A DNA stretch of 64,000 bases from Nitrosomonas supralitoralis (lineage in GTDB: Bacteria > Pseudomonadota > Gammaproteobacteria > Burkholderiales > Nitrosomonadaceae), in NCBI RefSeq assembly GCF_003011925.2, contig NZ_PXXU01000013.1, positions 1-64,000 on the forward strand, given 5' to 3'. Position 1 is the first letter of the stretch. Each line of letters starts with the position of its first letter. Shown in pieces: positions 1 through 64,000 of the stretch. The notes below the pieces were generated by a model. The model ran no database searches and was not told the DNA's origin. It saw nothing but the letters and a program-made list of their open reading frames with translations. A program made the translations under genes and the position numbers.

Positions 1-67
1 GATTAGTTACATTTCTCAGAGAAATTTAGAATAGTGAGAACACACAACAAATTCAGAGGAAAAGACA

Positions 68-1010
68 ATGGCAGTGAATAAAATTTAATTTCAAGTTGGC
101 ATGTCGTTGCATGAATTTCTGCGTCAATAAGGCACTGAGGAGCAATGTGAGGCAGTATTATTTGCATCAAAGTGGCTACAACATTGGAAATGTTTGCCGC
201 TGTGCGATGGAGTCCGTTATTCCGTCACCCATAATGGGTGCAGGTTATGGGAATGCCTGGATTGTGTCTATCATTCCTCCCCAATAGTTGGCACCGTATT
301 TGAGAACACCAAACTTACTCTGACGATTATTTGATCACACAAGGCAAGAATGCGATAAGCCCTCTGGGACTTAAACGCCGGTTGGGGATAAGTTACAAAA
401 CGGCATCGTTGATCAAGCACAAGCTGTTACAAACTTATACTGTTACGAGAAGAGCAGCGCCGTCTGGAAGGACGAATGGAGATTGATGGTGCCTATTGGG
501 AGGCGAAAACCAGAGGAAACGCGGTCGGGGGCCCGCAAGAAAAGCACCATTTGTGGCAGCGATACAAACAAATCGCGATGGTAAGCCACATTCCATGTAT
601 TTTTAACACTGGTGGTGGTTTTTACGCGTGAGGCGCTTAAACAGTGGACGGCTAAAAGTCTGGCTTCTAGTGCGCATGCAGTATCCGATGGTTTATGGTG
701 TTTCGAGGCTGGGATTCACACAGTTGCGCAGCATGGATGCCATGTTGTTGGCAGCGGCAAACTCGCAGTTCAACACCCCGAATTTCGCTGGGTCAACACG
801 CTGCTTGGCAATCGCAAAACTGCACTCAGCAGAACATACCACGCATTCAATCACGCAAAGTACGCGCACCGGTATGTTGCAGAATTTTCTTATCGCTTCA
901 ATCGCAGTTTTGATTTAATCGCTTTGATACTGCAATTGCTGCGTACCGCTGTTACTACAAATCAACTTCCGCTCAGCATACTTAAAATTTTTGAGGCAAA
1001 TAACTATTAA
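68..1010 (+). pseudogene. Decayed IS1595-family (ISXO2-like) transposase
   Basis: Reading from ATG 68, the frame gives the start of an IS1595-type transposase but hits in-frame stops at 86-88 and at about 128. A zinc-ribbon segment follows (KC..LC and ECLDC, roughly 180-265). Near 330 a short deletion breaks the frame. The reading then resumes through LGLKRRLGISYKT (about 360-400), and the IDGAYW segment with the first catalytic Asp follows at about 480-500 in another frame. The 3' part (about 612-1010) is open and encodes the ISXO2-like C-terminal half, with QWTAKSLASS and YHAFNHAKYAHRY. Family assignment is from recalled motifs. At least two stops and several frameshifts make it inactive. 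I could not identify terminal inverted repeats or a target duplication. Confidence 0.85.
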
Positions 1011-1099
1011 GTTAAATCTTTTAACTGGCCTATCCAGATCTATTGAACCACTTCAATGTGGTAGTAGCACAAAAGTTCTGAACCATACTGGATCTCTTT

Positions 1100-1435
1100 T
1101 TATTTGCACTTGACCAATAGATTGCGGGTGACTGTCGATCCTGACTGCGTTACATATCCGATTGTTGTGGACTGCGAGTTTGGTGCAAACTCACGAACTG
1201 CTATGGAGAAGGGTACAATTTCTCCTTGTTGATTTACCAAGTGATATCCACGGGTGCCGCAGATGTCACCGGCCTTCTCCAGACAGTTGCTATAATTCAG
1301 ACCAGAGCCACCGCAGTAGATGTTATATCCTCTGGCTCCGTCAGCAAGAAATACTTCTTTCCCTCTGGGTACAGCACAACCTTGCAGCATGGCGATACAT
1401 ATTATGACTATAAGAATAAAAAGTAAGCGAAACAT
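1100..1435 (-). CDS. Small putative lipoprotein, function unknown
   Basis: The frame is open from 1504, but the better start is ATG 1435, preceded by AAGGA about 6 nt upstream. It then encodes 111 residues beginning with a textbook lipoprotein signal: hydrophobic stretch at residues 4-17 and lipobox LQGC, so lipid attachment at Cys about 20 is predicted. The mature part has several Cys residues (YCGG, NCLEK, DICG, KCK at the end) that could form disulfides in the periplasm. The GARGYNIYCGG segment resembles conserved hypothetical envelope lipoproteins, but I do not recognise a named family. It stands alone between the transposase remnant and the PhoD-like gene. Confidence 0.7.
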   Translation of the reverse strand: MFRLLFILIVIICIAMLQGCAVPRGKEVFLADGARGYNIYCGGSGLNYSNCLEKAGDICGTRGYHLVNQQGEIVPFSIAVREFAPNSQSTTIGYVTQSGSTVTRNLLVKCK

Positions 1436-1625
1436 GTTTGTTCCTTCTTGCCAGGACTTGACGGTATCGCTGTCAAATTTAAATGGGGTTATTTTCAGTT
1501 TCATTCTATACTACATTGCCTGTACGGTGTTAAGTTAGGAATGTTGTGTCAAATCTGGGAAAGACAAGAAAGATTGCTTTGCTTTGAATATGCCCAGTCC
1601 AGTCAAGGGAGAGAACTTGCTGGCA

Positions 1626-3791
1626 TCATGTTTTTCCTGTCGATTCAATTGATTCATCAATGGCCCTGAAATGCGGAATTATATACTCTTTGGACATATC
1701 TGGAGAAATCCACAAAAGATGCTTTCTTGGTTCGCCGTTTTCAAACAGCACTTGGCCTAGATTGCAGTCTGAAACTATCCTTTGGCTATTTTCACCCGTG
1801 TGTTGGAGAAAAGTATGTTCCAGTCTCCATTGACTGGCATAAAATCGCCACCAATTGCCATTTCTGGCGTGATCTTCTTTCCGTTTTTCCAAGTCGTTCA
1901 ATGCCTTGCTCTGTTTGTCGTTAGGTTTGTTGCGTAAAGCCGAGCTGTTCAATTGCCGACATAGCAAAGTTTTTTGCTCGCAGGAAAAAGGGCTGCTACT
2001 GTTGTAACGAGCCGTAGCGGAAAAAGAATAATGCACATCACCGGACAAGAATGTGCATTTCCTGATTTCCATCTTATGCAATAGGGTGTCCATCAAGTCG
2101 GTAAAACCGTCCAAATTTGATGTCCACGCTTCAGCATCAAGAAAATCGACGCCAGTTCCTGTCAAATAGCCTGGAACACCAAACAGTTTCTCTAGGAAAC
2201 GTATGGCTGGCAAATCTTCTAGATAACCTATCCCCCACAATGCAAGCTGGACAACGTTTTCCACCGGCGAGTATCCTATCACCGGTGTAGTGGCGATGAA
2301 AAAAGGGCATGTGTCTTGAGTAATGGGAAAATTACTATCACTGCTCTGAAAATCCTTTGATGCCTTGAGTTTCGTCCATTCCACCCGCAGCCAGTCCAAT
2401 GCATATCGATCCAGCAGGCGAGGTGGATAGAAGGCGTTATCGGGTTGTCGCTGTGTTCGTGAATCAATAGCGATGATCGGCGGGTTGGTGGGAATGGAAA
2501 ATCCCCAACAGCGGTGCTTCCAGGTGGACAAGTCGTAACGCTCGCCAATATTAGGATCATGGTCGTGTTTATTCAATTGCAGAGTGATGGAGTCGATCAT
2601 GTCTGCATCAAAATTATCAGGGTCATTCCCCCAGCCTTGAAATGCCCAATAAGCGGCCAGAGCATTTGAGACGATGCGCCGACCCAAAGGGGAGGAATGT
2701 ACCTTATCATACCAGTGACCAGTGATATTCCAGTCATCGGTGATATCGTGGTCATCGAGAATCATATAGGTGGGAATATTAGCCAATAGCCTGCGGACTT
2801 TGCTCAAAGTCTTATTGAATATTTCGACAGCCTCGGAGCGATCTATGATTGCATCTTGTTTCTTTTTTTTGGGTACGGGAACATGACTGTCTGGTATTTC
2901 CGTCCATTTTGGTGTGTTCCATTTTTTTGCATTGCCGAATACAAATAGATACATGGCAGCAAATTCACCGAAGCTCATCAGATGATTATGCGCTTGAGTC
3001 GAGGTGAAACCGGCTTCACACATACGTAAAACACTCTGTCGACCACCCAGAGGAATCTTGGCCGGATTCAACAAAGGACCTTCGGGAGGAATTGGTGTTT
3101 TCTGGCCAAGTAGAGTCATCGCACCATTAAGAAATTTCCTGACTCCAGTGCGCAGTTTTATGTGTAAGCATTTTTGTGTTTTAACAGTATCATTGAATTC
3201 TTGCAACGGCAGGTAATCCTCCGTGCCAATCAGATCTCCGGCCTGTTTCTGTAAAACTTCTAACAAAGAAGCGGCGACGTCATCCGCGTAAATTTGGTCT
3301 CCTGTCATAAGCAGTACATCCGGGCGATTCCCGAGCTTTTTTTGATAGTATTTCTCCAGCAGATCATCGCCTAAACTTAGGGTGTCAATATCCTTGCTGC
3401 CATGTGGTTTGCGACAACTTCCATGCAATACTGACACCAAAGTATCGGGGATGTGGAAGATCGGGTGTTTGTGATCTTCATAAGTCAAGCCAACCGCTTG
3501 TAGGTCAATCGGATGGGATTGTTCGTTCAGCAAGCGGTAATACAGTGGAGTGCCTGTGATAAAAGGGATTTGTTCGATCGGGTAGGCGCACAGTAGGTAG
3601 ATGTATAAGTTCGCGCCGAGTTGGACGCGACTTGCAGGGAGTTCTTCCTGCTTGCTTGCGCCAACGAGATGCTCATTGACGTCAAGAATTTCCAGGGACA
3701 AGTCGAATGGTTTATCAAGTGCTAACCAGACACAAATACGGTTCCGCGTTGTGCGACGCAAAATCGGTCCGCCTAAAAAATGATCCAGCAT
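1626..3791 (-). CDS. PhoD-like metallophosphatase
   Basis: A 721-residue protein with the metal-binding blocks of the PhoD/alkaline phosphatase D-like fold: GDQIYADD at about residues 164-171, LDDHDITDDW at about 345-354, AIDSRTQR at about 441-448 and FLSGDVHYSF at about 581-590. These Asp/His/Asn clusters bind the metals used for phosphoester or phosphodiester hydrolysis. The first 100 residues look like the N-terminal beta domain of the family. No signal peptide is visible, unlike secreted PhoD enzymes exported by Tat, so a cytoplasmic location is inferred. It is longer than Bacillus PhoD, with inserts between the second and third metal motifs. It appears monocistronic. The substrate cannot be told from sequence. 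Confidence 0.85.
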   Translation of the reverse strand: MLDHFLGGPILRRTTRNRICVWLALDKPFDLSLEILDVNEHLVGASKQEELPASRVQLGANLYIYLLCAYPIEQIPFITGTPLYYRLLNEQSHPIDLQAVGLTYEDHKHPIFHIPDTLVSVLHGSCRKPHGSKDIDTLSLGDDLLEKYYQKKLGNRPDVLLMTGDQIYADDVAASLLEVLQKQAGDLIGTEDYLPLQEFNDTVKTQKCLHIKLRTGVRKFLNGAMTLLGQKTPIPPEGPLLNPAKIPLGGRQSVLRMCEAGFTSTQAHNHLMSFGEFAAMYLFVFGNAKKWNTPKWTEIPDSHVPVPKKKKQDAIIDRSEAVEIFNKTLSKVRRLLANIPTYMILDDHDITDDWNITGHWYDKVHSSPLGRRIVSNALAAYWAFQGWGNDPDNFDADMIDSITLQLNKHDHDPNIGERYDLSTWKHRCWGFSIPTNPPIIAIDSRTQRQPDNAFYPPRLLDRYALDWLRVEWTKLKASKDFQSSDSNFPITQDTCPFFIATTPVIGYSPVENVVQLALWGIGYLEDLPAIRFLEKLFGVPGYLTGTGVDFLDAEAWTSNLDGFTDLMDTLLHKMEIRKCTFLSGDVHYSFSATARYNSSSPFSCEQKTLLCRQLNSSALRNKPNDKQSKALNDLEKRKEDHARNGNWWRFYASQWRLEHTFLQHTGENSQRIVSDCNLGQVLFENGEPRKHLLWISPDMSKEYIIPHFRAIDESIESTGKT

Positions 3792-4402
3792 AACGAAACC
3801 CTCTTGATTGTTACTTCTAAATCTACTTTATTAGATTAATGACTCCAAAGCTAATTGTGTTTATTTTGCATGAAGTTAATCAAATCCATCTTCGACTCAT
3901 TGTTCGGGTGTTCTTGTGTCTTGGTTCTGTATGTCTCTAGAACTGGAATATCATTAAGAGCGCGTGTCCATCGTGTCATTCTTATTCTTGATTATCTACT
4001 GTATGGGTCAAATAATCTTGATTTGGTTTGTTTGCATTATCGATTTAACAGTATGAAGTATAGAATAAAAAGGAACTTCATACAATTTTAATGCAGCATC
4101 TCAGTTGGGATAGGCCTCATAACAGCAGAAACCCTAAAAGATCGTTGAAAAACTATCTGCGTTGCTGCTACGGTGTTAAAAACAGGTTCAAAATGCTCAT
4201 TTATTAAGCATAAATTGCGATTTTTCGTCTGTTTTTGCCTTGTGTCAGTTGCCTCGGAAACGTTTTTCAACGGCGTGCTAAAGGACATTAATCCGTTCTA
4301 ACAGGTCTTCTATAAATCAACCATCACATGATCGTTTTACAGATTGATTGTTTCTGGTCAGGGTATCCAGTTTCGGAAAAGCACGGGCTTCTTGAAAATA
4401 AT
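3792..4402. other. Intergenic stretch with one copy of the 148-bp repeat
   Basis: No convincing gene lies here. The short open frames at 3855-4091 (+) and 4088-4288 (-) have no family resemblance, and the second is largely made of the repeat copy at 4135-4281. The promoter of the PhoD-like gene should lie just right of 3791. Confidence 0.6.
4135..4281 (+). repeat. Palindromic ~148-bp repeat, copy 1
   Basis: This is the first of three dispersed copies (others at 7701-7848 and 60341-60482). It shares the core ACTATCTGCGTTG, GTTAAAAACAGG and CTCATTTATTAAGCATAAA in the same order and orientation. The outer ends are inverted: CGTTGAAAAAC at the left and GTTTTTCAACG at the right. The left terminus is more diverged (TAAAAGATCG where copy 2 has TAACAGGCCG). 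It encodes no protein and lies between two minus-strand genes. It resembles a MITE or a REP-type hairpin, but I cannot name the family. Confidence 0.85.
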
Positions 4403-4552
4403 TTATTTTCTTATTTTTATATCTTTTATACGTATTGCTTCCAAAGCATCAAATTTTTTCGGATCCATCATTTCTTCCAATAATTTTTTTACATCTTCAA
4501 TACTGGTTTTAAATAGATTGATGTCTAGTTCAACGGTCACTTCAACTTTCAT
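4403..4552 (-). CDS. Small 49-residue protein, unknown
   Basis: An ATG at 4552 is preceded by a good ribosome binding site (AGGAG, 6 nt spacing) and opens a 49-codon frame ending at TAA 4403-4405. The product starts with a beta-like stretch (MKVEVTVELDINLF), then an amphipathic acidic/basic helix (SIEDVKKLLEEMMDPKKFDAL) and a Lys-rich tail ending KIRK. The helix and the strong Shine-Dalgarno sequence support a real small gene, possibly a regulator or an antitoxin-like protein. No family is recognised, so function is left open. The longer frame at 4542-4751 on the same strand overlaps its start and looks spurious. Confidence 0.5.
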   Translation of the reverse strand: MKVEVTVELDINLFKTSIEDVKKLLEEMMDPKKFDALEAIRIKDIKIRK

Positions 4553-4965
4553 TAGTAACTCCTGTTAGTAATATCTTTCTGCAACGCGATTTTAAAATAA
4601 TTGCCACATGAATAGACTGGCATGGTCGGTGCATTCTTTTATCTTCATCCTCCAAAGCTAAATTATAAGCCCCATGAAAAATACCTGTTGGAAATAGCAC
4701 TGTAACGGATTGTTTAATTTTCAGGTTACTACCTAAAGGTGATTTTCGCACTACACTACAGAATCATCTTCTGAGTCCTTGTTCGGTATTTTTTTGTTAA
4801 GGAAACTCTTATTTTTGAATTCACTTGACTTTTAATTATAATCAGAGTACAACGCAATAAGGTATTTGTTTCAAAGCTTTTGCAGTACTGGTATTCCATG
4901 TGCAATCTTCGATTCAAGTAGTTTTACGGAAATTTTTCCGTTATTTTTAAAAAGGAAATAATCAC
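4553..4965. other. Intergenic region upstream of the cold-shock gene
   Basis: The stretch separates the small minus-strand gene from the cold-shock gene. It holds the predicted cold-shock promoter near 4815-4842 and a leader of about 117 nt. A small hairpin, ACGGAAA-TTT-TTCCGT, sits at about 4926-4942, just before the purine-rich ribosome binding site. No further gene is visible. Confidence 0.5.
4815..4842 (+). promoter_or_regulatory. Candidate sigma-70 promoter of the cold-shock gene
   Basis: TTGAAT at 4815-4820 and a perfect TATAAT at 4837-4842 are separated by 16 bp. Transcription from here would give a 5' leader of about 115-120 nt, which fits the long untranslated leaders of cspA-type genes. 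The match is by eye only. Confidence 0.5.
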
Positions 4966-5169
4966 ATGGCAACAGGTACAGTTAAATGGTTTAACGATGC
5001 AAAGGGTTTTGGATTTGTTACGCCCGACGATGGCGGAGATGATTTGTTCGCGCACTTTTCCGCAATTAATATGAATGGCTTCAAGACACTAACAGAAGGT
5101 CAAAAAGTTACTTTTGACGTAACGCAAGGTCAAAAGGGTAAGCAGGCATCTAATATACAGACTCCTTGA
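4966..5169 (+). CDS. cspA: Cold-shock protein (CspA family)
   Basis: A 67-residue single cold-shock domain. The RNA-binding motifs are present: [12 protein letters not shown] at residues 7-18 (RNP1) and DLFAHFSAI at about 26-34 (RNP2). The length is typical of CspA/CspE proteins, which bind single-stranded RNA or DNA and melt secondary structure. AAAAAGGAAATAATCAC before the ATG supplies the ribosome binding site. The gene has its own promoter, a long leader and a strong terminator, so it is monocistronic. Which Csp paralogue it represents, and whether it is cold-induced, cannot be decided from sequence alone. Confidence 0.95.
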
Positions 5170-5186
5170 TTAATCCCTGATTTGAT

Positions 5187-5221
5187 AAAAAGCCCAGCTC
5201 TTTTGAGCTGGGCTTTTTGTT
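5187..5221 (+). terminator. Rho-independent terminator of the cold-shock gene
   Basis: A perfect 14-bp stem (AAAAAGCCCAGCTC at 5187-5200 with GAGCTGGGCTTTTT at 5205-5218) has a TTTT loop and a T-rich 3' end. It begins 17 nt after the stop codon. Confidence 0.95.
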
Positions 5222-5251
5222 TGTTAGAAGAGTTCAAGCGGATCATCAGAT

Positions 5252-5362
5252 TCATGTATGCAGTCTTTCTCGTACCAAAACTCTCACGTCGTTATCAACA
5301 AACAGCCTCTCAGGCACTTGATTGCCTTCAACTTTGATTATCGTGTTCCAGTTCAAATCCAT
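5252..5362 (-). CDS. Possible 36-residue ORF or gene remnant
   Basis: ATG at 5362 opens 36 codons to TGA at 5252-5254. The composition is protein-like (VEGNQVPERLFVDNDVRVLV), suggesting either a small gene or the surviving part of an older one. There is no convincing ribosome binding site at normal spacing, which argues for a remnant. No family is recognised. Confidence 0.2.
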   Translation of the reverse strand: MDLNWNTIIKVEGNQVPERLFVDNDVRVLVRERLHT

Positions 5363-5746
5363 ATTACAATAATAAAATGCCTATCTCAGTCGTGAGAAGA
5401 AATATTTTCCATAAAGATGCCAAATAGGTTTTGGAGAATCACTCGAATTGAGCTGTTTGTTTTAAATTGATTCTGACGAGTGAAACAAATAGCTAACAGC
5501 GGCGAACGTTGTGTATGTCGTTGTTTTGCTAAAAGCACAGATTTAATGATTGCGTCTCATAATTCCTTGGCTACTGATTCAGCTCCAGCCAAAATCAACA
5601 ATAAGTAAAGCGCTTTTTATTTTAGTTTCTTGTGTAACCACAGCGTGAGAAATCAATGGCAAACGCTATCTATTATCAATAAATACTGTCTTAGAATTTT
5701 GCTGTAATCTATAATCTTAGTCCTCGGCTTGATATAGGATGTCTGC

Positions 5747-6832
5747 TTGAAAACTTTCCAGTGCCGGTGCGGAAATAATCTGCATTTTGAAAATAATCAG
5801 TGTTTTTCCTGCAATCGGATGGTCGGTTATTTGCCTGATGAAAGTCAACTCAGTGCGTTGGAACCGTCTGTGGATGGTAGTTGGTTGGCTTTGCTTAATA
5901 ACCAAAACTATCGTTTGTGTAAGAATAATGTGGATTATAGTGTTTGTAATTGGATGGTGCCAGTTCGTGATGAGCACGTCTTATGCGTTTCATGTCGCCT
6001 TAACCACGTTATTCCAAATCTCAATGAAGCACAGAATCTTACATTATGGTATCGCGTTGAAATTGCCAAACGGCGCCTCCTTTATACCTTGTATAACCTG
6101 AATTTGCCGGTAGTGAGTCGAGAAGAAGATCCGTTTAAAGGAATGGGTTTCGAGTTCCTGCAGGATAAGACTGCACAAGGGGAATTCAGCAATGAACTAA
6201 CCATAGGGCATAGCATTGCAACAGGCCATAACTCTGGCATGATCACTATTAACCTGCTAGAAGCAGAGCACGGTTCCCGTATAGAGATGCGTGACAAAAT
6301 GAATGAACGTTATCGTACTTTGCTGGGGCATTTCAGACATGAATCCGGACATTATTATTGGGATTTATTGATTAATGAAACAGACAGAGTCAATAGTTTT
6401 CGTGGACTGTTTGGTGATGAGAGATTAGATTACCAGCAATCATTAAGAACCTACTATGATCAGGGCCCGCCAGCATTCTGGCGGGATATTTGGATTAGTG
6501 CCTATGCCAGCACGCATGCCTGGGAAGACTGGGCAGAGACATGGGCGCATTATTTGCATATGGTGGATACTGTCGAAACGGCGCATGACTTTGGATTTAG
6601 AATCCATGGTCATGATGTTTCTCCACCCCTAATAAACGATATGCAAATGAGTAGTGGTTATTTTACTCCCGCTTCGTTTGACGAGCTGTTCGATGATTGG
6701 TGTCGTTTATCCGTTGCATTGAATGCACTTAACCGAAGTATGGGTATGGACGATGCCTATCCATTCATAATTTCCGATACTTCGTTAAACAAACTTCGAT
6801 ATATTCACCAAATCATATCCGAAATGAGCTAG
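5747..6832 (+). CDS. Putative zinc-binding metallopeptidase (zinc ribbon + HExxH)
   Basis: A 361-residue protein with two parts. The first 85 residues form zinc ribbons (Cys 6, 8, 19, 22 and Cys 58, 67, 80, 83). Further on lies a metallopeptidase motif, HESGH, at residues 198-202 within HFRHESGHYYW, with E151 and other acidic residues nearby. This matches the zinc-ribbon plus putative zinc-binding peptidase family (COG4307-like). The start is TTG at 5747, eight nt after AGGA; no in-frame ATG fits. Homologues are often found with Anbu, alpha-E and ATP-grasp genes, and here it lies convergent with the Anbu gene, 3 nt from its stop. Peptidase activity is inferred, not demonstrated for this protein. 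Confidence 0.8.
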   Translation: MKTFQCRCGNNLHFENNQCFSCNRMVGYLPDESQLSALEPSVDGSWLALLNNQNYRLCKNNVDYSVCNWMVPVRDEHVLCVSCRLNHVIPNLNEAQNLTLWYRVEIAKRRLLYTLYNLNLPVVSREEDPFKGMGFEFLQDKTAQGEFSNELTIGHSIATGHNSGMITINLLEAEHGSRIEMRDKMNERYRTLLGHFRHESGHYYWDLLINETDRVNSFRGLFGDERLDYQQSLRTYYDQGPPAFWRDIWISAYASTHAWEDWAETWAHYLHMVDTVETAHDFGFRIHGHDVSPPLINDMQMSSGYFTPASFDELFDDWCRLSVALNALNRSMGMDDAYPFIISDTSLNKLRYIHQIISEMS

Positions 6833-6835
6833 TAC

Positions 6836-7585
6836 TCACTCTTGGCTTGTGCTTTCCCACTCGAAGCGAGGTAAACGATCGCAGGCTTTGCGCAGACCCT
6901 CATTCCATTGTTTCTGCATTGACTTGTACATGGGTGAGTTGAGTGTTAGCTTTAAATGATAGGGTTCTTGAATAGTATCACTGGTGTACATTGCCAGTTC
7001 GATGGGTGGGCCTACAGAGATATTGCTGCGAATAGTGGATTCCACAGATACTAACGCACAACGTGCAGCATCTTCGATTGAAGTGGTGGGGGTAATGATG
7101 CGATCCAGAATCGGTTTGCCGTACTTGTTCTCACCAATTTGCAGATAAGGTGTTTCAGGTGAAGCGCTAATGTAATTACCCTGCGGGTAAATCAAAAAAA
7201 TCTCTGAAGGTTGCCCAGCAATTTGCCCACCTAAAATAAAACTTGCCTCAGACCCACCATTAGTACTTTTTTCCATTGCATCTGCATGCTGGCGTTGTTC
7301 TTTTTGGCTGAGCTGGCCAATATAGTGTGCCACTTCATATAGATGTTGGCCCTTACGAATGTTCATTTTAGCATTTGGTTTTTCCAAATCAGTTCGAATA
7401 TTGTTTAGCACTGCTTGCGATGTGGCTAAGTTGCCGGCTGTCAGCAGTACACAAATGCGTTCATCAGGCCAGACAAATGTGTGCATTTTGCTATAAGTGG
7501 TTACATAATCAACTCCAGCATTAGTTCTTGAATCAGAAGCAAATACCAAACCTTTATTAACGCTGATAGCGAGGCAATAAGTCAT
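6836..7585 (-). CDS. Anbu-type proteasome-like Ntn hydrolase
   Basis: A 249-residue protein with the proteasome beta-subunit/HslV fold of the Anbu (COG3484) family. The N terminus is MTYCLAI. Removal of Met exposes Thr1, with Asp17 in the segment ASDSRTNAGVD and Lys32 in SKMHTF, matching the Thr1-Asp17-Lys33 catalytic set of proteasome-type proteases. GNLATSQ and GGQIAG segments follow. Anbu proteins form open-ring or helical assemblies and lack a dedicated ATPase partner. Family neighbourhoods pair it with transglutaminase, alpha-E and permuted ATP-grasp proteins, all present within 6 kb. The transglutaminase gene lies upstream on the same strand, separated by 267 bp that contain repeat copy 2. 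Confidence 0.92.
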   Translation of the reverse strand: MTYCLAISVNKGLVFASDSRTNAGVDYVTTYSKMHTFVWPDERICVLLTAGNLATSQAVLNNIRTDLEKPNAKMNIRKGQHLYEVAHYIGQLSQKEQRQHADAMEKSTNGGSEASFILGGQIAGQPSEIFLIYPQGNYISASPETPYLQIGENKYGKPILDRIITPTTSIEDAARCALVSVESTIRSNISVGPPIELAMYTSDTIQEPYHLKLTLNSPMYKSMQKQWNEGLRKACDRLPRFEWESTSQE

Positions 7586-7700
7586 AGTTTTTATATAAAA
7601 ATAAATAAATCAGAGCGGTTATCTCACAATTTGTGTTACCTGAAACCGGACATTATCCATGTGAAAAAATTGTTACGGTGCTGCAGTAGAGAAAGCATTT

Positions 7701-7848
7701 TAACAGGCCGTTGAAAAAACTATCTGCGTTGTTGCTACGGTGTTAAAAACAGGCTCAAAATGCTCATTTATTAAGCATAAACTGCGCTTTTTCACCTGTT
7801 TTTGCCTTGTAGCAGTTGCCTAGAAAACGTTTTCCAATGGCCTGTTAA
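7701..7848 (+). repeat. Palindromic 148-bp repeat, copy 2 (best preserved)
   Basis: The element is bounded by inverted termini: TAACAGGCCGTTGAAAAA at 7701-7718 and TTTTCCAATGGCCTGTTA at 7830-7847, which pair at 16 of 18 positions. Inside is a second imperfect inverted pair around AAAAACAGG and CCTGTTTTT, so the whole unit can fold into one long hairpin. It ends 4 bp before the transglutaminase stop codon and lies between that gene and the Anbu gene, both transcribed leftward. Its transcript would therefore carry the hairpin between the two reading frames. Confidence 0.9.
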
Positions 7849-7852
7849 TTCC

Positions 7853-8674
7853 TTAGAGCTCGATTATTTTTACTTCCGTTTCCAATCGTGAACTGACATT
7901 GCCTCGATAAGAGCCATACACGGGTAAAGTTTTCTTTGGGTCTTTATTGGCAGCAACGGGTATATATGCTTCATTGGTAAAAATACCGGCACTTGGATCT
8001 GCGCCTATCCATCCTGCTCCAGGTGCTATGAATTCCACCCAGGCATGCAGTTCGTGACCCTCTCCCAATTCCGGATTGAAGGCGTATCCACTCACAAAGC
8101 GGGCTGGAATTCCCAGATATCTAAGCATTGTGATCATCATCCATGATAAATCGCGACATGATCCGTTTTTTCTTTGAAAGCAGTCGGAAGGTTCATGTAT
8201 GTTTTCAGCATATCTTACCGTATGACTCCATTGCTGGTTGATCAATTGCAGAATTTCATTTACTGATGTCAGTAATTCAGTAAATGGCAGCGCCTTATAG
8301 GGTAGTAACATTACTTGCATTTCAGATGATATGGGCTGATTGATACTCAAGTAGCCAAAGTGTTCCTGATTGTTCATTTCCATAACATTCATGTCTAAAA
8401 AGAAACCAAAAGGGTTAAATTGAGTAGAATGCACCTTAATGGATGCATTAATCTCCAGACACTTCACGGTTTTGTTGAACCAGCATTGATATTGTAATGA
8501 ATTTTCAATATTCAATAAGGGAAAGAGTCCGTCTGGGATGGGGTCTACCTTGAGATCAAAGGCTTCAACTTGCAAGTAAGATCGATGTTGAGGGTAAAAA
8601 TTAAGATAATGAGGTTCAAGAAAAACGGAATCATCATAGTGGTAACGAGTTATGTGGTGTATATGTAACCGCAT
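7853..8674 (-). CDS. Transglutaminase-like cysteine protease
   Basis: A 273-residue protein with an N-terminal beta-rich transglutaminase N-domain (starting MRLHIHHITRYHY) and a transglutaminase-like catalytic core. The triad is Cys173 in GSCRDLSW, His210 in ELHAWVEF and Asp226 in GADPSAG. Such bacterial proteins are generally thought to act as proteases or amidases rather than cross-linking enzymes. The start is ATG 8674 (AAGG 7 nt upstream) rather than the TTG one codon earlier. It is on the same strand as the Anbu gene and, with the ATP-grasp and alpha-E genes to the right, completes the usual Anbu neighbourhood. Confidence 0.92.
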   Translation of the reverse strand: MRLHIHHITRYHYDDSVFLEPHYLNFYPQHRSYLQVEAFDLKVDPIPDGLFPLLNIENSLQYQCWFNKTVKCLEINASIKVHSTQFNPFGFFLDMNVMEMNNQEHFGYLSINQPISSEMQVMLLPYKALPFTELLTSVNEILQLINQQWSHTVRYAENIHEPSDCFQRKNGSCRDLSWMMITMLRYLGIPARFVSGYAFNPELGEGHELHAWVEFIAPGAGWIGADPSAGIFTNEAYIPVAANKDPKKTLPVYGSYRGNVSSRLETEVKIIEL

Positions 8675-9390
8675 CAAGTAACCTTTAACTCAGGGTTATG
8701 TAAGTTGCAAAAGCTTTGTTCAAAGCTTCTGTGGTATGGCATCTGATTTGTGAGTCGTGAGAGCCGAAAATTAATCGATAAGCCAGAATTAATGGTCAGA
8801 ATTCTCATTTTCTCGTGGTAATTCAAGGCAATAATAAGCTTTAACTGCAGAGCCATACTCGCGATATTTTATTGAGTTCGTGTATCTCAGTGTGGCCTGC
8901 TGCCGTGTGTATCAAACAGTCTACATCATTAGCAAAAATTCAAGTGCATCAAATGCTAAGGATAAGATTGAGAACGAATTTAAGATACTATAATGTAATG
9001 ATTAATCTTCATGCACTTATGTTCCCTCTTAGTCAATTTGATCCAATACATATTAAAATATGTTTAATGATTTGATTTTATACTGTTGTGCAGGTATTAA
9101 TAATTTTTTAATACGTGTAAATAGGTTTGACAACCAATTCTATTTACAGTAATTTAGAATTAAAGTATTTGTTTTTTAATCTAAAAAATTTCAGATGCTT
9201 CTCTGGTAAAAAACCCTAATACATGCTTTTTGCACTTATATCCAATTTCTGTTGTGGCAGCTTGTTCGGACATCAAATCCTTGTTTAGACATAATGAACT
9301 TTATTTCCTGCAGAAATAATAATTTACTTAGGTTATATCAGAGTAGAGAAGATATTTTTCCCCAGCGTTAAGGATAAGAATCGGCAATTT
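8675..9390. other. Divergent intergenic region
   Basis: An AT-rich region separates the leftward transglutaminase/Anbu genes from the rightward glutamine synthetase gene, so it must carry divergent promoters. A 60-codon minus-strand frame at 8674-8856 ends on the transglutaminase start (TGATG), but its product resembles nothing. The 8872-9075 plus frame is equally unconvincing. GAAGCTTTG-AACAAAGCTTTTG near 8711-8732 is a partial palindrome. Confidence 0.5.
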
Positions 9391-10404
9391 ATGAGTAAAT
9401 CTAAATTAGAGTACATTTGGTTAGATGGATATGAGCCAACGGCTAACTTAAGAAGCAAGACAAAAGTGGTAGATAATTTCAGCGGTAAATTAGAAGATTG
9501 CCAAGTCTGGTCTTTTGATGGCGGCTCGACTAAACAAGCGGTTGCAGGATCTTCGGATTGTTTGCTGAAACCAGTTTCAATCTTTCCGGATCCAGACAGA
9601 ATTAATGGTTTCTTGGTCATGACTGAAGTTTTGAACCCTGATGGAACACCACACGAATCTAATTCCAGAGCACGAATTGATGATGATGCCGAAAATGATT
9701 TCTGGTTTGGATTTGAACAAGAATATTTCATTATGGATAAACATACACAATTGCCATTAGGCTTCCCTGTTGGCGGTTATCCTGGCCCTCAAGGCATGTA
9801 TTATTGTTCTGTTGGTGGAAAGAATACACATGGAAGAAAGTTTGTTGAAGAGCACGCGGATTTATGTATTGCCGCCGGACTTAATTTCGAAGGTATTAAT
9901 CAAGAAGTGGCCAGTGGACAATGGGAATTTCAACTATTCGCTCAAGGAGCTAAGAAAGCAGGAGATGAGATATGGATAGCCCGATATTTATTGGATCGTT
10001 TAACTGAAAAATATGGCTACTATATTGAATATCACCCAAAACCCATAAAAGGGGATTGGAACGGCTCTGGCATGCATGCCAATTTTTCTAACACGACTTT
10101 AAGAACCTGTGGTTCTCAAGAAACTTATGAAAAAATTTGCGAAGCGTTCCGGTCAGTTACCGAAGAACATCTGGCTGTTTATGGAGAGTTCAATGAGCAA
10201 CGCTTAACGGGTAAACATGAAACCGCGTCGATCCATGTTTTTAGTTTTGGTGTTTCTGATAGGAAAGCATCCATCAGGATACCCATTATTACAGTACAGA
10301 ACGGCTGGAAAGGTTGGCTAGAAGACAGAAGGCCTGCTTCCAACGGCGACCCCTACAAAATAGCAGCAAGGATTATTAAAACGGTTAAATCTGTCAAGCT
10401 GTAA
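9391..10404 (+). CDS. Type II (eukaryote-like) glutamine synthetase
   Basis: A 337-residue protein of the GSII class, shorter than the ~470-residue GSI typical of proteobacteria. Blocks in order: YIWLDGYEP beta-grasp start, FDGGSTKQA, EQEYFIM with two metal-binding Glu at about residues 114-116, GPQGMYYC, NQEVASGQWEFQ, GDWNGSGMHANFS with the ATP-site His, RLTGKHET, ASIRIP and EDRRPASN. All expected metal, ATP and glutamate ligands appear present, so ATP-dependent glutamine (or related amide) synthesis is predicted. Codon use is unlike the neighbours: 10 of 15 Arg codons are AGA/AGG. This suggests transfer. It stands between the two halves of the Anbu/ATP-grasp cluster; a dedicated role there is inference. 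Confidence 0.9.
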   Translation: MSKSKLEYIWLDGYEPTANLRSKTKVVDNFSGKLEDCQVWSFDGGSTKQAVAGSSDCLLKPVSIFPDPDRINGFLVMTEVLNPDGTPHESNSRARIDDDAENDFWFGFEQEYFIMDKHTQLPLGFPVGGYPGPQGMYYCSVGGKNTHGRKFVEEHADLCIAAGLNFEGINQEVASGQWEFQLFAQGAKKAGDEIWIARYLLDRLTEKYGYYIEYHPKPIKGDWNGSGMHANFSNTTLRTCGSQETYEKICEAFRSVTEEHLAVYGEFNEQRLTGKHETASIHVFSFGVSDRKASIRIPIITVQNGWKGWLEDRRPASNGDPYKIAARIIKTVKSVKL

Positions 10405-10832
10405 GAACAAAGATATAAAGAGCAAAGAAATAATCGTTGATGGTTTTTATTGATTGCTCCCTGCTTATGAAGGACTTTCTTGATGAGTCGTGTGCGCTTT
10501 GCAGCGTACTATTACATATTTAACCACAACGTTTGCTTTTGGATTGGTAGTGAGCGACGACATCTTAATAAGAAATTAATAAATCATGGTTCCCAATAGA
10601 ACAGACGCTGCGAATAATCATATTTAATATATTCACGACTTTATCGGCTATCGTTTAACTATTAATGAATTGCGATCTGTGCTGAGCGCTAAGAAATATG
10701 GAATATGGAAGAATGAAAGAATAAATAATACACAGCACATTTGTATTTTGCTTTAAATGCGTGCTATTTTGAAATTATACATATGAAAGAAAAGTATATT
10801 TCATTTATTGGATTTTATATGATGAGAACATA
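10405..10832. other. AT-rich intergenic region before the ATP-grasp gene
   Basis: There is no gene-like frame and no clear terminator after the glutamine synthetase. Its length suggests that the ATP-grasp/alpha-E pair has its own promoter, probably in the AT-rich stretch around 10720-10830, but no confident -35/-10 pair was identified. Confidence 0.45.
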
Positions 10833-12287
10833 ATGGCTATTCGCTGGGGAAGTTACAAGGTAAAAAATCTGTATGATGAAATGCTGCGGGCTAGTGGGAG
10901 GCCACGCCCGGCTGCAAAGGCTTTGTGCAGTTATTTGCGTACTTTGAAAGACGAAGATATTGAGGAGTATAAGCTGGCAGCAGAATCCGCCATCCATGTT
11001 ATGGGCGTCACATTCACTGTTTATACTGAAGAAGAAGGCTCTATTGATCGTGCCTGGCCGTTTGATATTATTCCACGTATTATCGATAAAAAAGAATGGC
11101 AACAAGTAGAGTCAGGCCTCAAGCAGCGTGTTCAGGCTTTAAATCTTTTTATTGATGATCTGTATCATAATCAGCACATTGTCAAGGATAAGATTTTCCC
11201 AGATGAACTGCTCAAAGATTCTAAAAACTTTCGCCCGGAATGCGTCGGTATAAATCCGCCACTGAGTATCTGGGCCCATATTTGTGGTTCAGATTTGGTA
11301 CGAGACAAAGATGGCACATTTTATGTGCTGGAAGACAACTTGCGTGTTCCATCAGGCGTTTCGTACATGTTGGAGAATCGCCTGGTAATGAAGCGTTTGT
11401 TTCCAGAAATGTTTGATCAATACAATATCCTGCCTGTTGATGATTATCCTTCGCAGTTATATGACACATTGGCAGCGTTATCACCACGATCCGGAGAGCA
11501 GCCTGAAATTGCTGTTCTGACACCGGGTATTTTCAACTCTGCCTATTTTGAACATGCCTATTTGGCGCAGCAAATGGGAGCGGAGTTGGTCGAGGGTAGT
11601 GATCTGATTGTAGACAAGAATGACATTGTGTACATGCGTACTATCGAAGGCCTTGCGCGGGTAGATGTAATCTATCGTCGCATTGATGACTTGTTTCTTG
11701 ATCCGGAAGCATTTCAACCTGATTCCTTATTGGGTGTGCCGGGAATCATGCGTGCCTGGAAAGCTGGGAAAGTTGCTCTAGCCAATGCACCCGGGGCCGG
11801 TGTGGCCGACGATAAGGTAGTCTATGCTTTTGTGCCAGAAATGATTAAATATTATTTGGATCAAGACGCCATTTTACCGAATGTCCCTACCTATAAATGC
11901 ATCGATAAGCAGGAACGCGAACATGTTATTGAGCATATTCATCAGATGGTGGTTAAGCCAGCCAATGAATCGGGCGGCTATGGCATGCTCATCGGTCCAC
12001 AAGCCGGCAAGGAAGAGCGCGATAAGTTTGTAAATCTGATCCGTCGTGACCCGCGTAATTATGTTGCACAACCGATGTTAACGCTTTCTACCGCACCCAC
12101 CTTGGTAGGCAATCGCGTGGAGCCGCGTCACTTGGACTTGCGTCCTTTTATTTTGAGTGGAAAGCAGACCGTTGTTACAACCGGTGGCCTGACACGTGTG
12201 GCATTGCGTAAGGGTTCAACAGTTGTTAACTCCTCACAAGGCGGGGGTAGTAAAGATACCTGGGTGGTTGATATGGAGACAGTTTAA
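10833..12287 (+). CDS. Circularly permuted ATP-grasp protein
   Basis: A 484-residue protein of the COG2308 family (DUF404/DUF407 type). Recognisable blocks are the N-terminal YDEMLRASGRPRP, GINPPLSIWAHICGSDLVRD, the very conserved VLEDNLRVPSGVSYMLENR (about residues 167-185) and VVKPANESGGYGMLIGP (about 373-389), the last being the displaced ATP-binding Lys/Gly segment. ATP-grasp enzymes ligate a carboxylate to an amine through an acyl phosphate, so peptide or amide bond formation is expected. The substrate is unknown. The alpha-E gene follows after 2 nt, clearly co-transcribed. In contrast to the glutamine synthetase upstream, 12 of its first 13 Arg codons are CGN. Confidence 0.93.
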   Translation: MAIRWGSYKVKNLYDEMLRASGRPRPAAKALCSYLRTLKDEDIEEYKLAAESAIHVMGVTFTVYTEEEGSIDRAWPFDIIPRIIDKKEWQQVESGLKQRVQALNLFIDDLYHNQHIVKDKIFPDELLKDSKNFRPECVGINPPLSIWAHICGSDLVRDKDGTFYVLEDNLRVPSGVSYMLENRLVMKRLFPEMFDQYNILPVDDYPSQLYDTLAALSPRSGEQPEIAVLTPGIFNSAYFEHAYLAQQMGAELVEGSDLIVDKNDIVYMRTIEGLARVDVIYRRIDDLFLDPEAFQPDSLLGVPGIMRAWKAGKVALANAPGAGVADDKVVYAFVPEMIKYYLDQDAILPNVPTYKCIDKQEREHVIEHIHQMVVKPANESGGYGMLIGPQAGKEERDKFVNLIRRDPRNYVAQPMLTLSTAPTLVGNRVEPRHLDLRPFILSGKQTVVTTGGLTRVALRKGSTVVNSSQGGGSKDTWVVDMETV

Positions 12288-12289
12288 TC

Positions 12290-13210
12290 ATGCTTTCTCG
12301 AGTTGCCAACAAAATCTACTGGATGGCACGCTACTTGGAGCGTGCCGAAAATACTGCACGTTTGATCAATGTCAATACACACTTGTTGCTTGATTTGCCA
12401 AAACGGGTGAAATTGGGATGGGAGCCCATCGTCGATATTACAAGCCGTCATGACTATTTTTACAGCTTATATGAAGAAGCAGATGAACGCAGTGTGATAC
12501 GTTTCATGGTTACTGATCTTCGCAATCCTGACTCTATCCTTTGTGCACTTAACATGGCGCGTGAGAATACTCGGACCATTCGTGACATTATTCCGCGTGA
12601 GGTATGGGAGCAGGTTAATGCACTTCATTTGAACGCAAAAACTAATGCGAGAAGTGTACAGACACAGCGACATCGCTATGATTATTTACGTTCTATCATT
12701 CTCGGTGTACAAACCATTAGCGGTATGCTGGCTGGGATTATGACCCACGATGAAGGCTATGATTTTCTGCGCATGGGGCGTAACCTGGAACGTGCTGATA
12801 TGACAACACGTATTATTGATGTTCGCTCCGCCACACTACTGCCGGACATGTCGGAAGCTTTATCCCCATTTGAGAATTTACAATGGGTCAGTGTGCTCAA
12901 GTCACTCAGCGCTTACCAAATGTACCGTCGTGAAATGCGTCTGCGCATAAGCCGTCCGGATGTTCTGAAATTCTTGTTGCAAGAAGAGCGCTTTCCACGT
13001 GCTTTTTATCACGCCATATGTCAGGTGCATAATTGTTTGGTGAATTTGCCACGTAACGAAAAAACATTACCGTTAATCACCAAGCTTCAACAGAAACTGC
13101 AAAACTCCAAACTCCAGACATTTAATCAGGGGAAACTACATGAATTTATTGACGAGCTACAACTCGGGATAATCAAGATTCATAACGGTATTAATAAAAC
13201 CTATTTTTAA
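12290..13210 (+). CDS. Alpha-E domain protein, partner of the ATP-grasp protein
   Basis: A 306-residue, almost entirely helical protein of the alpha-E family (COG2307). It has the conserved start MLSRVANKIYWMARYLERAENTAR, a central DYLRSIILGVQ segment and FLRMGRNLERADMTTRI at about residues 160-176. No catalytic motif is visible. In other genomes it occurs almost always next to circularly permuted ATP-grasp proteins and is thought to help them act, perhaps as a scaffold or acceptor. It overlaps no other gene and ends the transcription unit, followed by a hairpin at 13229-13257. Confidence 0.92.
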   Translation: MLSRVANKIYWMARYLERAENTARLINVNTHLLLDLPKRVKLGWEPIVDITSRHDYFYSLYEEADERSVIRFMVTDLRNPDSILCALNMARENTRTIRDIIPREVWEQVNALHLNAKTNARSVQTQRHRYDYLRSIILGVQTISGMLAGIMTHDEGYDFLRMGRNLERADMTTRIIDVRSATLLPDMSEALSPFENLQWVSVLKSLSAYQMYRREMRLRISRPDVLKFLLQEERFPRAFYHAICQVHNCLVNLPRNEKTLPLITKLQQKLQNSKLQTFNQGKLHEFIDELQLGIIKIHNGINKTYF

Positions 13211-13228
13211 TCTATAAGTTGCAATTTA

Positions 13229-13257
13229 ATCTGACAATCATTGCGTCATTGTCAGAT
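13229..13257 (+). terminator. Hairpin after the alpha-E gene, possible terminator
   Basis: A perfect 10-bp stem (ATCTGACAAT at 13229-13238, ATTGTCAGAT at 13248-13257) has a 9-nt loop and begins 18 nt after the stop codon. No T-tract follows, so intrinsic termination is uncertain. It may instead stabilise the transcript end. Confidence 0.35.
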
Positions 13258-13365
13258 CAGACTGTGAAGTACTGACACACGGCTCCAATGACTAAGCTCT
13301 CACTCCCTGCAGAAACTTTTGGGGTAACGGCTGCTTTTTTTCCTGCAGGTGATATAACGCTTAAC

Positions 13366-14187
13366 TCAGTTATTTCGACAAATACGCATCCAAAAAATAC
13401 TGCCATGCTGCTCGATTGCTCCTGGAGGCCAGTTTGACCAGAGAGGTTTGAGAATGTTTGATAGCTCAGGATCTACCGAAGCAAAAACGCTTGGCAAGAT
13501 GACCTCCAGCCAAGGACAATCACCTAGCAGATAACAAGCAAGTAAGTATTGCTCCGACCAGAACCAATCCACAGTGCTTTCTGGATAGTCAAAAGGCAAG
13601 CAGATATCATGGATACCAACCCAAACATCGTGTGGCAGTTTCGGTAAAATATCGAGAAAAAAAACAGTAGTGTCGGTATGCATGAAACATCGGTGCGAGC
13701 CATCCATAAAGATGATATCGCCTGCTTTAATCTGATCAAATATAGATAAATCTATTTCTTCCAAAGGTCTGCGATGGATTTCATGGCATAGGCTATCGCA
13801 CAAGGCTCGTGGAGCTGGGTCGATTGAAATCAATCTTGTCGCTGGGCTATGTTCCCGTATGGCTTTAGCGATGAAGCGTGTAGAGTTGCCTGATCCAATT
13901 TCCAGAAAAGTCCTCGGCTTACGGTTCGCGGTCATGCTGTATAGGGTTGTGCCGTCCATCCCCGGAATGAAACCATTGACCCAGTAAGGTTTCGTACCTT
14001 CCGGATCATCACTGCATTCAATCGTTTTTAAATTCTGTGCATAACCCAAACATACCTGGAGTGTGTCTTTATAGACATGGCGATGCCTATCTAGCTTGGC
14101 TGCCAATAAGGGATGAGGCTTGTCCATTAGAGCATATCTTGGAGGCCTTCCTACCGGGTAGTCAATGGTCAATTTATTGGTTAGCAT
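13366..14187 (-). CDS. Class I SAM-dependent methyltransferase
   Basis: A 273-residue protein. The AdoMet-binding motif I, FLEIGSGNSTR, lies at residues 94-104. A second acidic strand (LISIDPAP) follows at about 119-126, and DIIFMDGSHRC at about 157-167, matching the Methyltransf_24-like Rossmann fold in which the DGSH loop lines the active site. The substrate is unknown; relatives in polysaccharide clusters methylate sugars or lipids. Nearby genes (ExoD-like protein, outer-membrane protein) hint at envelope work but give no proof. It is transcribed convergently toward the alpha-E gene. Confidence 0.75.
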   Translation of the reverse strand: MLTNKLTIDYPVGRPPRYALMDKPHPLLAAKLDRHRHVYKDTLQVCLGYAQNLKTIECSDDPEGTKPYWVNGFIPGMDGTTLYSMTANRKPRTFLEIGSGNSTRFIAKAIREHSPATRLISIDPAPRALCDSLCHEIHRRPLEEIDLSIFDQIKAGDIIFMDGSHRCFMHTDTTVFFLDILPKLPHDVWVGIHDICLPFDYPESTVDWFWSEQYLLACYLLGDCPWLEVILPSVFASVDPELSNILKPLWSNWPPGAIEQHGSIFWMRICRNN

Positions 14188-14690
14188 AGATCAGTTGATT
14201 CAACGACATGAGAGCTAATAGGATCAGTGTGAGCTGGATTGCATCTTACCGTTTACAGGTCTAAACAACAAGTAAATCATACCATCCCATCACCATTTCT
14301 AAAGTTCAATCACAAATTCCGCCAGCTCCATAGCTGTGGGCTCGATTATTTTATATGTTATGTGAGCTCTGTCCCGAAGATATATGCATCTGAATGAGTA
14401 TGGTCTTATCCCTGCGTCCTAAATCACCCAATTAATCTTAAACCAGCCGGCGCCATGAAATAGGTCTCTGTTTCGAGAGCAGGGATGTGTACAATAATGA
14501 AAGGCTTCCAAATAGCCAATGATGACGCCATAATCTACCTTAATATTCGAGATGTTCTTCCTTTGCTGGAGTACTTATCCGTTAGATTCAGAGCGCAGAT
14601 GCTTAGGAAATTTTAAATCGTGTGCGTCGCTTATTATTAATATGCCAGACGCTATTGTTTGACAGGATATGGAACTCAAGGAAACTCTCT
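14188..14690. other. Intergenic region with fragments of possible old coding sequence
   Basis: Two short protein-like stretches are visible: a minus-strand frame ending at TAG 14299-14301 (..YLRDRAHITYKIIEP..) and the plus-strand frame at 14485-14616 (listed separately). Neither belongs to a family I know. They may be pieces of a decayed gene between the methyltransferase and the ExoD-like gene. Confidence 0.35.
14485..14616 (+). CDS. Possible 43-residue ORF, unknown
   Basis: ATG 14485 follows GCAGGG and opens 43 codons to TAA 14614-14616; an internal ATG lies at 14497. The sequence (ANDDAIIYLNIRDVLPLLEY) has a balanced, globular-looking composition and a basic tail (MLRKF). It may be a small gene or a fragment. 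Evidence is limited to the open frame and a marginal ribosome binding site. Confidence 0.22.
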   Translation: MCTIMKGFQIANDDAIIYLNIRDVLPLLEYLSVRFRAQMLRKF

Positions 14691-15326
14691 ATGAGCGATA
14701 ACAACCATAACAGCAATAACAAAAATGAACGATCTACATCTGAATTGCTGGAAAACGTGGTCGTTGTTTATCGCAGCGACACCCTGAAGGTGAGAGAGAT
14801 CAAGAACACCCTGCACGAACGTGGTTTCGGTGTGTTACTGGCTATTGCTGCCCTGCCGCTTTGTCTTCCCGTACCTGTGCCGCCTGGGTACACAACATTT
14901 TTTTCCATCCCACTTTTCATATTTTCAGTACAAATGATGCTAGGCATGCGGGCACCTTGGTTGCCTGAATGGATAGAAAATAAAGAAATCAAGCGGTCCA
15001 GCATGGAAAAAATGATCGTTAAGGCTAGTCCCTGGCTCAAAAAAATTGAAAAACGCTTGCAACCTCGATTGACCTATATCAGCGTACATACTTGGGAAAG
15101 AATTATTGGTATTTTTGCATTCGTTTTTACTTTATCTATCGCACTTCCTATTCCTCTGACTAATTTTCCACCAGGCTGGGGAATTCTCATCATGTCATTA
15201 GGCTTGCTTAGTAAAGATGGCGTCACCATCCTCATCGGGATGATCGTTGGCACTATAGGTGTTGGTATTACCATGATTATCCTTGCGCTGCTCTGGATGG
15301 GTATGTCTTTGCCGACGTTTTACTAG
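14691..15326 (+). CDS. ExoD-like exopolysaccharide synthesis membrane protein
   Basis: The frame is open from 14622, but ATG 14691 with AAGGAAA upstream gives the expected 211-residue protein. A polar, Asn/Ser-rich N terminus is followed by the ExoD-family signature: HERGFGVLLAIAALPLCLPVP (about residues 44-64), PLFIFSVQMMLGMRAPWLPEW, then a second copy-like segment with IPLTNFPPGWGILIMSLGLLSKDG and a hydrophobic C terminus. At least four membrane segments are predicted in the inner membrane. ExoD was named for an exopolysaccharide defect in rhizobia; its molecular role is unclear. It appears monocistronic. Confidence 0.85.
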   Translation: MSDNNHNSNNKNERSTSELLENVVVVYRSDTLKVREIKNTLHERGFGVLLAIAALPLCLPVPVPPGYTTFFSIPLFIFSVQMMLGMRAPWLPEWIENKEIKRSSMEKMIVKASPWLKKIEKRLQPRLTYISVHTWERIIGIFAFVFTLSIALPIPLTNFPPGWGILIMSLGLLSKDGVTILIGMIVGTIGVGITMIILALLWMGMSLPTFY

Positions 15327-15688
15327 CGTGACTGAATGAATTGGTACATTCTTTGATGTTTGCAAATTACAAAGCAATTGATCTTACTCCCTTGCTTTAT
15401 TCACAATTCGAGTTCAAATTATCGATTGTTATGTGTTTTCCATGTGCCATCGAACTATTCAGCGATTGCTGGCAAAGTTGGTTTGGTATTTGTACACCAC
15501 AAACTGGCTCAATCTCATCATAAAAAAACACCCCACTAAGAAATTAGTGAGGCGTCAAGGCTCCGTTACACATCGATACTCTTTTGGTAACGAACGATCA
15601 AAACTCGAATCTAAATCAGAGAATTATAAGAATCTGAGCTGTTCTAGTAATTGACTGCTCATACACTGATATAAGCTTACTTTTTGTT
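15327..15688. other. Convergent intergenic region
   Basis: This separates the ends of the ExoD-like and outer-membrane protein genes. It contains a minus-strand terminator-like hairpin at 15521-15553. The frames at 15341-15523 and 15433-15654 show no family resemblance and are not called. Confidence 0.5.
15521..15553 (-). terminator. Probable terminator of the outer-membrane protein gene
   Basis: Read on the minus strand, a CTCACTAA/TTAGTGGG hairpin with a TTTC loop is followed by GTGTTTTTTTA. The stem is six perfect pairs with three more past a mismatch. It lies 136 bp beyond the stop codon, rather far. Confidence 0.4.
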
Positions 15689-16606
15689 CTAGAAACCGAT
15701 ACCGACATAACCGCCGACGGACATGCCGCCAATTTTTGTGCCATCCAGCGACCCCGTTACAAATTGATAACGTGCATCCGCGCCAATGAAAAAATCTTTC
15801 CAGATGTTATACTCAACGCCGCCTGCGAACATAATGCTGGGTTCCAGTACGGTGATTGATTCAGTTGGCGGGCTGACAACGTGTATCGCTAAGCCAGCAG
15901 GAATTATCCAGGGCCTGATTTTGTAATGCGCAAAATGATTAAATTTAATTTTTGGAGATGCGGTCAAGGTAAATTGATTGACTGTCACTCCCCGAGAATT
16001 GTATGCGCCCCCCGCTAGTTGAGTGGGCTCATTCGCCAGCGCATTACCCTGAATCCCATGTCCAAATTGTTTATATTCAAACATTAACTCCGCGTCTATC
16101 TCAGTTTTAGGTATGAACCCCCAGGTATCCTTGGTCAGTTGAAAATCAAATCCCGCGCCGGTATACCACGCATGCCGGTCTGCTTGCTCCTGCGCGCCAA
16201 CCGGTGCGACACGACTTTCGATCGATACGCCATTACGATGTGCATCGCTCCTGGCATAGCCGCCACGGAAAAACAGCATAATTCTTTTCTCGCTCATACT
16301 TTCAGAATAGATGCTTTCTTGTGAGGTTCTGATTGACTGAATCTGCTCAACTTTCTGCGTGATTCGGGCCGATTCTGCTTTCACTTTGTTCAATTCGTTT
16401 TGAATTTCTTGCGTTCGGATCGACTCAGCTTTCATTCTGTTCAACTCACTCTGAATTTCTTGCAGGGTATTTTCCAGCTGTTTGATGCGCTGAGTTGCGG
16501 CATCTTGCGCATTTACTTGCGTCGTAGTTGTAGAAAAAATAATTAATAGCGAAGCGCTTATTACAAAATCAGCCGTTGATTTTCCCTTTTGTAAAAAAAA
16601 CTTCAT
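15689..16606 (-). CDS. Outer-membrane beta-barrel protein with N-terminal coiled coil
   Basis: A 305-residue protein with a signal peptide (Lys-rich start, hydrophobic core about residues 14-28, cleavage after VNA at about 33). Next comes a long coiled coil, about residues 35-95, made of near-repeats of QEIQ.ELN..KAES. From about 105 to the end, alternating beta strands with aromatic belts lead to a C-terminal Phe (GYVGIGF), the usual barrel-assembly signal. The design, coiled coil plus 8-12-strand barrel, resembles porin-like surface proteins; the coiled coil may trimerise or contact peptidoglycan. No specific family is recognised. Confidence 0.75.
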   Translation of the reverse strand: MKFFLQKGKSTADFVISASLLIIFSTTTTQVNAQDAATQRIKQLENTLQEIQSELNRMKAESIRTQEIQNELNKVKAESARITQKVEQIQSIRTSQESIYSESMSEKRIMLFFRGGYARSDAHRNGVSIESRVAPVGAQEQADRHAWYTGAGFDFQLTKDTWGFIPKTEIDAELMFEYKQFGHGIQGNALANEPTQLAGGAYNSRGVTVNQFTLTASPKIKFNHFAHYKIRPWIIPAGLAIHVVSPPTESITVLEPSIMFAGGVEYNIWKDFFIGADARYQFVTGSLDGTKIGGMSVGGYVGIGF

Positions 16607-16745
16607 ATAATCTCTCTTTATAAATTTATTTTTTGGCTGCTGCGATTAATCAATGCTGGCAGCATAAAAGAAAAGAATTACTGCAATCTTGATCTGTATC
16701 AAGATAAGAGCAATCAGTTTTTTTAATTTCTTAATATTTAATGTT

Positions 16746-17423
16746 ATGACTCGTTTCTCGTTCCCCCCCGTGGGAGATGCTCTGAGAGAGCCTAATGGGT
16801 TACTGGCTGTTGGCGGAGATCTTACTTCGCATCGCTTGCTTGAGGCTTATAGTAAAGGTATCTTTCCCTGGTTTAATGATGATCAACCGATTCTTTGGTG
16901 GAGCCCGGATCCTCGCATGGTGCTGTTTCCCCACAAATTGAAAATTTCTCGCTCACTCCGGAAAGCCATTAAAAGCGCTCATTATGAAATTCGCACGGAC
17001 TGCAGCTTTAATCAGGTCATGCTAGCTTGTGCAGCACCGCGCGCAGGTCAGGCAGGCACCTGGATACATCCACAAATGGTTGCTGCTTATACTGCGCTAC
17101 ATGAAATGGGATTAGCGCATTGTGTGGAAACCTGGATTGATGGTGAGCTTGCTGGAGGACTCTATGGAGTTGCCCTGGGTAAGGTATTTTTTGGCGAGTC
17201 AATGTTTTCGCGCGTACAGGATGCGTCAAAAATTGCCCTGGTACATCTGGTAAAACAGTTACAATTCTGGCAATTTGGTCTGATAGATTGCCAAGTTAGA
17301 ACCGATCATCTGGCATCCTTGGGTGCACAAGAAATTTCCAGAACAGAATTTAGTCAAATATTGGACGCCTTAATTACAATTGGATCTAAACCTGGTAGCA
17401 AATGGAACTTTGAACGTATTTAG
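16746..17423 (+). CDS. aat: Leucyl/phenylalanyl-tRNA-protein transferase
   Basis: The frame opens at 16689, but the family start is ATG 16746 (MTRFSFPPVG), giving 225 residues. Signature blocks: GLLAVGGDL at 18-26, LLEAYSKGIFPWF at 31-43, WWSPDPR at 51-57 and GGLYGVALGKVFFGESMF at about 137-154. The enzyme moves Leu or Phe from charged tRNA to N-terminal Lys or Arg of proteins, making N-degrons for ClpAP through ClpS. It is the first gene of a run with bpt 18 nt downstream, so both N-end-rule transferases are expressed together. Confidence 0.97.
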   Translation: MTRFSFPPVGDALREPNGLLAVGGDLTSHRLLEAYSKGIFPWFNDDQPILWWSPDPRMVLFPHKLKISRSLRKAIKSAHYEIRTDCSFNQVMLACAAPRAGQAGTWIHPQMVAAYTALHEMGLAHCVETWIDGELAGGLYGVALGKVFFGESMFSRVQDASKIALVHLVKQLQFWQFGLIDCQVRTDHLASLGAQEISRTEFSQILDALITIGSKPGSKWNFERI

Positions 17424-17441
17424 ATTGAGTATAATTTACCC

Positions 17442-18149
17442 GTGCTTAAATTTCACACCACCAATCCTTATTCCTGCAGTTATTTGCCTGACAGATTGGC
17501 ATGTTCGGAAATTGCAACGCCAGAACAGCTGATTGATACACAGACTTACGGAGAATTAATCCAGGCGGGTTTTCGCCGCAGCGGACATTACATCTATCGC
17601 CCATGCTGCGAGCATTGCCAGGCTTGTCAATCAGTGCGCATCAATGTGAAAACTTTTACTTCCAAGCGAGCACAACGTCGTGCCTGGAAAAAACATCAGC
17701 ACGTAGTAGCGATACAACATCCGTTGCATTACCAACCTGAGCACTATGCACTCTATCAACGATATCAGTTCAAGCGACACTTGGGGGGTGGCATGGATAA
17801 TGATTGCCGTGAGCAATATAACAATTTTTTATTGCAAAGCTATGTGAATTCCAAATTAATAGAATTCCATGAAGCAGGGCAGTTACGCATGATCAGTATT
17901 ATTGACATTCTGCCCGATGGTATTTCATCGGTATATACTTTTTTTGACGCGGATATCGCTCATGCAAGTTTCGGCACCTACAATATCATATGGCAGATTG
18001 AACAATGCCGGCAGCTTGGTCTGGACTATCTTTATCTTGGTTATTGGATCAAAGAAAATCGAAAAATGCAGTACAAAGCCAATTTCAAATCACTCGAAGT
18101 TCTGATTAATGGTCGCTGGCAATTACTGGACAGCAGTAATATTTCTTGA
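17442..18149 (+). CDS. bpt: Aspartate/glutamate leucyltransferase
   Basis: A 235-residue protein beginning at GTG 17442. The N-terminal domain carries [13 protein letters not shown] and the Cys cluster [13 protein letters not shown] (about residues 54-66). The C-terminal GNAT-like domain includes [22 protein letters not shown]. Bpt transfers Leu from Leu-tRNA to N-terminal Asp or Glu, making secondary N-degrons bacterial. Its family is the bacterial counterpart of eukaryotic arginyltransferase (older name Ate). Placement directly behind aat is common in betaproteobacteria. The stop codon lies 41 nt before the preferred pyrD start. Confidence 0.96.
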
Positions 18150-18190
18150 AATGCATTCAAATGAGTTATTGGTTCAGGATAAAATTCTGT

Positions 18191-19228
18191 ATGCTTTATA
18201 CACTACTTCGCCCATTACTTTTTAAGTTAGACCCGGAATTTGCTCACAGATTTACGTTCAGCGCAATTGAACAAGCCAGCAGATTAGGTTTGCTGAAGCA
18301 TGCTGCTATTTCTTGTCAGCCACGAAACGTGATGGGATTAACTTTTTCCAATCCTGTCGGACTAGCCGCCGGCCTGGATAAAAACGGTGAACATTTGGAC
18401 GTTCTCGCCTCAATGGGATTTGGTTTCATTGAAATAGGCACCGTAACGCCAAGACCTCAACCGGGTAATCCAACACCTCGTATTTTCCGTGTGCCCGAAG
18501 CAAACGCGATCATCAATCGTCTAGGATTCAATAATCATGGAGTCGATCAGTTGGTGGAAAACATCACCCGCTCGAATTATCAAGGCATACTGGGCATTAA
18601 TATTGGCAAGAATTTTGATACTCCACTAGAAAAAGCAACTGATGATTATTTGATCGGCTTGCAGAGAGTTTATTGTCATGCTCATTATGTGACGGTTAAT
18701 ATTTCATCGCCAAATACAAAAGATTTACGGCAGTTACAATTTGCCGATGCCCTTGATCAGTTATTGGGCGATCTAAAATCTGAACAGACGAAGCTTGCTC
18801 AAACTCATGGAAAATATGTACCGATGGTGATAAAAATCGCGCCTGATCTTGATGGCAAGCAAATTGAATCGATTGCTAAATTACTGCTGAAACATTGTAT
18901 AGATGGTGTGATTGCCACTAATACTACAATCTCACGAGTTGGTGTTGAGCACCTGCCGCTCGCACAGGAAGGCGGGGGACTTAGTGGAGCTCCATTGACT
19001 CAGCTTGCTACCAAGGTAATACAGCAGCTGCACCATTTTTTGCAGGATGCTATTCCAATCATCGGTGTCGGTGGCATCCTATCAGCAGAAGATGCGCAGG
19101 AAAAATTAAATTCCGGTGCCAGCCTGATTCAGTTATATACCGGTTTGATATACTATGGACCTAGTTTGGTTAAAGATATTGCCAAAGCGGTTTGCGTTGA
19201 TTCAGAAGACTATCATTTGCAACAATGA
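18191..19228 (+). CDS. pyrD: Dihydroorotate dehydrogenase (quinone), class 2
   Basis: PyrD oxidises dihydroorotate to orotate in pyrimidine synthesis and passes electrons to the quinone pool. The chosen start, ATG 18191 ([16 protein letters not shown]), fits the family; the frame also has TTG 18146 and ATG 18161, which would add 10-15 residues. The 345-residue product shows the membrane-associating N-terminal helices, [14 protein letters not shown] (FMN site), the NRLGFNNHG segment, [12 protein letters not shown] with the class-2 catalytic Ser, KIAPDL and a C-terminal [15 protein letters not shown] phosphate-binding region. It shares the ATGA overlap with rnfB. Confidence 0.96.
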
Positions 19229-19911
19229 ATCAACTGCTGATAGAAAAGATAGATGCGATTTTGCCGCAGACTCAATGTAGAAAATGTGGTTTTACTGGGT
19301 GCAGACCTTATGCAGAAGCTATCGCAGAAGGTCATGCAGATATCAATCAATGCCCACCCGGAGGGCAGCAAGGTATTCAAAAAATTGCTGAGTTATTGGG
19401 TATTCCGACTAAACCACTCAATACGACACATGGTTATCCAAGATCCAATCAATTAGTTGCCTGGATTGATGAGCGTCTGTGCATTGGTTGTACGTTCTGC
19501 ATCCAATCGTGTCCTGTCGATGCGATTGTTGGTGCTCCCAAACAAATGCATACAGTCATCGCAGACGAGTGCACGGGTTGTGATTTGTGTATTGCACCGT
19601 GTCCGATGGATTGCATCCACATGATTTCAATAAATAATAAAGTAACGGATTCGGTGAGCCTGCCCGTGGATATCATTAAAAAACAGGCTGCAGATAGAGC
19701 GCGTTCACGTTACCAATACCGCCTGCAACGAATTGCATGTGATAAACAAGCTGATCACAAGTCGCACACCGAAGAATTTGTGCAATCGCCACAAGCTGTC
19801 CAAGTAAATTCAGAAGCTCGCAAACAAACTATTGTTGCAGCTGCGCTCAAGCGTGCGGCTGCAATACGCGAACAGACAGCAACCAGACTGAATTCCAGAA
19901 AAACCATATGA
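19225..19911 (+). CDS. rnfB: RnfB-type iron-sulfur electron transfer protein
   Basis: A 228-residue protein. The N-terminal Fe-S module has Cys 18, 21, 26 and 43 ([10 protein letters not shown] and QCPPGG). Two ferredoxin motifs follow: [16 protein letters not shown] at about 91-106 and [16 protein letters not shown] at about 121-136. A basic C-terminal tail ends the protein. Full RnfB proteins start with a membrane helix; here it is absent and no other rnf subunits are nearby. This is the solitary beta-proteobacterial form next to nth. Its partner is unknown. A role supplying electrons to Fe-S enzymes or maintaining the EndoIII cluster is only speculation. Confidence 0.9.
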
Positions 19912-20540
19912 ACTCAGCCAAGCGTCGTGAAATTTTTGCTTGCCTGAAATCAGCCAATCCCAATCCTACCACCGAGCTGGAATATCGGTCACCTTTCGAG
20001 TTGCTTATTGCAGTCATACTTTCTGCACAGGCTACAGACAAAAGTGTTAATCTTGCAACACGAAAATTATTCCCACAAGCCAACACGCCCGATAAAATTC
20101 TTGCTTTAGGTGAGGCCGGCTTAACGGAATGTATACAAAGTATTGGTTTATATAAAACTAAAGCCAGGAATATCCTGGCCACCTGTCAATTGTTGATGCA
20201 GCAGCAACACAGCGAAGTACCGCGAACGCGAGAACTGCTCGAGCAATTACCCGGTGTCGGACGCAAAACCGCCAACGTGATTTTGAATACAGCTTTCGGT
20301 GAACCAACTATAGCTGTAGATACTCATATTTTCCGGGTTGCAAATCGTACCGGGCTTGCACCTGGTAAAAATGTTCTCGAGGTGGAGTTGAAATTGCTCA
20401 AAGTAGTACCTAAAGAATTTCGTCAGAATGCACATCATTGGCTGATTCTTCATGGTAGGTACGTTTGTAAGGCGAGAAAACCAGAGTGCTCAGCTTGCAA
20501 AATAAATCATCTGTGTGAATTTAAGGATAAAAATATTTAA
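19908..20540 (+). CDS. nth: Endonuclease III
   Basis: A 210-residue DNA glycosylase/AP lyase for oxidised pyrimidines in base-excision repair. The helix-hairpin-helix [13 protein letters not shown] (about residues 111-123) contains the catalytic Lys, and [12 protein letters not shown] (about 135-146) contains the catalytic Asp. The C terminus has the four Cys of the 4Fe-4S loop, spaced C-X6-C-X2-C-X5-C ([17 protein letters not shown]). Length and motifs match E. coli Nth. The start overlaps the rnfB stop by 4 bp (ATGA), so translation is likely coupled. Confidence 0.97.
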
Positions 20541-20553
20541 TCTTAGCAATCTT

Positions 20554-20994
20554 ATGTTTAAACCATCTAGAGAGCAAGCACGTCAACTATTTTTTGATAC
20601 GTGGCGGAAATATCGGCAGCAGGAAATCTTATCCGGGATTGAAGCAATTGTGTTGGAAGTGATACTGCAGCACCAGGAATACCACGACATACTTGATGAT
20701 GTCGATCGCTATTTGGATAAGGATTATTTGCCTGAAATGGGTGATACGAATCCATTTTTGCACATGAGCATGCATGTGGCGATCAAAGAACAGCTGTCGA
20801 TTAATCAGCCGATAGGCATTTGTGAGCGATTTACTCGATTGCAGGAGAAAACCGGAAACGAACACGACGCCGCTCATCAGGTAATGGGTTGTCTTGCAGA
20901 AATGATTTGGCAGGCGCAGCGCAACCAATCTGCACCAGATGCAACTATTTATATTGATTGTCTGGATAAGCAGTTAGGTTCATCAGCTCAATAA
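20554..20994 (+). CDS. DUF1841 family protein
   Basis: The best start is ATG 20554 (MFKPSREQARQLFFDTW), 13 nt after the nth stop; the frame is open from 20515, which would overlap nth. The 146-residue product is mostly helical, with the family's HQEYHDILDD, NPFLHMSMHVAIKEQ and HQVMGCLAEMIWQAQR segments. The His residues in the last two motifs suggest metal binding, but no activity is known for DUF1841. It closes the aat-bpt-pyrD-rnfB-nth run and is followed by a bidirectional terminator. Confidence 0.88.
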   Translation: MFKPSREQARQLFFDTWRKYRQQEILSGIEAIVLEVILQHQEYHDILDDVDRYLDKDYLPEMGDTNPFLHMSMHVAIKEQLSINQPIGICERFTRLQEKTGNEHDAAHQVMGCLAEMIWQAQRNQSAPDATIYIDCLDKQLGSSAQ

Positions 20995-20997
20995 AAA

Positions 20998-21034
20998 ACG
21001 GGATAAAACCAAACAGTTTGTGGTGTTATCCCGT
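20998..21034. terminator. Bidirectional terminator between DUF1841 and cytochrome genes
   Basis: A 13-bp stem with one mismatch (ACGGGATAAAACC at 20998-21010, GGTGTTATCCCGT at 21022-21034) lies between convergent genes. AAAAAA precedes it, giving a T-tract for minus-strand transcription; the plus-strand side is followed by CCTAAAATTTT. Confidence 0.75.
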
Positions 21035-21077
21035 CCTAAAATTTTAGGTGCAAATAAATTTATAAAATATTTCTGCT

Positions 21078-21407
21078 TTATTTGTTTGAATTCAAAGTAC
21101 CCGGCAGGCTTGAGTAATAAAAGGCCAAGTTTTCAATATCTGCTGCACTCAAATTAGCGGCCATTGCAGACATGATAGGATCTTGACGTACACCGGTTTT
21201 GTAATCTTTCAACGCTTTTGCCAAATAACTTCTATACTGTCCACCAATCTTAGGGAAATTTGGTGCAGGGCTATTTCCATCCGCACCATGACATGATGCA
21301 CATACTTCAGCTGCTTTACTTTTACCAGCTTCAATATCAGCAGCCATTGCTTGACTAGATAGCATTAAGGCTGCTGCACTTAATGCGGCAATTACATAAT
21401 TCTTCAT
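21078..21407 (-). CDS. Periplasmic c-type cytochrome (c553/c4 half-like)
   Basis: A 109-residue monohaem cytochrome c. A signal peptide ends AMA at about residue 22. The haem-binding motif CASCH lies at residues 36-40, and [21 protein letters not shown] and [10 protein letters not shown] (axial Met) follow. The fold matches class I cytochromes related to one half of cytochrome c4. It is expected to carry electrons in the periplasm. The gene follows a homologous cytochrome 27 bp upstream on the same strand, suggesting tandem duplication and co-transcription. The electron donor and acceptor cannot be told. Confidence 0.9.
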
Positions 21408-21434
21408 AATTCGTTCCTTGCGTAAATATCTTAA

Positions 21435-21761
21435 TTAATTTTTAGAATAATAAGCAGCCAAATCTGCGAAATCCTGTTGCGATAGCGTTTGAACCAAGCC
21501 ATTCATGGTCGGATGACTACGTGTGCCGTTTTTGTATCCTTCTAATGCTTTAACGATATATTCTGCGTGCTGTCCACCTAATTTGGGAACATTATAAGCT
21601 GTTGGAAAAGCTGTCCTATACCCTGGAATTCCGTGACAACCTTCACACATTGAAAGTTTGTCCTTTGCCGCAGCCGCATCTCCTTCTGCTTGAGATACAC
21701 CTGTAAATGCCAGGAGCATACTCATGGCAAGTAATAAATTCATAATCAATTTGTGTTTCAT
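21435..21761 (-). CDS. Periplasmic c-type cytochrome, paralogue
   Basis: A 108-residue monohaem cytochrome c. The signal peptide (MKHKLIMNLLLAMSMLLAF, cleavage after SQA at about 25) is followed by CEGCH at about 39-43, PKLGGQHAEYIVKALEGYKNG and HPTMNGLVQTLS with the axial Met. It differs from the downstream cytochrome by a longer loop after the haem motif (IPGYRTAFPTAYNV). The pair looks like a split cytochrome c4: two domains as separate proteins. The first gene of the two-cytochrome unit, with AGGAGG-like sequence before its start. Confidence 0.9.
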   Translation of the reverse strand: MKHKLIMNLLLAMSMLLAFTGVSQAEGDAAAAKDKLSMCEGCHGIPGYRTAFPTAYNVPKLGGQHAEYIVKALEGYKNGTRSHPTMNGLVQTLSQQDFADLAAYYSKN

Positions 21762-21862
21762 CTAATCCTCCTTCTCTCAAAAGTTAAACTTTAAACGATA
21801 CGCTCGGTTTGGTCAATGAAAAGTGTAAGTATGTCCATGTTGTTTATAGGGAAATGGTTATC

Positions 21863-23794
21863 TCAGGTACTGAAACTTGTGGCAGATTTTGATTCCAATT
21901 CTTCCCATCTTGCTAAGCAATCTGTCAGTTCTTTTTCAATCGTATCAAGACGTGATTGAAATGCCTTCGCTTCGTCCGGATGATCACGATAGATCGTTGA
22001 TTCATTCAAGCGTAAAATAATATTTGCTTGTTCTTGCTCCAAAACGTCTATTCTAGCAGGTAAAGCTGCAAGCTCTCTTGTTTCCTGATAGCTTAATTTT
22101 TTAGTCTGAACAGGTCTGGCTGGTTTGGAAATACTGGCTGGAGGAGTGTCTGATTGTTTGGATAATATTTTTTGTTGATTGATATTATCTTCGAATTGTT
22201 GGGCACGAATCCAATCTTCATAACCGCCAACATATTCACACAATTTTCCATTTCCTTCAAATGCAATTACTTGTGTGACCACATTATCAAGAAATTCACG
22301 ATCATGACTGACCAAAAATAGCGTGCCGGTATAGTCCTGCAGCAAGGCTTCCAGTAATTCCAGTGTTTCAATATCCAGATCATTGGTGGGTTCATCCAGC
22401 ACTAGAACATTGGCGGGTCGTGTAAATAAACGTGCCAGCAACAAACGATTACGTTCTCCTCCCGACAGTGATTTGACCGGTGAACGAGCACGCTCCGGAG
22501 GAAAAAGAAAATCTTCCAGATAACTGATGACGTGCTTGCGCTTACCGTTAATCTCGATAAAGTCAGAGCCTTGACTGATGGTATCGGTCAGAACCATTTC
22601 TTCATCAAGCTGTTCACGCATTTGATCGAAATAAGCAACCGCCAGTTTGGTTCCCTGCTGAATTTCGCCGGAATCCGGTGGTAACTCTCCCAAAATTAAT
22701 TTTAAGAGGGTCGATTTTCCAGCGCCATTGGGACCCAATAATCCCACCCTGTCACCTCGCATGATTCGGCAAGAGAAATCTTTGATAATTATTTTATTAC
22801 CATAATTTTTGTTGACATGCTCCAGTTCAGCGACCAATTTACCCGAACGCTCGCCGATATCGACACTGATATTGGCTTTGCCGACACTTTCCCGTCTTGC
22901 TGTGCGCTCCAAACGCAGCGATTCTAATCTTCTTACTCTACCTTCATTGCGTGTGCGCCGCGCTTCGATACCTTTACGTATCCAGACTTCCTCCTGTGCC
23001 AACACTTTATCGAATTTCTGTTGATGTGTCGCTTCAACTTCAAGCTTTTCCATTTTTTTACGCTGATAATCTTTAAATTTTCCAGAAAAATTTTCCAGAA
23101 TTCCTCGATCCAGTTCGATAATTCTGGTCGCCACATTATCCAGAAAACGGCGATCATGCGTAATAAACAAAACACTACCGGAGAAATCCTGCAATAATCC
23201 TTCCAGCCATTCAATCGAAGAAAAATCCAGATGATTGGTGGGTTCATCCAGCAAAAGCACATCCGGTGATATCACCAGTGCACGTGCCAAAGCCACGCGC
23301 TTTTTCAAGCCGCCGGAAAGATGTTCAATCAAGGTATCCGCAGGCAAATTCAGTTTGTCGATTACCGTTTCAATTTTTGCTTGCAGGCTCCATCCGTCTT
23401 CCACTTCCAAAGTACTTTGTAAATCCTGCAACCGAATCAGCAATGCCTCGGTATCGCCGGTTGTTTCACTCAACGCATGCGAGACAGCATGGTAATCGAG
23501 CAATACCTGGCTAATATTGCCCAAACCGGTTGAAACTTCTAAATACACAGTATTGGCGGGATTCAAGAGTGGTTCTTGTGAAACATGAGCCAGCTTTAAA
23601 TTGGGTGCGCGCCAAAGTTTGCCGTCATCCAACTTGATTTCTCCCGCCAAGGACCGCAGCAAACTCGATTTACCCCCGCCGTTTCTGCCGATTAATCCTA
23701 CGCGCTCCCCCGGATCCAGTTGCAGATTTGCATGATCCAGCAAGGCATGATGGCCAAAAGCCAAACAGGCGTTATCCAGTGTAATGAGTGGCAT
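21863..23794 (-). CDS. uup: ABC-F ATPase, Uup-like
   Basis: A 643-residue soluble protein with two ABC cassettes and no membrane segments. The first has Walker A GRNGGGKSS at about 36-44, signature LSGGLKKRVALARAL at about 159-173 and Walker B VLLLDEPTNHLDF. The second has GPNGAGKST at about 354-362, LSGGERNRLLLARLF and VLVLDEPTNDLDIE. A charged linker (about 240-300) and a C-terminal coiled coil (about 565-640, rich in Glu/Arg/Leu) are as in Uup. ABC-F proteins act on ribosomes; Uup also affects transposon excision and DNA branch intermediates in E. coli. The C-terminal DNA-binding coiled coil supports Uup over Ettl A. Confidence 0.93.
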   Translation of the reverse strand: MPLITLDNACLAFGHHALLDHANLQLDPGERVGLIGRNGGGKSSLLRSLAGEIKLDDGKLWRAPNLKLAHVSQEPLLNPANTVYLEVSTGLGNISQVLLDYHAVSHALSETTGDTEALLIRLQDLQSTLEVEDGWSLQAKIETVIDKLNLPADTLIEHLSGGLKKRVALARALVISPDVLLLDEPTNHLDFSSIEWLEGLLQDFSGSVLFITHDRRFLDNVATRIIELDRGILENFSGKFKDYQRKKMEKLEVEATHQQKFDKVLAQEEVWIRKGIEARRTRNEGRVRRLESLRLERTARRESVGKANISVDIGERSGKLVAELEHVNKNYGNKIIIKDFSCRIMRGDRVGLLGPNGAGKSTLLKLILGELPPDSGEIQQGTKLAVAYFDQMREQLDEEMVLTDTISQGSDFIEINGKRKHVISYLEDFLFPPERARSPVKSLSGGERNRLLLARLFTRPANVLVLDEPTNDLDIETLELLEALLQDYTGTLFLVSHDREFLDNVVTQVIAFEGNGKLCEYVGGYEDWIRAQQFEDNINQQKILSKQSDTPPASISKPARPVQTKKLSYQETRELAALPARIDVLEQEQANIILRLNESTIYRDHPDEAKAFQSRLDTIEKELTDCLARWEELESKSATSFST

Positions 23795-23897
23795 CAGTGA
23801 GGTTTATTTTTCTGCAGGAAAATTAGAATTTGCTTTTCGATAAGCAACAGGAATACAATTTTGTCATGCTTTAGCCTGCTTGGCAAAATTGTATCGG

Positions 23898-23927
23898 TAA
23901 AAATGGAGCTTATGAGCTCCATTTTTA
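23898..23927. terminator. Bidirectional terminator between hsp20 and uup
   Basis: A perfect 13-bp stem (TAAAAATGGAGCT at 23898-23910, AGCTCCATTTTTA at 23915-23927) with a TATG loop. A/T runs on both sides provide a T-tract on either strand; it should end the leftward hsp20 transcript 24 bp after its stop codon. Confidence 0.85.
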
Positions 23928-23951
23928 CGATGAGTATTAAAATAAACTGAA

Positions 23952-24377
23952 TTACTCAACTGCCGACACATTAATTTTTTTCGGCAGCACTGCTTCACGT
24001 TTCGGAATAATCACTTCCAGTACACCGTGCTTTGACGATGCGGAGATCGCATCGGCATTCGCCGTATCTGGTAAACTAAAACGTCTATAAAAAGAGCCAT
24101 AAGTACGTTCAACGCGTTTATAACCTTCTTGCTCGGTTTTACTTTCAGATTTCTTTTCGCCCTTGATAGTGAGTACACCACTTTCCATGCTGATGTCAAT
24201 TTCCTCTGGTTTTACCCCAGGAATATCTGCATGAATGACAAATTTATCAGTTCCTTCCTTAATATCCACCGCAGGTGCCCATTCCGCGGTTGCGGTGGAA
24301 CCCTCCATACCACCTCGTTCCAATTCTTTTTGCAGTTGACTTAACAAGCCCCAAGGTTCATATCTTGTAATGGCCAT
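23952..24377 (-). CDS. Small heat-shock protein (Hsp20/alpha-crystallin)
   Basis: A 141-residue chaperone. The N-terminal arm (MAITRYEPWGLLSQLQKELE) is followed by an alpha-crystallin domain, about residues 30-130: EWAPAVDIKEGTDKFVIHADIPGVKPEEIDI, ..GVLTIKGEKKSE.., RSYGSFYRRFSLPDTANAD-like segment and the family signature KHGVLEVIIPK. The C-terminal tail carries the VLPKKINV motif (I/V-x-I/V-like anchor for oligomers). It holds unfolding proteins for refolding by DnaK. A heat-shock promoter candidate and AAGGAGAAA ribosome site lie upstream. Confidence 0.95.
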   Translation of the reverse strand: MAITRYEPWGLLSQLQKELERGGMEGSTATAEWAPAVDIKEGTDKFVIHADIPGVKPEEIDISMESGVLTIKGEKKSESKTEQEGYKRVERTYGSFYRRFSLPDTANADAISASSKHGVLEVIIPKREAVLPKKINVSAVE

Positions 24378-24455
24378 AATAAATTTCTCCTTATCAAAAA
24401 CACATTAAGTAAGTTCAATAGTAGCGCCTCATTCAATCCAGTACTACTTGCTATT

Positions 24456-24484
24456 TAATGGGGCGTTTTTACAATTACAGAAAG
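24456..24484 (-). promoter_or_regulatory. Candidate sigma-32 (RpoH) promoter of hsp20
   Basis: On the minus strand the -10-like CCCCATTA (24456-24463) matches the RpoH consensus CCCCATNT well. The -35-like CTTTCTG at 24478-24484, 14 bp away, keeps only the CTT core. Transcription would begin about 70 nt before the hsp20 start. The gene's identity makes heat-shock control expected. Confidence 0.45.
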
Positions 24485-24587
24485 TACACTTCGATGTTGA
24501 TATAAGGTTTATTTAAAATTTTTCAAGCGGTCAGGAAAGAAACTGTATCCAATTTGCAGCTTTCCTTGTTTCAGATAAAAAATGCAT

Positions 24588-25235
24588 TTACCGTAGGTAG
24601 CGCCGCCGTAATCCATACAAGATCGCTACCGTAACTGAGAGCAGTAAAACTACCCAGATTCCATTCCGTTTAACCCATTCTATTGGATTTGCCTGGACGG
24701 AAAAGTTTGCCTCGGCGAGATCAAGTATTTTAGCATTTGTCTGTGCACTATTTTGTGCTAATAAGTGCAATCGAAATTTTAATACCTGTTCGCCTGAAGA
24801 ATTTGCCGTCACCCACCAGCGCCATTTTGCTGTGCTGCCATAGTCTGAATTCGGACCTTGTGGTCCGTTTCGATCAATTTCAAACGTTGCTCCGATAATC
24901 TCTGCCTTCATGTTGGGCGATACCGCACCGTTAATTCCCTGTATCGAAGTACCTTCGGAGGCCGTGGCAACAATTTCGCTCAAAAACCGGGCAAGATGCT
25001 TCGTTTCCAGATTGAGGGTGATCTCAAAGCCTTCATATTGTTTGACTGTTGGCGGAATCGTAATCGCAGTGCTATCCGTCGGCAATTTCATAATCACCGC
25101 ATTAAGTGGCCTTTTGGCCGATAACATGTGCATAAGCGCATTGATTGAAAAAGGCACGATTAGTAATACCGCCAATAATGCAATTAGCATGATCAGATTA
25201 AAATTCAAGCCGGATTCAGGTTCCGAGTGATGCAT
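24588..25235 (-). CDS. Bitopic membrane protein, unknown
   Basis: A 215-residue protein with GGAG before its ATG. Membrane helices lie at about 14-36 (LIMLIALLAVLLIVPFSI) and about 189-206 (IWVVLLLSVTVAILYGL). Between them a periplasmic or exterior domain of about 150 residues is predicted to be beta-rich, with KWRWWVTANSSGEQVLKFRLHLLAQ resembling a domain that follows an Ig-like or BAM-related fold. A short basic tail (RRRYLR) places the C terminus in the cytoplasm. I recognise no family. It stands alone upstream of hsp20. Confidence 0.6.
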   Translation of the reverse strand: MHHSEPESGLNFNLIMLIALLAVLLIVPFSINALMHMLSAKRPLNAVIMKLPTDSTAITIPPTVKQYEGFEITLNLETKHLARFLSEIVATASEGTSIQGINGAVSPNMKAEIIGATFEIDRNGPQGPNSDYGSTAKWRWWVTANSSGEQVLKFRLHLLAQNSAQTNAKILDLAEANFSVQANPIEWVKRNGIWVVLLLSVTVAILYGLRRRYLR

Positions 25236-25579
25236 GATTTCTCCAACTGTTCGCTTTGTAGTGAAATAATATCATTATTAGCACTATAGTTTTTTCTAAA
25301 CGTGCCGCGCAAAGTAAATAATGTCGGATTTAGTCGATCATTAGATAAATGAACAAAACCATTGTAAGAAAGGAATCATCAGTCTTTAATGAATCCTTTT
25401 GATCGAAAAGGTTTGGATCTTTTTATGTGTTTATTGCCGTGATGGAAAATACTATGCTTGTAATGCACAATAGCATTTTTAGTATTCTTAATCACAAACG
25501 TATAGTAGATACATATAATAGTCTGGGATTAATTGCTGAAACTTTATATGGTGATATTACGCCGTCATAGGGAAAATTA
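25236..25579. other. Divergent intergenic region
   Basis: An AT-rich spacer between the membrane protein and the YiiX-like gene. It should hold promoters for both. I see no gene-like frame or repeat. Confidence 0.5.
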
Positions 25580-26377
25580 ATGGGGCAAGTGACTGAAATC
25601 GTTGGACGTGGATTGGCGCGATTTTTAACCAAGCCGATACGTCAAAGCATTCAGGTTGCAACAATCAGTCAGGAAAAGCTTGCAGCTAGCTTACAGCCTG
25701 GCGATGTGTTATTGGTGGAGGGAAATACCCGCATTAGTGTCGCTATCAAATATCTGACACAATCCAATTGGTCACATGCGGCACTTTACATTGGCAACGT
25801 ACTTCCTCATGGTGCTCCTTGGGAGTTGCCCCGGGTACTGATTGAAGCTGACCTGAAAGAAGGCGTGCGCGCCATTACACTGGCGCATTATGCACAAATG
25901 CATACGCGGATCTGTCGTCCGGTCGGTTTGAGTAATGATGATCGCAAGCGCGTTGTCGATTATGTGATTGCACGTATCGGTCATCAGTATGATCTTAAAC
26001 ATATTTTCGATCTCTTGCGTTATCTACTCCCAACGTTTCCAGTTCCCACACGATTCCGCAGACGTCTGTTGGCATTGGGGAGTGACGATCCTACGCGTGC
26101 AATATGTTCTACTTTGATTGCACAAGCCTTCGAATCGGTACGTTATCCAATTCTGCCGGAGATTCAGCGCACGTGGTCTGATGATCCCGCGCACGCAGAT
26201 TGCTATGCAGATATTTATCATATCCGTCATCACAGTCTTTTTACTCCAAGAGATTTCGATATATCACCTTACTTTGATATTATCAAACCGACAATTGAGA
26301 ATGGTTTTGACTATCGTTCACTTGCTTGGGGCGATACAATGCACGATCCTAAACGAATTCAATATGAGATCACTTAA
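25580..26377 (+). CDS. YiiX/YebB-like permuted NlpC/P60 family protein
   Basis: A 265-residue protein. The core follows the permuted papain-like arrangement: LQPGDVLLVEGNTRIS at about 37-52, then SNWSHAALYIG at about 62-72 with the catalytic His, a VLIEADLKEGVRAITL strand pair, and ICSTLIAQAF at about 174-183 with the candidate catalytic Cys. Such enzymes hydrolyse amide or thioester bonds in the envelope or lipids; the substrate here is unknown. No signal peptide is seen; the N-terminal 30 residues are basic and amphipathic, perhaps membrane-associating. It appears monocistronic. Confidence 0.75.
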   Translation: MGQVTEIVGRGLARFLTKPIRQSIQVATISQEKLAASLQPGDVLLVEGNTRISVAIKYLTQSNWSHAALYIGNVLPHGAPWELPRVLIEADLKEGVRAITLAHYAQMHTRICRPVGLSNDDRKRVVDYVIARIGHQYDLKHIFDLLRYLLPTFPVPTRFRRRLLALGSDDPTRAICSTLIAQAFESVRYPILPEIQRTWSDDPAHADCYADIYHIRHHSLFTPRDFDISPYFDIIKPTIENGFDYRSLAWGDTMHDPKRIQYEIT

Positions 26378-26678
26378 AAAATCTAAGTTAATGAATTATT
26401 ATAAGTACAGTAATCCTATGCACTTATAGATTGTCTGGAGTTATTTTATATGCCACTGAATCGTCTTCAGTTTGATATTATTATTGGATGAGCAGAGGCT
26501 TTAAATTACGTTATATCAGATAGATTCTCTTGTTTTTTCTGCGTTCTTTCCAACATACTGAAAATGAAAACTGTATAGAGAAGTAATCATTAATATCTGC
26601 TAATCAAGCTGAGGAGGCTGCAAGGTAAGATAAGCATTAACAGAAAATGGGGCGCGGAGACTATAAAACTTATGTATT
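26378..26678. other. Intergenic region, nothing recognised
   Basis: This lies between the YiiX-like gene and the end of cca. No reading frame, hairpin or repeat of note was found; a frame at 26647-26859 is antisense to cca and has no family resemblance. Confidence 0.5.
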
Positions 26679-27917
26679 TCAGCTATATATCAATTCAGCT
26701 TTTATTCTGGCAATACGCGCTGAGTGCACACAGGTGTTAATAGCGCTTGGCAATGCAGTTGACCCAGGTAAATTTTTCCTGAGCTCAGCTGCAATTGCAC
26801 CGGCGTCTACTTTTTTTGCCGCAAGATATGCTTTCCGAAATCGATCGGCTGGCAAATAAGGCCTGGTCGCATAACCTGGACGGCCATGAAAATCGCATGC
26901 GCAAGCTTGTAAGAATTCCTCGAATCGGCCTGGTTTACGGTAAGCATCAACCGCTTGCAGCATTTTTGCCATGGTAGACGGTTTGAGCTCTTCTGCGCGA
27001 TGTACTTCGCCGTGATAACGTGCAACCAGTAACGCGAGATCACGCGATTCTTTAGGGACTTTAATGCGTTCACACAAATTCTTTGTTAATTCGACGCTGC
27101 GGTCTTCATGACCAATATGCCGCGGCCATTCTTCGGGTGATGTTGTGCCTTTTCCTAAATCATGCGTTAGCGCGGCAAAACGCACAGGTAACGAATAGTT
27201 TTGCGCTGCAGCATAATCGATTACCATCATAATATGCACACCAGTATCAATTTCAGGATGTACATGCGCTGGTTGCGGAACGCCGAACAACACGTTCACT
27301 TCTGGAATAATCCGTGCTAAAGCACCGCATTCCTTCAGTATATAAAACATTCTGGATGGATTCTTTTCCATCAATCCGCGTGCGAGTTCCTGCCAGACAC
27401 GTTCTGGTACCAGTGCATCAACCTCGCCGTTATGTACCATATCGTTCATCAGCATCAATGTTTCCGGTGCTATGCTGAAACCGAAGCGCGCGGCAAAGCG
27501 CGCGGCTCTGAGAATCCGTACTGGATCTTCTGAAAATGCAGGACTGATATGGCGTAAAATGCCGGCTTCAAGATCAGCGACACCGTTAAATGGATCGATG
27601 ATGTTGCCTGCTTCATCTTTGGCAATCGAATTGATGGTAAGGTCCCGGCGTGCCAGATCTTCCTGCAAGGTAACTTGAGGTGAAGTAAACACTTCGAATC
27701 CTTTGTATCCGAGTGAAATTTTTCGTTCAGTCCGGGCTAGTGCGTATTGCTCATTTGTCTGAGGGTGTAAGAAAACCGGAAAATCCTTGCCTACCGGACG
27801 ATAGCCCAACTGCTCCATTTCCTCCGGTGAAGCACCCACTACCACATAATCATGATCCTGGACCGGCAATCCGAGCAGTTCATCGCGCACCGAACCGCCT
27901 ACTAGATAAGTTTTCAA
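26679..27917 (-). CDS. cca: CCA-adding multifunctional tRNA nucleotidyltransferase
   Basis: A 412-residue enzyme, the same length as E. coli Cca. The N-terminal nucleotidyltransferase head has LVGGSVRDELLG at 5-16 and catalytic Asp 21 and 23 in DHDYVVVG. RRDLTINSIA lies at about 109-118, and the neck and body follow. A C-terminal HD phosphohydrolase domain (AALTHDLGKG at about 248-257, HIGHEDRS) gives the 2',3'-cyclic phosphodiesterase and phosphatase functions seen in the gammaproteobacterial type. It builds or repairs the CCA end of tRNA. Its start is 3 nt from the slt stop, so the two genes share a transcript. Confidence 0.97.
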   Translation of the reverse strand: MKTYLVGGSVRDELLGLPVQDHDYVVVGASPEEMEQLGYRPVGKDFPVFLHPQTNEQYALARTERKISLGYKGFEVFTSPQVTLQEDLARRDLTINSIAKDEAGNIIDPFNGVADLEAGILRHISPAFSEDPVRILRAARFAARFGFSIAPETLMLMNDMVHNGEVDALVPERVWQELARGLMEKNPSRMFYILKECGALARIIPEVNVLFGVPQPAHVHPEIDTGVHIMMVIDYAAAQNYSLPVRFAALTHDLGKGTTSPEEWPRHIGHEDRSVELTKNLCERIKVPKESRDLALLVARYHGEVHRAEELKPSTMAKMLQAVDAYRKPGRFEEFLQACACDFHGRPGYATRPYLPADRFRKAYLAAKKVDAGAIAAELRKNLPGSTALPSAINTCVHSARIARIKAELIYS

Positions 27918-27920
27918 TGA

Positions 27921-29834
27921 CTATTTCGCCCGTACAATCCCCAAGCGCTCCTTAAGTGTTGGTGAATCATGTCCATGCTCGAGGACTTTGGCGTAATACA
28001 TTGAGTTCTTTAAAACCTTCTTGACGTAATCCCGGGTCTCGTTAAAAGGAATTGTTTCGGCATAAATAGCACCTTCCAATATTCTAGTATCGTCGCGCCA
28101 GCGTCTGGCCCTGCCCGGTCCAGCATTATAGGCAGCCGAAGCTAGCAGCGGTTGATTGTCCAATGTGTTCAGCACGTGTTTAAGATAATATGTTCCTAAT
28201 TGCAAGTTGGTATTTACATCTGACACGAGATTTTGCCGGAAATTTGGTATTCCCAATTGCTTGGCAACCCATTCGGCCGTGGCTGGCATCAATTGCATCA
28301 AGCCCGTCGCCCCAGCGTGAGATTTAATATCCGCAATAAAGCGACTTTCCTGCCGAATCAGCCCATACACCCAGGCTTCATCCAGTTCATGTCGCCGCAA
28401 AACATTTCTAAGCGCTTCCCGGTGCGGAGATAAAAAACGCAAACTGAAATCATGTTGCGTTATCGTTCTATTCGCAGTATTGATCGCGCGGTCATACATG
28501 CCCTGACGGCGCGCTACCTCGGATGCTGCCAGTAATTCCGCATCTGAGAATTGTCGAATGGTCCAACTCCACTCGCGGAATGCTTCGGTACGCAAATTCA
28601 TGCGCGCAAAAGCCATTGTTCGTTGTATACCGGGCTTGCGTTCCATAGCAGATACCTCGCTATTGTTCGCGCGGTAGATTTTGTCAGTGATGCTGAGCAT
28701 ACTACCCAGTTCTTCTCGTGCCAATTGGCCATAAAAACTGTGCTCACTGCTGAGAGGAATTAAGATATTATTTGCATCCTGAGTCTTCCCCTTCGCTATA
28801 AACGCACGTGCTTTCCAGTAGCGCCAAGTATCGATTTGTTGCTCGGTGGATGACATCTTGTCGATAGTTCTTAGTACCTCATCCCAGTGTGCAGCCCGCA
28901 AAGCCGCGCGTGCCTGCCAGGCAAGCACGGTATCTGAGGGTGGATAGGTTTGCGGTGTATTTTGCGCTTCCCGGAACCAATCTAGGGCGCGGGAGTCATG
29001 CCGCATCGCTGCTCGGTACCCCAGTCTTCCCAGAAAATAGGAACGATCAAATGGAGTAAGCTGACTTTTGATTTTTGACCACTGGACATAGGCTTGATTG
29101 GTATCATTGCGCAGCAGACGCAATAGCGCAAATAAAGCAATTTCTCGGTCACTGCGTGATTTGATTCTGGTATTTAAGGTGTCCAGATAACGCAACGGAT
29201 TCTTGGCTGCGTTATTCAAGTCGGTGTTGTTTAACGACTCGTTACTTGGTAAATAACGGTTAATATGCGTAGCCACACCGGTTTGACCTTCTTCCAAAGC
29301 TAGTCGAATTCGGGTCCAGATATCTTCCAGCGTAATTTGACCGCCGTGAATTAACGTACGAAAAACCGGCGTGCAGCTATCGGGCTGACTAGTCGGTGTA
29401 AGCCATAAGGATCGCACTTCTCTCAACACTGAAATGTCTCTGGCATTCAGGCGATTCTGATAGTAATAGCACAAGAGCTCAGTATCCTTGTTCACTGACA
29501 ATGGATATTCGGTTTCAAAAAGCGACCATTGTTGATTCTTGCCCAACAACTTGAGCCAATCTCCGCGTAATCGATCCGCGACCAGATCACCATCATAACG
29601 CGTGAGAAAGTATCGAATGCTGGCAATGTCGGTGCTTTGCAGTCTCATGCGCAGTTTGAAATATTCCACATAGGGCCACAGCACGTGGTGTTGCAGCTTT
29701 GCGGCATGTTCATCTAAACGTTTGGCGTTGCCAGCCTGGAAGGCTTCTCGAGCAGCAATATAATCAAGGTCCTGACTTGCGGATAATGTTCCGAAATAGA
29801 CTAAAAGGATTAGTCCCAGAAGGTAATTTCTCAT
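27921..29834 (-). CDS. slt: Soluble lytic murein transglycosylase (Slt-like)
   Basis: A 637-residue periplasmic enzyme that cleaves the MurNAc-GlcNAc bond of peptidoglycan with anhydro-ring formation. A signal peptide covers about residues 1-19 (LLGLILLVYFGTLSA). A long alpha-superhelical U/L domain follows to about residue 470. The C-terminal catalytic domain has YGLIRQESRFI with the catalytic Glu at about 491-501, SHAGATGLMQLMPATA at about 505-520 and ASAAYNAGPGRARRW. This is the family 1 (Slt70) architecture. Neighbouring cca lies downstream in the same operon. Confidence 0.95.
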   Translation of the reverse strand: MRNYLLGLILLVYFGTLSASQDLDYIAAREAFQAGNAKRLDEHAAKLQHHVLWPYVEYFKLRMRLQSTDIASIRYFLTRYDGDLVADRLRGDWLKLLGKNQQWSLFETEYPLSVNKDTELLCYYYQNRLNARDISVLREVRSLWLTPTSQPDSCTPVFRTLIHGGQITLEDIWTRIRLALEEGQTGVATHINRYLPSNESLNNTDLNNAAKNPLRYLDTLNTRIKSRSDREIALFALLRLLRNDTNQAYVQWSKIKSQLTPFDRSYFLGRLGYRAAMRHDSRALDWFREAQNTPQTYPPSDTVLAWQARAALRAAHWDEVLRTIDKMSSTEQQIDTWRYWKARAFIAKGKTQDANNILIPLSSEHSFYGQLAREELGSMLSITDKIYRANNSEVSAMERKPGIQRTMAFARMNLRTEAFREWSWTIRQFSDAELLAASEVARRQGMYDRAINTANRTITQHDFSLRFLSPHREALRNVLRRHELDEAWVYGLIRQESRFIADIKSHAGATGLMQLMPATAEWVAKQLGIPNFRQNLVSDVNTNLQLGTYYLKHVLNTLDNQPLLASAAYNAGPGRARRWRDDTRILEGAIYAETIPFNETRDYVKKVLKNSMYYAKVLEHGHDSPTLKERLGIVRAK

Positions 29835-29992
29835 AGCTATTTCCTGCGCAGGCTCAATAGAAGGTTCTTACAATCAAGAAATAGAACGAATGCTTCAATG
29901 GCTTGTATTTCACAGTATGGCTGTAAAATACAAGAGTCATACTTCAAGTTCTGGCAAATTTCTGCAGCCAGCCAATATACTGGTAATGAATA

Positions 29993-31339
29993 TCAAACAA
30001 TGCCTTGGCCCAGCATGGCATCAGCCACTTTAACAAAACCGGCAATGTTGGCACCATCCACATAATTAATGCTGCCATCAGGCTTGGTGCCGTACTTAAG
30101 GCAGGATTTGTGAATAGCCTGCATGATTGCTTGCAGGCGTGCATCAACCTCCTCATGAGTCCAGGTCAAGCGCATTGCGTTCTGGCTCATTTCCAGACCT
30201 GAAGTAGCGACACCGCCGGCATTGCTTGCTTTGCCCGGTGCGTAGAGCACCTTGTTATGGAGAAAACATTCGACTGCTTCAGCGTTCGATGGCATGTTTG
30301 CGCCTTCGGCAACGCAGATAACGCCGTTGTTAACTAGAGTCTGTGCGTCAGTTCCGGTGATTTCATTTTGTGTTGCGCACGGCAATGCCACTTGTACGGG
30401 TACATGCCAAGGTTTTTCATTAGGCAGAAAAGTGACATCGGCGACGCGTTTAGCATATTCATCCAGACGCGCATATAGGTGATTTTTTACTTCGCCCAAT
30501 ATCGCCAGTTTTTCCGGGGTAAAACCATTTTCATCCACGATTGTGCCACTGGAATCAGATACGGTAATCACTTTGGCACCCTGTGCCATGGCTTTCTCTA
30601 CGGCAAATTGTGCTACATTACCTGAGCCAGAAACAGAAACACGCATGCCTTCCATATAACGTCCCGCATGCCGTAATACTTCCTGAGCAAAATAGACCGT
30701 GCCGTAACCGGTTGCTTCAGGACGAATCAACGATCCGCCAAAACTCAATCCTTTGCCGGTAAATACACAATCAGATCGATTGGACAGCTTTTTCGTCATG
30801 CCTGCCATGAATCCGACTTCACGTCCCCCGACACCGATATCACCGGCGGGTACATCGGTATCCGAGCCAATATGGCGAAACAACTCACTGATAAAAGCCT
30901 GGCAAAAACGCATGACTTCACCAGGACTTCTACCTTTCGGATCAAAATCGGATCCGCCCTTGCCACCGCCCATCGGCAACGTCGTCAATGCATTCTTGAA
31001 AGTTTGCTCGAATGCCAGGAATTTAAGAATAGACAGATTCACTGAAGGATGAAATCGAACCCCGCCTTTGTAGGGGCCAATGGAAGAGCTGTGTTGAACC
31101 CGATAACCCCGATTAACCTTGACTTCGCCATGATCATCGACCCAGGATACGCGAAATATAATCACTCGTTCCGGTTCGACCAGGCGATCCAGCAAGCCAT
31201 GTTCGGCATACCGTGGGTGTTCCATAATAAAGGGCCACAAGCTCTCAACGACTTCAGTAACTGCTTGCATGTATTCTGGTTGATTAGGATTACGCTCAGT
31301 TACATATGCGCTGAACTCCTGAAGGCTCTTATATTTCAT
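29993..31339 (-). CDS. gdhA: NADP-type glutamate dehydrogenase
   Basis: A frame opens at 31411, but ATG 31339 with GGGGAA 7 nt upstream gives the family's 448-residue length and start (MKYKSLQEFSAYV). Signature blocks: PYKGGVRFHPSVNLSILKFLAFEQTFKNALT, PMGGGKGGSDFDPKG with the catalytic Lys, PAGDIGVGGREVGFM, the Rossmann motif SGSGNVAQFA and EGANMPSN. It makes glutamate from 2-oxoglutarate and ammonium, a plausible main ammonium-assimilation route in this organism. The gene is divergent from tkt. NADP preference is inferred from the hexameric class-I type. Confidence 0.95.
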   Translation of the reverse strand: MKYKSLQEFSAYVTERNPNQPEYMQAVTEVVESLWPFIMEHPRYAEHGLLDRLVEPERVIIFRVSWVDDHGEVKVNRGYRVQHSSSIGPYKGGVRFHPSVNLSILKFLAFEQTFKNALTTLPMGGGKGGSDFDPKGRSPGEVMRFCQAFISELFRHIGSDTDVPAGDIGVGGREVGFMAGMTKKLSNRSDCVFTGKGLSFGGSLIRPEATGYGTVYFAQEVLRHAGRYMEGMRVSVSGSGNVAQFAVEKAMAQGAKVITVSDSSGTIVDENGFTPEKLAILGEVKNHLYARLDEYAKRVADVTFLPNEKPWHVPVQVALPCATQNEITGTDAQTLVNNGVICVAEGANMPSNAEAVECFLHNKVLYAPGKASNAGGVATSGLEMSQNAMRLTWTHEEVDARLQAIMQAIHKSCLKYGTKPDGSINYVDGANIAGFVKVADAMLGQGIV

Positions 31340-31654
31340 TTTTAATTCCCCGGTAAATGAAAGGTTATTTGCAAATAACCCAATTTTGCCAAATAAATTC
31401 ACAAGCTGCACTGTTTTTTGTTAAAAATGGGGTTTTTTGCAGTTGTTTTTTTCTAAGCAGTTACATTGCAATATCATTGATTGGAGGTTAAGTTGCAGGA
31501 ATACTATCATTCTATTAGAAGGTGGTCATTACATCTCTACTGAATTGGTTTTAGACGCAAATTGAAGGACTCTAGTTGTCGTATCTGTTATCTTAGGGGA
31601 TAATATACACTTTTATTTATTTTATTTATCTGAAAAATTAGGGAGCTTGTATCG
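31340..31654. other. Divergent promoter region between gdhA and tkt
   Basis: No gene is present. A tkt promoter candidate lies at 31576-31605. The stretch near 31410-31450 is rich in T and G on the plus strand and holds an imperfect AAAAATGGGGTTTTTT segment of no known meaning. Confidence 0.5.
31576..31605 (+). promoter_or_regulatory. Candidate promoter of the tkt operon
   Basis: TTGTCG at 31576-31581 and GATAAT at 31600-31605 are separated by 18 bp and followed by an AT-rich start region about 50 nt before the tkt start. It is the best sigma-70-like match in the gap; unproven. Confidence 0.35.
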
Positions 31655-33670
31655 ATGGGGACATTCAAGGATTTTGACGCACCGGTATTTAAAGATTTGA
31701 CCAGTGCGGTTCGCGCATTGGCGATGGATGCCGTGCAAAAAGCCAATTCCGGTCACCCCGGTATGCCGATGGGTATGGCTGAAATTGCTGAGGTGCTGTG
31801 GATTCATCACTTGCGTCATAATCCTGGCAATCCGGGTTGGGTTGATCGTGACCGGTTTGTTTTATCCAATGGTCATGGATCAATGTTGATTTATGCTTTG
31901 TTACATTTAACCGGCTATGATTTGCCGATGGAAGAACTTAAAAAGTTTCGTCAATTCCATTCGAAAACACCTGGACATCCAGAGTATGGTTACACACCGG
32001 GAGTGGAAACCACCACTGGCCCGCTGGGTCAGGGCATTACGAATGCAGTAGGCATGGCTTTGGCAGAGAAAGTGCTGGCTGCAGAATTTAATCGTCCTGG
32101 CTACAATATCGTAGATCATCACACTTACGTTTTCTTGGGTGATGGCTGTTTAATGGAAGGCATTTCGCATGAAGCTTGTTCACTAGCCGGTACATTGGGT
32201 TTAGGCAAGCTAATCTGTTTTTATGATGATAATGGTATTTCCATAGATGGCCATGTTGAAGGTTGGTTTACTGATGATACGCCGAAGCGCTTCGAATCCT
32301 ATGGCTGGCATGTAGTGCCTAACGTCAACGGCCATGATCCAGTTGCAATTGAAGCGGCTATTGAAGCCGCGAAGCAAGTAAACAATAAGCCATCGATGAT
32401 TTGTTGCAAAACGGTTATCGGATTGGGTTCGCCGAATATGGCCGATACTCATTCAGTTCATGGCGCCGCGCTAGGTGATGCGGAAATCGCTGCTACTCGG
32501 CCGCATATTGGCTGGCATCATCCGCCTTTTGAAATCCCCCAAGATGTTTATAGTGCTTGGGACGCAAGAGCGAAAGGCCAGAAGCTTGAAACGGAGTGGA
32601 ATCAGAAGCTTGCAGAGTATGCAGAAAAATATCCTGCCGAAGCTGCGGAATTTGATCGTCGAATGGCCGGAGAATTGCCTGCAAATTGGAGTAGTCATGT
32701 TGAAGATGTTATTAATCAAGTTAATGCGAAAGCGGAATCCATCGCAAGCCGCAAAGCTTCGCAAAACTCGATAGAAGCCTTGGCACCTATTCTGCCGGAA
32801 TTGATTGGAGGGTCTGCCGATTTAGCGGGTTCCAACCTGACTCTATGGTCAGGCTCCAAAGGAGTCGGTAATAATGGCGGGGGCAATTATGTTTATTACG
32901 GTGTGCGTGAGTTTGGTATGAGTGCGATGATGAATGGCTTGTCGTTGCATGGTGGCCTGATTCCTTACGGTGCAACCTTTTTGATGTTTTCAGAATATGC
33001 TCGTAATGCGTTGCGCATGGCTGCTTTGATGAAAATACGTAACATTTTTGTCTTTACACATGATTCAATTGGTTTGGGTGAAGATGGTCCAACGCATCAA
33101 CCGGTAGAGCAAACAGCAACATTGCGTTATATCCCCAATATGGATGTATGGCGGCCTTGCGATACCGTTGAATCAACTGTTTCATGGGTGCGTGCCATCG
33201 AACGTAAAGATGGACCTTCAGCTTTGATTTTCAGTCGCCAGAATTTGCCGTTCCAGAAACGAGACGCAGCAAGCATCAAACTAATCGAAAAAGGTGGTTA
33301 TATATTGGCCGAATCAAGTAACGGCAAACCGCAGGTTGTTCTCATCGCTACCGGCTCGGAAGTCGGTCTGGCCATGAATGCGCAGAAAGTATTGGCAGAT
33401 GAGGGTATTCATGCACGTGTTGTCTCCATGCCTTGTACGAATGTTTTTGATCGCCAGGAACCATCCTACAAGGACAATGTCTTGCCAAGGGGTGTCAAAC
33501 GGATCGCTATCGAGGCAGGTGTGACAGATTTTTGGCGTAAATATGTCGGGCTGGACGGTGCGGTAGTGGGTATTGATACCTTTGGTGAGTCAGCGCCTGC
33601 AGATGTGCTATTCAAGCATTTCGGTTTTACCGTCGAGAACGTAGTCAAAACTGTAAAAGGCATTCTCTAA
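31655..33670 (+). CDS. tkt: Transketolase
   Basis: A 671-residue thiamine diphosphate enzyme that moves two-carbon units between sugar phosphates, used in both the Calvin-Benson cycle and pentose phosphate pathway. Motifs: [13 protein letters not shown] at about 31-43, [16 protein letters not shown], the ThDP/Mg motif [13 protein letters not shown] at about 157-169 with NGISIDGH, and in the pyrimidine domain [10 protein letters not shown] with the catalytic Glu and [16 protein letters not shown]. Placement ahead of gap, pgk and fba is typical of carbon-fixing betaproteobacteria, where it is often called cbbT. No rubisco or phosphoribulokinase gene is in the window. Confidence 0.97.
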
Positions 33671-33699
33671 TTCAATTTAAAAATATGGTTATCGTGTGA

Positions 33700-34749
<1,050 letters not shown>

Positions 34750-34826
34750 TTTGTATTGATCGATACGTAATTGGGAATAATTAAGATCTTGATTGCTATG
34801 TAAATCAATATTCAGTTCGTCAAGAT

Positions 34827-34854
34827 ATAAAGGGTAGCGTTAGCTATCCTTTAT
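34827..34854 (+). terminator. Hairpin between gap and pgk, terminator or processing signal
   Basis: A 12-bp stem with one G-T pair (ATAAAGGGTAGC at 34827-34838, GCTATCCTTTAT at 34843-34854) and a GTTA loop is followed by ATTTTCTT. It starts 77 nt after the gap stop and ends 30 nt before pgk, so it may partly terminate transcription or stabilise the gap message. Confidence 0.5.
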
Positions 34855-34884
34855 ATTTTCTTAAAGACAATTCTGGAGCTTATC

Positions 34885-36063
34885 GTGCCTGTTATTAAAC
34901 TTGTAGACCTTGACCTTAAAGGTAAGCGCGTATTTATACGCGCTGATCTGAATGTGCCCGTGAAGGATGGTAAAGTGACCTCGGACGCACGCATTACCGC
35001 CTCTATGGCGACGATTAATCATTGCCTCAAAGCAGGCGCCAAAGTGATGGTCACTTCTCACTTGGGGCGTCCTGATGAAGGAATATGGACCGAAGAAAAC
35101 TCACTGAAACCCGTTGTCGATAATATTGCCAACCGATTAGGAAAGCCAGTTCGATTAATAAAAGATTGGGTGGATGGTGGATTTGATGTTGATTCTGGAG
35201 AGCTGGTAGTACTTGAAAATTGCCGTATCAACAGAGGCGAAAAGAAAAATGTCGAGGAAACCGCACAGAAGTATGCAAAATTATGCGATGTGTTTGTGAT
35301 GGATGCCTTCGGCACCGCACATCGCGCAGAGGCTTCAACCCATGGTATCGCTAAATATGCTCCGATAGCTTGTGCGGGAATTTTACTGACTGAAGAGTTG
35401 GAAGCCTTAACTAAAGCGTTGTTGAGGCCAGCTCGTCCTATGGTTGCCATTGTGGGCGGTTCGAAAGTTTCCACTAAGCTGACCGTACTTGAATCATTAT
35501 CTGAAAAAGTGGATCAATTGGTTGTTGGTGGTGGTATCGCTAATACTTTTCTTAAGGCAACCGGTAAGAATGTCGGCAAGTCATTGTGCGAAGATGACTT
35601 GGTTCCAACGGCTAAAACTTTGATGGATAAAATGGCTAAACGCAATGCATCGATCCCGATTGCGGTCGACGTTGTGGTTGGCAAGAAATTTGATGCTAAT
35701 GAACCGGCAGTATTGAAAGACGCTGGTAGTGTGGCAGATGATGAAATGATTTTTGACATCGGCCCAAAGAGTGCACAGGAATTAACGGATATCATCATGA
35801 AAGCCGGGACAGTGGTGTGGAATGGTCCCGTGGGTGTATTTGAATTTGATCAATTTGGTGCTGGAACGGAAAAGATAGCGCGAGCAATTGCAGAAACCAA
35901 AGCGTTCACTCTGGCGGGCGGTGGTGATACCATTGCAGCTATTCAAAAATATGATATTTATAACAAAATTTCCTATATCTCTACGGCAGGCGGTGCATTT
36001 CTCGAATTTTTAGAAGGGAAGAAACTACCTGCGGTAGAAATTCTGGAAATGCGTGGTAACTAA
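34885..36063 (+). CDS. pgk: Phosphoglycerate kinase
   Basis: A 392-residue kinase that interconverts 1,3-bisphosphoglycerate and 3-phosphoglycerate with ADP/ATP. N-terminal [13 protein letters not shown], the substrate-binding HLGRP and [11 protein letters not shown] blocks, the mid-protein [13 protein letters not shown] and the C-terminal WNGPVGVFE and GGGDTIAAI phosphate-binding loops are all present. The length is standard. The start is ATC-GTG type: GTG 34885 preceded by TGGAGC. pyk begins 14 nt after its stop, so the two are co-transcribed. Confidence 0.97.
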
Positions 36064-36077
36064 TCGACAAGAAGATT

Positions 36078-37529
36078 ATGATTCGAAGAACAAAAATTGT
36101 AGCCACACTGGGCCCTGCCAGCGGTAATCCAAAAACTCTGGAACGTATGATCCGAGCCGGTGTCGATGTTGTTCGGATCAATTTCTCGCATGGGACGCGT
36201 GATCAGCATATTGAATTGGTGGAGCTGACGCGTTCATTGGCGCGTGCGGCAGGATTTACTGTGGGTGTTTTAGCTGATCTGCAAGGTCCTAAAATCCGTG
36301 TCGGCAAGTTTGAGCATGGCAAAATTAGGCTTGAAGTGGGTGATCAGTTTATTCTCGATGCTACATGTGAGCTGGGTAATCAGGAAAGAGTCGGGCTGGA
36401 TTATAAAGAACTGCCGAACGATCTGGAAACCGGAGCTACACTGATGCTGGATGATGGCCGTATCGTGCTGGGGGTGTCGCAGGTGAAAGGACATCAGGTA
36501 TTCTGTGTGGTCGAGCAAGGTGGAATACTGTCGAATAATAAAGGCATTAACCGTAAAGGCGGAGGATTGGGAGCTCCCGCTCTGACTAGTAAGGATCTGG
36601 AGGATATCAGAACGGCTGCCGAGTTTGGCGCGGATTATTTGGCGGTATCGTTTGTCCGATCGGGTGATGATATCCGACAAGCTCGCGCATTGCTGCAAGA
36701 AGCAGGAGGAAAGGGCATGATCATGGCCAAAATTGAACGCTCGGAAGCTATTCTTGCGCTGGATGATATACTCGAAGCTTCGGACGCGATCATGGTGGCG
36801 CGTGGCGATTTGGCGGTTGAAGTTGGTGATGCCGCTGTTCCTGCGTTACAGAAGAGAATGATTCGTTCTGCACGGGCAAACAATAAAATTGTTGTGACCG
36901 CAACACAAATGATGGAATCAATGATTACCGCCCCAATTCCGACGCGCGCTGAGGTATCGGATGTAGCTAATGCCGTACTTGATGGTACTGATGCAGTTAT
37001 GCTGTCGGCGGAATCCGCTGCCGGTGAATATCCGGTTGAAGCCGTAGAAGCCATGGCCAGGGTTTGTCTCGAAGCAGAAAAGGAATATCTGGTCAGTATA
37101 GATCGACGGATGCAAAATATTCATCCTGCGACCATTGAAGAAGCGATCGCACGTGCCACGATGTATACCGCCGGTGGTCTGCAGATTCGTGCAATTGCCG
37201 CGTTGACGCAAAGCGGTGTGACAGCATTGTTAATGTCGCGCAGGAGTTCAAAGGTACCAATTTTTGCGTTAACTCCTAACGAAGAAACGCGCAGGAGAGT
37301 TACCTTGTTCAGAGGTGTTTACCCGCTGGAATTTGGTGAAGGGTTGAACGATCCGGAAGTGATTCTAAATCTGGCTGAGCAGGAGTTACTCGATCGCGGT
37401 GTGGTGCGAAGTGGTGACATTATGGTGATGACGATTGGTGAGCCTGTAGGTAAGTCGGGCGGTACTAATACGATGAAAATTATTAGGGTCGGCGAGTGGA
37501 AAACAAGGCATGGTATTGATATAACTTGA
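36078..37529 (+). CDS. pyk: Pyruvate kinase
   Basis: A 483-residue enzyme converting phosphoenolpyruvate and ADP to pyruvate and ATP. Motifs: TKIVATLGPAS start, GVDVVRINFSHG at about 28-39, LADLQGPKIRVG, the catalytic IMAKIERSEA at about 215-224, MVARGDLAVEV, VTATQMMESM and a C-terminal allosteric domain with the RVTLFRGVYPL segment. Its location between pgk and fba, in an otherwise Calvin/gluconeogenic set, gives a full lower-glycolysis exit in the same cluster. Confidence 0.97.
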   Translation: MIRRTKIVATLGPASGNPKTLERMIRAGVDVVRINFSHGTRDQHIELVELTRSLARAAGFTVGVLADLQGPKIRVGKFEHGKIRLEVGDQFILDATCELGNQERVGLDYKELPNDLETGATLMLDDGRIVLGVSQVKGHQVFCVVEQGGILSNNKGINRKGGGLGAPALTSKDLEDIRTAAEFGADYLAVSFVRSGDDIRQARALLQEAGGKGMIMAKIERSEAILALDDILEASDAIMVARGDLAVEVGDAAVPALQKRMIRSARANNKIVVTATQMMESMITAPIPTRAEVSDVANAVLDGTDAVMLSAESAAGEYPVEAVEAMARVCLEAEKEYLVSIDRRMQNIHPATIEEAIARATMYTAGGLQIRAIAALTQSGVTALLMSRRSSKVPIFALTPNEETRRRVTLFRGVYPLEFGEGLNDPEVILNLAEQELLDRGVVRSGDIMVMTIGEPVGKSGGTNTMKIIRVGEWKTRHGIDIT

Positions 37530-37661
37530 AGTCATGTGGCGGGTGCGCGCAGCGCAAAAAAATATACTACCATAGGAAAATGAATCAACATATTCATGCA
37601 GAATAATCGCTTATACTGATATTTGCAGAATTTATTCAGATAATTTAATAAGGAGATCTAA

Positions 37662-38726
37662 ATGGCACTTGTATCATTAAGACAATTACTCGATCATGCA
37701 GCAGAAAACGGTTATGGTTTGCCAGCGTTTAACGTCAATAATCTGGAGCAAATCCAGGCGATCATGCAAGCAGCGGATGAATGCAACAGCCCGGTAATCA
37801 TGCAAGGTTCCGCTGGTGCAAGAAAATATGCCGGTGAAGCATTCTTGCGTCATTTAATTGCTGCTGCAGTAGAAACCTATCCTCATATTCCTATTGTAAT
37901 GCACCAGGATCATGGTGCTTCTCCATCGGTTTGTGTCAACGCGATACGTAGCGGTTTTTCGAGTGTTATGATGGACGGTTCTTTACAAGCTGACGCTAAA
38001 ACGCCATCTACTTATGAATATAATGTCGATGTCACGGCGAATGTTGTTAATATAGCGCACTCAGTCGGTGTTTCCGTAGAAGGTGAGCTGGGGTGTCTAG
38101 GCTCATTGGAGTCCGGTATGGGTGAAGCGGAAGACGGTCACGGCGCGGAAGGAGTGCTATCGCACGATCAATTGCTGACTGATCCCGAAGAAGCAGCCGA
38201 TTTTGTGCGTAAAACCGGTGTGGATGCATTGGCTATCGCGATTGGCACTTCTCACGGCGCTTATAAGTTTACTCGTAAGCCTACTGGCGATATTCTGGCG
38301 ATTCAACGTATCAAGGAAATCCATGCGCGCATTCCGAATACTCATCTGGTGATGCACGGTTCCAGTTCAGTACCGCAAGAATGGCTGGATATCATCCGTC
38401 AATATGGTGGTGACATTAAAGAAACTTATGGTGTGCCAGTAGAAGAAATCCAGGAAGGTATCAAATATGGAGTACGAAAAATAAATATCGATACCGATAT
38501 ACGCTTAGCAATGACCGGTGCGATCCGACGCAGCCTGGAAAAAGACAAAAGTAATTTTGATCCGCGCAAATTTCTGAAAGAAGCTACTGCAGCGGCCAAA
38601 GACATTTGTAAAGCACGCTTCGAAGCATTTGGATGTGCCGGACAGGCAGGAAAAATAAAGCCGATTTCTTTAGAAGATATGGCTAATCGTTATACTAAAG
38701 GCGAGTTAAACGCTATTATTAAGTAA
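37662..38726 (+). CDS. fba: Class II fructose-bisphosphate aldolase, CbbA type
   Basis: A 354-residue zinc aldolase. Recognisable blocks: [24 protein letters not shown] with zinc-binding His at about 83-90, SVMMDGSLQ with the catalytic Asp, [24 protein letters not shown] and [10 protein letters not shown] with further zinc His, and [10 protein letters not shown]. The subtype matches the CbbA/Calvin-cycle class IIB aldolases of autotrophic proteobacteria, which also act on sedoheptulose bisphosphate. A 132-bp gap with AAGGAGAT before the ATG suggests its own promoter besides read-through from pyk. Confidence 0.96.
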
Positions 38727-39029
38727 TCAGTCGCATTTTTAAAACCAATGATCGGTTGTGCAATCATGTATGATCGATCATAGGATTCAGATAAGAATTT
38801 TTTATTGCTTCGGCACAAGAAAGATTGCTTCCGGTAGCGCCTCTGGAGTATCTCAGAAAGAAAGACCGTTTGAGGGTTACTAAAGCGGCGCTACATCACC
38901 AGTTTCAACCAACTACTACATTTTCGTCCTGGGAATGTTGCAAATTTTATTTTCTAAGCAATAGAAGCATTGTTTAAATGAGCAGATAACGCTATCCTGA
39001 TAACGATATTATTTTTTCTAAGAGACAGA
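38727..39029. other. Intergenic region between fba and rpiA
   Basis: It contains a perfect 14-bp palindrome, TATGATCGATCATA, at 38769-38782, 43 bp beyond the fba stop, which could be an operator or a chance event. No gene-like frame or terminator with a T-run was found. Confidence 0.45.
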
Positions 39030-39689
39030 ATGACACAAGACGAGCAAAAACGCGCAGCAGCTGCTGCTGCAATTCAACATATTCCGGTTGATTGTATTGT
39101 TGGTGTGGGCACCGGTTCCACTGCTAATTATTTCATTGAAGAGCTGGCTAAAATCAAGCATAAAATCGAAGGTGCAGTGGCGAGTTCGGATATAACGGCA
39201 CAAAGACTTAAGGAGCATGGGATTGAAGTGCATGATCTAAATAACGTTATCGATGTTCCTGTTTATGTTGATGGCGCGGATGAAATCACAGAAAATTTGC
39301 ATATGATCAAAGGTGGTGGCGGTGCATTGACGCGAGAAAAGATCGTTGCTGCGGTAGCACGGAAATTTATCTGTATTACCGATCAAAGCAAGTTGGTAGA
39401 TATTCTTGGCAACTTTCCTTTACCCGTAGAGGTCATACCGATGGCGCGCAGCTATGTTGCACGTGAGATTGTTCATTTGGGAGGACATCCGGCCTTGCGA
39501 CAAGGTTTCACCACGGATAATGGCAATGTCATTCTGGATGTGCATGGCTTGCAAATTATGAATCCAATTGAACTGGAAGCAACACTTAATCAAATTGTCG
39601 GCGTTGTAACGAATGGTCTTTTTGCTCGGCGTGCGGCGAATACATTATTGCTGGGAACAGATAACGGTGTGCGTACAATTTCTATTTGA
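39030..39689 (+). CDS. rpiA: Ribose-5-phosphate isomerase A
   Basis: A 219-residue isomerase interconverting ribose-5-P and ribulose-5-P, needed for the Calvin cycle and nucleotide synthesis. Motifs: [16 protein letters not shown] at about 25-40, the SSDIT loop, VDGADEI at about 83-89 and [11 protein letters not shown] with the catalytic Glu at about 97-107. Length equals E. coli RpiA. The gene is followed by phoU 56 bp downstream on the same strand. Confidence 0.97.
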
Positions 39690-39745
39690 TTTTTAATATT
39701 TAGTAGCTTACTACTACATTCTTCGTTACCAACCAAAGGCGGGAT

Positions 39746-40453
39746 ATGACAAACAAAGAACATATTTCTAAGCAGTTTGATGCTGATCTTGAGGGAGTTC
39801 GTACCCGTGTTTTGCAGATGGGTGGTTTTGTTGAAGAACAAATAGAATATGCCATTGAAGCATTGACAAGTGGTAATGAAGAGTTGATAGACCAGGTCAT
39901 CACACGCGATCATCGCGTCAATGCTATGGAAGTCTCAATCGATGAAATCTGTAATCAGATTATTGCACGACGACAACCTACCGCAAGTGACTTGCGTATG
40001 ATCATGATGGTAATTAAAACTATTACTGATCTTGAGCGCATTGGTGATGAAGCGGAAAAAATTGCTCGAATGGCGAAGTTGATCTACTCATCAGACCGTA
40101 TGCACATTCCACGTTTTAATGAAATCAAACATGTCGCCAGCATCGCCATGGATATGTTGCATAAGGCCCTTGATTCCTTTGCCCGCCTGGATTTAAATGC
40201 AGCCGCACAAATTGTCAGGCAGGACGAATTCGTGGATGAAGAATTCCGTTCTATCTTACGTCAATTAATTACATTCATGATGGAAGATCCAAGAAAAATC
40301 TCTACTTGTCTAGAGATAGTATTTATAGCCAAAGCAATCGAGCGGATCGGTGATCATGCAAAAAACATGTCTGAGTACGTCGTGTACATGGTAAAAGGTA
40401 AAGATGTGCGTCATGTAACAGCGGACCAGATCGAACAAGAAATCAGAGAATAA
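39746..40453 (+). CDS. phoU: Phosphate transport regulator PhoU
   Basis: A 235-residue protein built from two PhoU three-helix bundles (about 1-110 and 115-225). The metal-binding repeats are visible as ITDLERIGDEAEKIARMA at about 92-109 and AIERIGDHAKNMSEYVV at about 193-209. PhoU links the Pst phosphate transporter to PhoR and controls phosphate uptake; no pst genes are in the window, so it is a detached copy. Its stop codon lies within a hairpin terminator. Confidence 0.95.
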   Translation: MTNKEHISKQFDADLEGVRTRVLQMGGFVEEQIEYAIEALTSGNEELIDQVITRDHRVNAMEVSIDEICNQIIARRQPTASDLRMIMMVIKTITDLERIGDEAEKIARMAKLIYSSDRMHIPRFNEIKHVASIAMDMLHKALDSFARLDLNAAAQIVRQDEFVDEEFRSILRQLITFMMEDPRKISTCLEIVFIAKAIERIGDHAKNMSEYVVYMVKGKDVRHVTADQIEQEIRE

Positions 40454-40471
40454 TCAGAATATTCTCTGATT
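40441..40471 (+). terminator. Terminator overlapping the phoU stop
   Basis: A perfect 12-bp stem (AATCAGAGAATA at 40441-40452, TATTCTCTGATT at 40460-40471) is followed by ATTTTATTC. The phoU TAA (40451-40453) sits at the end of the left arm. Confidence 0.75.
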
Positions 40472-40567
40472 ATTTTATTCAAGATAAATGGCGACATACA
40501 GTACAACCAGTCAATGCCTTAATAAAACACTTGTATCTTATAAAAACCTTGAAGCTGATGTGTAGAA

Positions 40568-41026
40568 TTAACGGTTCCAACAATTCGCAACATTACCGCC
40601 AGAGCCTTGGACACCTGTATTACTCAGCGTAAGGGTGCCGCAGACATCTTCCGCCATTGAACCGGTTGGTATCGCCTGGAGTACGAAAGTATTATTGGCT
40701 ACTGATTGTAATGAAATATCATACTGCTTCGTTCCAGTTCTCGGTGATTGGAGAATGGGTGGTACTACAGGGATATCGTCACCGGTATTGATAATGCCAT
40801 CGGCGCCTACAGTCGCATCATACTGGTTATTCTGTGAATAGAATCGTTCCATAAACTGAGCATTTTCAAACAGTATCGACTTTGCAACCGTTCGATTAGT
40901 TTGCCTTACATAATCTTGATAGGATGGAAGAGCAATGGTTGCGATAATGCCGAGAATTGCCACTGTTATCATTAGCTCAATTAAAGTAAATCCCATTGCT
41001 TTAATTGAATAACAAGATAGTTTCAT
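40568..41026 (-). CDS. pilE: Type IV minor pilin, PilE-like
   Basis: A 152-residue prepilin. A 12-residue leader ends in Gly before [22 protein letters not shown], with Glu at +5, the standard PilD cleavage and N-methylation signal. The globular part has an ERFY motif typical of PilE-like minor pilins and a C-terminal disulfide pair (DVCGTL and NCWNR). The insert [13 protein letters not shown] is Gly/Asp rich. It is the last gene of the fimT-pilV-pilW-pilX-pilY1 set, which primes pilus assembly, and follows pilY1 after 164 bp. Confidence 0.9.
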
Positions 41027-41190
41027 AACCTTTTAGTCTCCGAGGATCTTAATGCCACTAGGCATTTTAGAAATAATTTCGATGCTCTGTTGTTACAAAT
41101 TCATAGACTGCGCTTTGACTCCTTCAAACAGGGATTAAAGGATCAATTGTAACGGATGATGATCAAAGTCATTAATTTGCTAAAATTATT

Positions 41191-44100
41191 TTAGTGCAAT
41201 AGCTCTCGCCACGTAATTCTGCCACGTAATCCTGCTGCACCTTTCGTTGTGGTTGTCTGTTCGAGTGTACCGTCAGCTTTTGAGTACACAAGCGTGTCAG
41301 AATCAGTATGACCTCTAATCCGTGTAACACCACCCACAGAAAATCCGATTTCCACCCCTGCTGATAATCCATCATCAAGCGCAAGAACCCGATTTCTATT
41401 GGTGTCAAATGCTGGAAAAGGAAGCATTCCCCCTGTCAAGAAATCGATTGCGTTAACGAATCCACGACCACCAAAATCGCATGGTGCTGCAGATGGCACA
41501 ATAGTCGAAAATACAAAAATTCCATCTTCCAAACTTGGCACACCTGTGATCCTTTCACCACTTACAGGCAAATTTACATACCAGCCTTTAATCGTGGTTG
41601 AATAGGGCACTAAATTTCCCGTCGCTGTCCTGATTGTTCCGTCAGTTATCACTTGCTGAACAAGCGCTCCTGCCGCAACTGTTGTTACAGCAGTATCATC
41701 CCATACGCCGTAGATAGTCTGAGGATTTATGCTTGTGGTATCAGCAGTCTCCAAGTATTTTCCCGTACCAAATAATACCAGCTGACCACCTTTTGGATGA
41801 AAGCTTACAGAAGGCGGAGAAATGATAGGCTTTGATGTGCCGGATACAAATAATGGGGCTCCGCTAATGCCTACCTTCCAATTTGAAGGCGCAGCAGAGC
41901 TTACATCGAATTTCCACAAGTTTCCCTTGATATCTCCCGCATATATTACATCAACTTTGCCATTACCATTTGAATCGAACGGGGTTGGCGTCGAAAGACC
42001 GTTTCCTGTGCCAGAATTGGCAATCAATTTAATGTAATCCGTTCCAATCGTCCATGTGCCATCTTCGCCTCCTGTAATAAACAGGATATAAAGGACCGCT
42101 TTGCCACCTGTGCTGTTATATCCATTACCAACTATCACGGCCCACTGATTGTTCTCCATTTTGACGATTTGCATGGCTTGACCCGTAAACGAATTAATTT
42201 GCGGATAATTATGGCTATAACCCATGTCGGCATCATCAGCATTGGTAAACTCCCACAGTAATATATTTGCTGCATTTGCTGCATTAAAGGTCGGTGCTGA
42301 TTTTGTTGCGTCAGTTGGATTTGTAATGTTTAGCGCATAGTAGCCTTGGCCGCCGCCATTGAGACCACCAACAAGGATGGTCCTCCAGCTTGAGGTCAAA
42401 CCAGAATAAACATCAGCGATCATTGGAGATCCATTGACGAAATAGCGATGATTGGAAGTATAATCCTTGTCTGTCAATCTGCTCAGATTTTCATATGCTG
42501 TGCTCGGAATGTAAGCCAACATTTCTTTGCCGGCATCTGTTGTAGTGCATCCTGCGGTTACCCCAGCGATGCAGGCATTAAACCCATGTAACATTCCATC
42601 ATTGGCACCAACGTATATCATCGGCATTCGATCCTTATAGCTATTTTTAAAGGATTTATAGCCTGGATGATCCACATCTGAGTAGCCTGCACTAGGCTTT
42701 TCTACATAGAACGGACCGGAATGCACGATATCACCAAGCTTGCTGGTAGGGCGAGTACGAAAATTATTGATTGAAGTAGAACTGGAGCATGTAAACGTTC
42801 CTGTTGCGTTTTCACGTGCTGAGTCTCCTCGTAGAAACGTCACTCTCTCTGGGCCGCAATTATCGGTAGTACCCGAAGCATTTTTGTTGAGGAAAGCTTT
42901 TTGTGCTGTCGTTAAATTCCCATATTCAAATGCCACTCCATTACTACTTCCTTTCGTGATAATAACTCGTGTAGCCGGAGTAATCTTTCCAGAGGCAAGC
43001 GAGACGTCTGCGGCATTCCATTCTGGTGTTCCTATTACCCCGGTACTGTTTATTGGAATCGATAATAACTGTCCACTCCAGTCACCACTACTAAATTTTG
43101 CTTGATAAATGCGACCATTTGTTTTCAACGAATTTGAATTGGCTGCCACGACAGAGGCTGATCCTGTTCGAGACACGATAGTTTTTAGCGAATTGGTTAA
43201 TGCATCGGCAAAAGCAGCGGGATCAGCGGCGCTAAAGAATTCTCCCCGGCTATTAACAGCAGCGTGCCAAAGATCATCTATTTTAGCTGCGTCACTTGAC
43301 GTTGGATTAGGCCAGGTTTGCGCTCCGGAAGGTAATTCAGTCAATGTGCCTGTTACGCCCAGACCTACGGTAAAAGTCACCATATGCTGCCAGAATGCCG
43401 GATCGTTAAGGTTGGTTGGCACCTTATTGGGCAAATCTGTACGCAAATCATTTTTCCAGTATTGCATTGCTGCATCTGCTAACGTAGCACTATATGCATC
43501 CGAATAAGGAAGGGTTGGAGTATACTTATAAGTTGGCGGAATCGCAGAAGATGAATGATTTGTAATAGTGGAACCAGACAGATTGTCTGAATTATCCAAA
43601 CCAGATATAGAGCCTTCAGTCCAGTAGCCATCTGTCATCAATATATTATAATTTTGTCGACATTCGTGCTGGGTGCCTCCTGTCGAACCCGGCGTTAGGC
43701 CCCAAGGACCTTTATCATCCGTTCTTTTGAAATATTCCCCTACTGCGAGAACGGCTTCTCGTAGCGGTGTACCTGCTGCAGGAATATCATGACCATAGAG
43801 ATTGGTAAAGAAATTTGTTCTGTCCGTACCAGTAAATTGCCTTACACCAGTTTTTACTACGGTTGTTGCTACGCCATCAATCGTTGAAGAGCCCTTATTG
43901 ATAGTTGCAAACCCAACCCGCATGTTATTTCCTTGTGCTGCGAATGCCCGACCCACTCCTGCACGAGCCAGTAAAATGCGCGAACGATAATACGTATACC
44001 AATTGGCAAAGTTCTGAATTTCTTCATTATAAGTACATGTAGGCGCTGCAGCACAATCTATGCGATTGGGTCCTCCCGGATAGGTGGCAGTAGAGGATTT

Positions 44101-44712
44101 GATTTCTACTTGTGTATAGCTATTTTTACTATTCATATTGCCGCCGTTATATTGATAGTATACGGCCGGGTAGAAAGTCTTTGGCAGAAGTGCAGACAAA
44201 GTGCCGTTACTTAGGAGCCAATTTCCTGATTGTGTATTGTTAACCGTCAGGTTACGGCAGCCAACAGAAGTGTTGACTGGATTGTAGAAGGCGCATGTCG
44301 GGTTGGCATTGCTCATCAACGATCCATCAGCGTTACTCCAGGGTAGATACCTTACCTTTGGGTTATAATAGATTTTGTTGAAATCACTGGAGCGGAAACG
44401 ATAGGTTTGAGAATTATTTATATCAAAATCGATGCTAAAATTGCTGTAATCACTAGACCCATAAACGCCTGAGACCCGAGGAAATGTATAACGAGAGTTC
44501 TGTGTAATCAAATCATCCGGCATGATCTCGAAATGCATCGAGCCAGAATCATCAAGCGTGAACATAACATTGGGAGAAATCATTCCTCCAAGAAAGAGTG
44601 GGGTATTCGACAATGGCGGAAGAGCATGTACAGTGCCAGTCAAAAGAATTAGTGAAAAGCCCATCACATTCTTTAATCGTAAAAAGCCGTATAAGATATT
44701 TTTCTTCATCAT
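41191..44712 (-). CDS. pilY1: Type IV pilus tip adhesin / assembly factor PilY1
   Basis: A 1173-residue secreted protein. A signal peptide ends VHA at residue 30. An N-terminal von Willebrand A-like domain has the MIDAS motif DDSGSM at 54-59, then a long variable middle. The C-terminal PilY1 beta-propeller domain (about 640-1150) contains YVGANDGMLHGFN, VGGLNGGGQGYYALN, YAGDIKGNLWKFD and two acidic Ca-binding-like loops, FDSNGNGKVD (about 930) and DTNRNRVLALDDG (about 1110). PilY1 acts at the pilus tip in adhesion, surface sensing and control of retraction. It lies between pilX and pilE in the usual minor-pilin operon. Confidence 0.95.
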   Translation of the reverse strand: MMKKNILYGFLRLKNVMGFSLILLTGTVHALPPLSNTPLFLGGMISPNVMFTLDDSGSMHFEIMPDDLITQNSRYTFPRVSGVYGSSDYSNFSIDFDINNSQTYRFRSSDFNKIYYNPKVRYLPWSNADGSLMSNANPTCAFYNPVNTSVGCRNLTVNNTQSGNWLLSNGTLSALLPKTFYPAVYYQYNGGNMNSKNSYTQVEIKSSTATYPGGPNRIDCAAAPTCTYNEEIQNFANWYTYYRSRILLARAGVGRAFAAQGNNMRVGFATINKGSSTIDGVATTVVKTGVRQFTGTDRTNFFTNLYGHDIPAAGTPLREAVLAVGEYFKRTDDKGPWGLTPGSTGGTQHECRQNYNILMTDGYWTEGSISGLDNSDNLSGSTITNHSSSAIPPTYKYTPTLPYSDAYSATLADAAMQYWKNDLRTDLPNKVPTNLNDPAFWQHMVTFTVGLGVTGTLTELPSGAQTWPNPTSSDAAKIDDLWHAAVNSRGEFFSAADPAAFADALTNSLKTIVSRTGSASVVAANSNSLKTNGRIYQAKFSSGDWSGQLLSIPINSTGVIGTPEWNAADVSLASGKITPATRVIITKGSSNGVAFEYGNLTTAQKAFLNKNASGTTDNCGPERVTFLRGDSARENATGTFTCSSSTSINNFRTRPTSKLGDIVHSGPFYVEKPSAGYSDVDHPGYKSFKNSYKDRMPMIYVGANDGMLHGFNACIAGVTAGCTTTDAGKEMLAYIPSTAYENLSRLTDKDYTSNHRYFVNGSPMIADVYSGLTSSWRTILVGGLNGGGQGYYALNITNPTDATKSAPTFNAANAANILLWEFTNADDADMGYSHNYPQINSFTGQAMQIVKMENNQWAVIVGNGYNSTGGKAVLYILFITGGEDGTWTIGTDYIKLIANSGTGNGLSTPTPFDSNGNGKVDVIYAGDIKGNLWKFDVSSAAPSNWKVGISGAPLFVSGTSKPIISPPSVSFHPKGGQLVLFGTGKYLETADTTSINPQTIYGVWDDTAVTTVAAGALVQQVITDGTIRTATGNLVPYSTTIKGWYVNLPVSGERITGVPSLEDGIFVFSTIVPSAAPCDFGGRGFVNAIDFLTGGMLPFPAFDTNRNRVLALDDGLSAGVEIGFSVGGVTRIRGHTDSDTLVYSKADGTLEQTTTTKGAAGLRGRITWRELLH

Positions 44713-44741
44713 CTTTACATCCCTGAAGTGTTTTTATATGA

Positions 44742-45311
44742 CTATGGTCTAAAAACCTCTTGCACCCATACTACGGTACCTTGCTTGGCTCCCTGCGCCC
44801 GAACAGTAATTCGATAGTAATACCTTAAGGTATTACCGGGCGGTGTCTTCTGTATTCCTTCAATCAGATATGTAGGCGCAGGTATATTGGCTGGTAAGTT
44901 AGGTGCTGTGTAAGGAACACCATCAAATCTAAAAACGTTGCCTGCAACATAATTAATAGGACAAGTTGGGTTACAGTAATTAATCCATGATTTATCCGGA
45001 GCATCAACACCGGCTCCGTAATAACAGAATCCGTCCGTACAGCTTGTGTCAAACTCACTCATACCTTCAATCGACTTGGGTGAATTTGTAGATGGATCAT
45101 TATCGCGGATATGATTTTCGGCATAACGCAATGCCATTTCTGCTGCCTGCATTGCGAGCATACGATCTCGCATATTGGCCGACATTCTTTCTTCTATTGT
45201 TGCCATTTTCGCAGCTGTTATTCCGAGGAGAGATAAAGCCAGCAAAAAAATCAAACCCGTCACGAAAACAGCCCCATTTTGCCGCTGATAAAAATAAGAA
45301 TTCCTATTCAT
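44742..45311 (-). CDS. pilX: Type IV pilus assembly protein PilX
   Basis: A 189-residue minor pilin. It lacks the GFTLIE-type leader; instead the N terminus is RQNGAVFVTGLIFLLALSLLGITAAKMA, the PilX_N form, with the conserved ERMSANMRDRMLAMQAAEMALRYAE helix at about 41-65. The C-terminal part has paired Cys (SCTDGFCYYG, NYCNPTCP). PilX supports the priming complex with PilV, PilW and PilY1. ATGA overlap with pilW and a 29-nt gap to pilY1 show co-transcription. Confidence 0.9.
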   Translation of the reverse strand: MNRNSYFYQRQNGAVFVTGLIFLLALSLLGITAAKMATIEERMSANMRDRMLAMQAAEMALRYAENHIRDNDPSTNSPKSIEGMSEFDTSCTDGFCYYGAGVDAPDKSWINYCNPTCPINYVAGNVFRFDGVPYTAPNLPANIPAPTYLIEGIQKTPPGNTLRYYYRITVRAQGAKQGTVVWVQEVFRP

Positions 45312-46108
45312 GGCGTACCATTAATACGATTACGTAAATTTACTGTTGCTGTGAAAGCGCGCCTCAGCCGTCTATCTGCCGGAATGACAATCGATGCACC
45401 ATTACAATCCAGATAATTACCTGCCGAAACCACATTTGGCTTTTCCGAACGAATCAAGACACAAACACGCGCCGTGATAACTTGATTCCAATCGGCTGGT
45501 AAATCCGTATATTGATCCACGGATTGATCGCCTGTGGCATCGATTCCGTAGAGAATTTGTAAATCCTCAACATTGCTTAATAATACTTGACCGATTGGGG
45601 GTGCGCCGGGTGCCAGCGGAGTATTGGAAATTTGTCCCTGACACTGTAATTCTGCATTGGCAACATCAATGTTAAAATGATTTTGAATAATTATCCCGGT
45701 AACTCCTACGCCTGTACCTTCGCAATCAGTGTCTCCAATTGCTCCTTCAAATTGCACCGTTAAGGTATCGGCCACGCCGACTCCACCATTAGTGCCGCTT
45801 ATGGCAGTGCCTGAAAACTCGACTTTAAATCCAGTAAATGGTATTTCTACATGCCCAGCTTGTTTGATACTTTGCCCAATTACCTCCAACGCGAAACGCC
45901 CGCTTTCTTGTACTCGGGCATTATCTTCCTGTTCACGAAAGATCTGCTGACTACTGACAAAAACAGTACCGATAACGAGTAGTAATACCAAACCTACTAT
46001 CATTCCAATCATCAGTTCAACCAGAGTAAAGCCACCCTGAGTATGCGGTTTTCTATTTTTCCGCTCGGACTCGAACTTATTTTGGTGCATTAGTGAAGTT
46101 GCTGTCAC
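45308..46108 (-). CDS. pilW: Type IV pilus assembly protein PilW
   Basis: The frame is open from 46132, but GTG 46108 overlaps the pilV stop (GTGA) and has GAGG 7-8 nt upstream, so I take it as the start (266 residues); ATG 46090 is the alternative. After a basic leader, GGFTLVELMIGMIVGLVLLLVIG gives the prepilin cleavage site with Glu +5. QQIFREQEDNARVQESGRFALEVI is the usual PilW helix. A globular domain with C-terminal YLDCNG and RRAFTATVNLRNR ends the protein. It is a minor pilin of the tip complex. Confidence 0.9.
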   Translation of the reverse strand: MTATSLMHQNKFESERKNRKPHTQGGFTLVELMIGMIVGLVLLLVIGTVFVSSQQIFREQEDNARVQESGRFALEVIGQSIKQAGHVEIPFTGFKVEFSGTAISGTNGGVGVADTLTVQFEGAIGDTDCEGTGVGVTGIIIQNHFNIDVANAELQCQGQISNTPLAPGAPPIGQVLLSNVEDLQILYGIDATGDQSVDQYTDLPADWNQVITARVCVLIRSEKPNVVSAGNYLDCNGASIVIPADRRLRRAFTATVNLRNRINGTP

Positions 46109-46620
46109 GGCGCAAACCTCGTTACAAAACACTGAGTGTTTTCTACTCCGCCTGGACAGATGGGTTTAGGGTTAGGGTCATCTGCCATTTCTTTTTCTGT
46201 CCACATCAAAGTAATGGAATACCCTGCTGCTTGGTTTCCGTTTACAGTGCCAACACCACCGGGAAGTAATCTAGCGTTGGCTGTGTTCCAAAGCGCATGA
46301 TCATAAGTTGCGATTTGTGCCGGACTACAGGTAGTTGCTACACAATCCACACTACTTGGAATATTTGCTGAAAGTGCATCATATGCTCCAGCGGATACAC
46401 CTGCTATATTGGCACGCATACGATCGGCAATATCCTCTGTTTGTTTGCTGGCTACTGAACGATAATATGCGATATTGTTACTGCGTGCTCCGGATACAAC
46501 CAGTGCCGCCATACCCAATAAACCAAAAGATACGATTAGAAGCGTGATGAGTACTTCAATTAAGCTAAATCCATTGCTCTGAATTTTCCTTTTTATTGAA
46601 AACACCCTATTTATCCGCAT
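46105..46620 (-). CDS. pilV: Type IV pilus modification protein PilV
   Basis: A 171-residue minor pilin. Leader of 17 residues, then FSLIEVLITLLIVSFGLLGMAAL with the Glu at +5. Typical PilV features are the GLLGMAALQ-like bend, SVASKQTEDIADRMRANIAG and a C-terminal CFVTRFAP. It overlaps fimT by 10 bp and pilW by 4 bp, so the three are translated from one message. Confidence 0.9.
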   Translation of the reverse strand: MRINRVFSIKRKIQSNGFSLIEVLITLLIVSFGLLGMAALVVSGARSNNIAYYRSVASKQTEDIADRMRANIAGVSAGAYDALSANIPSSVDCVATTCSPAQIATYDHALWNTANARLLPGGVGTVNGNQAAGYSITLMWTEKEMADDPNPKPICPGGVENTQCFVTRFAP

Positions 46621-47147
46621 GTTCCTGTACCTGTTTCAGAGCGAAAGCGTCCCTGGTTATTTAAGATAATGGCTTTGGAGTATGATGCTCCACGACTATC
46701 ACACAATGTAAAAGTACTGGTAAACCCCATCGAATAGCCATTGGCAGTGAATGTAATTCTATTTCTACCCGAAGAAAATGTGTTTCCTCCCGAGAAAGCT
46801 GCCCCCACCTGCAGAATTTCTTCTCCAGCATCAACTACACCAGCATTACTGGTATCGGCAAACACTAACCAACCATTTGACCAAGTTGTTCCGCCTGCGC
46901 AACTGGTGCCATTCGTGCTTGGACAAAGTGTGACAGGGCTACTGCGTCGAATGGCTTCACTTTTAGCCAAAGCCAATGCGGAATAGAAACTATTACTTTG
47001 CGTCGTCAGCAAATTGTTTTGACTGAACGAGCTAAAACTTGGCACAGCCACAGATAACAAAATACTTGCTACACTCAGCGTGACGAGTAGTTCAATCAAC
47101 GTAAAACCATGTTGGTGTATCCGCTTAATCAATTGCAGTTTTTTCAT
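46611..47147 (-). CDS. fimT: GspH/FimT-type pseudopilin
   Basis: A 178-residue prepilin. The 14-residue leader ends HG before FTLIELLVTLSVASILLSVAVP. The GspH/FimT domain has FYSALALAKSEAIRRSSPVTLCPS, GWLVFAD and a C-terminal ILNNQGRFRS. FimT-like proteins contribute to pilus biogenesis and, in some species, bind DNA for uptake. It is the first gene of the minor-pilin operon, preceded by a 229-bp gap shared with divergent thiO. Confidence 0.9.
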   Translation of the reverse strand: MKKLQLIKRIHQHGFTLIELLVTLSVASILLSVAVPSFSSFSQNNLLTTQSNSFYSALALAKSEAIRRSSPVTLCPSTNGTSCAGGTTWSNGWLVFADTSNAGVVDAGEEILQVGAAFSGGNTFSSGRNRITFTANGYSMGFTSTFTLCDSRGASYSKAIILNNQGRFRSETGTGTCG

Positions 47148-47376
47148 TTGCGAAATCCAGCGCCATCTTTGTTTTAACTTCTTAGAATATTCATTAATAT
47201 CTTTCGGCTAGATTCTAGCGGCCATAATTTAGACAAACTTTAGCTTTTAGAGCACAATCTTATTTCCATCATGGTTTTTTGATCTATTGCTAAGCGAACA
47301 TATACAGTCTGGATGGGATAAAATTTGCTTTGCCAAGCTTTCCAATTTATATGTATGAGCAAAGAGTCAATCCATT

Positions 47377-48483
47377 ATGAAGCAGGATATAGTTGTAATT
47401 GGTGCGGGAATCATAGGGCTTGCAACAGCGGAAAGACTTTTAGCGCGAGGTGCGAATGTTACGATTCTAGAACGCAATAAAGCAGGACAAGAATCATCCT
47501 GGGCGGGTGGCGGTATCTTATCGCCACTTTTCCCATGGGAATATTCCGATCATGTCACACAGCTTGCCAACTACAGTGCCAAGCAGTTTCCAGCATGGAT
47601 TTCAGTTCTTCAGCAAGCATCTGGAATAGACCCAGAATACGAAATATCTGGGATGTTGATATTGCCGCCTAATGATTCAGAAACTGCAATGCGATGGTGT
47701 TCGGTTCGAGGTATTGAAATAGAACAATCCACAGTACCCAGTATTTTATCTATCGGAAAAGAGGGTGGCGCTGATAGTGCGCAAATACGCGATCGTTCTT
47801 TATTTCTGCCAAATATTGCTCAAGTACGTAACCCAAGATTATTACGTGCATTAATCAGCCGCGTTATGCAGTTAGGTGGAAGAATTATAGAAAATTGTAC
47901 AGCTTGTCGTCTCAATACTGATCGTCAAAAAATACAATCCATTACCTCATCTTGTGGTGAATTTGTCGCTGATTACTATATTGTTAGCGCAGGCGCATGG
48001 AGTACGGAAATATTGGGAACTCAGGCCCTCCAGCTCGATATCAAGCCAATTAAGGGACAAATGTTATTATTTAAATTTAATACACCACCGATACGTAACA
48101 TTGTGGTGCAAAATGAGTTATATATTATACCTCGCCGGGATGGTCATGTGCTCATCGGCAGCACACTTGAGGATGTGGGGTTTGACAAACGAACTACGAT
48201 ATCAGCATTTAACCAGTTATTAACACAAGCTCGGGACATTTTGCCATCACTTCAAAAGATGTCCATTAAGCGACACTGGTCAGGATTGCGTCCTGCTTCG
48301 CCAAGCAATGTTCCTACGATTGGTTGGCATCCGATTATTCGTAATTTGCTGCTCAACAGCGGACACTATCGCTATGGGGTGACAATGGCACCTGCCAGCG
48401 CTGAGATACTGGTTAATGAAATGACAGGTGCTTCACAGCCGTTCGATATTTCTCCATACCAAGCAGGATGGGAAATTAACTAA
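47377..48483 (+). CDS. thiO: Glycine oxidase ThiO
   Basis: A 368-residue FAD amine oxidase of the DAO family. N-terminal dinucleotide fold VVIGAGIIGLATAERLLARGANVTILE, then SSWAGGGILSPL near 42-53, and a C-terminal HWSGLRPASPSNVPTIG and GHYRYGVTMAPASAEI. ThiO oxidises glycine to iminoglycine for the thiazole ring of thiamine. No other thi gene is adjacent. The gene is divergent from fimT and convergent with ispH, 7 bp from its end. Confidence 0.93.
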   Translation: MKQDIVVIGAGIIGLATAERLLARGANVTILERNKAGQESSWAGGGILSPLFPWEYSDHVTQLANYSAKQFPAWISVLQQASGIDPEYEISGMLILPPNDSETAMRWCSVRGIEIEQSTVPSILSIGKEGGADSAQIRDRSLFLPNIAQVRNPRLLRALISRVMQLGGRIIENCTACRLNTDRQKIQSITSSCGEFVADYYIVSAGAWSTEILGTQALQLDIKPIKGQMLLFKFNTPPIRNIVVQNELYIIPRRDGHVLIGSTLEDVGFDKRTTISAFNQLLTQARDILPSLQKMSIKRHWSGLRPASPSNVPTIGWHPIIRNLLLNSGHYRYGVTMAPASAEILVNEMTGASQPFDISPYQAGWEIN

Positions 48484-48490
48484 AGTACAT

Positions 48491-49435
48491 TCAGGCCTTG
48501 GGTAATGGGAATACAACCGATTCCACAACACCATCCAACTCTTCTATCATCACATCCTCGCCAATTTGATCAGCACCTATTTGTTTGAGTCTGGATATCA
48601 CTTGCTGTACAAGAATTTCCGGAGCAGAAGCTCCAGCCGTAATGCCAATAATCTTTTTTCCAATAAACCATGACTCTTGCAACTGCTCGGCACGATCTAC
48701 CATATAGGACTCCACGTTGGCGTTTCTTGCAACTTCACAAAGTCGATTTGAATTCGAGCTGTTGGGAGAGCCAACTACGATAACTAAATCACATTGGTTA
48801 ACCATTTTTTTAACAGCATCTTGACGATTCTGGGTGGCATAGCAAATATCGTCTTTCTTCGGGCCGGTAATCATCGGGAAGCGCCTCTTCAAGGCATCGA
48901 CAATGCGTGCGGCATCATCGACAGATAACGTGGTTTGAGTGACATAGGCCAAATTGGTCTCGTCTTTTACTGTTAAAGCTTCAACGTCCGATTCGGTTTC
49001 CACCAAATACATTCCCTTATCTTCCCCTTCAATCTGTCCCATGGTGCCTTCAACTTCGGGATGGCCTTGATGGCCAATCATAATGATTTCCTTGCCCTCT
49101 TTACGCATCTTGCCTACTTCGACATGTACCTTGGTAACCAGCGGACAGGTGGCATCAAATACCTTCAATTTACGACCAGCTGCTTCCTGACGTACTGCAT
49201 GTGATACGCCATGTGCGCTGAAAATTAGAATACTATCTTGTGGTACTTCATCCAGATTTTCCACAAAAACCGCACCTTTCTTTTCCAGGTTCTCTACCAC
49301 AAATCGATTATGTACTACTTCATGACGCACATAAATAGGTGCGCCATGCATGGTAAGAGCCCTTTCTACAATTTCGATCGCACGGTCGACACCGGCGCAA
49401 AAACCTCTGGGATTTGACAGTAGTACTTTAATCAT
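48491..49435 (-). CDS. ispH: 4-hydroxy-3-methylbut-2-enyl diphosphate reductase
   Basis: The frame opens at 49453, but ATG 49435 follows GGAG with correct spacing and gives [20 protein letters not shown], the family start (314 residues). The three Fe-S Cys lie in [18 protein letters not shown] and CYATQN/NQCD regions (with the family's third Cys near 196). Other signatures are [27 protein letters not shown] and [12 protein letters not shown]. The enzyme makes IPP and DMAPP in the last MEP-pathway step. The usual fkpB neighbour is missing. Confidence 0.96.
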
Positions 49436-49516
49436 TATTTCATTCTCCAACAATGGATATTTTATTTGTAGTCATTATGTAATAGAAAAATTTGCACACA
49501 ACAATACTTGCCAGTT

Positions 49517-50653
49517 TTAAATTACATCAGAATTTAATGTTTCTCGATATCGCTCAGCTAATAGGGTGCGTTTTTCATAAGCTTCTCGTGCAATTTGGAT
49601 ATCCTCCAGAAATTGCGGTAGTTCTTTGATCAGTAGAGCTTGTGGACCATCCACTAACGCGTTACTCGGTGCCGGATGAAAATCCACCAGCACCATATTG
49701 GCACCTGCAATGATACCTTGTGCAGTTACATGCATAATTTCTAATATGCCATCGGGCGAGCTTGCACGTGTGCCCACCGAATGTGAGGGATCTATACAGA
49801 CTGGCATACGCGTTAAGCGCCTAACAACCGGCACATGCGAGAAATCGACAAAATTACGATGCGGATCGCCCATGTTGGTTTTCATGCCGCGCAAACCGAA
49901 AATCACTTTCCGATTTCCTTCCGAAGCCAGATACTCTGCAGCATTTAAAGATTCATCCAGAGTAATGCCAAAGCCTCGCTTGATCAATACTGGAAAATTC
50001 TGTTGGCGACCAACAATTTTCAATAACTCAAAATTTTGTGTATTCCTTGTTCCGATCTGCAGCATAACACCGGTTGCATTGCCTGTCTGATAGAGTGCAT
50101 TACGTATCTCTTCTAGATGAGATTCATGCGTAATCTCCATGGCGATCACTTTTATGCCATACTTTCCTGCTATATCAAAAACGTATGGCAAGCAGGTTTT
50201 GCCGTGCCCCTGAAATGAATATGGGCTAGTACGTGGCTTATAAGCTCCCATGCGCGTGCAAACCTGACCATGCTCACGCAAAGACTTCATCATCATTTCA
50301 ACGTGTTCAATAGTATCGACCGCACACAATCCTGCAAACACGTTCAGCGTGTCTTGCCCAAAGCGGACACCGTTATATTCAAAATAAGTTGGGCGGTCGT
50401 CGTTTTTGTGCCGGCCTAAGATACGATATTCTTCAGATACGCGCACAACTCGATCAACACAAGGCAAGCAACTAACATCTTCAATGGGCAATACTTTGGT
50501 ATTACCAATTAAGTATATTTCTGTCAGCGATTGCTCGGCACCGACTTCGGTATGGACTCGAGTTGATATTCCCGGGAAATTGGCGAGATGCGCCATCAAC
50601 TGTTTATACTCCGGACTTTCAGGTCGTGTATTGGGAACAAGAATAAGAATCAT
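49517..50653 (-). CDS. Divergent DAHP-synthase-like protein (class I-beta type)
   Basis: A 378-residue protein whose C-terminal two thirds follow the I-beta DAHP synthase barrel. An N-terminal ferredoxin-like region (about 1-75) precedes it. Conserved: AYKPRTSPYSFQG at about 138-150, LQIGTRNTQNFELLK, VLIKRGFG, RNFVDFSHVPVVRRLT, IDPSHSVG with the metal His, and DGPQALL with the metal Asp. Altered: the usual AGPCSVE block is AGLCAVD (Cys kept), the CERG motif reads FGLRG, and the metal Glu in IEVHP is Asp (LVDFHP). It may be a working shikimate-entry enzyme of a divergent clade or have another aldol-type role. Confidence 0.8.
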   Translation of the reverse strand: MILILVPNTRPESPEYKQLMAHLANFPGISTRVHTEVGAEQSLTEIYLIGNTKVLPIEDVSCLPCVDRVVRVSEEYRILGRHKNDDRPTYFEYNGVRFGQDTLNVFAGLCAVDTIEHVEMMMKSLREHGQVCTRMGAYKPRTSPYSFQGHGKTCLPYVFDIAGKYGIKVIAMEITHESHLEEIRNALYQTGNATGVMLQIGTRNTQNFELLKIVGRQQNFPVLIKRGFGITLDESLNAAEYLASEGNRKVIFGLRGMKTNMGDPHRNFVDFSHVPVVRRLTRMPVCIDPSHSVGTRASSPDGILEIMHVTAQGIIAGANMVLVDFHPAPSNALVDGPQALLIKELPQFLEDIQIAREAYEKRTLLAERYRETLNSDVI

Positions 50654-50942
50654 AAACTAATTTCAAAAAATAACGCTATTTTTTAGGCACACAATAAACT
50701 ATACGATCAAAGATTTTAACCGAAAAAACCATCAGTTACCATAATTTCAGCATAGGCTGGAATAACTGGAATTTTTTTAGAATCCGGGCTATTATTTTGA
50801 TGAGCTGATTCTGGTTTGAAATCACTCTTACAGATCAGGTTGCTGTCTAAATTACCCTGAGGCAATTTGTCACATGGCTATTTTAGAAAATTTCGGCTAA
50901 TGTTCTATTATTCAAGTCAAAAGCTCATCAGAAACAAGCATC

Positions 50943-52211
50943 ATGTTCAGTGATCTCAGTCAATCGCCACTTAGCAAAAACTTACATCGATTATTCTTAC
51001 TCCGGAATATCGCTATATTTGCTCAATGCCTCACATTTGCTATTGTGTACTGGGCCATTGATATTGTAATTCCCTGGACGCCAATGATCTTCGTAGTGGT
51101 ATTGCTCGCATTGATAAACCTGCTTACATGGATACGGTTACACCGTAAATGGCCGGTATCCCATTCAGAATTCTTTTTTCAATTGCTGATTGATGTCCTG
51201 GCACTCAGCACCTTGCTGTATTTCAGTGGCGGATCAACTAATCCATTTATTTCACTATTCTTGTTACCCCTAACTATCGCAGCCGCTACTCTGCCATGGC
51301 GCTATACATGGATCATGGCTATTATTACGATAGCCTGCTATACGCTGTTATTGTTCATTTACATACCACTCCCGCACGAACATAGCAATCATCTTTTAGA
51401 GTTTGCATTGCATGTATCTGGAATGTGGCTAGCATTTGTATTAAGCACTGTAATCATTGCCTGGTTCGTCGTTAGAATGAGTTCCTCCATTCGGGATCGA
51501 GATCGCGACCTCGCCAAAGCACGCGAACATGCATTGCGCAATGAACAAATTATCGCTTTGGGCACATTGGCTGCAGGTGCCGCCCATGAGCTAGGCACAC
51601 CTCTTTCGACGATGGCCGTAGTAACCGGTGAACTACAACAAGAATATACTCAAGATGCTGAATTCCAAAACAACATTCATATTTTGCGGGATCAAATTGC
51701 GCATTGCAAGCAGACTTTGACCCATTTGCTGGCAAAAGCTGGTCAAACAAGAGCTGAACATGGCAGCAGACTTGCTGTCGACGTGTTTCTCCGTCAGATT
51801 CTGGACAAATGGAAACTGATACGTCCCTCTGTTAAATTTACTTATCAAAGTACAGGCACACAACCTACACCGCGAATTATGGATAATCAATTGTTGAACC
51901 AGTCCATACTCAATCTGCTGAATAACGCCGCAGACGCATCTTCAGAATGTATTGATATCAGCAGTCATTGGGACAATCAAGTGTTGCACCTGGAAATTAT
52001 TGATGATGGTAAAGGATTATCTGCGGAAGCGTTACAACGTGCTGGCGAAGCTTTCTTTTCCAGCAAAGCTCCAGGACAGGGTTTTGGTATTGGCTTATTT
52101 CTGGCTAATGCCAACATAGAACGATTTGGTGGTAGCGTTCGTTTGTTTAATCTTGAAAACGGCGGAGCCTGTACACAAGTTGTTTTGCCGCTGATAGGAT
52201 CAATAGCATGA
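50943..52211 (+). CDS. regB: Redox sensor histidine kinase, RegB/PrrB type
   Basis: A 422-residue membrane kinase. Six transmembrane segments fill residues 20-180; the loop FSGGSTNPFISLFLLPL at about 96-112 matches the quinone-sensing GGxxNPF motif. The H-box GTLAAGAAHELGTPLSTMAV holds the phospho-acceptor His at about 218. The redox Cys expected after it is present in RDQIAHCKQTL at about 252-262. N, G1 and G2 boxes of the ATPase domain follow (NLLNNAADAS, DDGKGL, GQGFGIGL). RegB senses respiratory redox state. regA overlaps its stop by 4 bp. Confidence 0.93.
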   Translation: MFSDLSQSPLSKNLHRLFLLRNIAIFAQCLTFAIVYWAIDIVIPWTPMIFVVVLLALINLLTWIRLHRKWPVSHSEFFFQLLIDVLALSTLLYFSGGSTNPFISLFLLPLTIAAATLPWRYTWIMAIITIACYTLLLFIYIPLPHEHSNHLLEFALHVSGMWLAFVLSTVIIAWFVVRMSSSIRDRDRDLAKAREHALRNEQIIALGTLAAGAAHELGTPLSTMAVVTGELQQEYTQDAEFQNNIHILRDQIAHCKQTLTHLLAKAGQTRAEHGSRLAVDVFLRQILDKWKLIRPSVKFTYQSTGTQPTPRIMDNQLLNQSILNLLNNAADASSECIDISSHWDNQVLHLEIIDDGKGLSAEALQRAGEAFFSSKAPGQGFGIGLFLANANIERFGGSVRLFNLENGGACTQVVLPLIGSIA

Positions 52212-52768
52212 TGGAGTCTCCAATAACAGACAGTACCGAAAACCCGAGTTTATTGATCGTCGATGACGATATCATTTTTTGTGATGTGCTAGCAAAGGCC
52301 ATGAGAAAGCGTGGTTTTTTCGTGACATGCGCACATACTATTGAAGATGCCTTATATCTGGCTGAACAATCGACACCTGAATATGCCATTATTGATCTAA
52401 AACTATCCAGTGAATCTGGGTTGGTATTGGTTGAGAAGTTAAGAGCACTGGATCCCGGCACCCGGATTGTCATGCTAACAGGCTATGCCAGCATCGCCAC
52501 AGCCGTTGAAGCAATTAAACTCGGCGCTACACATTATCTTGCAAAGCCTGTTGACGCGGATCAAATTATGGCTGCTTTTGAACGTATAGTCGGAGAAACG
52601 AAAATAGCCATCAGTGCATATCCCTTATCAGTAGGGCGCTTAGAGTGGGAATATATTCAGCGTATTCTTGCGGAAAATGACAACAATATCTCGGTAACAG
52701 CAAGGATACTCAATATGCATCGACGCACACTGCAACGCAAGCTTGCCAAAAGACCCTTGAGAGAATGA
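52208..52768 (+). CDS. regA: Response regulator RegA/PrrA type
   Basis: A 186-residue regulator. Receiver domain about 15-130 with acidic pocket VDDD, phospho-Asp in AIIDLKLSSESG at about 62, and the KP motif in YLAKPVDADQ. A short Pro-containing linker leads to a Fis-type helix-turn-helix (LEWEYIQRILAENDNNISVTARILNMHRRTLQRKLAKR), which is nearly invariant in RegA proteins. RegA activates carbon fixation, nitrogen and respiratory genes in relatives, so the tkt-fba genes are plausible targets. ATGA overlap with regB. Confidence 0.95.
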   Translation: MMESPITDSTENPSLLIVDDDIIFCDVLAKAMRKRGFFVTCAHTIEDALYLAEQSTPEYAIIDLKLSSESGLVLVEKLRALDPGTRIVMLTGYASIATAVEAIKLGATHYLAKPVDADQIMAAFERIVGETKIAISAYPLSVGRLEWEYIQRILAENDNNISVTARILNMHRRTLQRKLAKRPLRE

Positions 52769-52776
52769 ATCTACGC

Positions 52777-53880
52777 TTAGCTGAGATGTGATGATAATCT
52801 TGCAATGATCCGGATATCTTGCCCAATCATGCGCACATCCTGAATTTTAAGCTCTTTTTTTTGCTCAAGGCACGTTAATTCAGGTAACTTAATCATTCCT
52901 CTCGCATCATCACCGAGCAAATGTGGCGCAAGATAAAAAATCATCTCATCAACCAATCCGGCCTCAATCAATGCGCCATTCAATTCGCGTCCGGCTTCCA
53001 CCAATACCTCATTGATTTCCAAATCAGCTAAAATTGCCATCATTTTATTCAGATCTACTGAGCCTTCCGTATTTGGTATGGTAAAAACTTGAGCGCCCAT
53101 ACTGCTAAGTGCATTCTTTTTTTTCAAACCCCCATCGCACGCAGAAAAAATTAATAATTCATTGTCACTTTGAAGCAATTTCGCATTTAATGGAATAGTC
53201 AAGTGGCTATCTACAATGACTTTTCTAGGTTGCCGCGCAGTTTCAATATGACGAACTGATAATTGTGGGTTATCGGATTTTACTGTGCCAATACCTGTTA
53301 CGATAGCGCATGAACGCGCACGCCAGCGATGCCCGTCATATCGTGCAGCTTCACCAGTGATCCATTGACTGACGCCATTGTTCAGTGCGGTTTTACCATC
53401 AAGGCTGATAGCAGTTTTCAATCTAACCCATGGCCTCCTATGAGTCATGCGGGTAATAAACCCTATATTCAGTGCTTGCGCTTGCGCTTGCAATAAGCCC
53501 GTTTGCACAGTTATTCCCGCTTGTTCCAGGAGTGCGCAACCACGCCCACATACGATTGGATTGGGATCTTCCATGGCTATTATGACCTTGGCAATTCCAG
53601 CATCAATTAGGGCGTTAACACAGGGCGGTGTCCGCCCATAATGACTGCAAGGCTCTAATGTTATATAGGCGGTTGCGCCGCGCGTCTTTTCGGTAGCTGA
53701 GGCTAGTGCATTAATTTCTGCATGCAACTGCCCTGCTTTTTCGTGCCAGCCACTACCAATAATTTGATCATTTTGAGTGAGGACGCACCCAACGTGAGGA
53801 TTGGGTGCGGTACTGTAGAGTCCTTTCTCTGCCAGACGAAGTGCATGTGCCATGAAAGCATAATCGGTGGAAGTGAACAT
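52777..53880 (-). CDS. ribD: Bifunctional riboflavin deaminase/reductase
   Basis: A 367-residue enzyme for two steps of riboflavin synthesis. The N-terminal deaminase has the zinc site HAEINAL (catalytic His-Ala-Glu at about 52-54) and PCSHYGRTPPC at about 77-87. The C-terminal reductase domain runs from about 150: RPWVRLKTAISLDGKTA, GIGTVKSDNPQLSVR and EVLVEAGRELNGALIEAGLVDE. Overall length equals E. coli RibD. Convergent with regA; 129 bp downstream of nrdR on the same strand. Confidence 0.96.
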   Translation of the reverse strand: MFTSTDYAFMAHALRLAEKGLYSTAPNPHVGCVLTQNDQIIGSGWHEKAGQLHAEINALASATEKTRGATAYITLEPCSHYGRTPPCVNALIDAGIAKVIIAMEDPNPIVCGRGCALLEQAGITVQTGLLQAQAQALNIGFITRMTHRRPWVRLKTAISLDGKTALNNGVSQWITGEAARYDGHRWRARSCAIVTGIGTVKSDNPQLSVRHIETARQPRKVIVDSHLTIPLNAKLLQSDNELLIFSACDGGLKKKNALSSMGAQVFTIPNTEGSVDLNKMMAILADLEINEVLVEAGRELNGALIEAGLVDEMIFYLAPHLLGDDARGMIKLPELTCLEQKKELKIQDVRMIGQDIRIIARLSSHLS

Positions 53881-54009
53881 CTAGGATGCCTTTTTCATAA
53901 GCTAAGTTAATCCGATACTGTCAACAACACCATGCTAATAATCATCAGAAGATTCCTTGGTTAAAATTTAGGAAACTTTCTTCGATTATTAACTGCTTCT
54001 CCGGCTAGG

Positions 54010-54456
54010 CTATTGCACTTCCTTGATCGCGTCACGAAAATCATCCACGTCCTGAAAGCTTTTATAGACAGACGCAAATCGGATATATGCTACCTTGTCA
54101 AGCTTATAAAGTTCTTCCATCACGCTTTCACCAATACTGCGTGATGAAACCTCACGCTCACCCTTTGCCAGGAATTTTTGCACTATACGGTCTATTGCCG
54201 CATCAACATAACTGGTTGGAACTGGGCGTTTGTGAAGCGCCCGTTTAAAGCCCGTTAACAATTTGTTACGATCAAATTCCGCACGAGTGCCGTCATGTTT
54301 GACTACCTGAGGTAAACGCAACTCGATCGTCTCATAGGTTGTAAAGCGCTTATCGCAAGCTATACAACGTCGGCGACGACGAATTTTGTGACCATCTTCA
54401 CTTACACGAGAGTCTATGACATTGGTGTCATCAGTATTACAAAAAGGACACTTCAT
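54010..54456 (-). CDS. nrdR: Transcriptional repressor NrdR
   Basis: A 148-residue repressor of ribonucleotide reductase genes. N-terminal zinc ribbon: [15 protein letters not shown] at 3-17 and the second pair [12 protein letters not shown], with the Arg-rich KIRRRRR. The ATP-cone domain starts at about 46 ([19 protein letters not shown]). Length is typical. It lies between glyA (69 bp upstream) and ribD; the glyA-nrdR-ribD order is common in proteobacteria. Confidence 0.97.
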
Positions 54457-54525
54457 ATTCAGTCATGAGCGGTAGCCATCAACTCAAGTGTTTTGTTGCT
54501 ATAGTCGTTTATAATTACTTTGAGA

Positions 54526-55773
54526 TTACCCATAAACCGGAAATTTCGCGCATAATTGTTTTGCCTCGGTAGCTACACGTGCGATGACCGCGGAGTCTTC
54601 AGGTGCGGCCAGCACGTCTGCTATCAGATTCGCTAGTTGTTCTGCCTCCAGTTCTTTGAAACCTCGAGTGGTTATTGCGGGCGATCCGATCCTGATGCCA
54701 CTGGTGACAAACGGTTTCTGCGGATCATTGGGGATGGCATTTTTGTTAACAGTGATATGCGCCATTTCAAGCGATTCTTCTGCTTGTTTGCCTGTTAAGT
54801 TCATTGCGCGCAAGTCAACTAAAAATAAATGACAATCGGTCTGACCGGACACAATCCGTAAACCGCGATTGATTAATACTTTAGCCATGACTCGAGCATT
54901 ATCAATCACCTGCTCCTGATAAACCTTAAATTCCTTAGTTGCAGCCTCTTTAAATGAAACCGCTTTGGCTGCAATTACATGCATCAATGGACCGCCTTGA
55001 GTTTGCGGGAAGATGGCAGAATTTAATGCTTTCTCATGCTCGGGTTTAGCCATAATGACTCCTCCTCGTGGACCACGTAATGTTTTGTGCGTAGTGCTTG
55101 TAACAAAATCAGCGATGCCCACTGGGTTTGGATATAAACCTGCTGCTACCAACCCTGCATAATGCGCCATATCGACTAGCAAATATGCCCCGGCCGCATC
55201 GGCGATTTTCCGGAAACGCTTCCAGTCTATTACGCGTGCATAAGCAGAAGCACCAGCCACGATCATTTTTGGTTTATGCTCATGAGCTAATTTCTCAACT
55301 TGATCATAATCAAGTAATTCCGTTTCCGGCTCTAATCCATAAGAAATCGAATTGAATATCTTTCCGCTCATGCTAACGCTGGAACCATGCGTTAAGTGAC
55401 CTCCATGTGCCAGCGACATGCCTAGCAAGGTATCGCCTGGCTTTAGCACTGAAAGGTAAACTGCTGCATTGGCTTGGGAGCCCGAGTGCGGTTGTACATT
55501 CACATACTCAGCGCCAAACAGCGCTTTTAATCGGTCAATCGCGAGCTGTTCCACCTGATCTGCATACATGCAGCCGCCATAATAGCGTTTGCCCGGATAG
55601 CCTTCAGCATATTTGTTGGTCAAAACGGTGCCCTGGGCCTGCATCACAGCAGGGCTGGCATAATTTTCCGATGCAATTAATTCGATGTACTCTTCTTGAC
55701 GTTGCACCTCGCCTTTAATAGCTTGCCATACTTCTGGGTCGACATTTTCTATTGTGTGTTTCTGCGAAAACAT
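54526..55773 (-). CDS. glyA: Serine hydroxymethyltransferase
   Basis: A 415-residue PLP enzyme making glycine and methylene-THF from serine. Signature: [14 protein letters not shown] at about 33-46, [25 protein letters not shown], the PLP-Lys in [16 protein letters not shown] at about 225-240 and [13 protein letters not shown]. Length and motifs match the family. It is first in the glyA-nrdR-ribD run. The first 150-200 bp to the right should hold its promoter. Confidence 0.97.
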
Positions 55774-56012
55774 GTTAATACCAATCCTTCGAAAAATTTA
55801 AAAACCATTAAAACCTGTATAGTAACATTACCTGCTGAAACGCAGATAGTTGATCAAAGAAACGGTAGAGAAATAAACAGAATATTTTTGCTATAAGTGG
55901 TACTTTTATCATATTTTTGAACTGCTGATATCATGACTATCTACGTCAGGCGCTATGCGCGCACGAATTACACGAATTATAACAACTTGGGTTTCTGCAA
56001 CGACGGCCCTGA

Positions 56013-56183
56013 GCAGGATGTTTATTAGTTTGGAATCGGCATCATTATTCGGTGCTGATTGAAGTGCATCCGGATTTGGTCGGCATTCATTCCGGGTTTG
56101 AGGTTATGTTGGTAAGGGAATATTTTGCAGCGGTGAGCCATGATTCGCTCCAGGTGCGCGTGAATGACGGTGAAGATTGCTAA
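56013..56183 (+). pseudogene. Possible decayed coding fragment
   Basis: A frame free of stops from 56013 to TAA 56181-56183 has no start codon near its left end, but reads as globular protein (VLIEVHPDLVGIHSG, VREYFAAVSHDSLQVRV). This composition and the lack of a start suggest the tail of a lost gene. No family is recognised. Confidence 0.25.
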
Positions 56184-56230
56184 ATCACAAATCGCGTATA
56201 TTGCGCTTTATCGTTTGGTTGGAAGTGCAA

Positions 56231-56380
56231 ATGGATAGGACCATATTGGTAATCGCTCATGAAGAAACAGAAACGATGCAGGTATTTGTCGTTTATTTTG
56301 AAAGAGATATTGAAGATGATCGGTTGAGAAATCTTCATGTGAAGAACTGTGAATACAAATATTATTTTTTAACTCACTAA
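56231..56380 (+). CDS. Possible 49-residue ORF, unknown
   Basis: ATG 56231 follows GGAAG at normal spacing; the frame itself opens earlier, at 56177. The 49-residue product (MDRTILVIAHEETETMQVFV start) is acidic in its middle and carries no recognised motif. It may belong with the fragment ending at 56183. Confidence 0.25.
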   Translation: MDRTILVIAHEETETMQVFVVYFERDIEDDRLRNLHVKNCEYKYYFLTH

Positions 56381-56565
56381 TTTCAGATTTCTCTTTTTAA
56401 TGTCCAACCAGTCCGGTTTATGGATGCAGATTATGGTTTGCTGAGCGATAGCACGCAAATATTGCCAGAAGCTACTTCGTGCAGAGTGACAAACGAAAAG
56501 ATAAATTGGTGTTTGCACCATAATTGTTTTGTTGAGATGATCTGATGACAAAAGAGCTAAACGAG

Positions 56566-57267
56566 TTATTTCAGATGGACAATCCATTTTTGATACAATC
56601 TTTCGGCTACCATGTTTAACGCCGACACTCGCTCGGATAAATCTTTCTCAATCTCTTCCAACGATTGCGCTGATGGTTGGTTGAGGCTGGCAAGTTCTTC
56701 TGCAGCCACGCTGCACCAGTCGCGTACCAAACGTTCGGTCATTTCGACATGACACTGCATTCCTAAATGAATGTCGATTGCAAAAGCCTGATTTTCGCAA
56801 TATTGGCTGGAAAGGATGCAGGTGGCGCCTTGAGGCAGGCTGAAAGATTCGCCGTGCCAATGGAAGGAATTAAAGGTGGTCAGATCACCAAACCATTCTT
56901 GCGCGATCGGATGATTCGGCACGGTGACTTTCCCCCAACCCATTTCTTTGACTGGACTGGGGCTGACGACACCCCCTAGCGCCTTGGCCATTAATTGTCC
57001 ACCTAAACAATGGCCCAATATTGGCATATCCACAGCAACCGCTTGCCGGATCAACGACAGTGATAATTCAATCCAAGGTAAATCGTCGTTGACGCTCATG
57101 GGTCCACCCATAAACACTAAACCACTGAATTCATCGATACTGGTTGGTGGATTCTCGCCAGCGTCAATTTTAATCAGACGCCAAGGAATATGATTGTTAT
57201 CGAGAAATGTGGCAAAATATCCAGGTCCCTCGATGGGTAAGTGTCTAAAAATTGCAACCGGCTTCAT
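56566..57267 (-). CDS. Class I glutamine amidotransferase
   Basis: A 233-residue GATase of the GuaA-N-like group. The oxyanion strand FMGGPMSV at about 51-58 is followed by the nucleophile Cys in ILGHCLGGQLMAKALGG at about 83-99, and the His-Glu pair in QCHVEMTE at about 173-180, completing the Cys-His-Glu triad. It would release ammonia from glutamine or hydrolyse a gamma-glutamyl bond. No synthetase domain or partner gene is adjacent, so the substrate is unknown. AGGAAAA precedes its ATG. Confidence 0.88.
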   Translation of the reverse strand: MKPVAIFRHLPIEGPGYFATFLDNNHIPWRLIKIDAGENPPTSIDEFSGLVFMGGPMSVNDDLPWIELSLSLIRQAVAVDMPILGHCLGGQLMAKALGGVVSPSPVKEMGWGKVTVPNHPIAQEWFGDLTTFNSFHWHGESFSLPQGATCILSSQYCENQAFAIDIHLGMQCHVEMTERLVRDWCSVAAEELASLNQPSAQSLEEIEKDLSERVSALNMVAERLYQKWIVHLK

Positions 57268-57423
57268 AAAAATTTTCCTGCCATTATTTTGAATGATGTA
57301 ATGATCAATTTTAGCTTGTTTTGCAGCAAATTTTCTGCTGAAAATTTAGGTTAATCTTTCTTTGATACTTGTGAAGTGCTCATTCATCATCAACCGTAAC
57401 CCTTTGATTATTATTCGTTAAAA

Positions 57424-58818
57424 ATGGATCGCGCAATGTCAGTAAAAAAATATACGTTTTCTGATTTGGTGCGAATTGAGCAATTACGTAGAATCGAATC
57501 AGTTAAAGCGGAGGAATTATCATATACCAGTATCAAGAATATACCGGATTCTCCGCGCAGTGATTTTAGTTATCCTGAATTCATTTATCGGCTAAAGACC
57601 CGTGCCAATTATTTGATATACGAGAATGTGCTGGGAGATAAGTTGCGCCAGCCAAATCAACAGTTTATTCGCGCTCGTAGAATATGTTTGATCATTGCGG
57701 TGATCTTGGGAGGATTAGCGGCAAGTCATGCGGTGAGTGAGTCTTCCACGTTGAATATTTATTGGTTACTTGCAGTGCTGCTGGGATTTAATCTGATATC
57801 CCTATTGCTATGGATATCCGGTATTGCTCTGAATTTACAGAGCTTAAGTAGTGGTATCATAGCGCAATTAGCCAGTTGGTTGCCTTACCGGCATAAATAT
57901 GATCCCACAAGCGCATCTCTGGCATCACAGGCTTGGTGGGAGAATTGCTTAACAGGCAACATAGGCAAATGGCGTATCAGTGTACTAACGCACCAGTTCT
58001 GGTTGACCTACTTATCCGCTGGATTAGTGTTGCTGATATTACTCATGTTGGCTAAGCAATACAATTTTATCTGGGGTACGACATTGCTGCCGGATAACAC
58101 TTTGCCCAAACTTACTCAAGTTCTGGGCGCACCATTGGAGGCGCTTGGTTTAAAAATACCGGACGATCCGCAAACGATTGCAAGTAGGATAGGCACAAGC
58201 AAGCAGGATGCAGAAGCGCGGATGGCTTGGGCTACCTTTTTGATCGGTGTCTTAATAGTTTATGGCATATTCCCGCGACTGTTATTGCTTGGTCTTTCCT
58301 GGGTCATGCAAAAATGGTGCGAGTACCGGTTTAAGCTGGATCTGTATTTGCCTTATTATATTGAACTACGGCAACGTTTGATGGGGCGCGAAGTTAAGGG
58401 AGAAGTTATCGACGCCGACCCACAGGAAGGCAGGAAACCTGCTGATATTATACGCCCGCCTGATAATGTCTCCATTCCAGCTAATGCACAAGCCTTTGGT
58501 ATTGAGCTGGATACAGCAACACCTTGGCCTGAACGGGTGATTTGTCGGCTGAATATCATTGATCAGGAATCTCACGATGCAGCGATTTCACTGATAAATA
58601 AAATGAAAGCTCCGGTATTGCTGGGCGTAGCAGCACATCGACTGCCGGATCGCGGTGTGCAGCGCATGATTAAAGAACTGGTTGACAACAGCAATACAAA
58701 ACCCTGGTTGATTTTATTGAGCAAGTCATCTGCACCCGTTGCCAGTGCGAGAGAAATTGCCTGGTTTCGCTTGGCGGAAGCTTGTGGTATTCCGGCTGAA
58801 CATGTTATTACTCGATAA
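57424..58818 (+). CDS. DUF2868 membrane protein
   Basis: A 464-residue inner-membrane protein. Membrane segments lie at about 87-103, 111-135, 196-217 and 274-300, with a large soluble region from about 305 to the end. Length and pattern match DUF2868, which is found only as partner of DUF3482 GTPases. The C-terminal part (EVIDADPQEGRKPADIIRPP, WPERVICRLNIIDQESHDA) is alpha/beta and may contact the GTPase. The start may be ATG 57424 or 57436. The GTPase gene begins 3 nt after its stop. Confidence 0.85.
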   Translation: MDRAMSVKKYTFSDLVRIEQLRRIESVKAEELSYTSIKNIPDSPRSDFSYPEFIYRLKTRANYLIYENVLGDKLRQPNQQFIRARRICLIIAVILGGLAASHAVSESSTLNIYWLLAVLLGFNLISLLLWISGIALNLQSLSSGIIAQLASWLPYRHKYDPTSASLASQAWWENCLTGNIGKWRISVLTHQFWLTYLSAGLVLLILLMLAKQYNFIWGTTLLPDNTLPKLTQVLGAPLEALGLKIPDDPQTIASRIGTSKQDAEARMAWATFLIGVLIVYGIFPRLLLLGLSWVMQKWCEYRFKLDLYLPYYIELRQRLMGREVKGEVIDADPQEGRKPADIIRPPDNVSIPANAQAFGIELDTATPWPERVICRLNIIDQESHDAAISLINKMKAPVLLGVAAHRLPDRGVQRMIKELVDNSNTKPWLILLSKSSAPVASAREIAWFRLAEACGIPAEHVITR

Positions 58819-58821
58819 ATC

Positions 58822-60228
58822 ATGATGGTCAAAAACCCAAATCGTTCGGATACCCAACTATTGTTAAATATTGTCGTTGTCGGACATACTAATACCGGTA
58901 AAACATCGTTAATTCGCACCATGTTGCGTAGCACGGAATTTGGTGTTATTGAAGATGCAGCAGGCACTACGCGACATGTTGAGCAGGCGACAATTAGTGC
59001 TAACAACGAACCGATTCTGCATTTGTATGACACTCCCGGTTTGGAAGATTCCAGAGCCTTATTTGCGCATATCAAAAAGCTACAAATTAAATCAAAATTA
59101 TTGTCCCCAATACAAATACTGGAGCAGTTCTCGGCTAATGTTTCTGTCAGTGATCCGCTGGAACAAGAAGCAAAGGTGATTCGTCAGGCACTACGCAGCG
59201 ATATTCTTTTATATATCATTGATGTGCGAGAGCCTTTTCTGGAAAAGTATCGTTTGGAACTGGAAATCCTCACGCAATCGGGTAAACCGATTATTCCGGT
59301 GTTTAACTTTATTGCCGGACATGATCGGGAACTGGCGAAATGGCGCGAGCATTTGACTGTTTTTCATATGCATGCAACGCTCGAGTTTGATACGGTTGCT
59401 TTTACCTTTGATGCTGAGAAGCGGTTGTATCAGAAAATGCAGGTCTTACTGGAATCCCATAACGATCGATTGCAGAAGCTGATTGATTATCGTGCTAAAT
59501 TATGGAACCAGCTTTGCTTGTCGGGTGCCAAGCGGATTGCTGAGTTGATTGCGAATGTCGCCTGCTATCGAGAGAGCAAAGCGATTAAAAATAATTTAAT
59601 TGCGGATTCATTGATTGAAGACCGGTTGCACAATTTCGTTCGTAAAGCTGAACAGCATTGTTTGCATGATTTGTTGGCAATTTTCAATTTCTCTGATAAA
59701 GATGTTGAAATTCAGAGAATTCCGGTCTGCAATGGTCAGTGGCAGCTCGATATTTTTGCTCCCGGTATACTCAAAGCGTATGGATTGGATGTCGGAAGTG
59801 CTGCTGCTAAGGGCGCTGCAGCAGGAGTCGGCATTGATCTGATGGTCGGCGGTATGAGTCTGGGAGCAGCCAGCGCATTGGGTGCAATCGCGGGTGCAGG
59901 CTGGTCGACTTTCAAGCGCTATGGTGATGAAATCAAGGCGACTGTTAAAGGCACCCAATGGCAGTGCGCTGACGAAACTACGCTGCAGGTATTGTATCTG
60001 CGCCAGAAACACTTATTGAAAAAGCTTGTGCATCGTGGGCATGCGGCGCAAGATAAGTTGCAGGTGGGTAAGGCTGGTGACGAGAAGTTACCTAAAGACT
60101 GGAATAAACTGATCAGCTCCTTGCGTCAGAACCCAGGCTGGCAAGAACCATCCGCTGCGCGTAACAACAATCCACAGTATCAGCAGATAGAAGCTACCTT
60201 GGTGGGCGAATTGTTGAATGAAGAGTGA
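58822..60228 (+). CDS. DUF3482 GTPase
   Basis: A 468-residue protein. The N-terminal TRAFAC-type G domain shows G1 GHTNTGKTS at 21-29, a G2 Thr in AAGTTRHVE and G3 DTPGLED at 70-76. Helical regions follow. Around 335-380 lies an Ala/Gly-rich segment (SAAAKGAAAGVGIDLMVGG..) resembling a glycine-zipper membrane hairpin, then a C-terminal soluble tail. Family members occur with DUF2868, forming a membrane GTPase pair of unknown purpose; envelope or ion homeostasis has been guessed. Confidence 0.87.
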   Translation: MMVKNPNRSDTQLLLNIVVVGHTNTGKTSLIRTMLRSTEFGVIEDAAGTTRHVEQATISANNEPILHLYDTPGLEDSRALFAHIKKLQIKSKLLSPIQILEQFSANVSVSDPLEQEAKVIRQALRSDILLYIIDVREPFLEKYRLELEILTQSGKPIIPVFNFIAGHDRELAKWREHLTVFHMHATLEFDTVAFTFDAEKRLYQKMQVLLESHNDRLQKLIDYRAKLWNQLCLSGAKRIAELIANVACYRESKAIKNNLIADSLIEDRLHNFVRKAEQHCLHDLLAIFNFSDKDVEIQRIPVCNGQWQLDIFAPGILKAYGLDVGSAAAKGAAAGVGIDLMVGGMSLGAASALGAIAGAGWSTFKRYGDEIKATVKGTQWQCADETTLQVLYLRQKHLLKKLVHRGHAAQDKLQVGKAGDEKLPKDWNKLISSLRQNPGWQEPSAARNNNPQYQQIEATLVGELLNEE

Positions 60229-60955
60229 TACTGGAAGTGTTTTGGGTATCCACTATGCAATCAGCCTAAGCTAGTGTGAATACTGCTTGTCTCTAGAAGA
60301 TGCTATGTTGGTAATAGAGGTGTCACTTTTCTTGCAGAAATGATCAGGTGGTTGGTATAGTTTTTGCTGCGACGGCGTTAAAAACAGGCTCAAAATGCTC
60401 ATTTATTAAGCATAAACTGCGCTTTTCGCCTGTTTCTGGCTTGTATCAGTTGCCTCGAAAACGTTTTTCAACGGCCTGTTAAACACAAAGGTATTAATTT
60501 ATGTGGCGATGAGTGCTTGCTGACTGTTCTCCATAATGTTAGCGGTCAGTGTAACGATGGGTTTTGGTTTTTATAGTTAACTAATGTATTCATTTGCTTA
60601 TGTCAGAGTTTAACTGCGTTGTAATGACGAAATTCTGAAGACAGTTCTCTGGTTGGGTAAAAAGATAAAGAACTGCCGTTGATGAGTTAAAATGTTAAGC
60701 AAATTAGATCTAGATCATAAAAAAATTTAGCTGCGGCGAGATCGGTGCATTCTGGTCATATTTTATCAATCTTAGAATGCTTTTTTCAGTTTTATCTGGG
60801 TTCAACAGATAAAATTTAGGATATTCGAATAAATAGTACCATTTGATTGTTCTTATTCAATATTCAGATTTATGAGTTGTGTGTAATCCTGTAGCCTTAG
60901 CGCCATACGATTTTTTACAAGCGGAACCAATTATTTTTGTGAATATCTGAGTTTT
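60229..60955. other. Intergenic region with the third repeat copy
   Basis: Only the repeat copy at 60341-60482 stands out. The right half (60483-60955) is AT-rich with no gene-like frame and should hold the promoter of the zinc peptidase gene. Confidence 0.5.
60341..60482 (+). repeat. Palindromic ~148-bp repeat, copy 3
   Basis: The right arm TTTTTCAACGGCCTGTTA (60464-60481) is the exact complement of the left arm of copy 2, and the centre GTTAAAAACAGGCTCAAAATG/CTCATTTATTAAGC is nearly identical to copy 2. The left end is diverged and a few bases shorter (TGATCAGGTGGTTG start), so it can no longer pair fully. It has the same orientation as the other copies. Confidence 0.85.
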
Positions 60956-61639
60956 ATGCTTTATTTAGTATTCATTGTTGCAATTACTATATTTATTCTG
61001 GGGCCTTCTTACTGGGTTAAGCATACTTTGACAAAGTATAGTTATCCCGAAGATCGTTATCCGGGCACTGGCGCTGAGTTGGCGCGCATATTGCTGGATT
61101 GGGCGAAGTTACAAGCGGTCAAGGTTGAAGTGACTGAGCAAGGTGATCATTATGATCCGATTGCAAAGGCAGTCCGCTTAACACCAGAAAAATTTAACGG
61201 TAAATCGTTGACGGCGATTACAGTGGCTGCACATGAGGTTGGTCACGCGATACAAGATAGAGATGGCTATTTCCCGCTAAAATTGCGTACACGACTGGTT
61301 AAGATTGCTGCTCCGATTGAAAAATTTGGGGCAGCAATTCTGATGATCGCTCCCTTCATCACAGTAATTACCAGAGCACCGCTTACAGGCGCGCTGTTTT
61401 TTGCAGGCGGTTTGTTAACGCTGGGCACAGCAACGATTATACATTTGGTGACACTTCCAATGGAACTGCATGCCAGTTTTGCGCGGGCAATGCCGATGTT
61501 GCAACAAGGCAAGTATTTGATACACGGGGATGAGATCCATGCACGCAGGATTTTACGTGCAGCAGCGTGGACATATGTCTCGGCCTCATTGATGACACTG
61601 CTCAATATCGGCCGGTGGTGGGCTATTTTACGACGCTAA
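60956..61639 (+). CDS. Neutral zinc metallopeptidase (YugP-like)
   Basis: A 227-residue membrane protease of the Zn_peptidase_2 family. An N-terminal membrane helix (about 1-18) is followed by the zinc motif AAHEVGHAIQ at about 90-99 (HEVGH), a hydrophobic pair at about 121-165 and a membrane-near C terminus. The MELHASFARA motif at about 169-178 supplies the third metal ligand region. Substrates are unknown. It is monocistronic; a 139-bp gap separates it from the gsp operon. Confidence 0.88.
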   Translation: MLYLVFIVAITIFILGPSYWVKHTLTKYSYPEDRYPGTGAELARILLDWAKLQAVKVEVTEQGDHYDPIAKAVRLTPEKFNGKSLTAITVAAHEVGHAIQDRDGYFPLKLRTRLVKIAAPIEKFGAAILMIAPFITVITRAPLTGALFFAGGLLTLGTATIIHLVTLPMELHASFARAMPMLQQGKYLIHGDEIHARRILRAAAWTYVSASLMTLLNIGRWWAILRR

Positions 61640-61778
61640 TTTTGTATGATATTTTGGATTCCTGACATTGCAGTAGTGAAATGTAAAGCCCTGTCTTGAC
61701 CCTGTCATATAAGCAACATACTATGTAAAAATTCAATGTTGAAAATCTTATTAGTTAATATAGCAAAAAAGGATAAAC

Positions 61779-62213
61779 ATGACGTATTCGGTTAAGCAAC
61801 AAAAAGCAAACAATATGCGTGGATTTACGCTTCTTGAGTTACTTGTTGTAATGGTCATAATTGGCTTGTTGGCTGCTTATGTAGGACCGAAGTATTTTTC
61901 GCAGGTAGGTAAATCAGAAATCAAAATGGCACAGGCGCAGATCGATGCATTGGAAAAAGCTTTGCATCAATATCGTCTGGATGTGGGCAGCTATCCCGCG
62001 ACCGACTTGGGTCTGGCAGCATTGGTGAATCGGCCCAGTAATGAGCCCAGATGGCATGGGCCCTATCTTTCCAAAATGCCCCCAGCCGATCCTTGGGGAC
62101 GCGCATATGTTTATAAATATCCGGGAGAGCGTTCCGAGTTTGACTTACTTTCGTATGGCAAAGATGGGCAACCTGGCGGTGATGGCGAGGCAGCCGATAT
62201 TACCAACTGGTAA
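61779..62213 (+). CDS. gspG: Type II secretion major pseudopilin GspG
   Basis: A 144-residue pseudopilin. After a 14-residue leader ending RG comes FTLLELLVVMVIIGLLAAYVGP with Glu +5. GspG hallmarks follow: ALHQYRLDVGSYPATDLGLAALV, WHGPYL, DPWGRAYVYKYPG and C-terminal LLSYGKDGQPGGDGEAADI with Ca-binding Asp residues. It builds the pseudopilus of the secretion machine. AAAAAGGAT lies before the ATG; gspF follows after 8 bp. Confidence 0.96.
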   Translation: MTYSVKQQKANNMRGFTLLELLVVMVIIGLLAAYVGPKYFSQVGKSEIKMAQAQIDALEKALHQYRLDVGSYPATDLGLAALVNRPSNEPRWHGPYLSKMPPADPWGRAYVYKYPGERSEFDLLSYGKDGQPGGDGEAADITNW

Positions 62214-62221
62214 ATTACCTT

Positions 62222-63406
62222 ATGCGATTTGAAGTGAAAGCAGTGATTTCCGGGCAAGGAACCGTACATTTAGAACTGGAAGCCAACAGTGAAGCAGAAG
62301 TGCGCCGACAAGTAATGGAACAAGGCGGTATGGTGTTGAGTGTGCGCAGGAGATTCTCTGGTTTTACATTTAAATCACATACTAAATTTCCATTAGTGCA
62401 TTTTAGCCAGGAATTGCTTTCATTACAAACCGCAGGATTGAGTCTGGTAGAAAGTATTGAGACTTTACTGGAAAAAGAACAGGATACAAGCAATCGCAAA
62501 ATAATCCAGAATATTCTTGATCGACTCTATGAGGGTATAACTTTTTCACAAGCATTGGAAGATTATCCGCAAGCATTTCCACCCTTATATATTGCAACCG
62601 TTCGTGCCAGTGAGCGGACTGGCGATCTTGCTGAAGCCTTAACCCGGTTTATTACTTATCAGACACAAATGGATTATGTCCGTAAAAAACTGGTGGGTGC
62701 ATCCATTTATCCCGTTTTGTTATTGGCTGTGGGTTTGCTTGTCTCGATTTTTCTAATGGTATTTGTTGTTCCTAAATTCAGTGCCATTTATGACGATATG
62801 GGCAGTGACTTGCCATGGCTTTCGTTATTGTTGATTAAATGGGGTCAGTTTGTTCATGATCGTGGCTGGGAACTGGCCATTGCCGCGGTAACGCTTTTGG
62901 TTGTGATGGGGTATGCCGTCAGTCGGCCAACTTTTTGGGTGAAAGTCATGCAGTTATTGTGGCGCATTCCTGCAATTGGTGAGCATATGCGGGTTTATCA
63001 ATTAGCCCGTTTTTATAAAACACTCGGTATGTTGCTCCGTGGCGGAATTCCTGTCACGCAGGCATTGGAGATGGTCAGCGGGTTGTTGCAACCGCATTTT
63101 CGACCAAAAGTTGCGGCAGCGGCCAAACATATCCGCGAAGGTCAAACAATTTCCAGCGCAATGGAGCAAGAGGGGCTTACAACTGCAGTCGGCAATCGTA
63201 TGCTCCGGGTCGGCGAAAGAACCGGATTAATGGGAGATATGATGGAACGAATCGGCAATTTTCATGACGAGGAGATTGCCCGTTGGGTGGAATGGACAAC
63301 CAAGCTGATTGAACCGCTACTGATGGCATTTATCGGCATTGTGATCGGCGGCATTATTATTCTCATGTACATGCCTATTTTTGAACTGGCGGGAAGTATC
63401 AATTGA
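62222..63406 (+). CDS. gspF: Type II secretion inner-membrane protein GspF
   Basis: A 394-residue inner-membrane platform protein. Two T2SF domains (about 60-180 and 260-385), each with a helix bundle: FSQELLSLQTAGLSLVESIETLL in the first and FYKTLGMLLRGGIPVTQALEMV in the second. Membrane segments are near 160-185, 215-235 and 365-388. It links the ATPase GspE to the pseudopilus. Its stop overlaps the gspE start (TGATG). Confidence 0.95.
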   Translation: MRFEVKAVISGQGTVHLELEANSEAEVRRQVMEQGGMVLSVRRRFSGFTFKSHTKFPLVHFSQELLSLQTAGLSLVESIETLLEKEQDTSNRKIIQNILDRLYEGITFSQALEDYPQAFPPLYIATVRASERTGDLAEALTRFITYQTQMDYVRKKLVGASIYPVLLLAVGLLVSIFLMVFVVPKFSAIYDDMGSDLPWLSLLLIKWGQFVHDRGWELAIAAVTLLVVMGYAVSRPTFWVKVMQLLWRIPAIGEHMRVYQLARFYKTLGMLLRGGIPVTQALEMVSGLLQPHFRPKVAAAAKHIREGQTISSAMEQEGLTTAVGNRMLRVGERTGLMGDMMERIGNFHDEEIARWVEWTTKLIEPLLMAFIGIVIGGIIILMYMPIFELAGSIN

Positions 63407-64000
63407 TGGAAACATCAGTACAAACTGCAAGCAAACAACCCATTGATCTAAATCAATTGGCTGAAATTCGCCTGAAAGCAGCTGCACAAGGAGTTTCTGT
63501 TTTTCAGATCTTGGAGGAAGATAGTGGTTACGCGCCTGATGAACTGATTCAACAGTTGGGGCAACTGATGCACATGCCCGTGCTGGGAATGAAAGAGATT
63601 CATGCATTACAGCCAGCTTTTGATATTTTGCCGTTTAATGAAGCGATGAGGCATGAATGCGTGTTGTTTCACAACGGACAGAGCTATTTATTCGCGATCA
63701 GCAATCCTTTTTCCGGCAAGCTGCGTGCATGGGCTGAAGAACGGTTTGATCGAGCGGTTGAATGGTATCTGGTACATCCGGCCGATTTGAGCGCTTTCTT
63801 TACCCAGCAAGAAAAAACCATGCGTGCTATGGATCAGGTATTGTCATCGGCTGATCTGGATAAAATACAAAGCGGCATTGAAGATCTTTCGTTAAAAAGC
63901 ATTAACGAAGGTACCAGTAAAGTAGTACGGTTAGTACATTCCACATTGTATGATGCGCATAAATCACAAGCCAGCGATATTCATCTGGAAATGGCTCCGG
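63406..64000 (+). CDS. gspE: Type II secretion ATPase GspE, cut by the window end
   Basis: ATG 63406 overlaps the gspF stop; the frame is open to the window edge, giving the first 198 residues. The N-terminal part (about 1-150) resembles the N1E/N2E domains that bind GspL. The last residues visible, SQASDIHLEMAP, begin the core ATPase domain (canonical SDIHLEP). The Walker motifs lie beyond the end. It powers pseudopilus extension. The order G-F-E is the reverse of the commonest E-F-G. Confidence 0.9.
   Translation, partial: METSVQTASKQPIDLNQLAEIRLKAAAQGVSVFQILEEDSGYAPDELIQQLGQLMHMPVLGMKEIHALQPAFDILPFNEAMRHECVLFHNGQSYLFAISNPFSGKLRAWAEERFDRAVEWYLVHPADLSAFFTQQEKTMRAMDQVLSSADLDKIQSGIEDLSLKSINEGTSKVVRLVHSTLYDAHKSQASDIHLEMAP

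What the first reader, a model, noticed from the sequence alone, without database searches (positions are those of the whole stretch)
5747..13210. Anbu proteasome / ATP-grasp / alpha-E / transglutaminase cluster with zinc peptidase: predicted peptide ligation and hydrolysis system
Six consecutive genes combine two kinds of amide-bond makers (a circularly permuted ATP-grasp with its alpha-E partner and a glutamine synthetase) with three kinds of amide-bond breakers (Anbu Ntn hydrolase, transglutaminase-like protease and HExxH zinc peptidase). Catalytic residues are intact in each: Thr1/Asp17/Lys32 in Anbu, Cys/His/Asp in the transglutaminase, HESGH in the peptidase. The Anbu, transglutaminase, alpha-E and ATP-grasp association is known from other genomes, but its substrate and product are not established. 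The peptidase and glutamine synthetase add components. My inference is that a peptide or glutamyl-type tag is made and removed.
Basis: partly seen in the sequence, partly recalled or inferred. Interest (0 to 1): 0.8.

Follow-up and report, generated by a model that had tools for sequence, protein, structure and literature searches.

The report
Anbu peptide-ligase cluster with extra enzymes
A Nitrosomonas bacterium carries an unusual version of a known but functionally unsolved gene cluster built around the proteasome relative Anbu, in which a zinc peptidase has become a constant partner and a glutamine-making enzyme, apparently borrowed from flavobacteria, is an optional extra.

Summary
The six genes are real, intact and correctly named; the window is from a Nitrosomonas. 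The core is the known Anbu system (ATP-grasp, alpha-E, Anbu), but rearranged: not the usual single ATP-grasp/alpha-E/transglutaminase/Anbu operon. The zinc peptidase (PF15887) is a genuine partner: it is at the Anbu locus in 15 of 15 Anbu-positive Nitrosomonas, in none of 17 tested Nitrosomonas without Anbu, and recurs beside the same ATP-grasp/alpha-E pair elsewhere, sometimes without Anbu. The transglutaminase is not the canonical operon one; it falls with the TGase-DUF2126 type and is in 8 of 16 Nitrosomonas with the locus. The glutamine synthetase is a normal-looking GSII of flavobacterial type. Of 125 family genomes 5 have it, all five in this locus beside the transglutaminase; the window's closest sister loci lack it, and so do 78 Anbu loci examined outside the family. 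'Two amide makers, three breakers' holds as anatomy. The tag-and-remove idea is the published, untested hypothesis for Anbu, and nothing here shows that GSII makes a tag. A review lists a related metagenomic gene set with antinematode activity, which points to a small product instead. New variant of a known, unsolved kind.

The parts
5747..6832 (+). PepMx: zinc-ribbon plus HExxH zinc peptidase (PF10005 + PF15887), 361 aa
   Evidence: tail-to-tail with Anbu, 3 bp between the ends; at the Anbu locus in 15 of 15 Anbu-positive Nitrosomonas
6836..7585 (-). Anbu, proteasome-like Ntn hydrolase, 249 aa, T1/D17/K32 intact
7853..8677 (-). transglutaminase-like thiol hydrolase, 274 aa, C174/H211/D227; TGase-DUF2126 clade, not the canonical Anbu-operon TGase
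   Evidence: in 8 of 16 Nitrosomonas with the locus
9391..10404 (+). GSII, glutamine synthetase type II of flavobacterial type, 337 aa
   Evidence: in 5 of 125 family genomes, each time in this locus
10833..12287 (+). circularly permuted ATP-grasp ligase, 484 aa; solved relative 3n6x
12290..13210 (+). alpha-E protein, 306 aa, an internal duplication (two LERAxxTxR halves)

Best explanation
The locus is a rearranged, expanded form of the known Anbu system. Core chemistry (from family knowledge, not shown here): the ATP-grasp enzyme, working with alpha-E, uses ATP to activate a carboxylate and form an amide bond on a small peptide or a protein end; Anbu and the zinc peptidase PepMx are hydrolases that trim or recycle substrate or product. 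In Nitrosomonas PepMx is the constant hydrolase partner and the transglutaminase-like enzyme is optional. GSII most likely acts as an ordinary glutamine synthetase that captures ammonium or supplies glutamine when the system runs; it came from a flavobacterium-like donor (one clade in the four Nitrosomonas carriers; G006 may be a second event). Shown: gene content, intact catalytic residues, linkage, selection, affinity of GSII. Inferred: the chemistry, the substrate and any coupling between GSII and the rest.
For: PepMx at the Anbu locus in 15 of 15 Anbu-positive Nitrosomonas and in none of 17 Anbu-negative ones tested. The TGase-less arrangement PepMx/Anbu/ATP-grasp/alpha-E recurs in another family (L095), a variant in L106. 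PepMx beside the same kind of ATP-grasp/alpha-E pair without Anbu in L174, L191, L192. ATP-grasp and Anbu go together: both in 16 of 125 family genomes, ATP-grasp alone only in G061, whose contig is cut, Anbu alone only as one very weak hit in G124. GSII is in this locus in 5 of 5 carriers, next to TGase each time, with a different orientation in G006. Purifying selection on all six genes. Anbu is raised in nitrogen-limited P. putida, as quoted in PMC5666114 and PMC6376114 (passages).
Against: No biochemistry exists for this variant in what I saw. GSII is absent from the sister loci L020-L022 and from 78 Anbu loci outside the family. Of 38 other GSII genomes in the phylum sample, 29 were seen with 1.5 kb flanks and had none of the other five genes there; two of these, G438 and G503, were seen with about 20 kb, and only G438 has related genes; the other 9 were compared by listed positions only. 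Upstream regions of GSII share no clear element. 12 of 20 PepMx loci sampled outside the family have none of the other genes within 10 kb. G006 has the Anbu system and GSII but no PepMx.
Confidence: 0.5

Rival explanations
1. GSII is a bystander: a horizontally acquired nitrogen-assimilation gene that landed in an AT-rich gap of the locus. The system proper is PepMx, Anbu, ATP-grasp and alpha-E, with optional TGase.
For: GSII is 83-88% identical to Bacteroidota GSII, where 78 of 78 loci have none of the other five genes in the fetched stretch; in L231 it lies head to head with GSIII. Missing from the sister loci L020-L022. No clear shared upstream element. One clade, so one insertion explains four of the five carriers.
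Against: The fifth carrier, G006, has GSII beside the transglutaminase of a very different Anbu locus (Anbu 26% identical) and in another orientation. In G438 GSII lies 2.4 kb from PepMx and near TGase-DUF2126. Kept under selection (dN/dS 0.02-0.04).
Confidence: 0.4
2. The system makes a small secreted or bioactive peptide-like metabolite: ATP-grasp/alpha-E build it, Anbu, TGase and PepMx process it, and GSII feeds glutamine. It may deter grazers.
For: A review table lists a metagenomic clone (jj117, Ulva australis library) with antinematode activity whose genes are given as ATP-grasp, alpha-E, transglutaminase and protease, compound undetermined (PMC7764037, one passage; the primary paper was not seen). 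[quoted passage not shown] (passages).
Against: No exporter or leader peptide gene was recognised among the genes scanned around the locus (a leader peptide was not specifically searched for); the activity is for another cluster and I saw no mechanism.
Confidence: 0.2
3. A nitrogen-salvage module: Anbu, PepMx and TGase break down peptides or deamidate glutamine under nitrogen limitation, and GSII re-fixes the released ammonium; ATP-grasp/alpha-E has a separate role.
For: Anbu induction in nitrogen-limited P. putida and ammonia as a by-product of transglutaminase are discussed in PMC6376114. Marine metagenome networks tie Bact_transglu_N, alpha-E and the ATP-grasp domains to urea metabolism domains (PMC3597751, passages). 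GSII sits with TGase in all five carriers.
Against: An ammonia oxidiser seldom lacks ammonium (recalled); the ATP-grasp gene is kept with Anbu almost without exception.
Confidence: 0.15
4. One reading: a peptide or glutamyl-type tag is put on proteins by ATP-grasp/alpha-E and GSII and taken off by Anbu, TGase and PepMx.
For: Ligase plus hydrolases in one locus. Tagging is the published hypothesis for Anbu operons (passages of PMC6376114).
Against: GSII keeps the glutamine-synthetase residues and groups with other GSII; published Anbu preparations did not cleave the tested proteasome substrates.
Confidence: 0.12

Closest known systems
Canonical Anbu operon (ATP-grasp, alpha-E, transglutaminase, Anbu)
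   Same: Same ATP-grasp, alpha-E and Anbu families with intact catalytic residues
   Different: Not one operon; PepMx added as a constant partner; TGase of another clade and optional; GSII added; ATP-grasp/alpha-E divergent from Anbu. 53 of 78 outside Anbu loci have ATP-grasp, alpha-E and a TGase within 6 kb
TGase-DUF2126 / ATP-grasp cluster with PepMx (L183, L185, L223)
   Same: PepMx, a TGase of the same clade fused to DUF2126, and an ATP-grasp; alpha-E also found in L185 and L223 (the clade by fused TGases of other loci)
   Different: No Anbu in the stretch fetched; ATP-grasp only 25-31% and alpha-E 22-25% identical to the window's. DUF2126 is absent from all 17 Nitrosomonadaceae with the locus
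GSII of Flavobacteriia
   Same: GSII 83-88% identical
   Different: No Anbu-system gene in the fetched stretch in 78 of 78 loci
Metagenomic antinematode clone jj117
   Same: Listed genes: ATP-grasp, alpha-E, transglutaminase, protease (review table in PMC7764037)
   Different: Sequence and primary paper not seen; whether its protease is Anbu is unknown
Rim and Rlo operons of Pseudomonas (ATP-grasp plus aspartic protease)
   Same: ATP-grasp protein paired with a protease; rlo also has an inactive transglutaminase-domain membrane protein (PMC12239564, passages)
   Different: Different protease family; analogy only

Membership tests
Anbu | Homology to solved Anbu structures | tested here: met
   5loy E 6.6e-80, 5lox E 4.2e-64
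Anbu | Thr1, Asp17, Lys32 | tested here: met
Anbu | Open split-ring dodecamer | not testable with these tools
   Known from PMC5666114 (passages)
Canonical Anbu operon | Four genes in one direction: ATP-grasp, alpha-E, TGase, Anbu | tested here: not met
   orientation and order differ
Canonical Anbu operon | TGase of the operon clade | tested here: not met
   with G006 and TGase-DUF2126 types, 98/96; the Nitrosomonas stem is long and the tool warns about one long-branch row
Glutamine synthetase type II | GSII sequence and active-site motifs | tested here: met
Glutamine synthetase type II | NCBIfam GlnII equivalog cut-off (500 bits) | tested here: not met
   373.9 bits; but five comparison GSII, two flavobacterial and three other proteobacterial, also score only 383-391, so the cut-off does not discriminate here
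Glutamine synthetase type II | Makes glutamine | not testable with these tools
   No assay
Peptidase_Mx (PF15887) | HExxH with zinc ribbon | tested here: met
Peptidase_Mx (PF15887) | Fold of a known zinc peptidase | tested here: inconclusive
   model pLDDT 87.2; best PDB match E 0.45, not significant
Known anti-phage defence system | Match in PADLOC | tested here: not met
   none of six proteins
DUF2126 amidoligase | GSII related to DUF2126 at profile level | tested here: not met
   hhalign probability 0.6%

The most novel reading that the evidence does not exclude
GSII has been recruited as a working part of the Anbu system, standing beside a TGase whose relatives elsewhere are fused to the putative amidoligase DUF2126. 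The GS enzyme would then supply, or itself make, the glutamine or gamma-glutamyl unit that ATP-grasp/alpha-E ligates and that Anbu, PepMx and TGase remove, giving a first concrete lead to the substrate of Anbu.
Probability: 0.15. Interest if true: 0.75.

Novelty: new variant of a known kind. Interest (0 to 1): 0.42.

Why it matters
Anbu is a widespread proteasome relative with solved structures but, in the papers seen here, no known substrate or role. A lineage in which a zinc peptidase is a constant partner, the transglutaminase is dispensable and a glutamine synthetase was added narrows which parts are essential (ATP-grasp, alpha-E, Anbu) and points to glutamine or ammonium as a testable link. 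The recurring PepMx/ATP-grasp/alpha-E pairing without Anbu suggests that PepMx acts on the product of the ligase.

Tried and rejected
Canonical TGase orthology: rejected by tree. GSII as a homologue of DUF2126: no profile match. Defence system: no PADLOC hit. Regulatory link: promoter and terminator scan at chance level; GSII upstream regions show no clear shared element among four carriers. Structure-based function for alpha-E and PepMx: good models but no significant PDB match. PepMx as a replacement for TGase at Anbu loci: only suggestive, 2 of 7 TGase-less against 0 of 53 TGase-bearing loci that have ATP-grasp and alpha-E outside the family, p about 0.012 (whose script used 52 instead of 53), and contradicted inside Nitrosomonas, where 7 loci have both. 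Link to ammonia or methane oxidation: AMO family found in 1 of 11 genomes searched, G501, and not in the window's own assembly, so not used as evidence.

Literature. Search listings only, many capped, showed no paper on PepMx with Anbu or on Anbu in Nitrosomonas; one search listed 3 and one paper that look unrelated by title and were not opened. Passages were read in PMC6376114, PMC5666114, PMC12239564, PMC8665760, PMC3597751, PMC7764037, PMC8407117; none was read whole. Iyer et al. 2009 is not held and was seen only through citing passages. The primary paper on clone jj117 was not found. A tuberculosis-group cluster with similar parts is recalled, not tested; the search for it found nothing.
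Full report
What is there. The six ORFs are at the stated places and belong to the named families. Solved relatives exist for Anbu, the ATP-grasp protein (3n6x, labelled putative glutathionylspermidine synthase, E 5.7e-159), GSII and, weakly, the TGase. For PepMx and alpha-E sequence searches found none of note. Catalytic residues are intact. By orientation and spacing the genes form four blocks: PepMx (+), Anbu and TGase (-), GSII (+), ATP-grasp and alpha-E (+). PepMx and Anbu meet tail to tail with 3 bp between them.

Organism. G060, in the same genus as the window, carries its GSII at the same coordinates of a contig of the same length (34,255 bases) as JAJFJG010000151.1, Nitrosomonas sp. 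OFTM113. The window is therefore from a Nitrosomonas. No AMO family match was found in its draft assembly. A second, stronger PF00227 match lies on another contig, perhaps HslV (recalled).

Distribution in the family. Of 125 genomes of the family, 17 have an Anbu match, one of them very weak (G124), and 17 an ATP-grasp match at E 1e-20; 16 have both. G061 has ATP-grasp but its 3.4 kb contig ends inside it. I compared the 14 other same-genus loci and G006 gene by gene. PepMx is at the Anbu locus in all 15 Nitrosomonas, window included; in G009 the full copy is displaced by about 2.6 kb, and a short C-terminal piece touches Anbu. In 34 genomes searched for PepMx it was found in exactly these 15, in none of 17 Anbu-negative Nitrosomonas, not in G006 and not in G061. 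TGase is in 8 of 16 Nitrosomonas with the locus (G061 counted), in G006, and in none of the 17 without. GSII proper is in 5 of 125 genomes (window, G057, G060, G061, G006); the best matches of 113 further genomes are weak, E 1e-7 to 1e-3, and look like other glutamine synthetases by length. All five have it in this locus beside TGase. So the contents are nested in Nitrosomonas: core in all, TGase in half, GSII in half of those.

GSII loss or gain. The sister loci L020-L022 have TGase but no GSII. In L022 a 25-base match to the stretch just behind the window's GSII is kept in the right place, which hints, weakly, at loss of GSII there.

Affinity of GSII. Two are Nitrosomonas loci already known here as G060 and G061; the other 78 are Bacteroidota, nearly all Flavobacteriia by title, 83-88% identical. 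The four Nitrosomonas GSII form one clade (100/100) among them (41 rows, thinned by a fixed step). In 78 of 78 of these loci none of the other five genes was found in the fetched stretch, at most 10 kb each side. In L231 the neighbour is GSIII. The G006 fragment (80 residues) is nearest to Nitrosomonas at protein level, 89-92%, against 85% for the best flavobacterial row, but at DNA level a flavobacterial row ranks first. GSII scores below the NCBIfam GlnII cut-off, but so do five comparison GSII, so this is no sign of a new activity.

Outside the family. In a sample of 397 genomes of the phylum, 161 have Anbu, 81 PepMx and 39 GSII at E 1e-30, window included. I fetched 78 Anbu loci from 77 of the 159 Anbu genomes outside the family, chosen by hand across families from a list that was capped at its weak end. 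Within 6 kb of Anbu, 53 have ATP-grasp, alpha-E and a TGase, 7 ATP-grasp and alpha-E without TGase (2 of them with PepMx), 3 a TGase only, 15 none. GSII: 0 of 78 in the fetched stretch. I fetched 20 PepMx loci from 20 of the 79 PepMx genomes outside the family, picked by hand by score and family, and not counting the two at Anbu. Of the 20, 8 have ATP-grasp, alpha-E or TGase-DUF2126 within 10 kb: L174, L180, L183, L184, L185, L189, L191, L192. In L174, L191 and L192 PepMx sits with relatives of the window's pair (ATP-grasp 61-74%, alpha-E 37-60% identical). G438, looked at because GSII and PepMx were near each other, has GSII, a DUF2779 protein, PepMx, TGase-DUF2126, ATP-grasp and alpha-E within about 10 kb. 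Of 31 genomes in both lists, only the window and G438 have PepMx and GSII at nearby listed positions. The surroundings of the other GSII genes were seen only in part: 29 of 38 with 1.5 kb flanks, two of these with about 20 kb.

TGase. The Nitrosomonas TGase does not group with the canonical operon TGase. It falls with G006 and with TGases fused to DUF2126 (98/96; 40 rows, canonical ones thinned to 15; the Nitrosomonas stem is long). DUF2126 is absent from 17 of 17 Nitrosomonadaceae with the locus. A profile comparison gives no sign that GSII and DUF2126 are related, so replacement of one by the other is conjecture.

Alpha-E. Its two halves are homologous: 138 columns, probability 99.3%, E 1.8e-20, against 0.1 to 2.0% for three control pairs. 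Each half carries a LERAxxTxR motif (E17, R18, R24 and E167, R168, R174, each in at least 90% of 47 sequences). The model is confident (pLDDT 91.9) and has no significant match in the PDB (best E 0.38). Whether this duplication is already in print was not searched for.

How it most likely works. Known for the family: ATP-grasp enzymes make amide bonds by acyl phosphates, and the Y. bercovieri ATP-grasp protein releases phosphate from ATP, while Anbu did not cleave tested substrates (PMC6376114, passages). I infer that ATP-grasp/alpha-E makes an amide bond and that Anbu and PepMx hydrolyse substrate or product. The PepMx/ATP-grasp/alpha-E pairing without Anbu suggests that PepMx is tied to the ligase as much as to Anbu. 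GSII most likely makes glutamine. Whether it feeds the system or merely lives there is undecided: two placements independent of the window (G006, G438) favour a link; its patchiness and the lack of a clear upstream element speak against it. A table in a review (PMC7764037) lists a metagenomic clone with ATP-grasp, alpha-E, transglutaminase and protease genes as active against nematodes, and metagenome networks tie these domains to urea metabolism (PMC3597751). These are leads for a small product and for a nitrogen link, neither tested here.

Verdict. The peptidase is a real component of this variant, the GSII an optional one. The tagging interpretation is the existing, unproven hypothesis. I rate this a new variant of a known kind.

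Noticed in passing
12290-13210, + strand, and 46 relatives (alignment A1): Alpha-E is an internal duplication; both halves carry a LERAxxTxR motif and align over 138 columns with E 1.8e-20.
   Followed up: partly
16689-18149: Leucyl/phenylalanyl- and arginyl-tRNA-protein transferase genes (PF03588, PF04376/PF04377), makers of N-terminal peptide-bond tags (recalled), lie 3.5 kb beyond alpha-E; they were not found in the fetched stretches around the other same-family loci, so a link is not supported.
   Followed up: partly
L023:8247-9140 (-): In G009 a 297-residue gene without Pfam match lies between TGase and Anbu, with a short C-terminal PepMx piece next to Anbu.
   Followed up: partly
between Anbu and ATP-grasp in L023, L025, L026, L029-L033: The letters ATTATA are identical upstream of ATP-grasp in 8 of 8 loci aligned, with partly conserved surroundings; possibly a shared promoter or operator.
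   Followed up: no
window genome G000: No AMO family match in the draft assembly of this Nitrosomonas, although the genus is defined by ammonia oxidation (recalled); perhaps an assembly gap.
   Followed up: no
L223:9187-17270: In G438 GSII, a DUF2779 protein, PepMx and a 1099-residue TGase-DUF2126 protein follow one another.
   Followed up: partly
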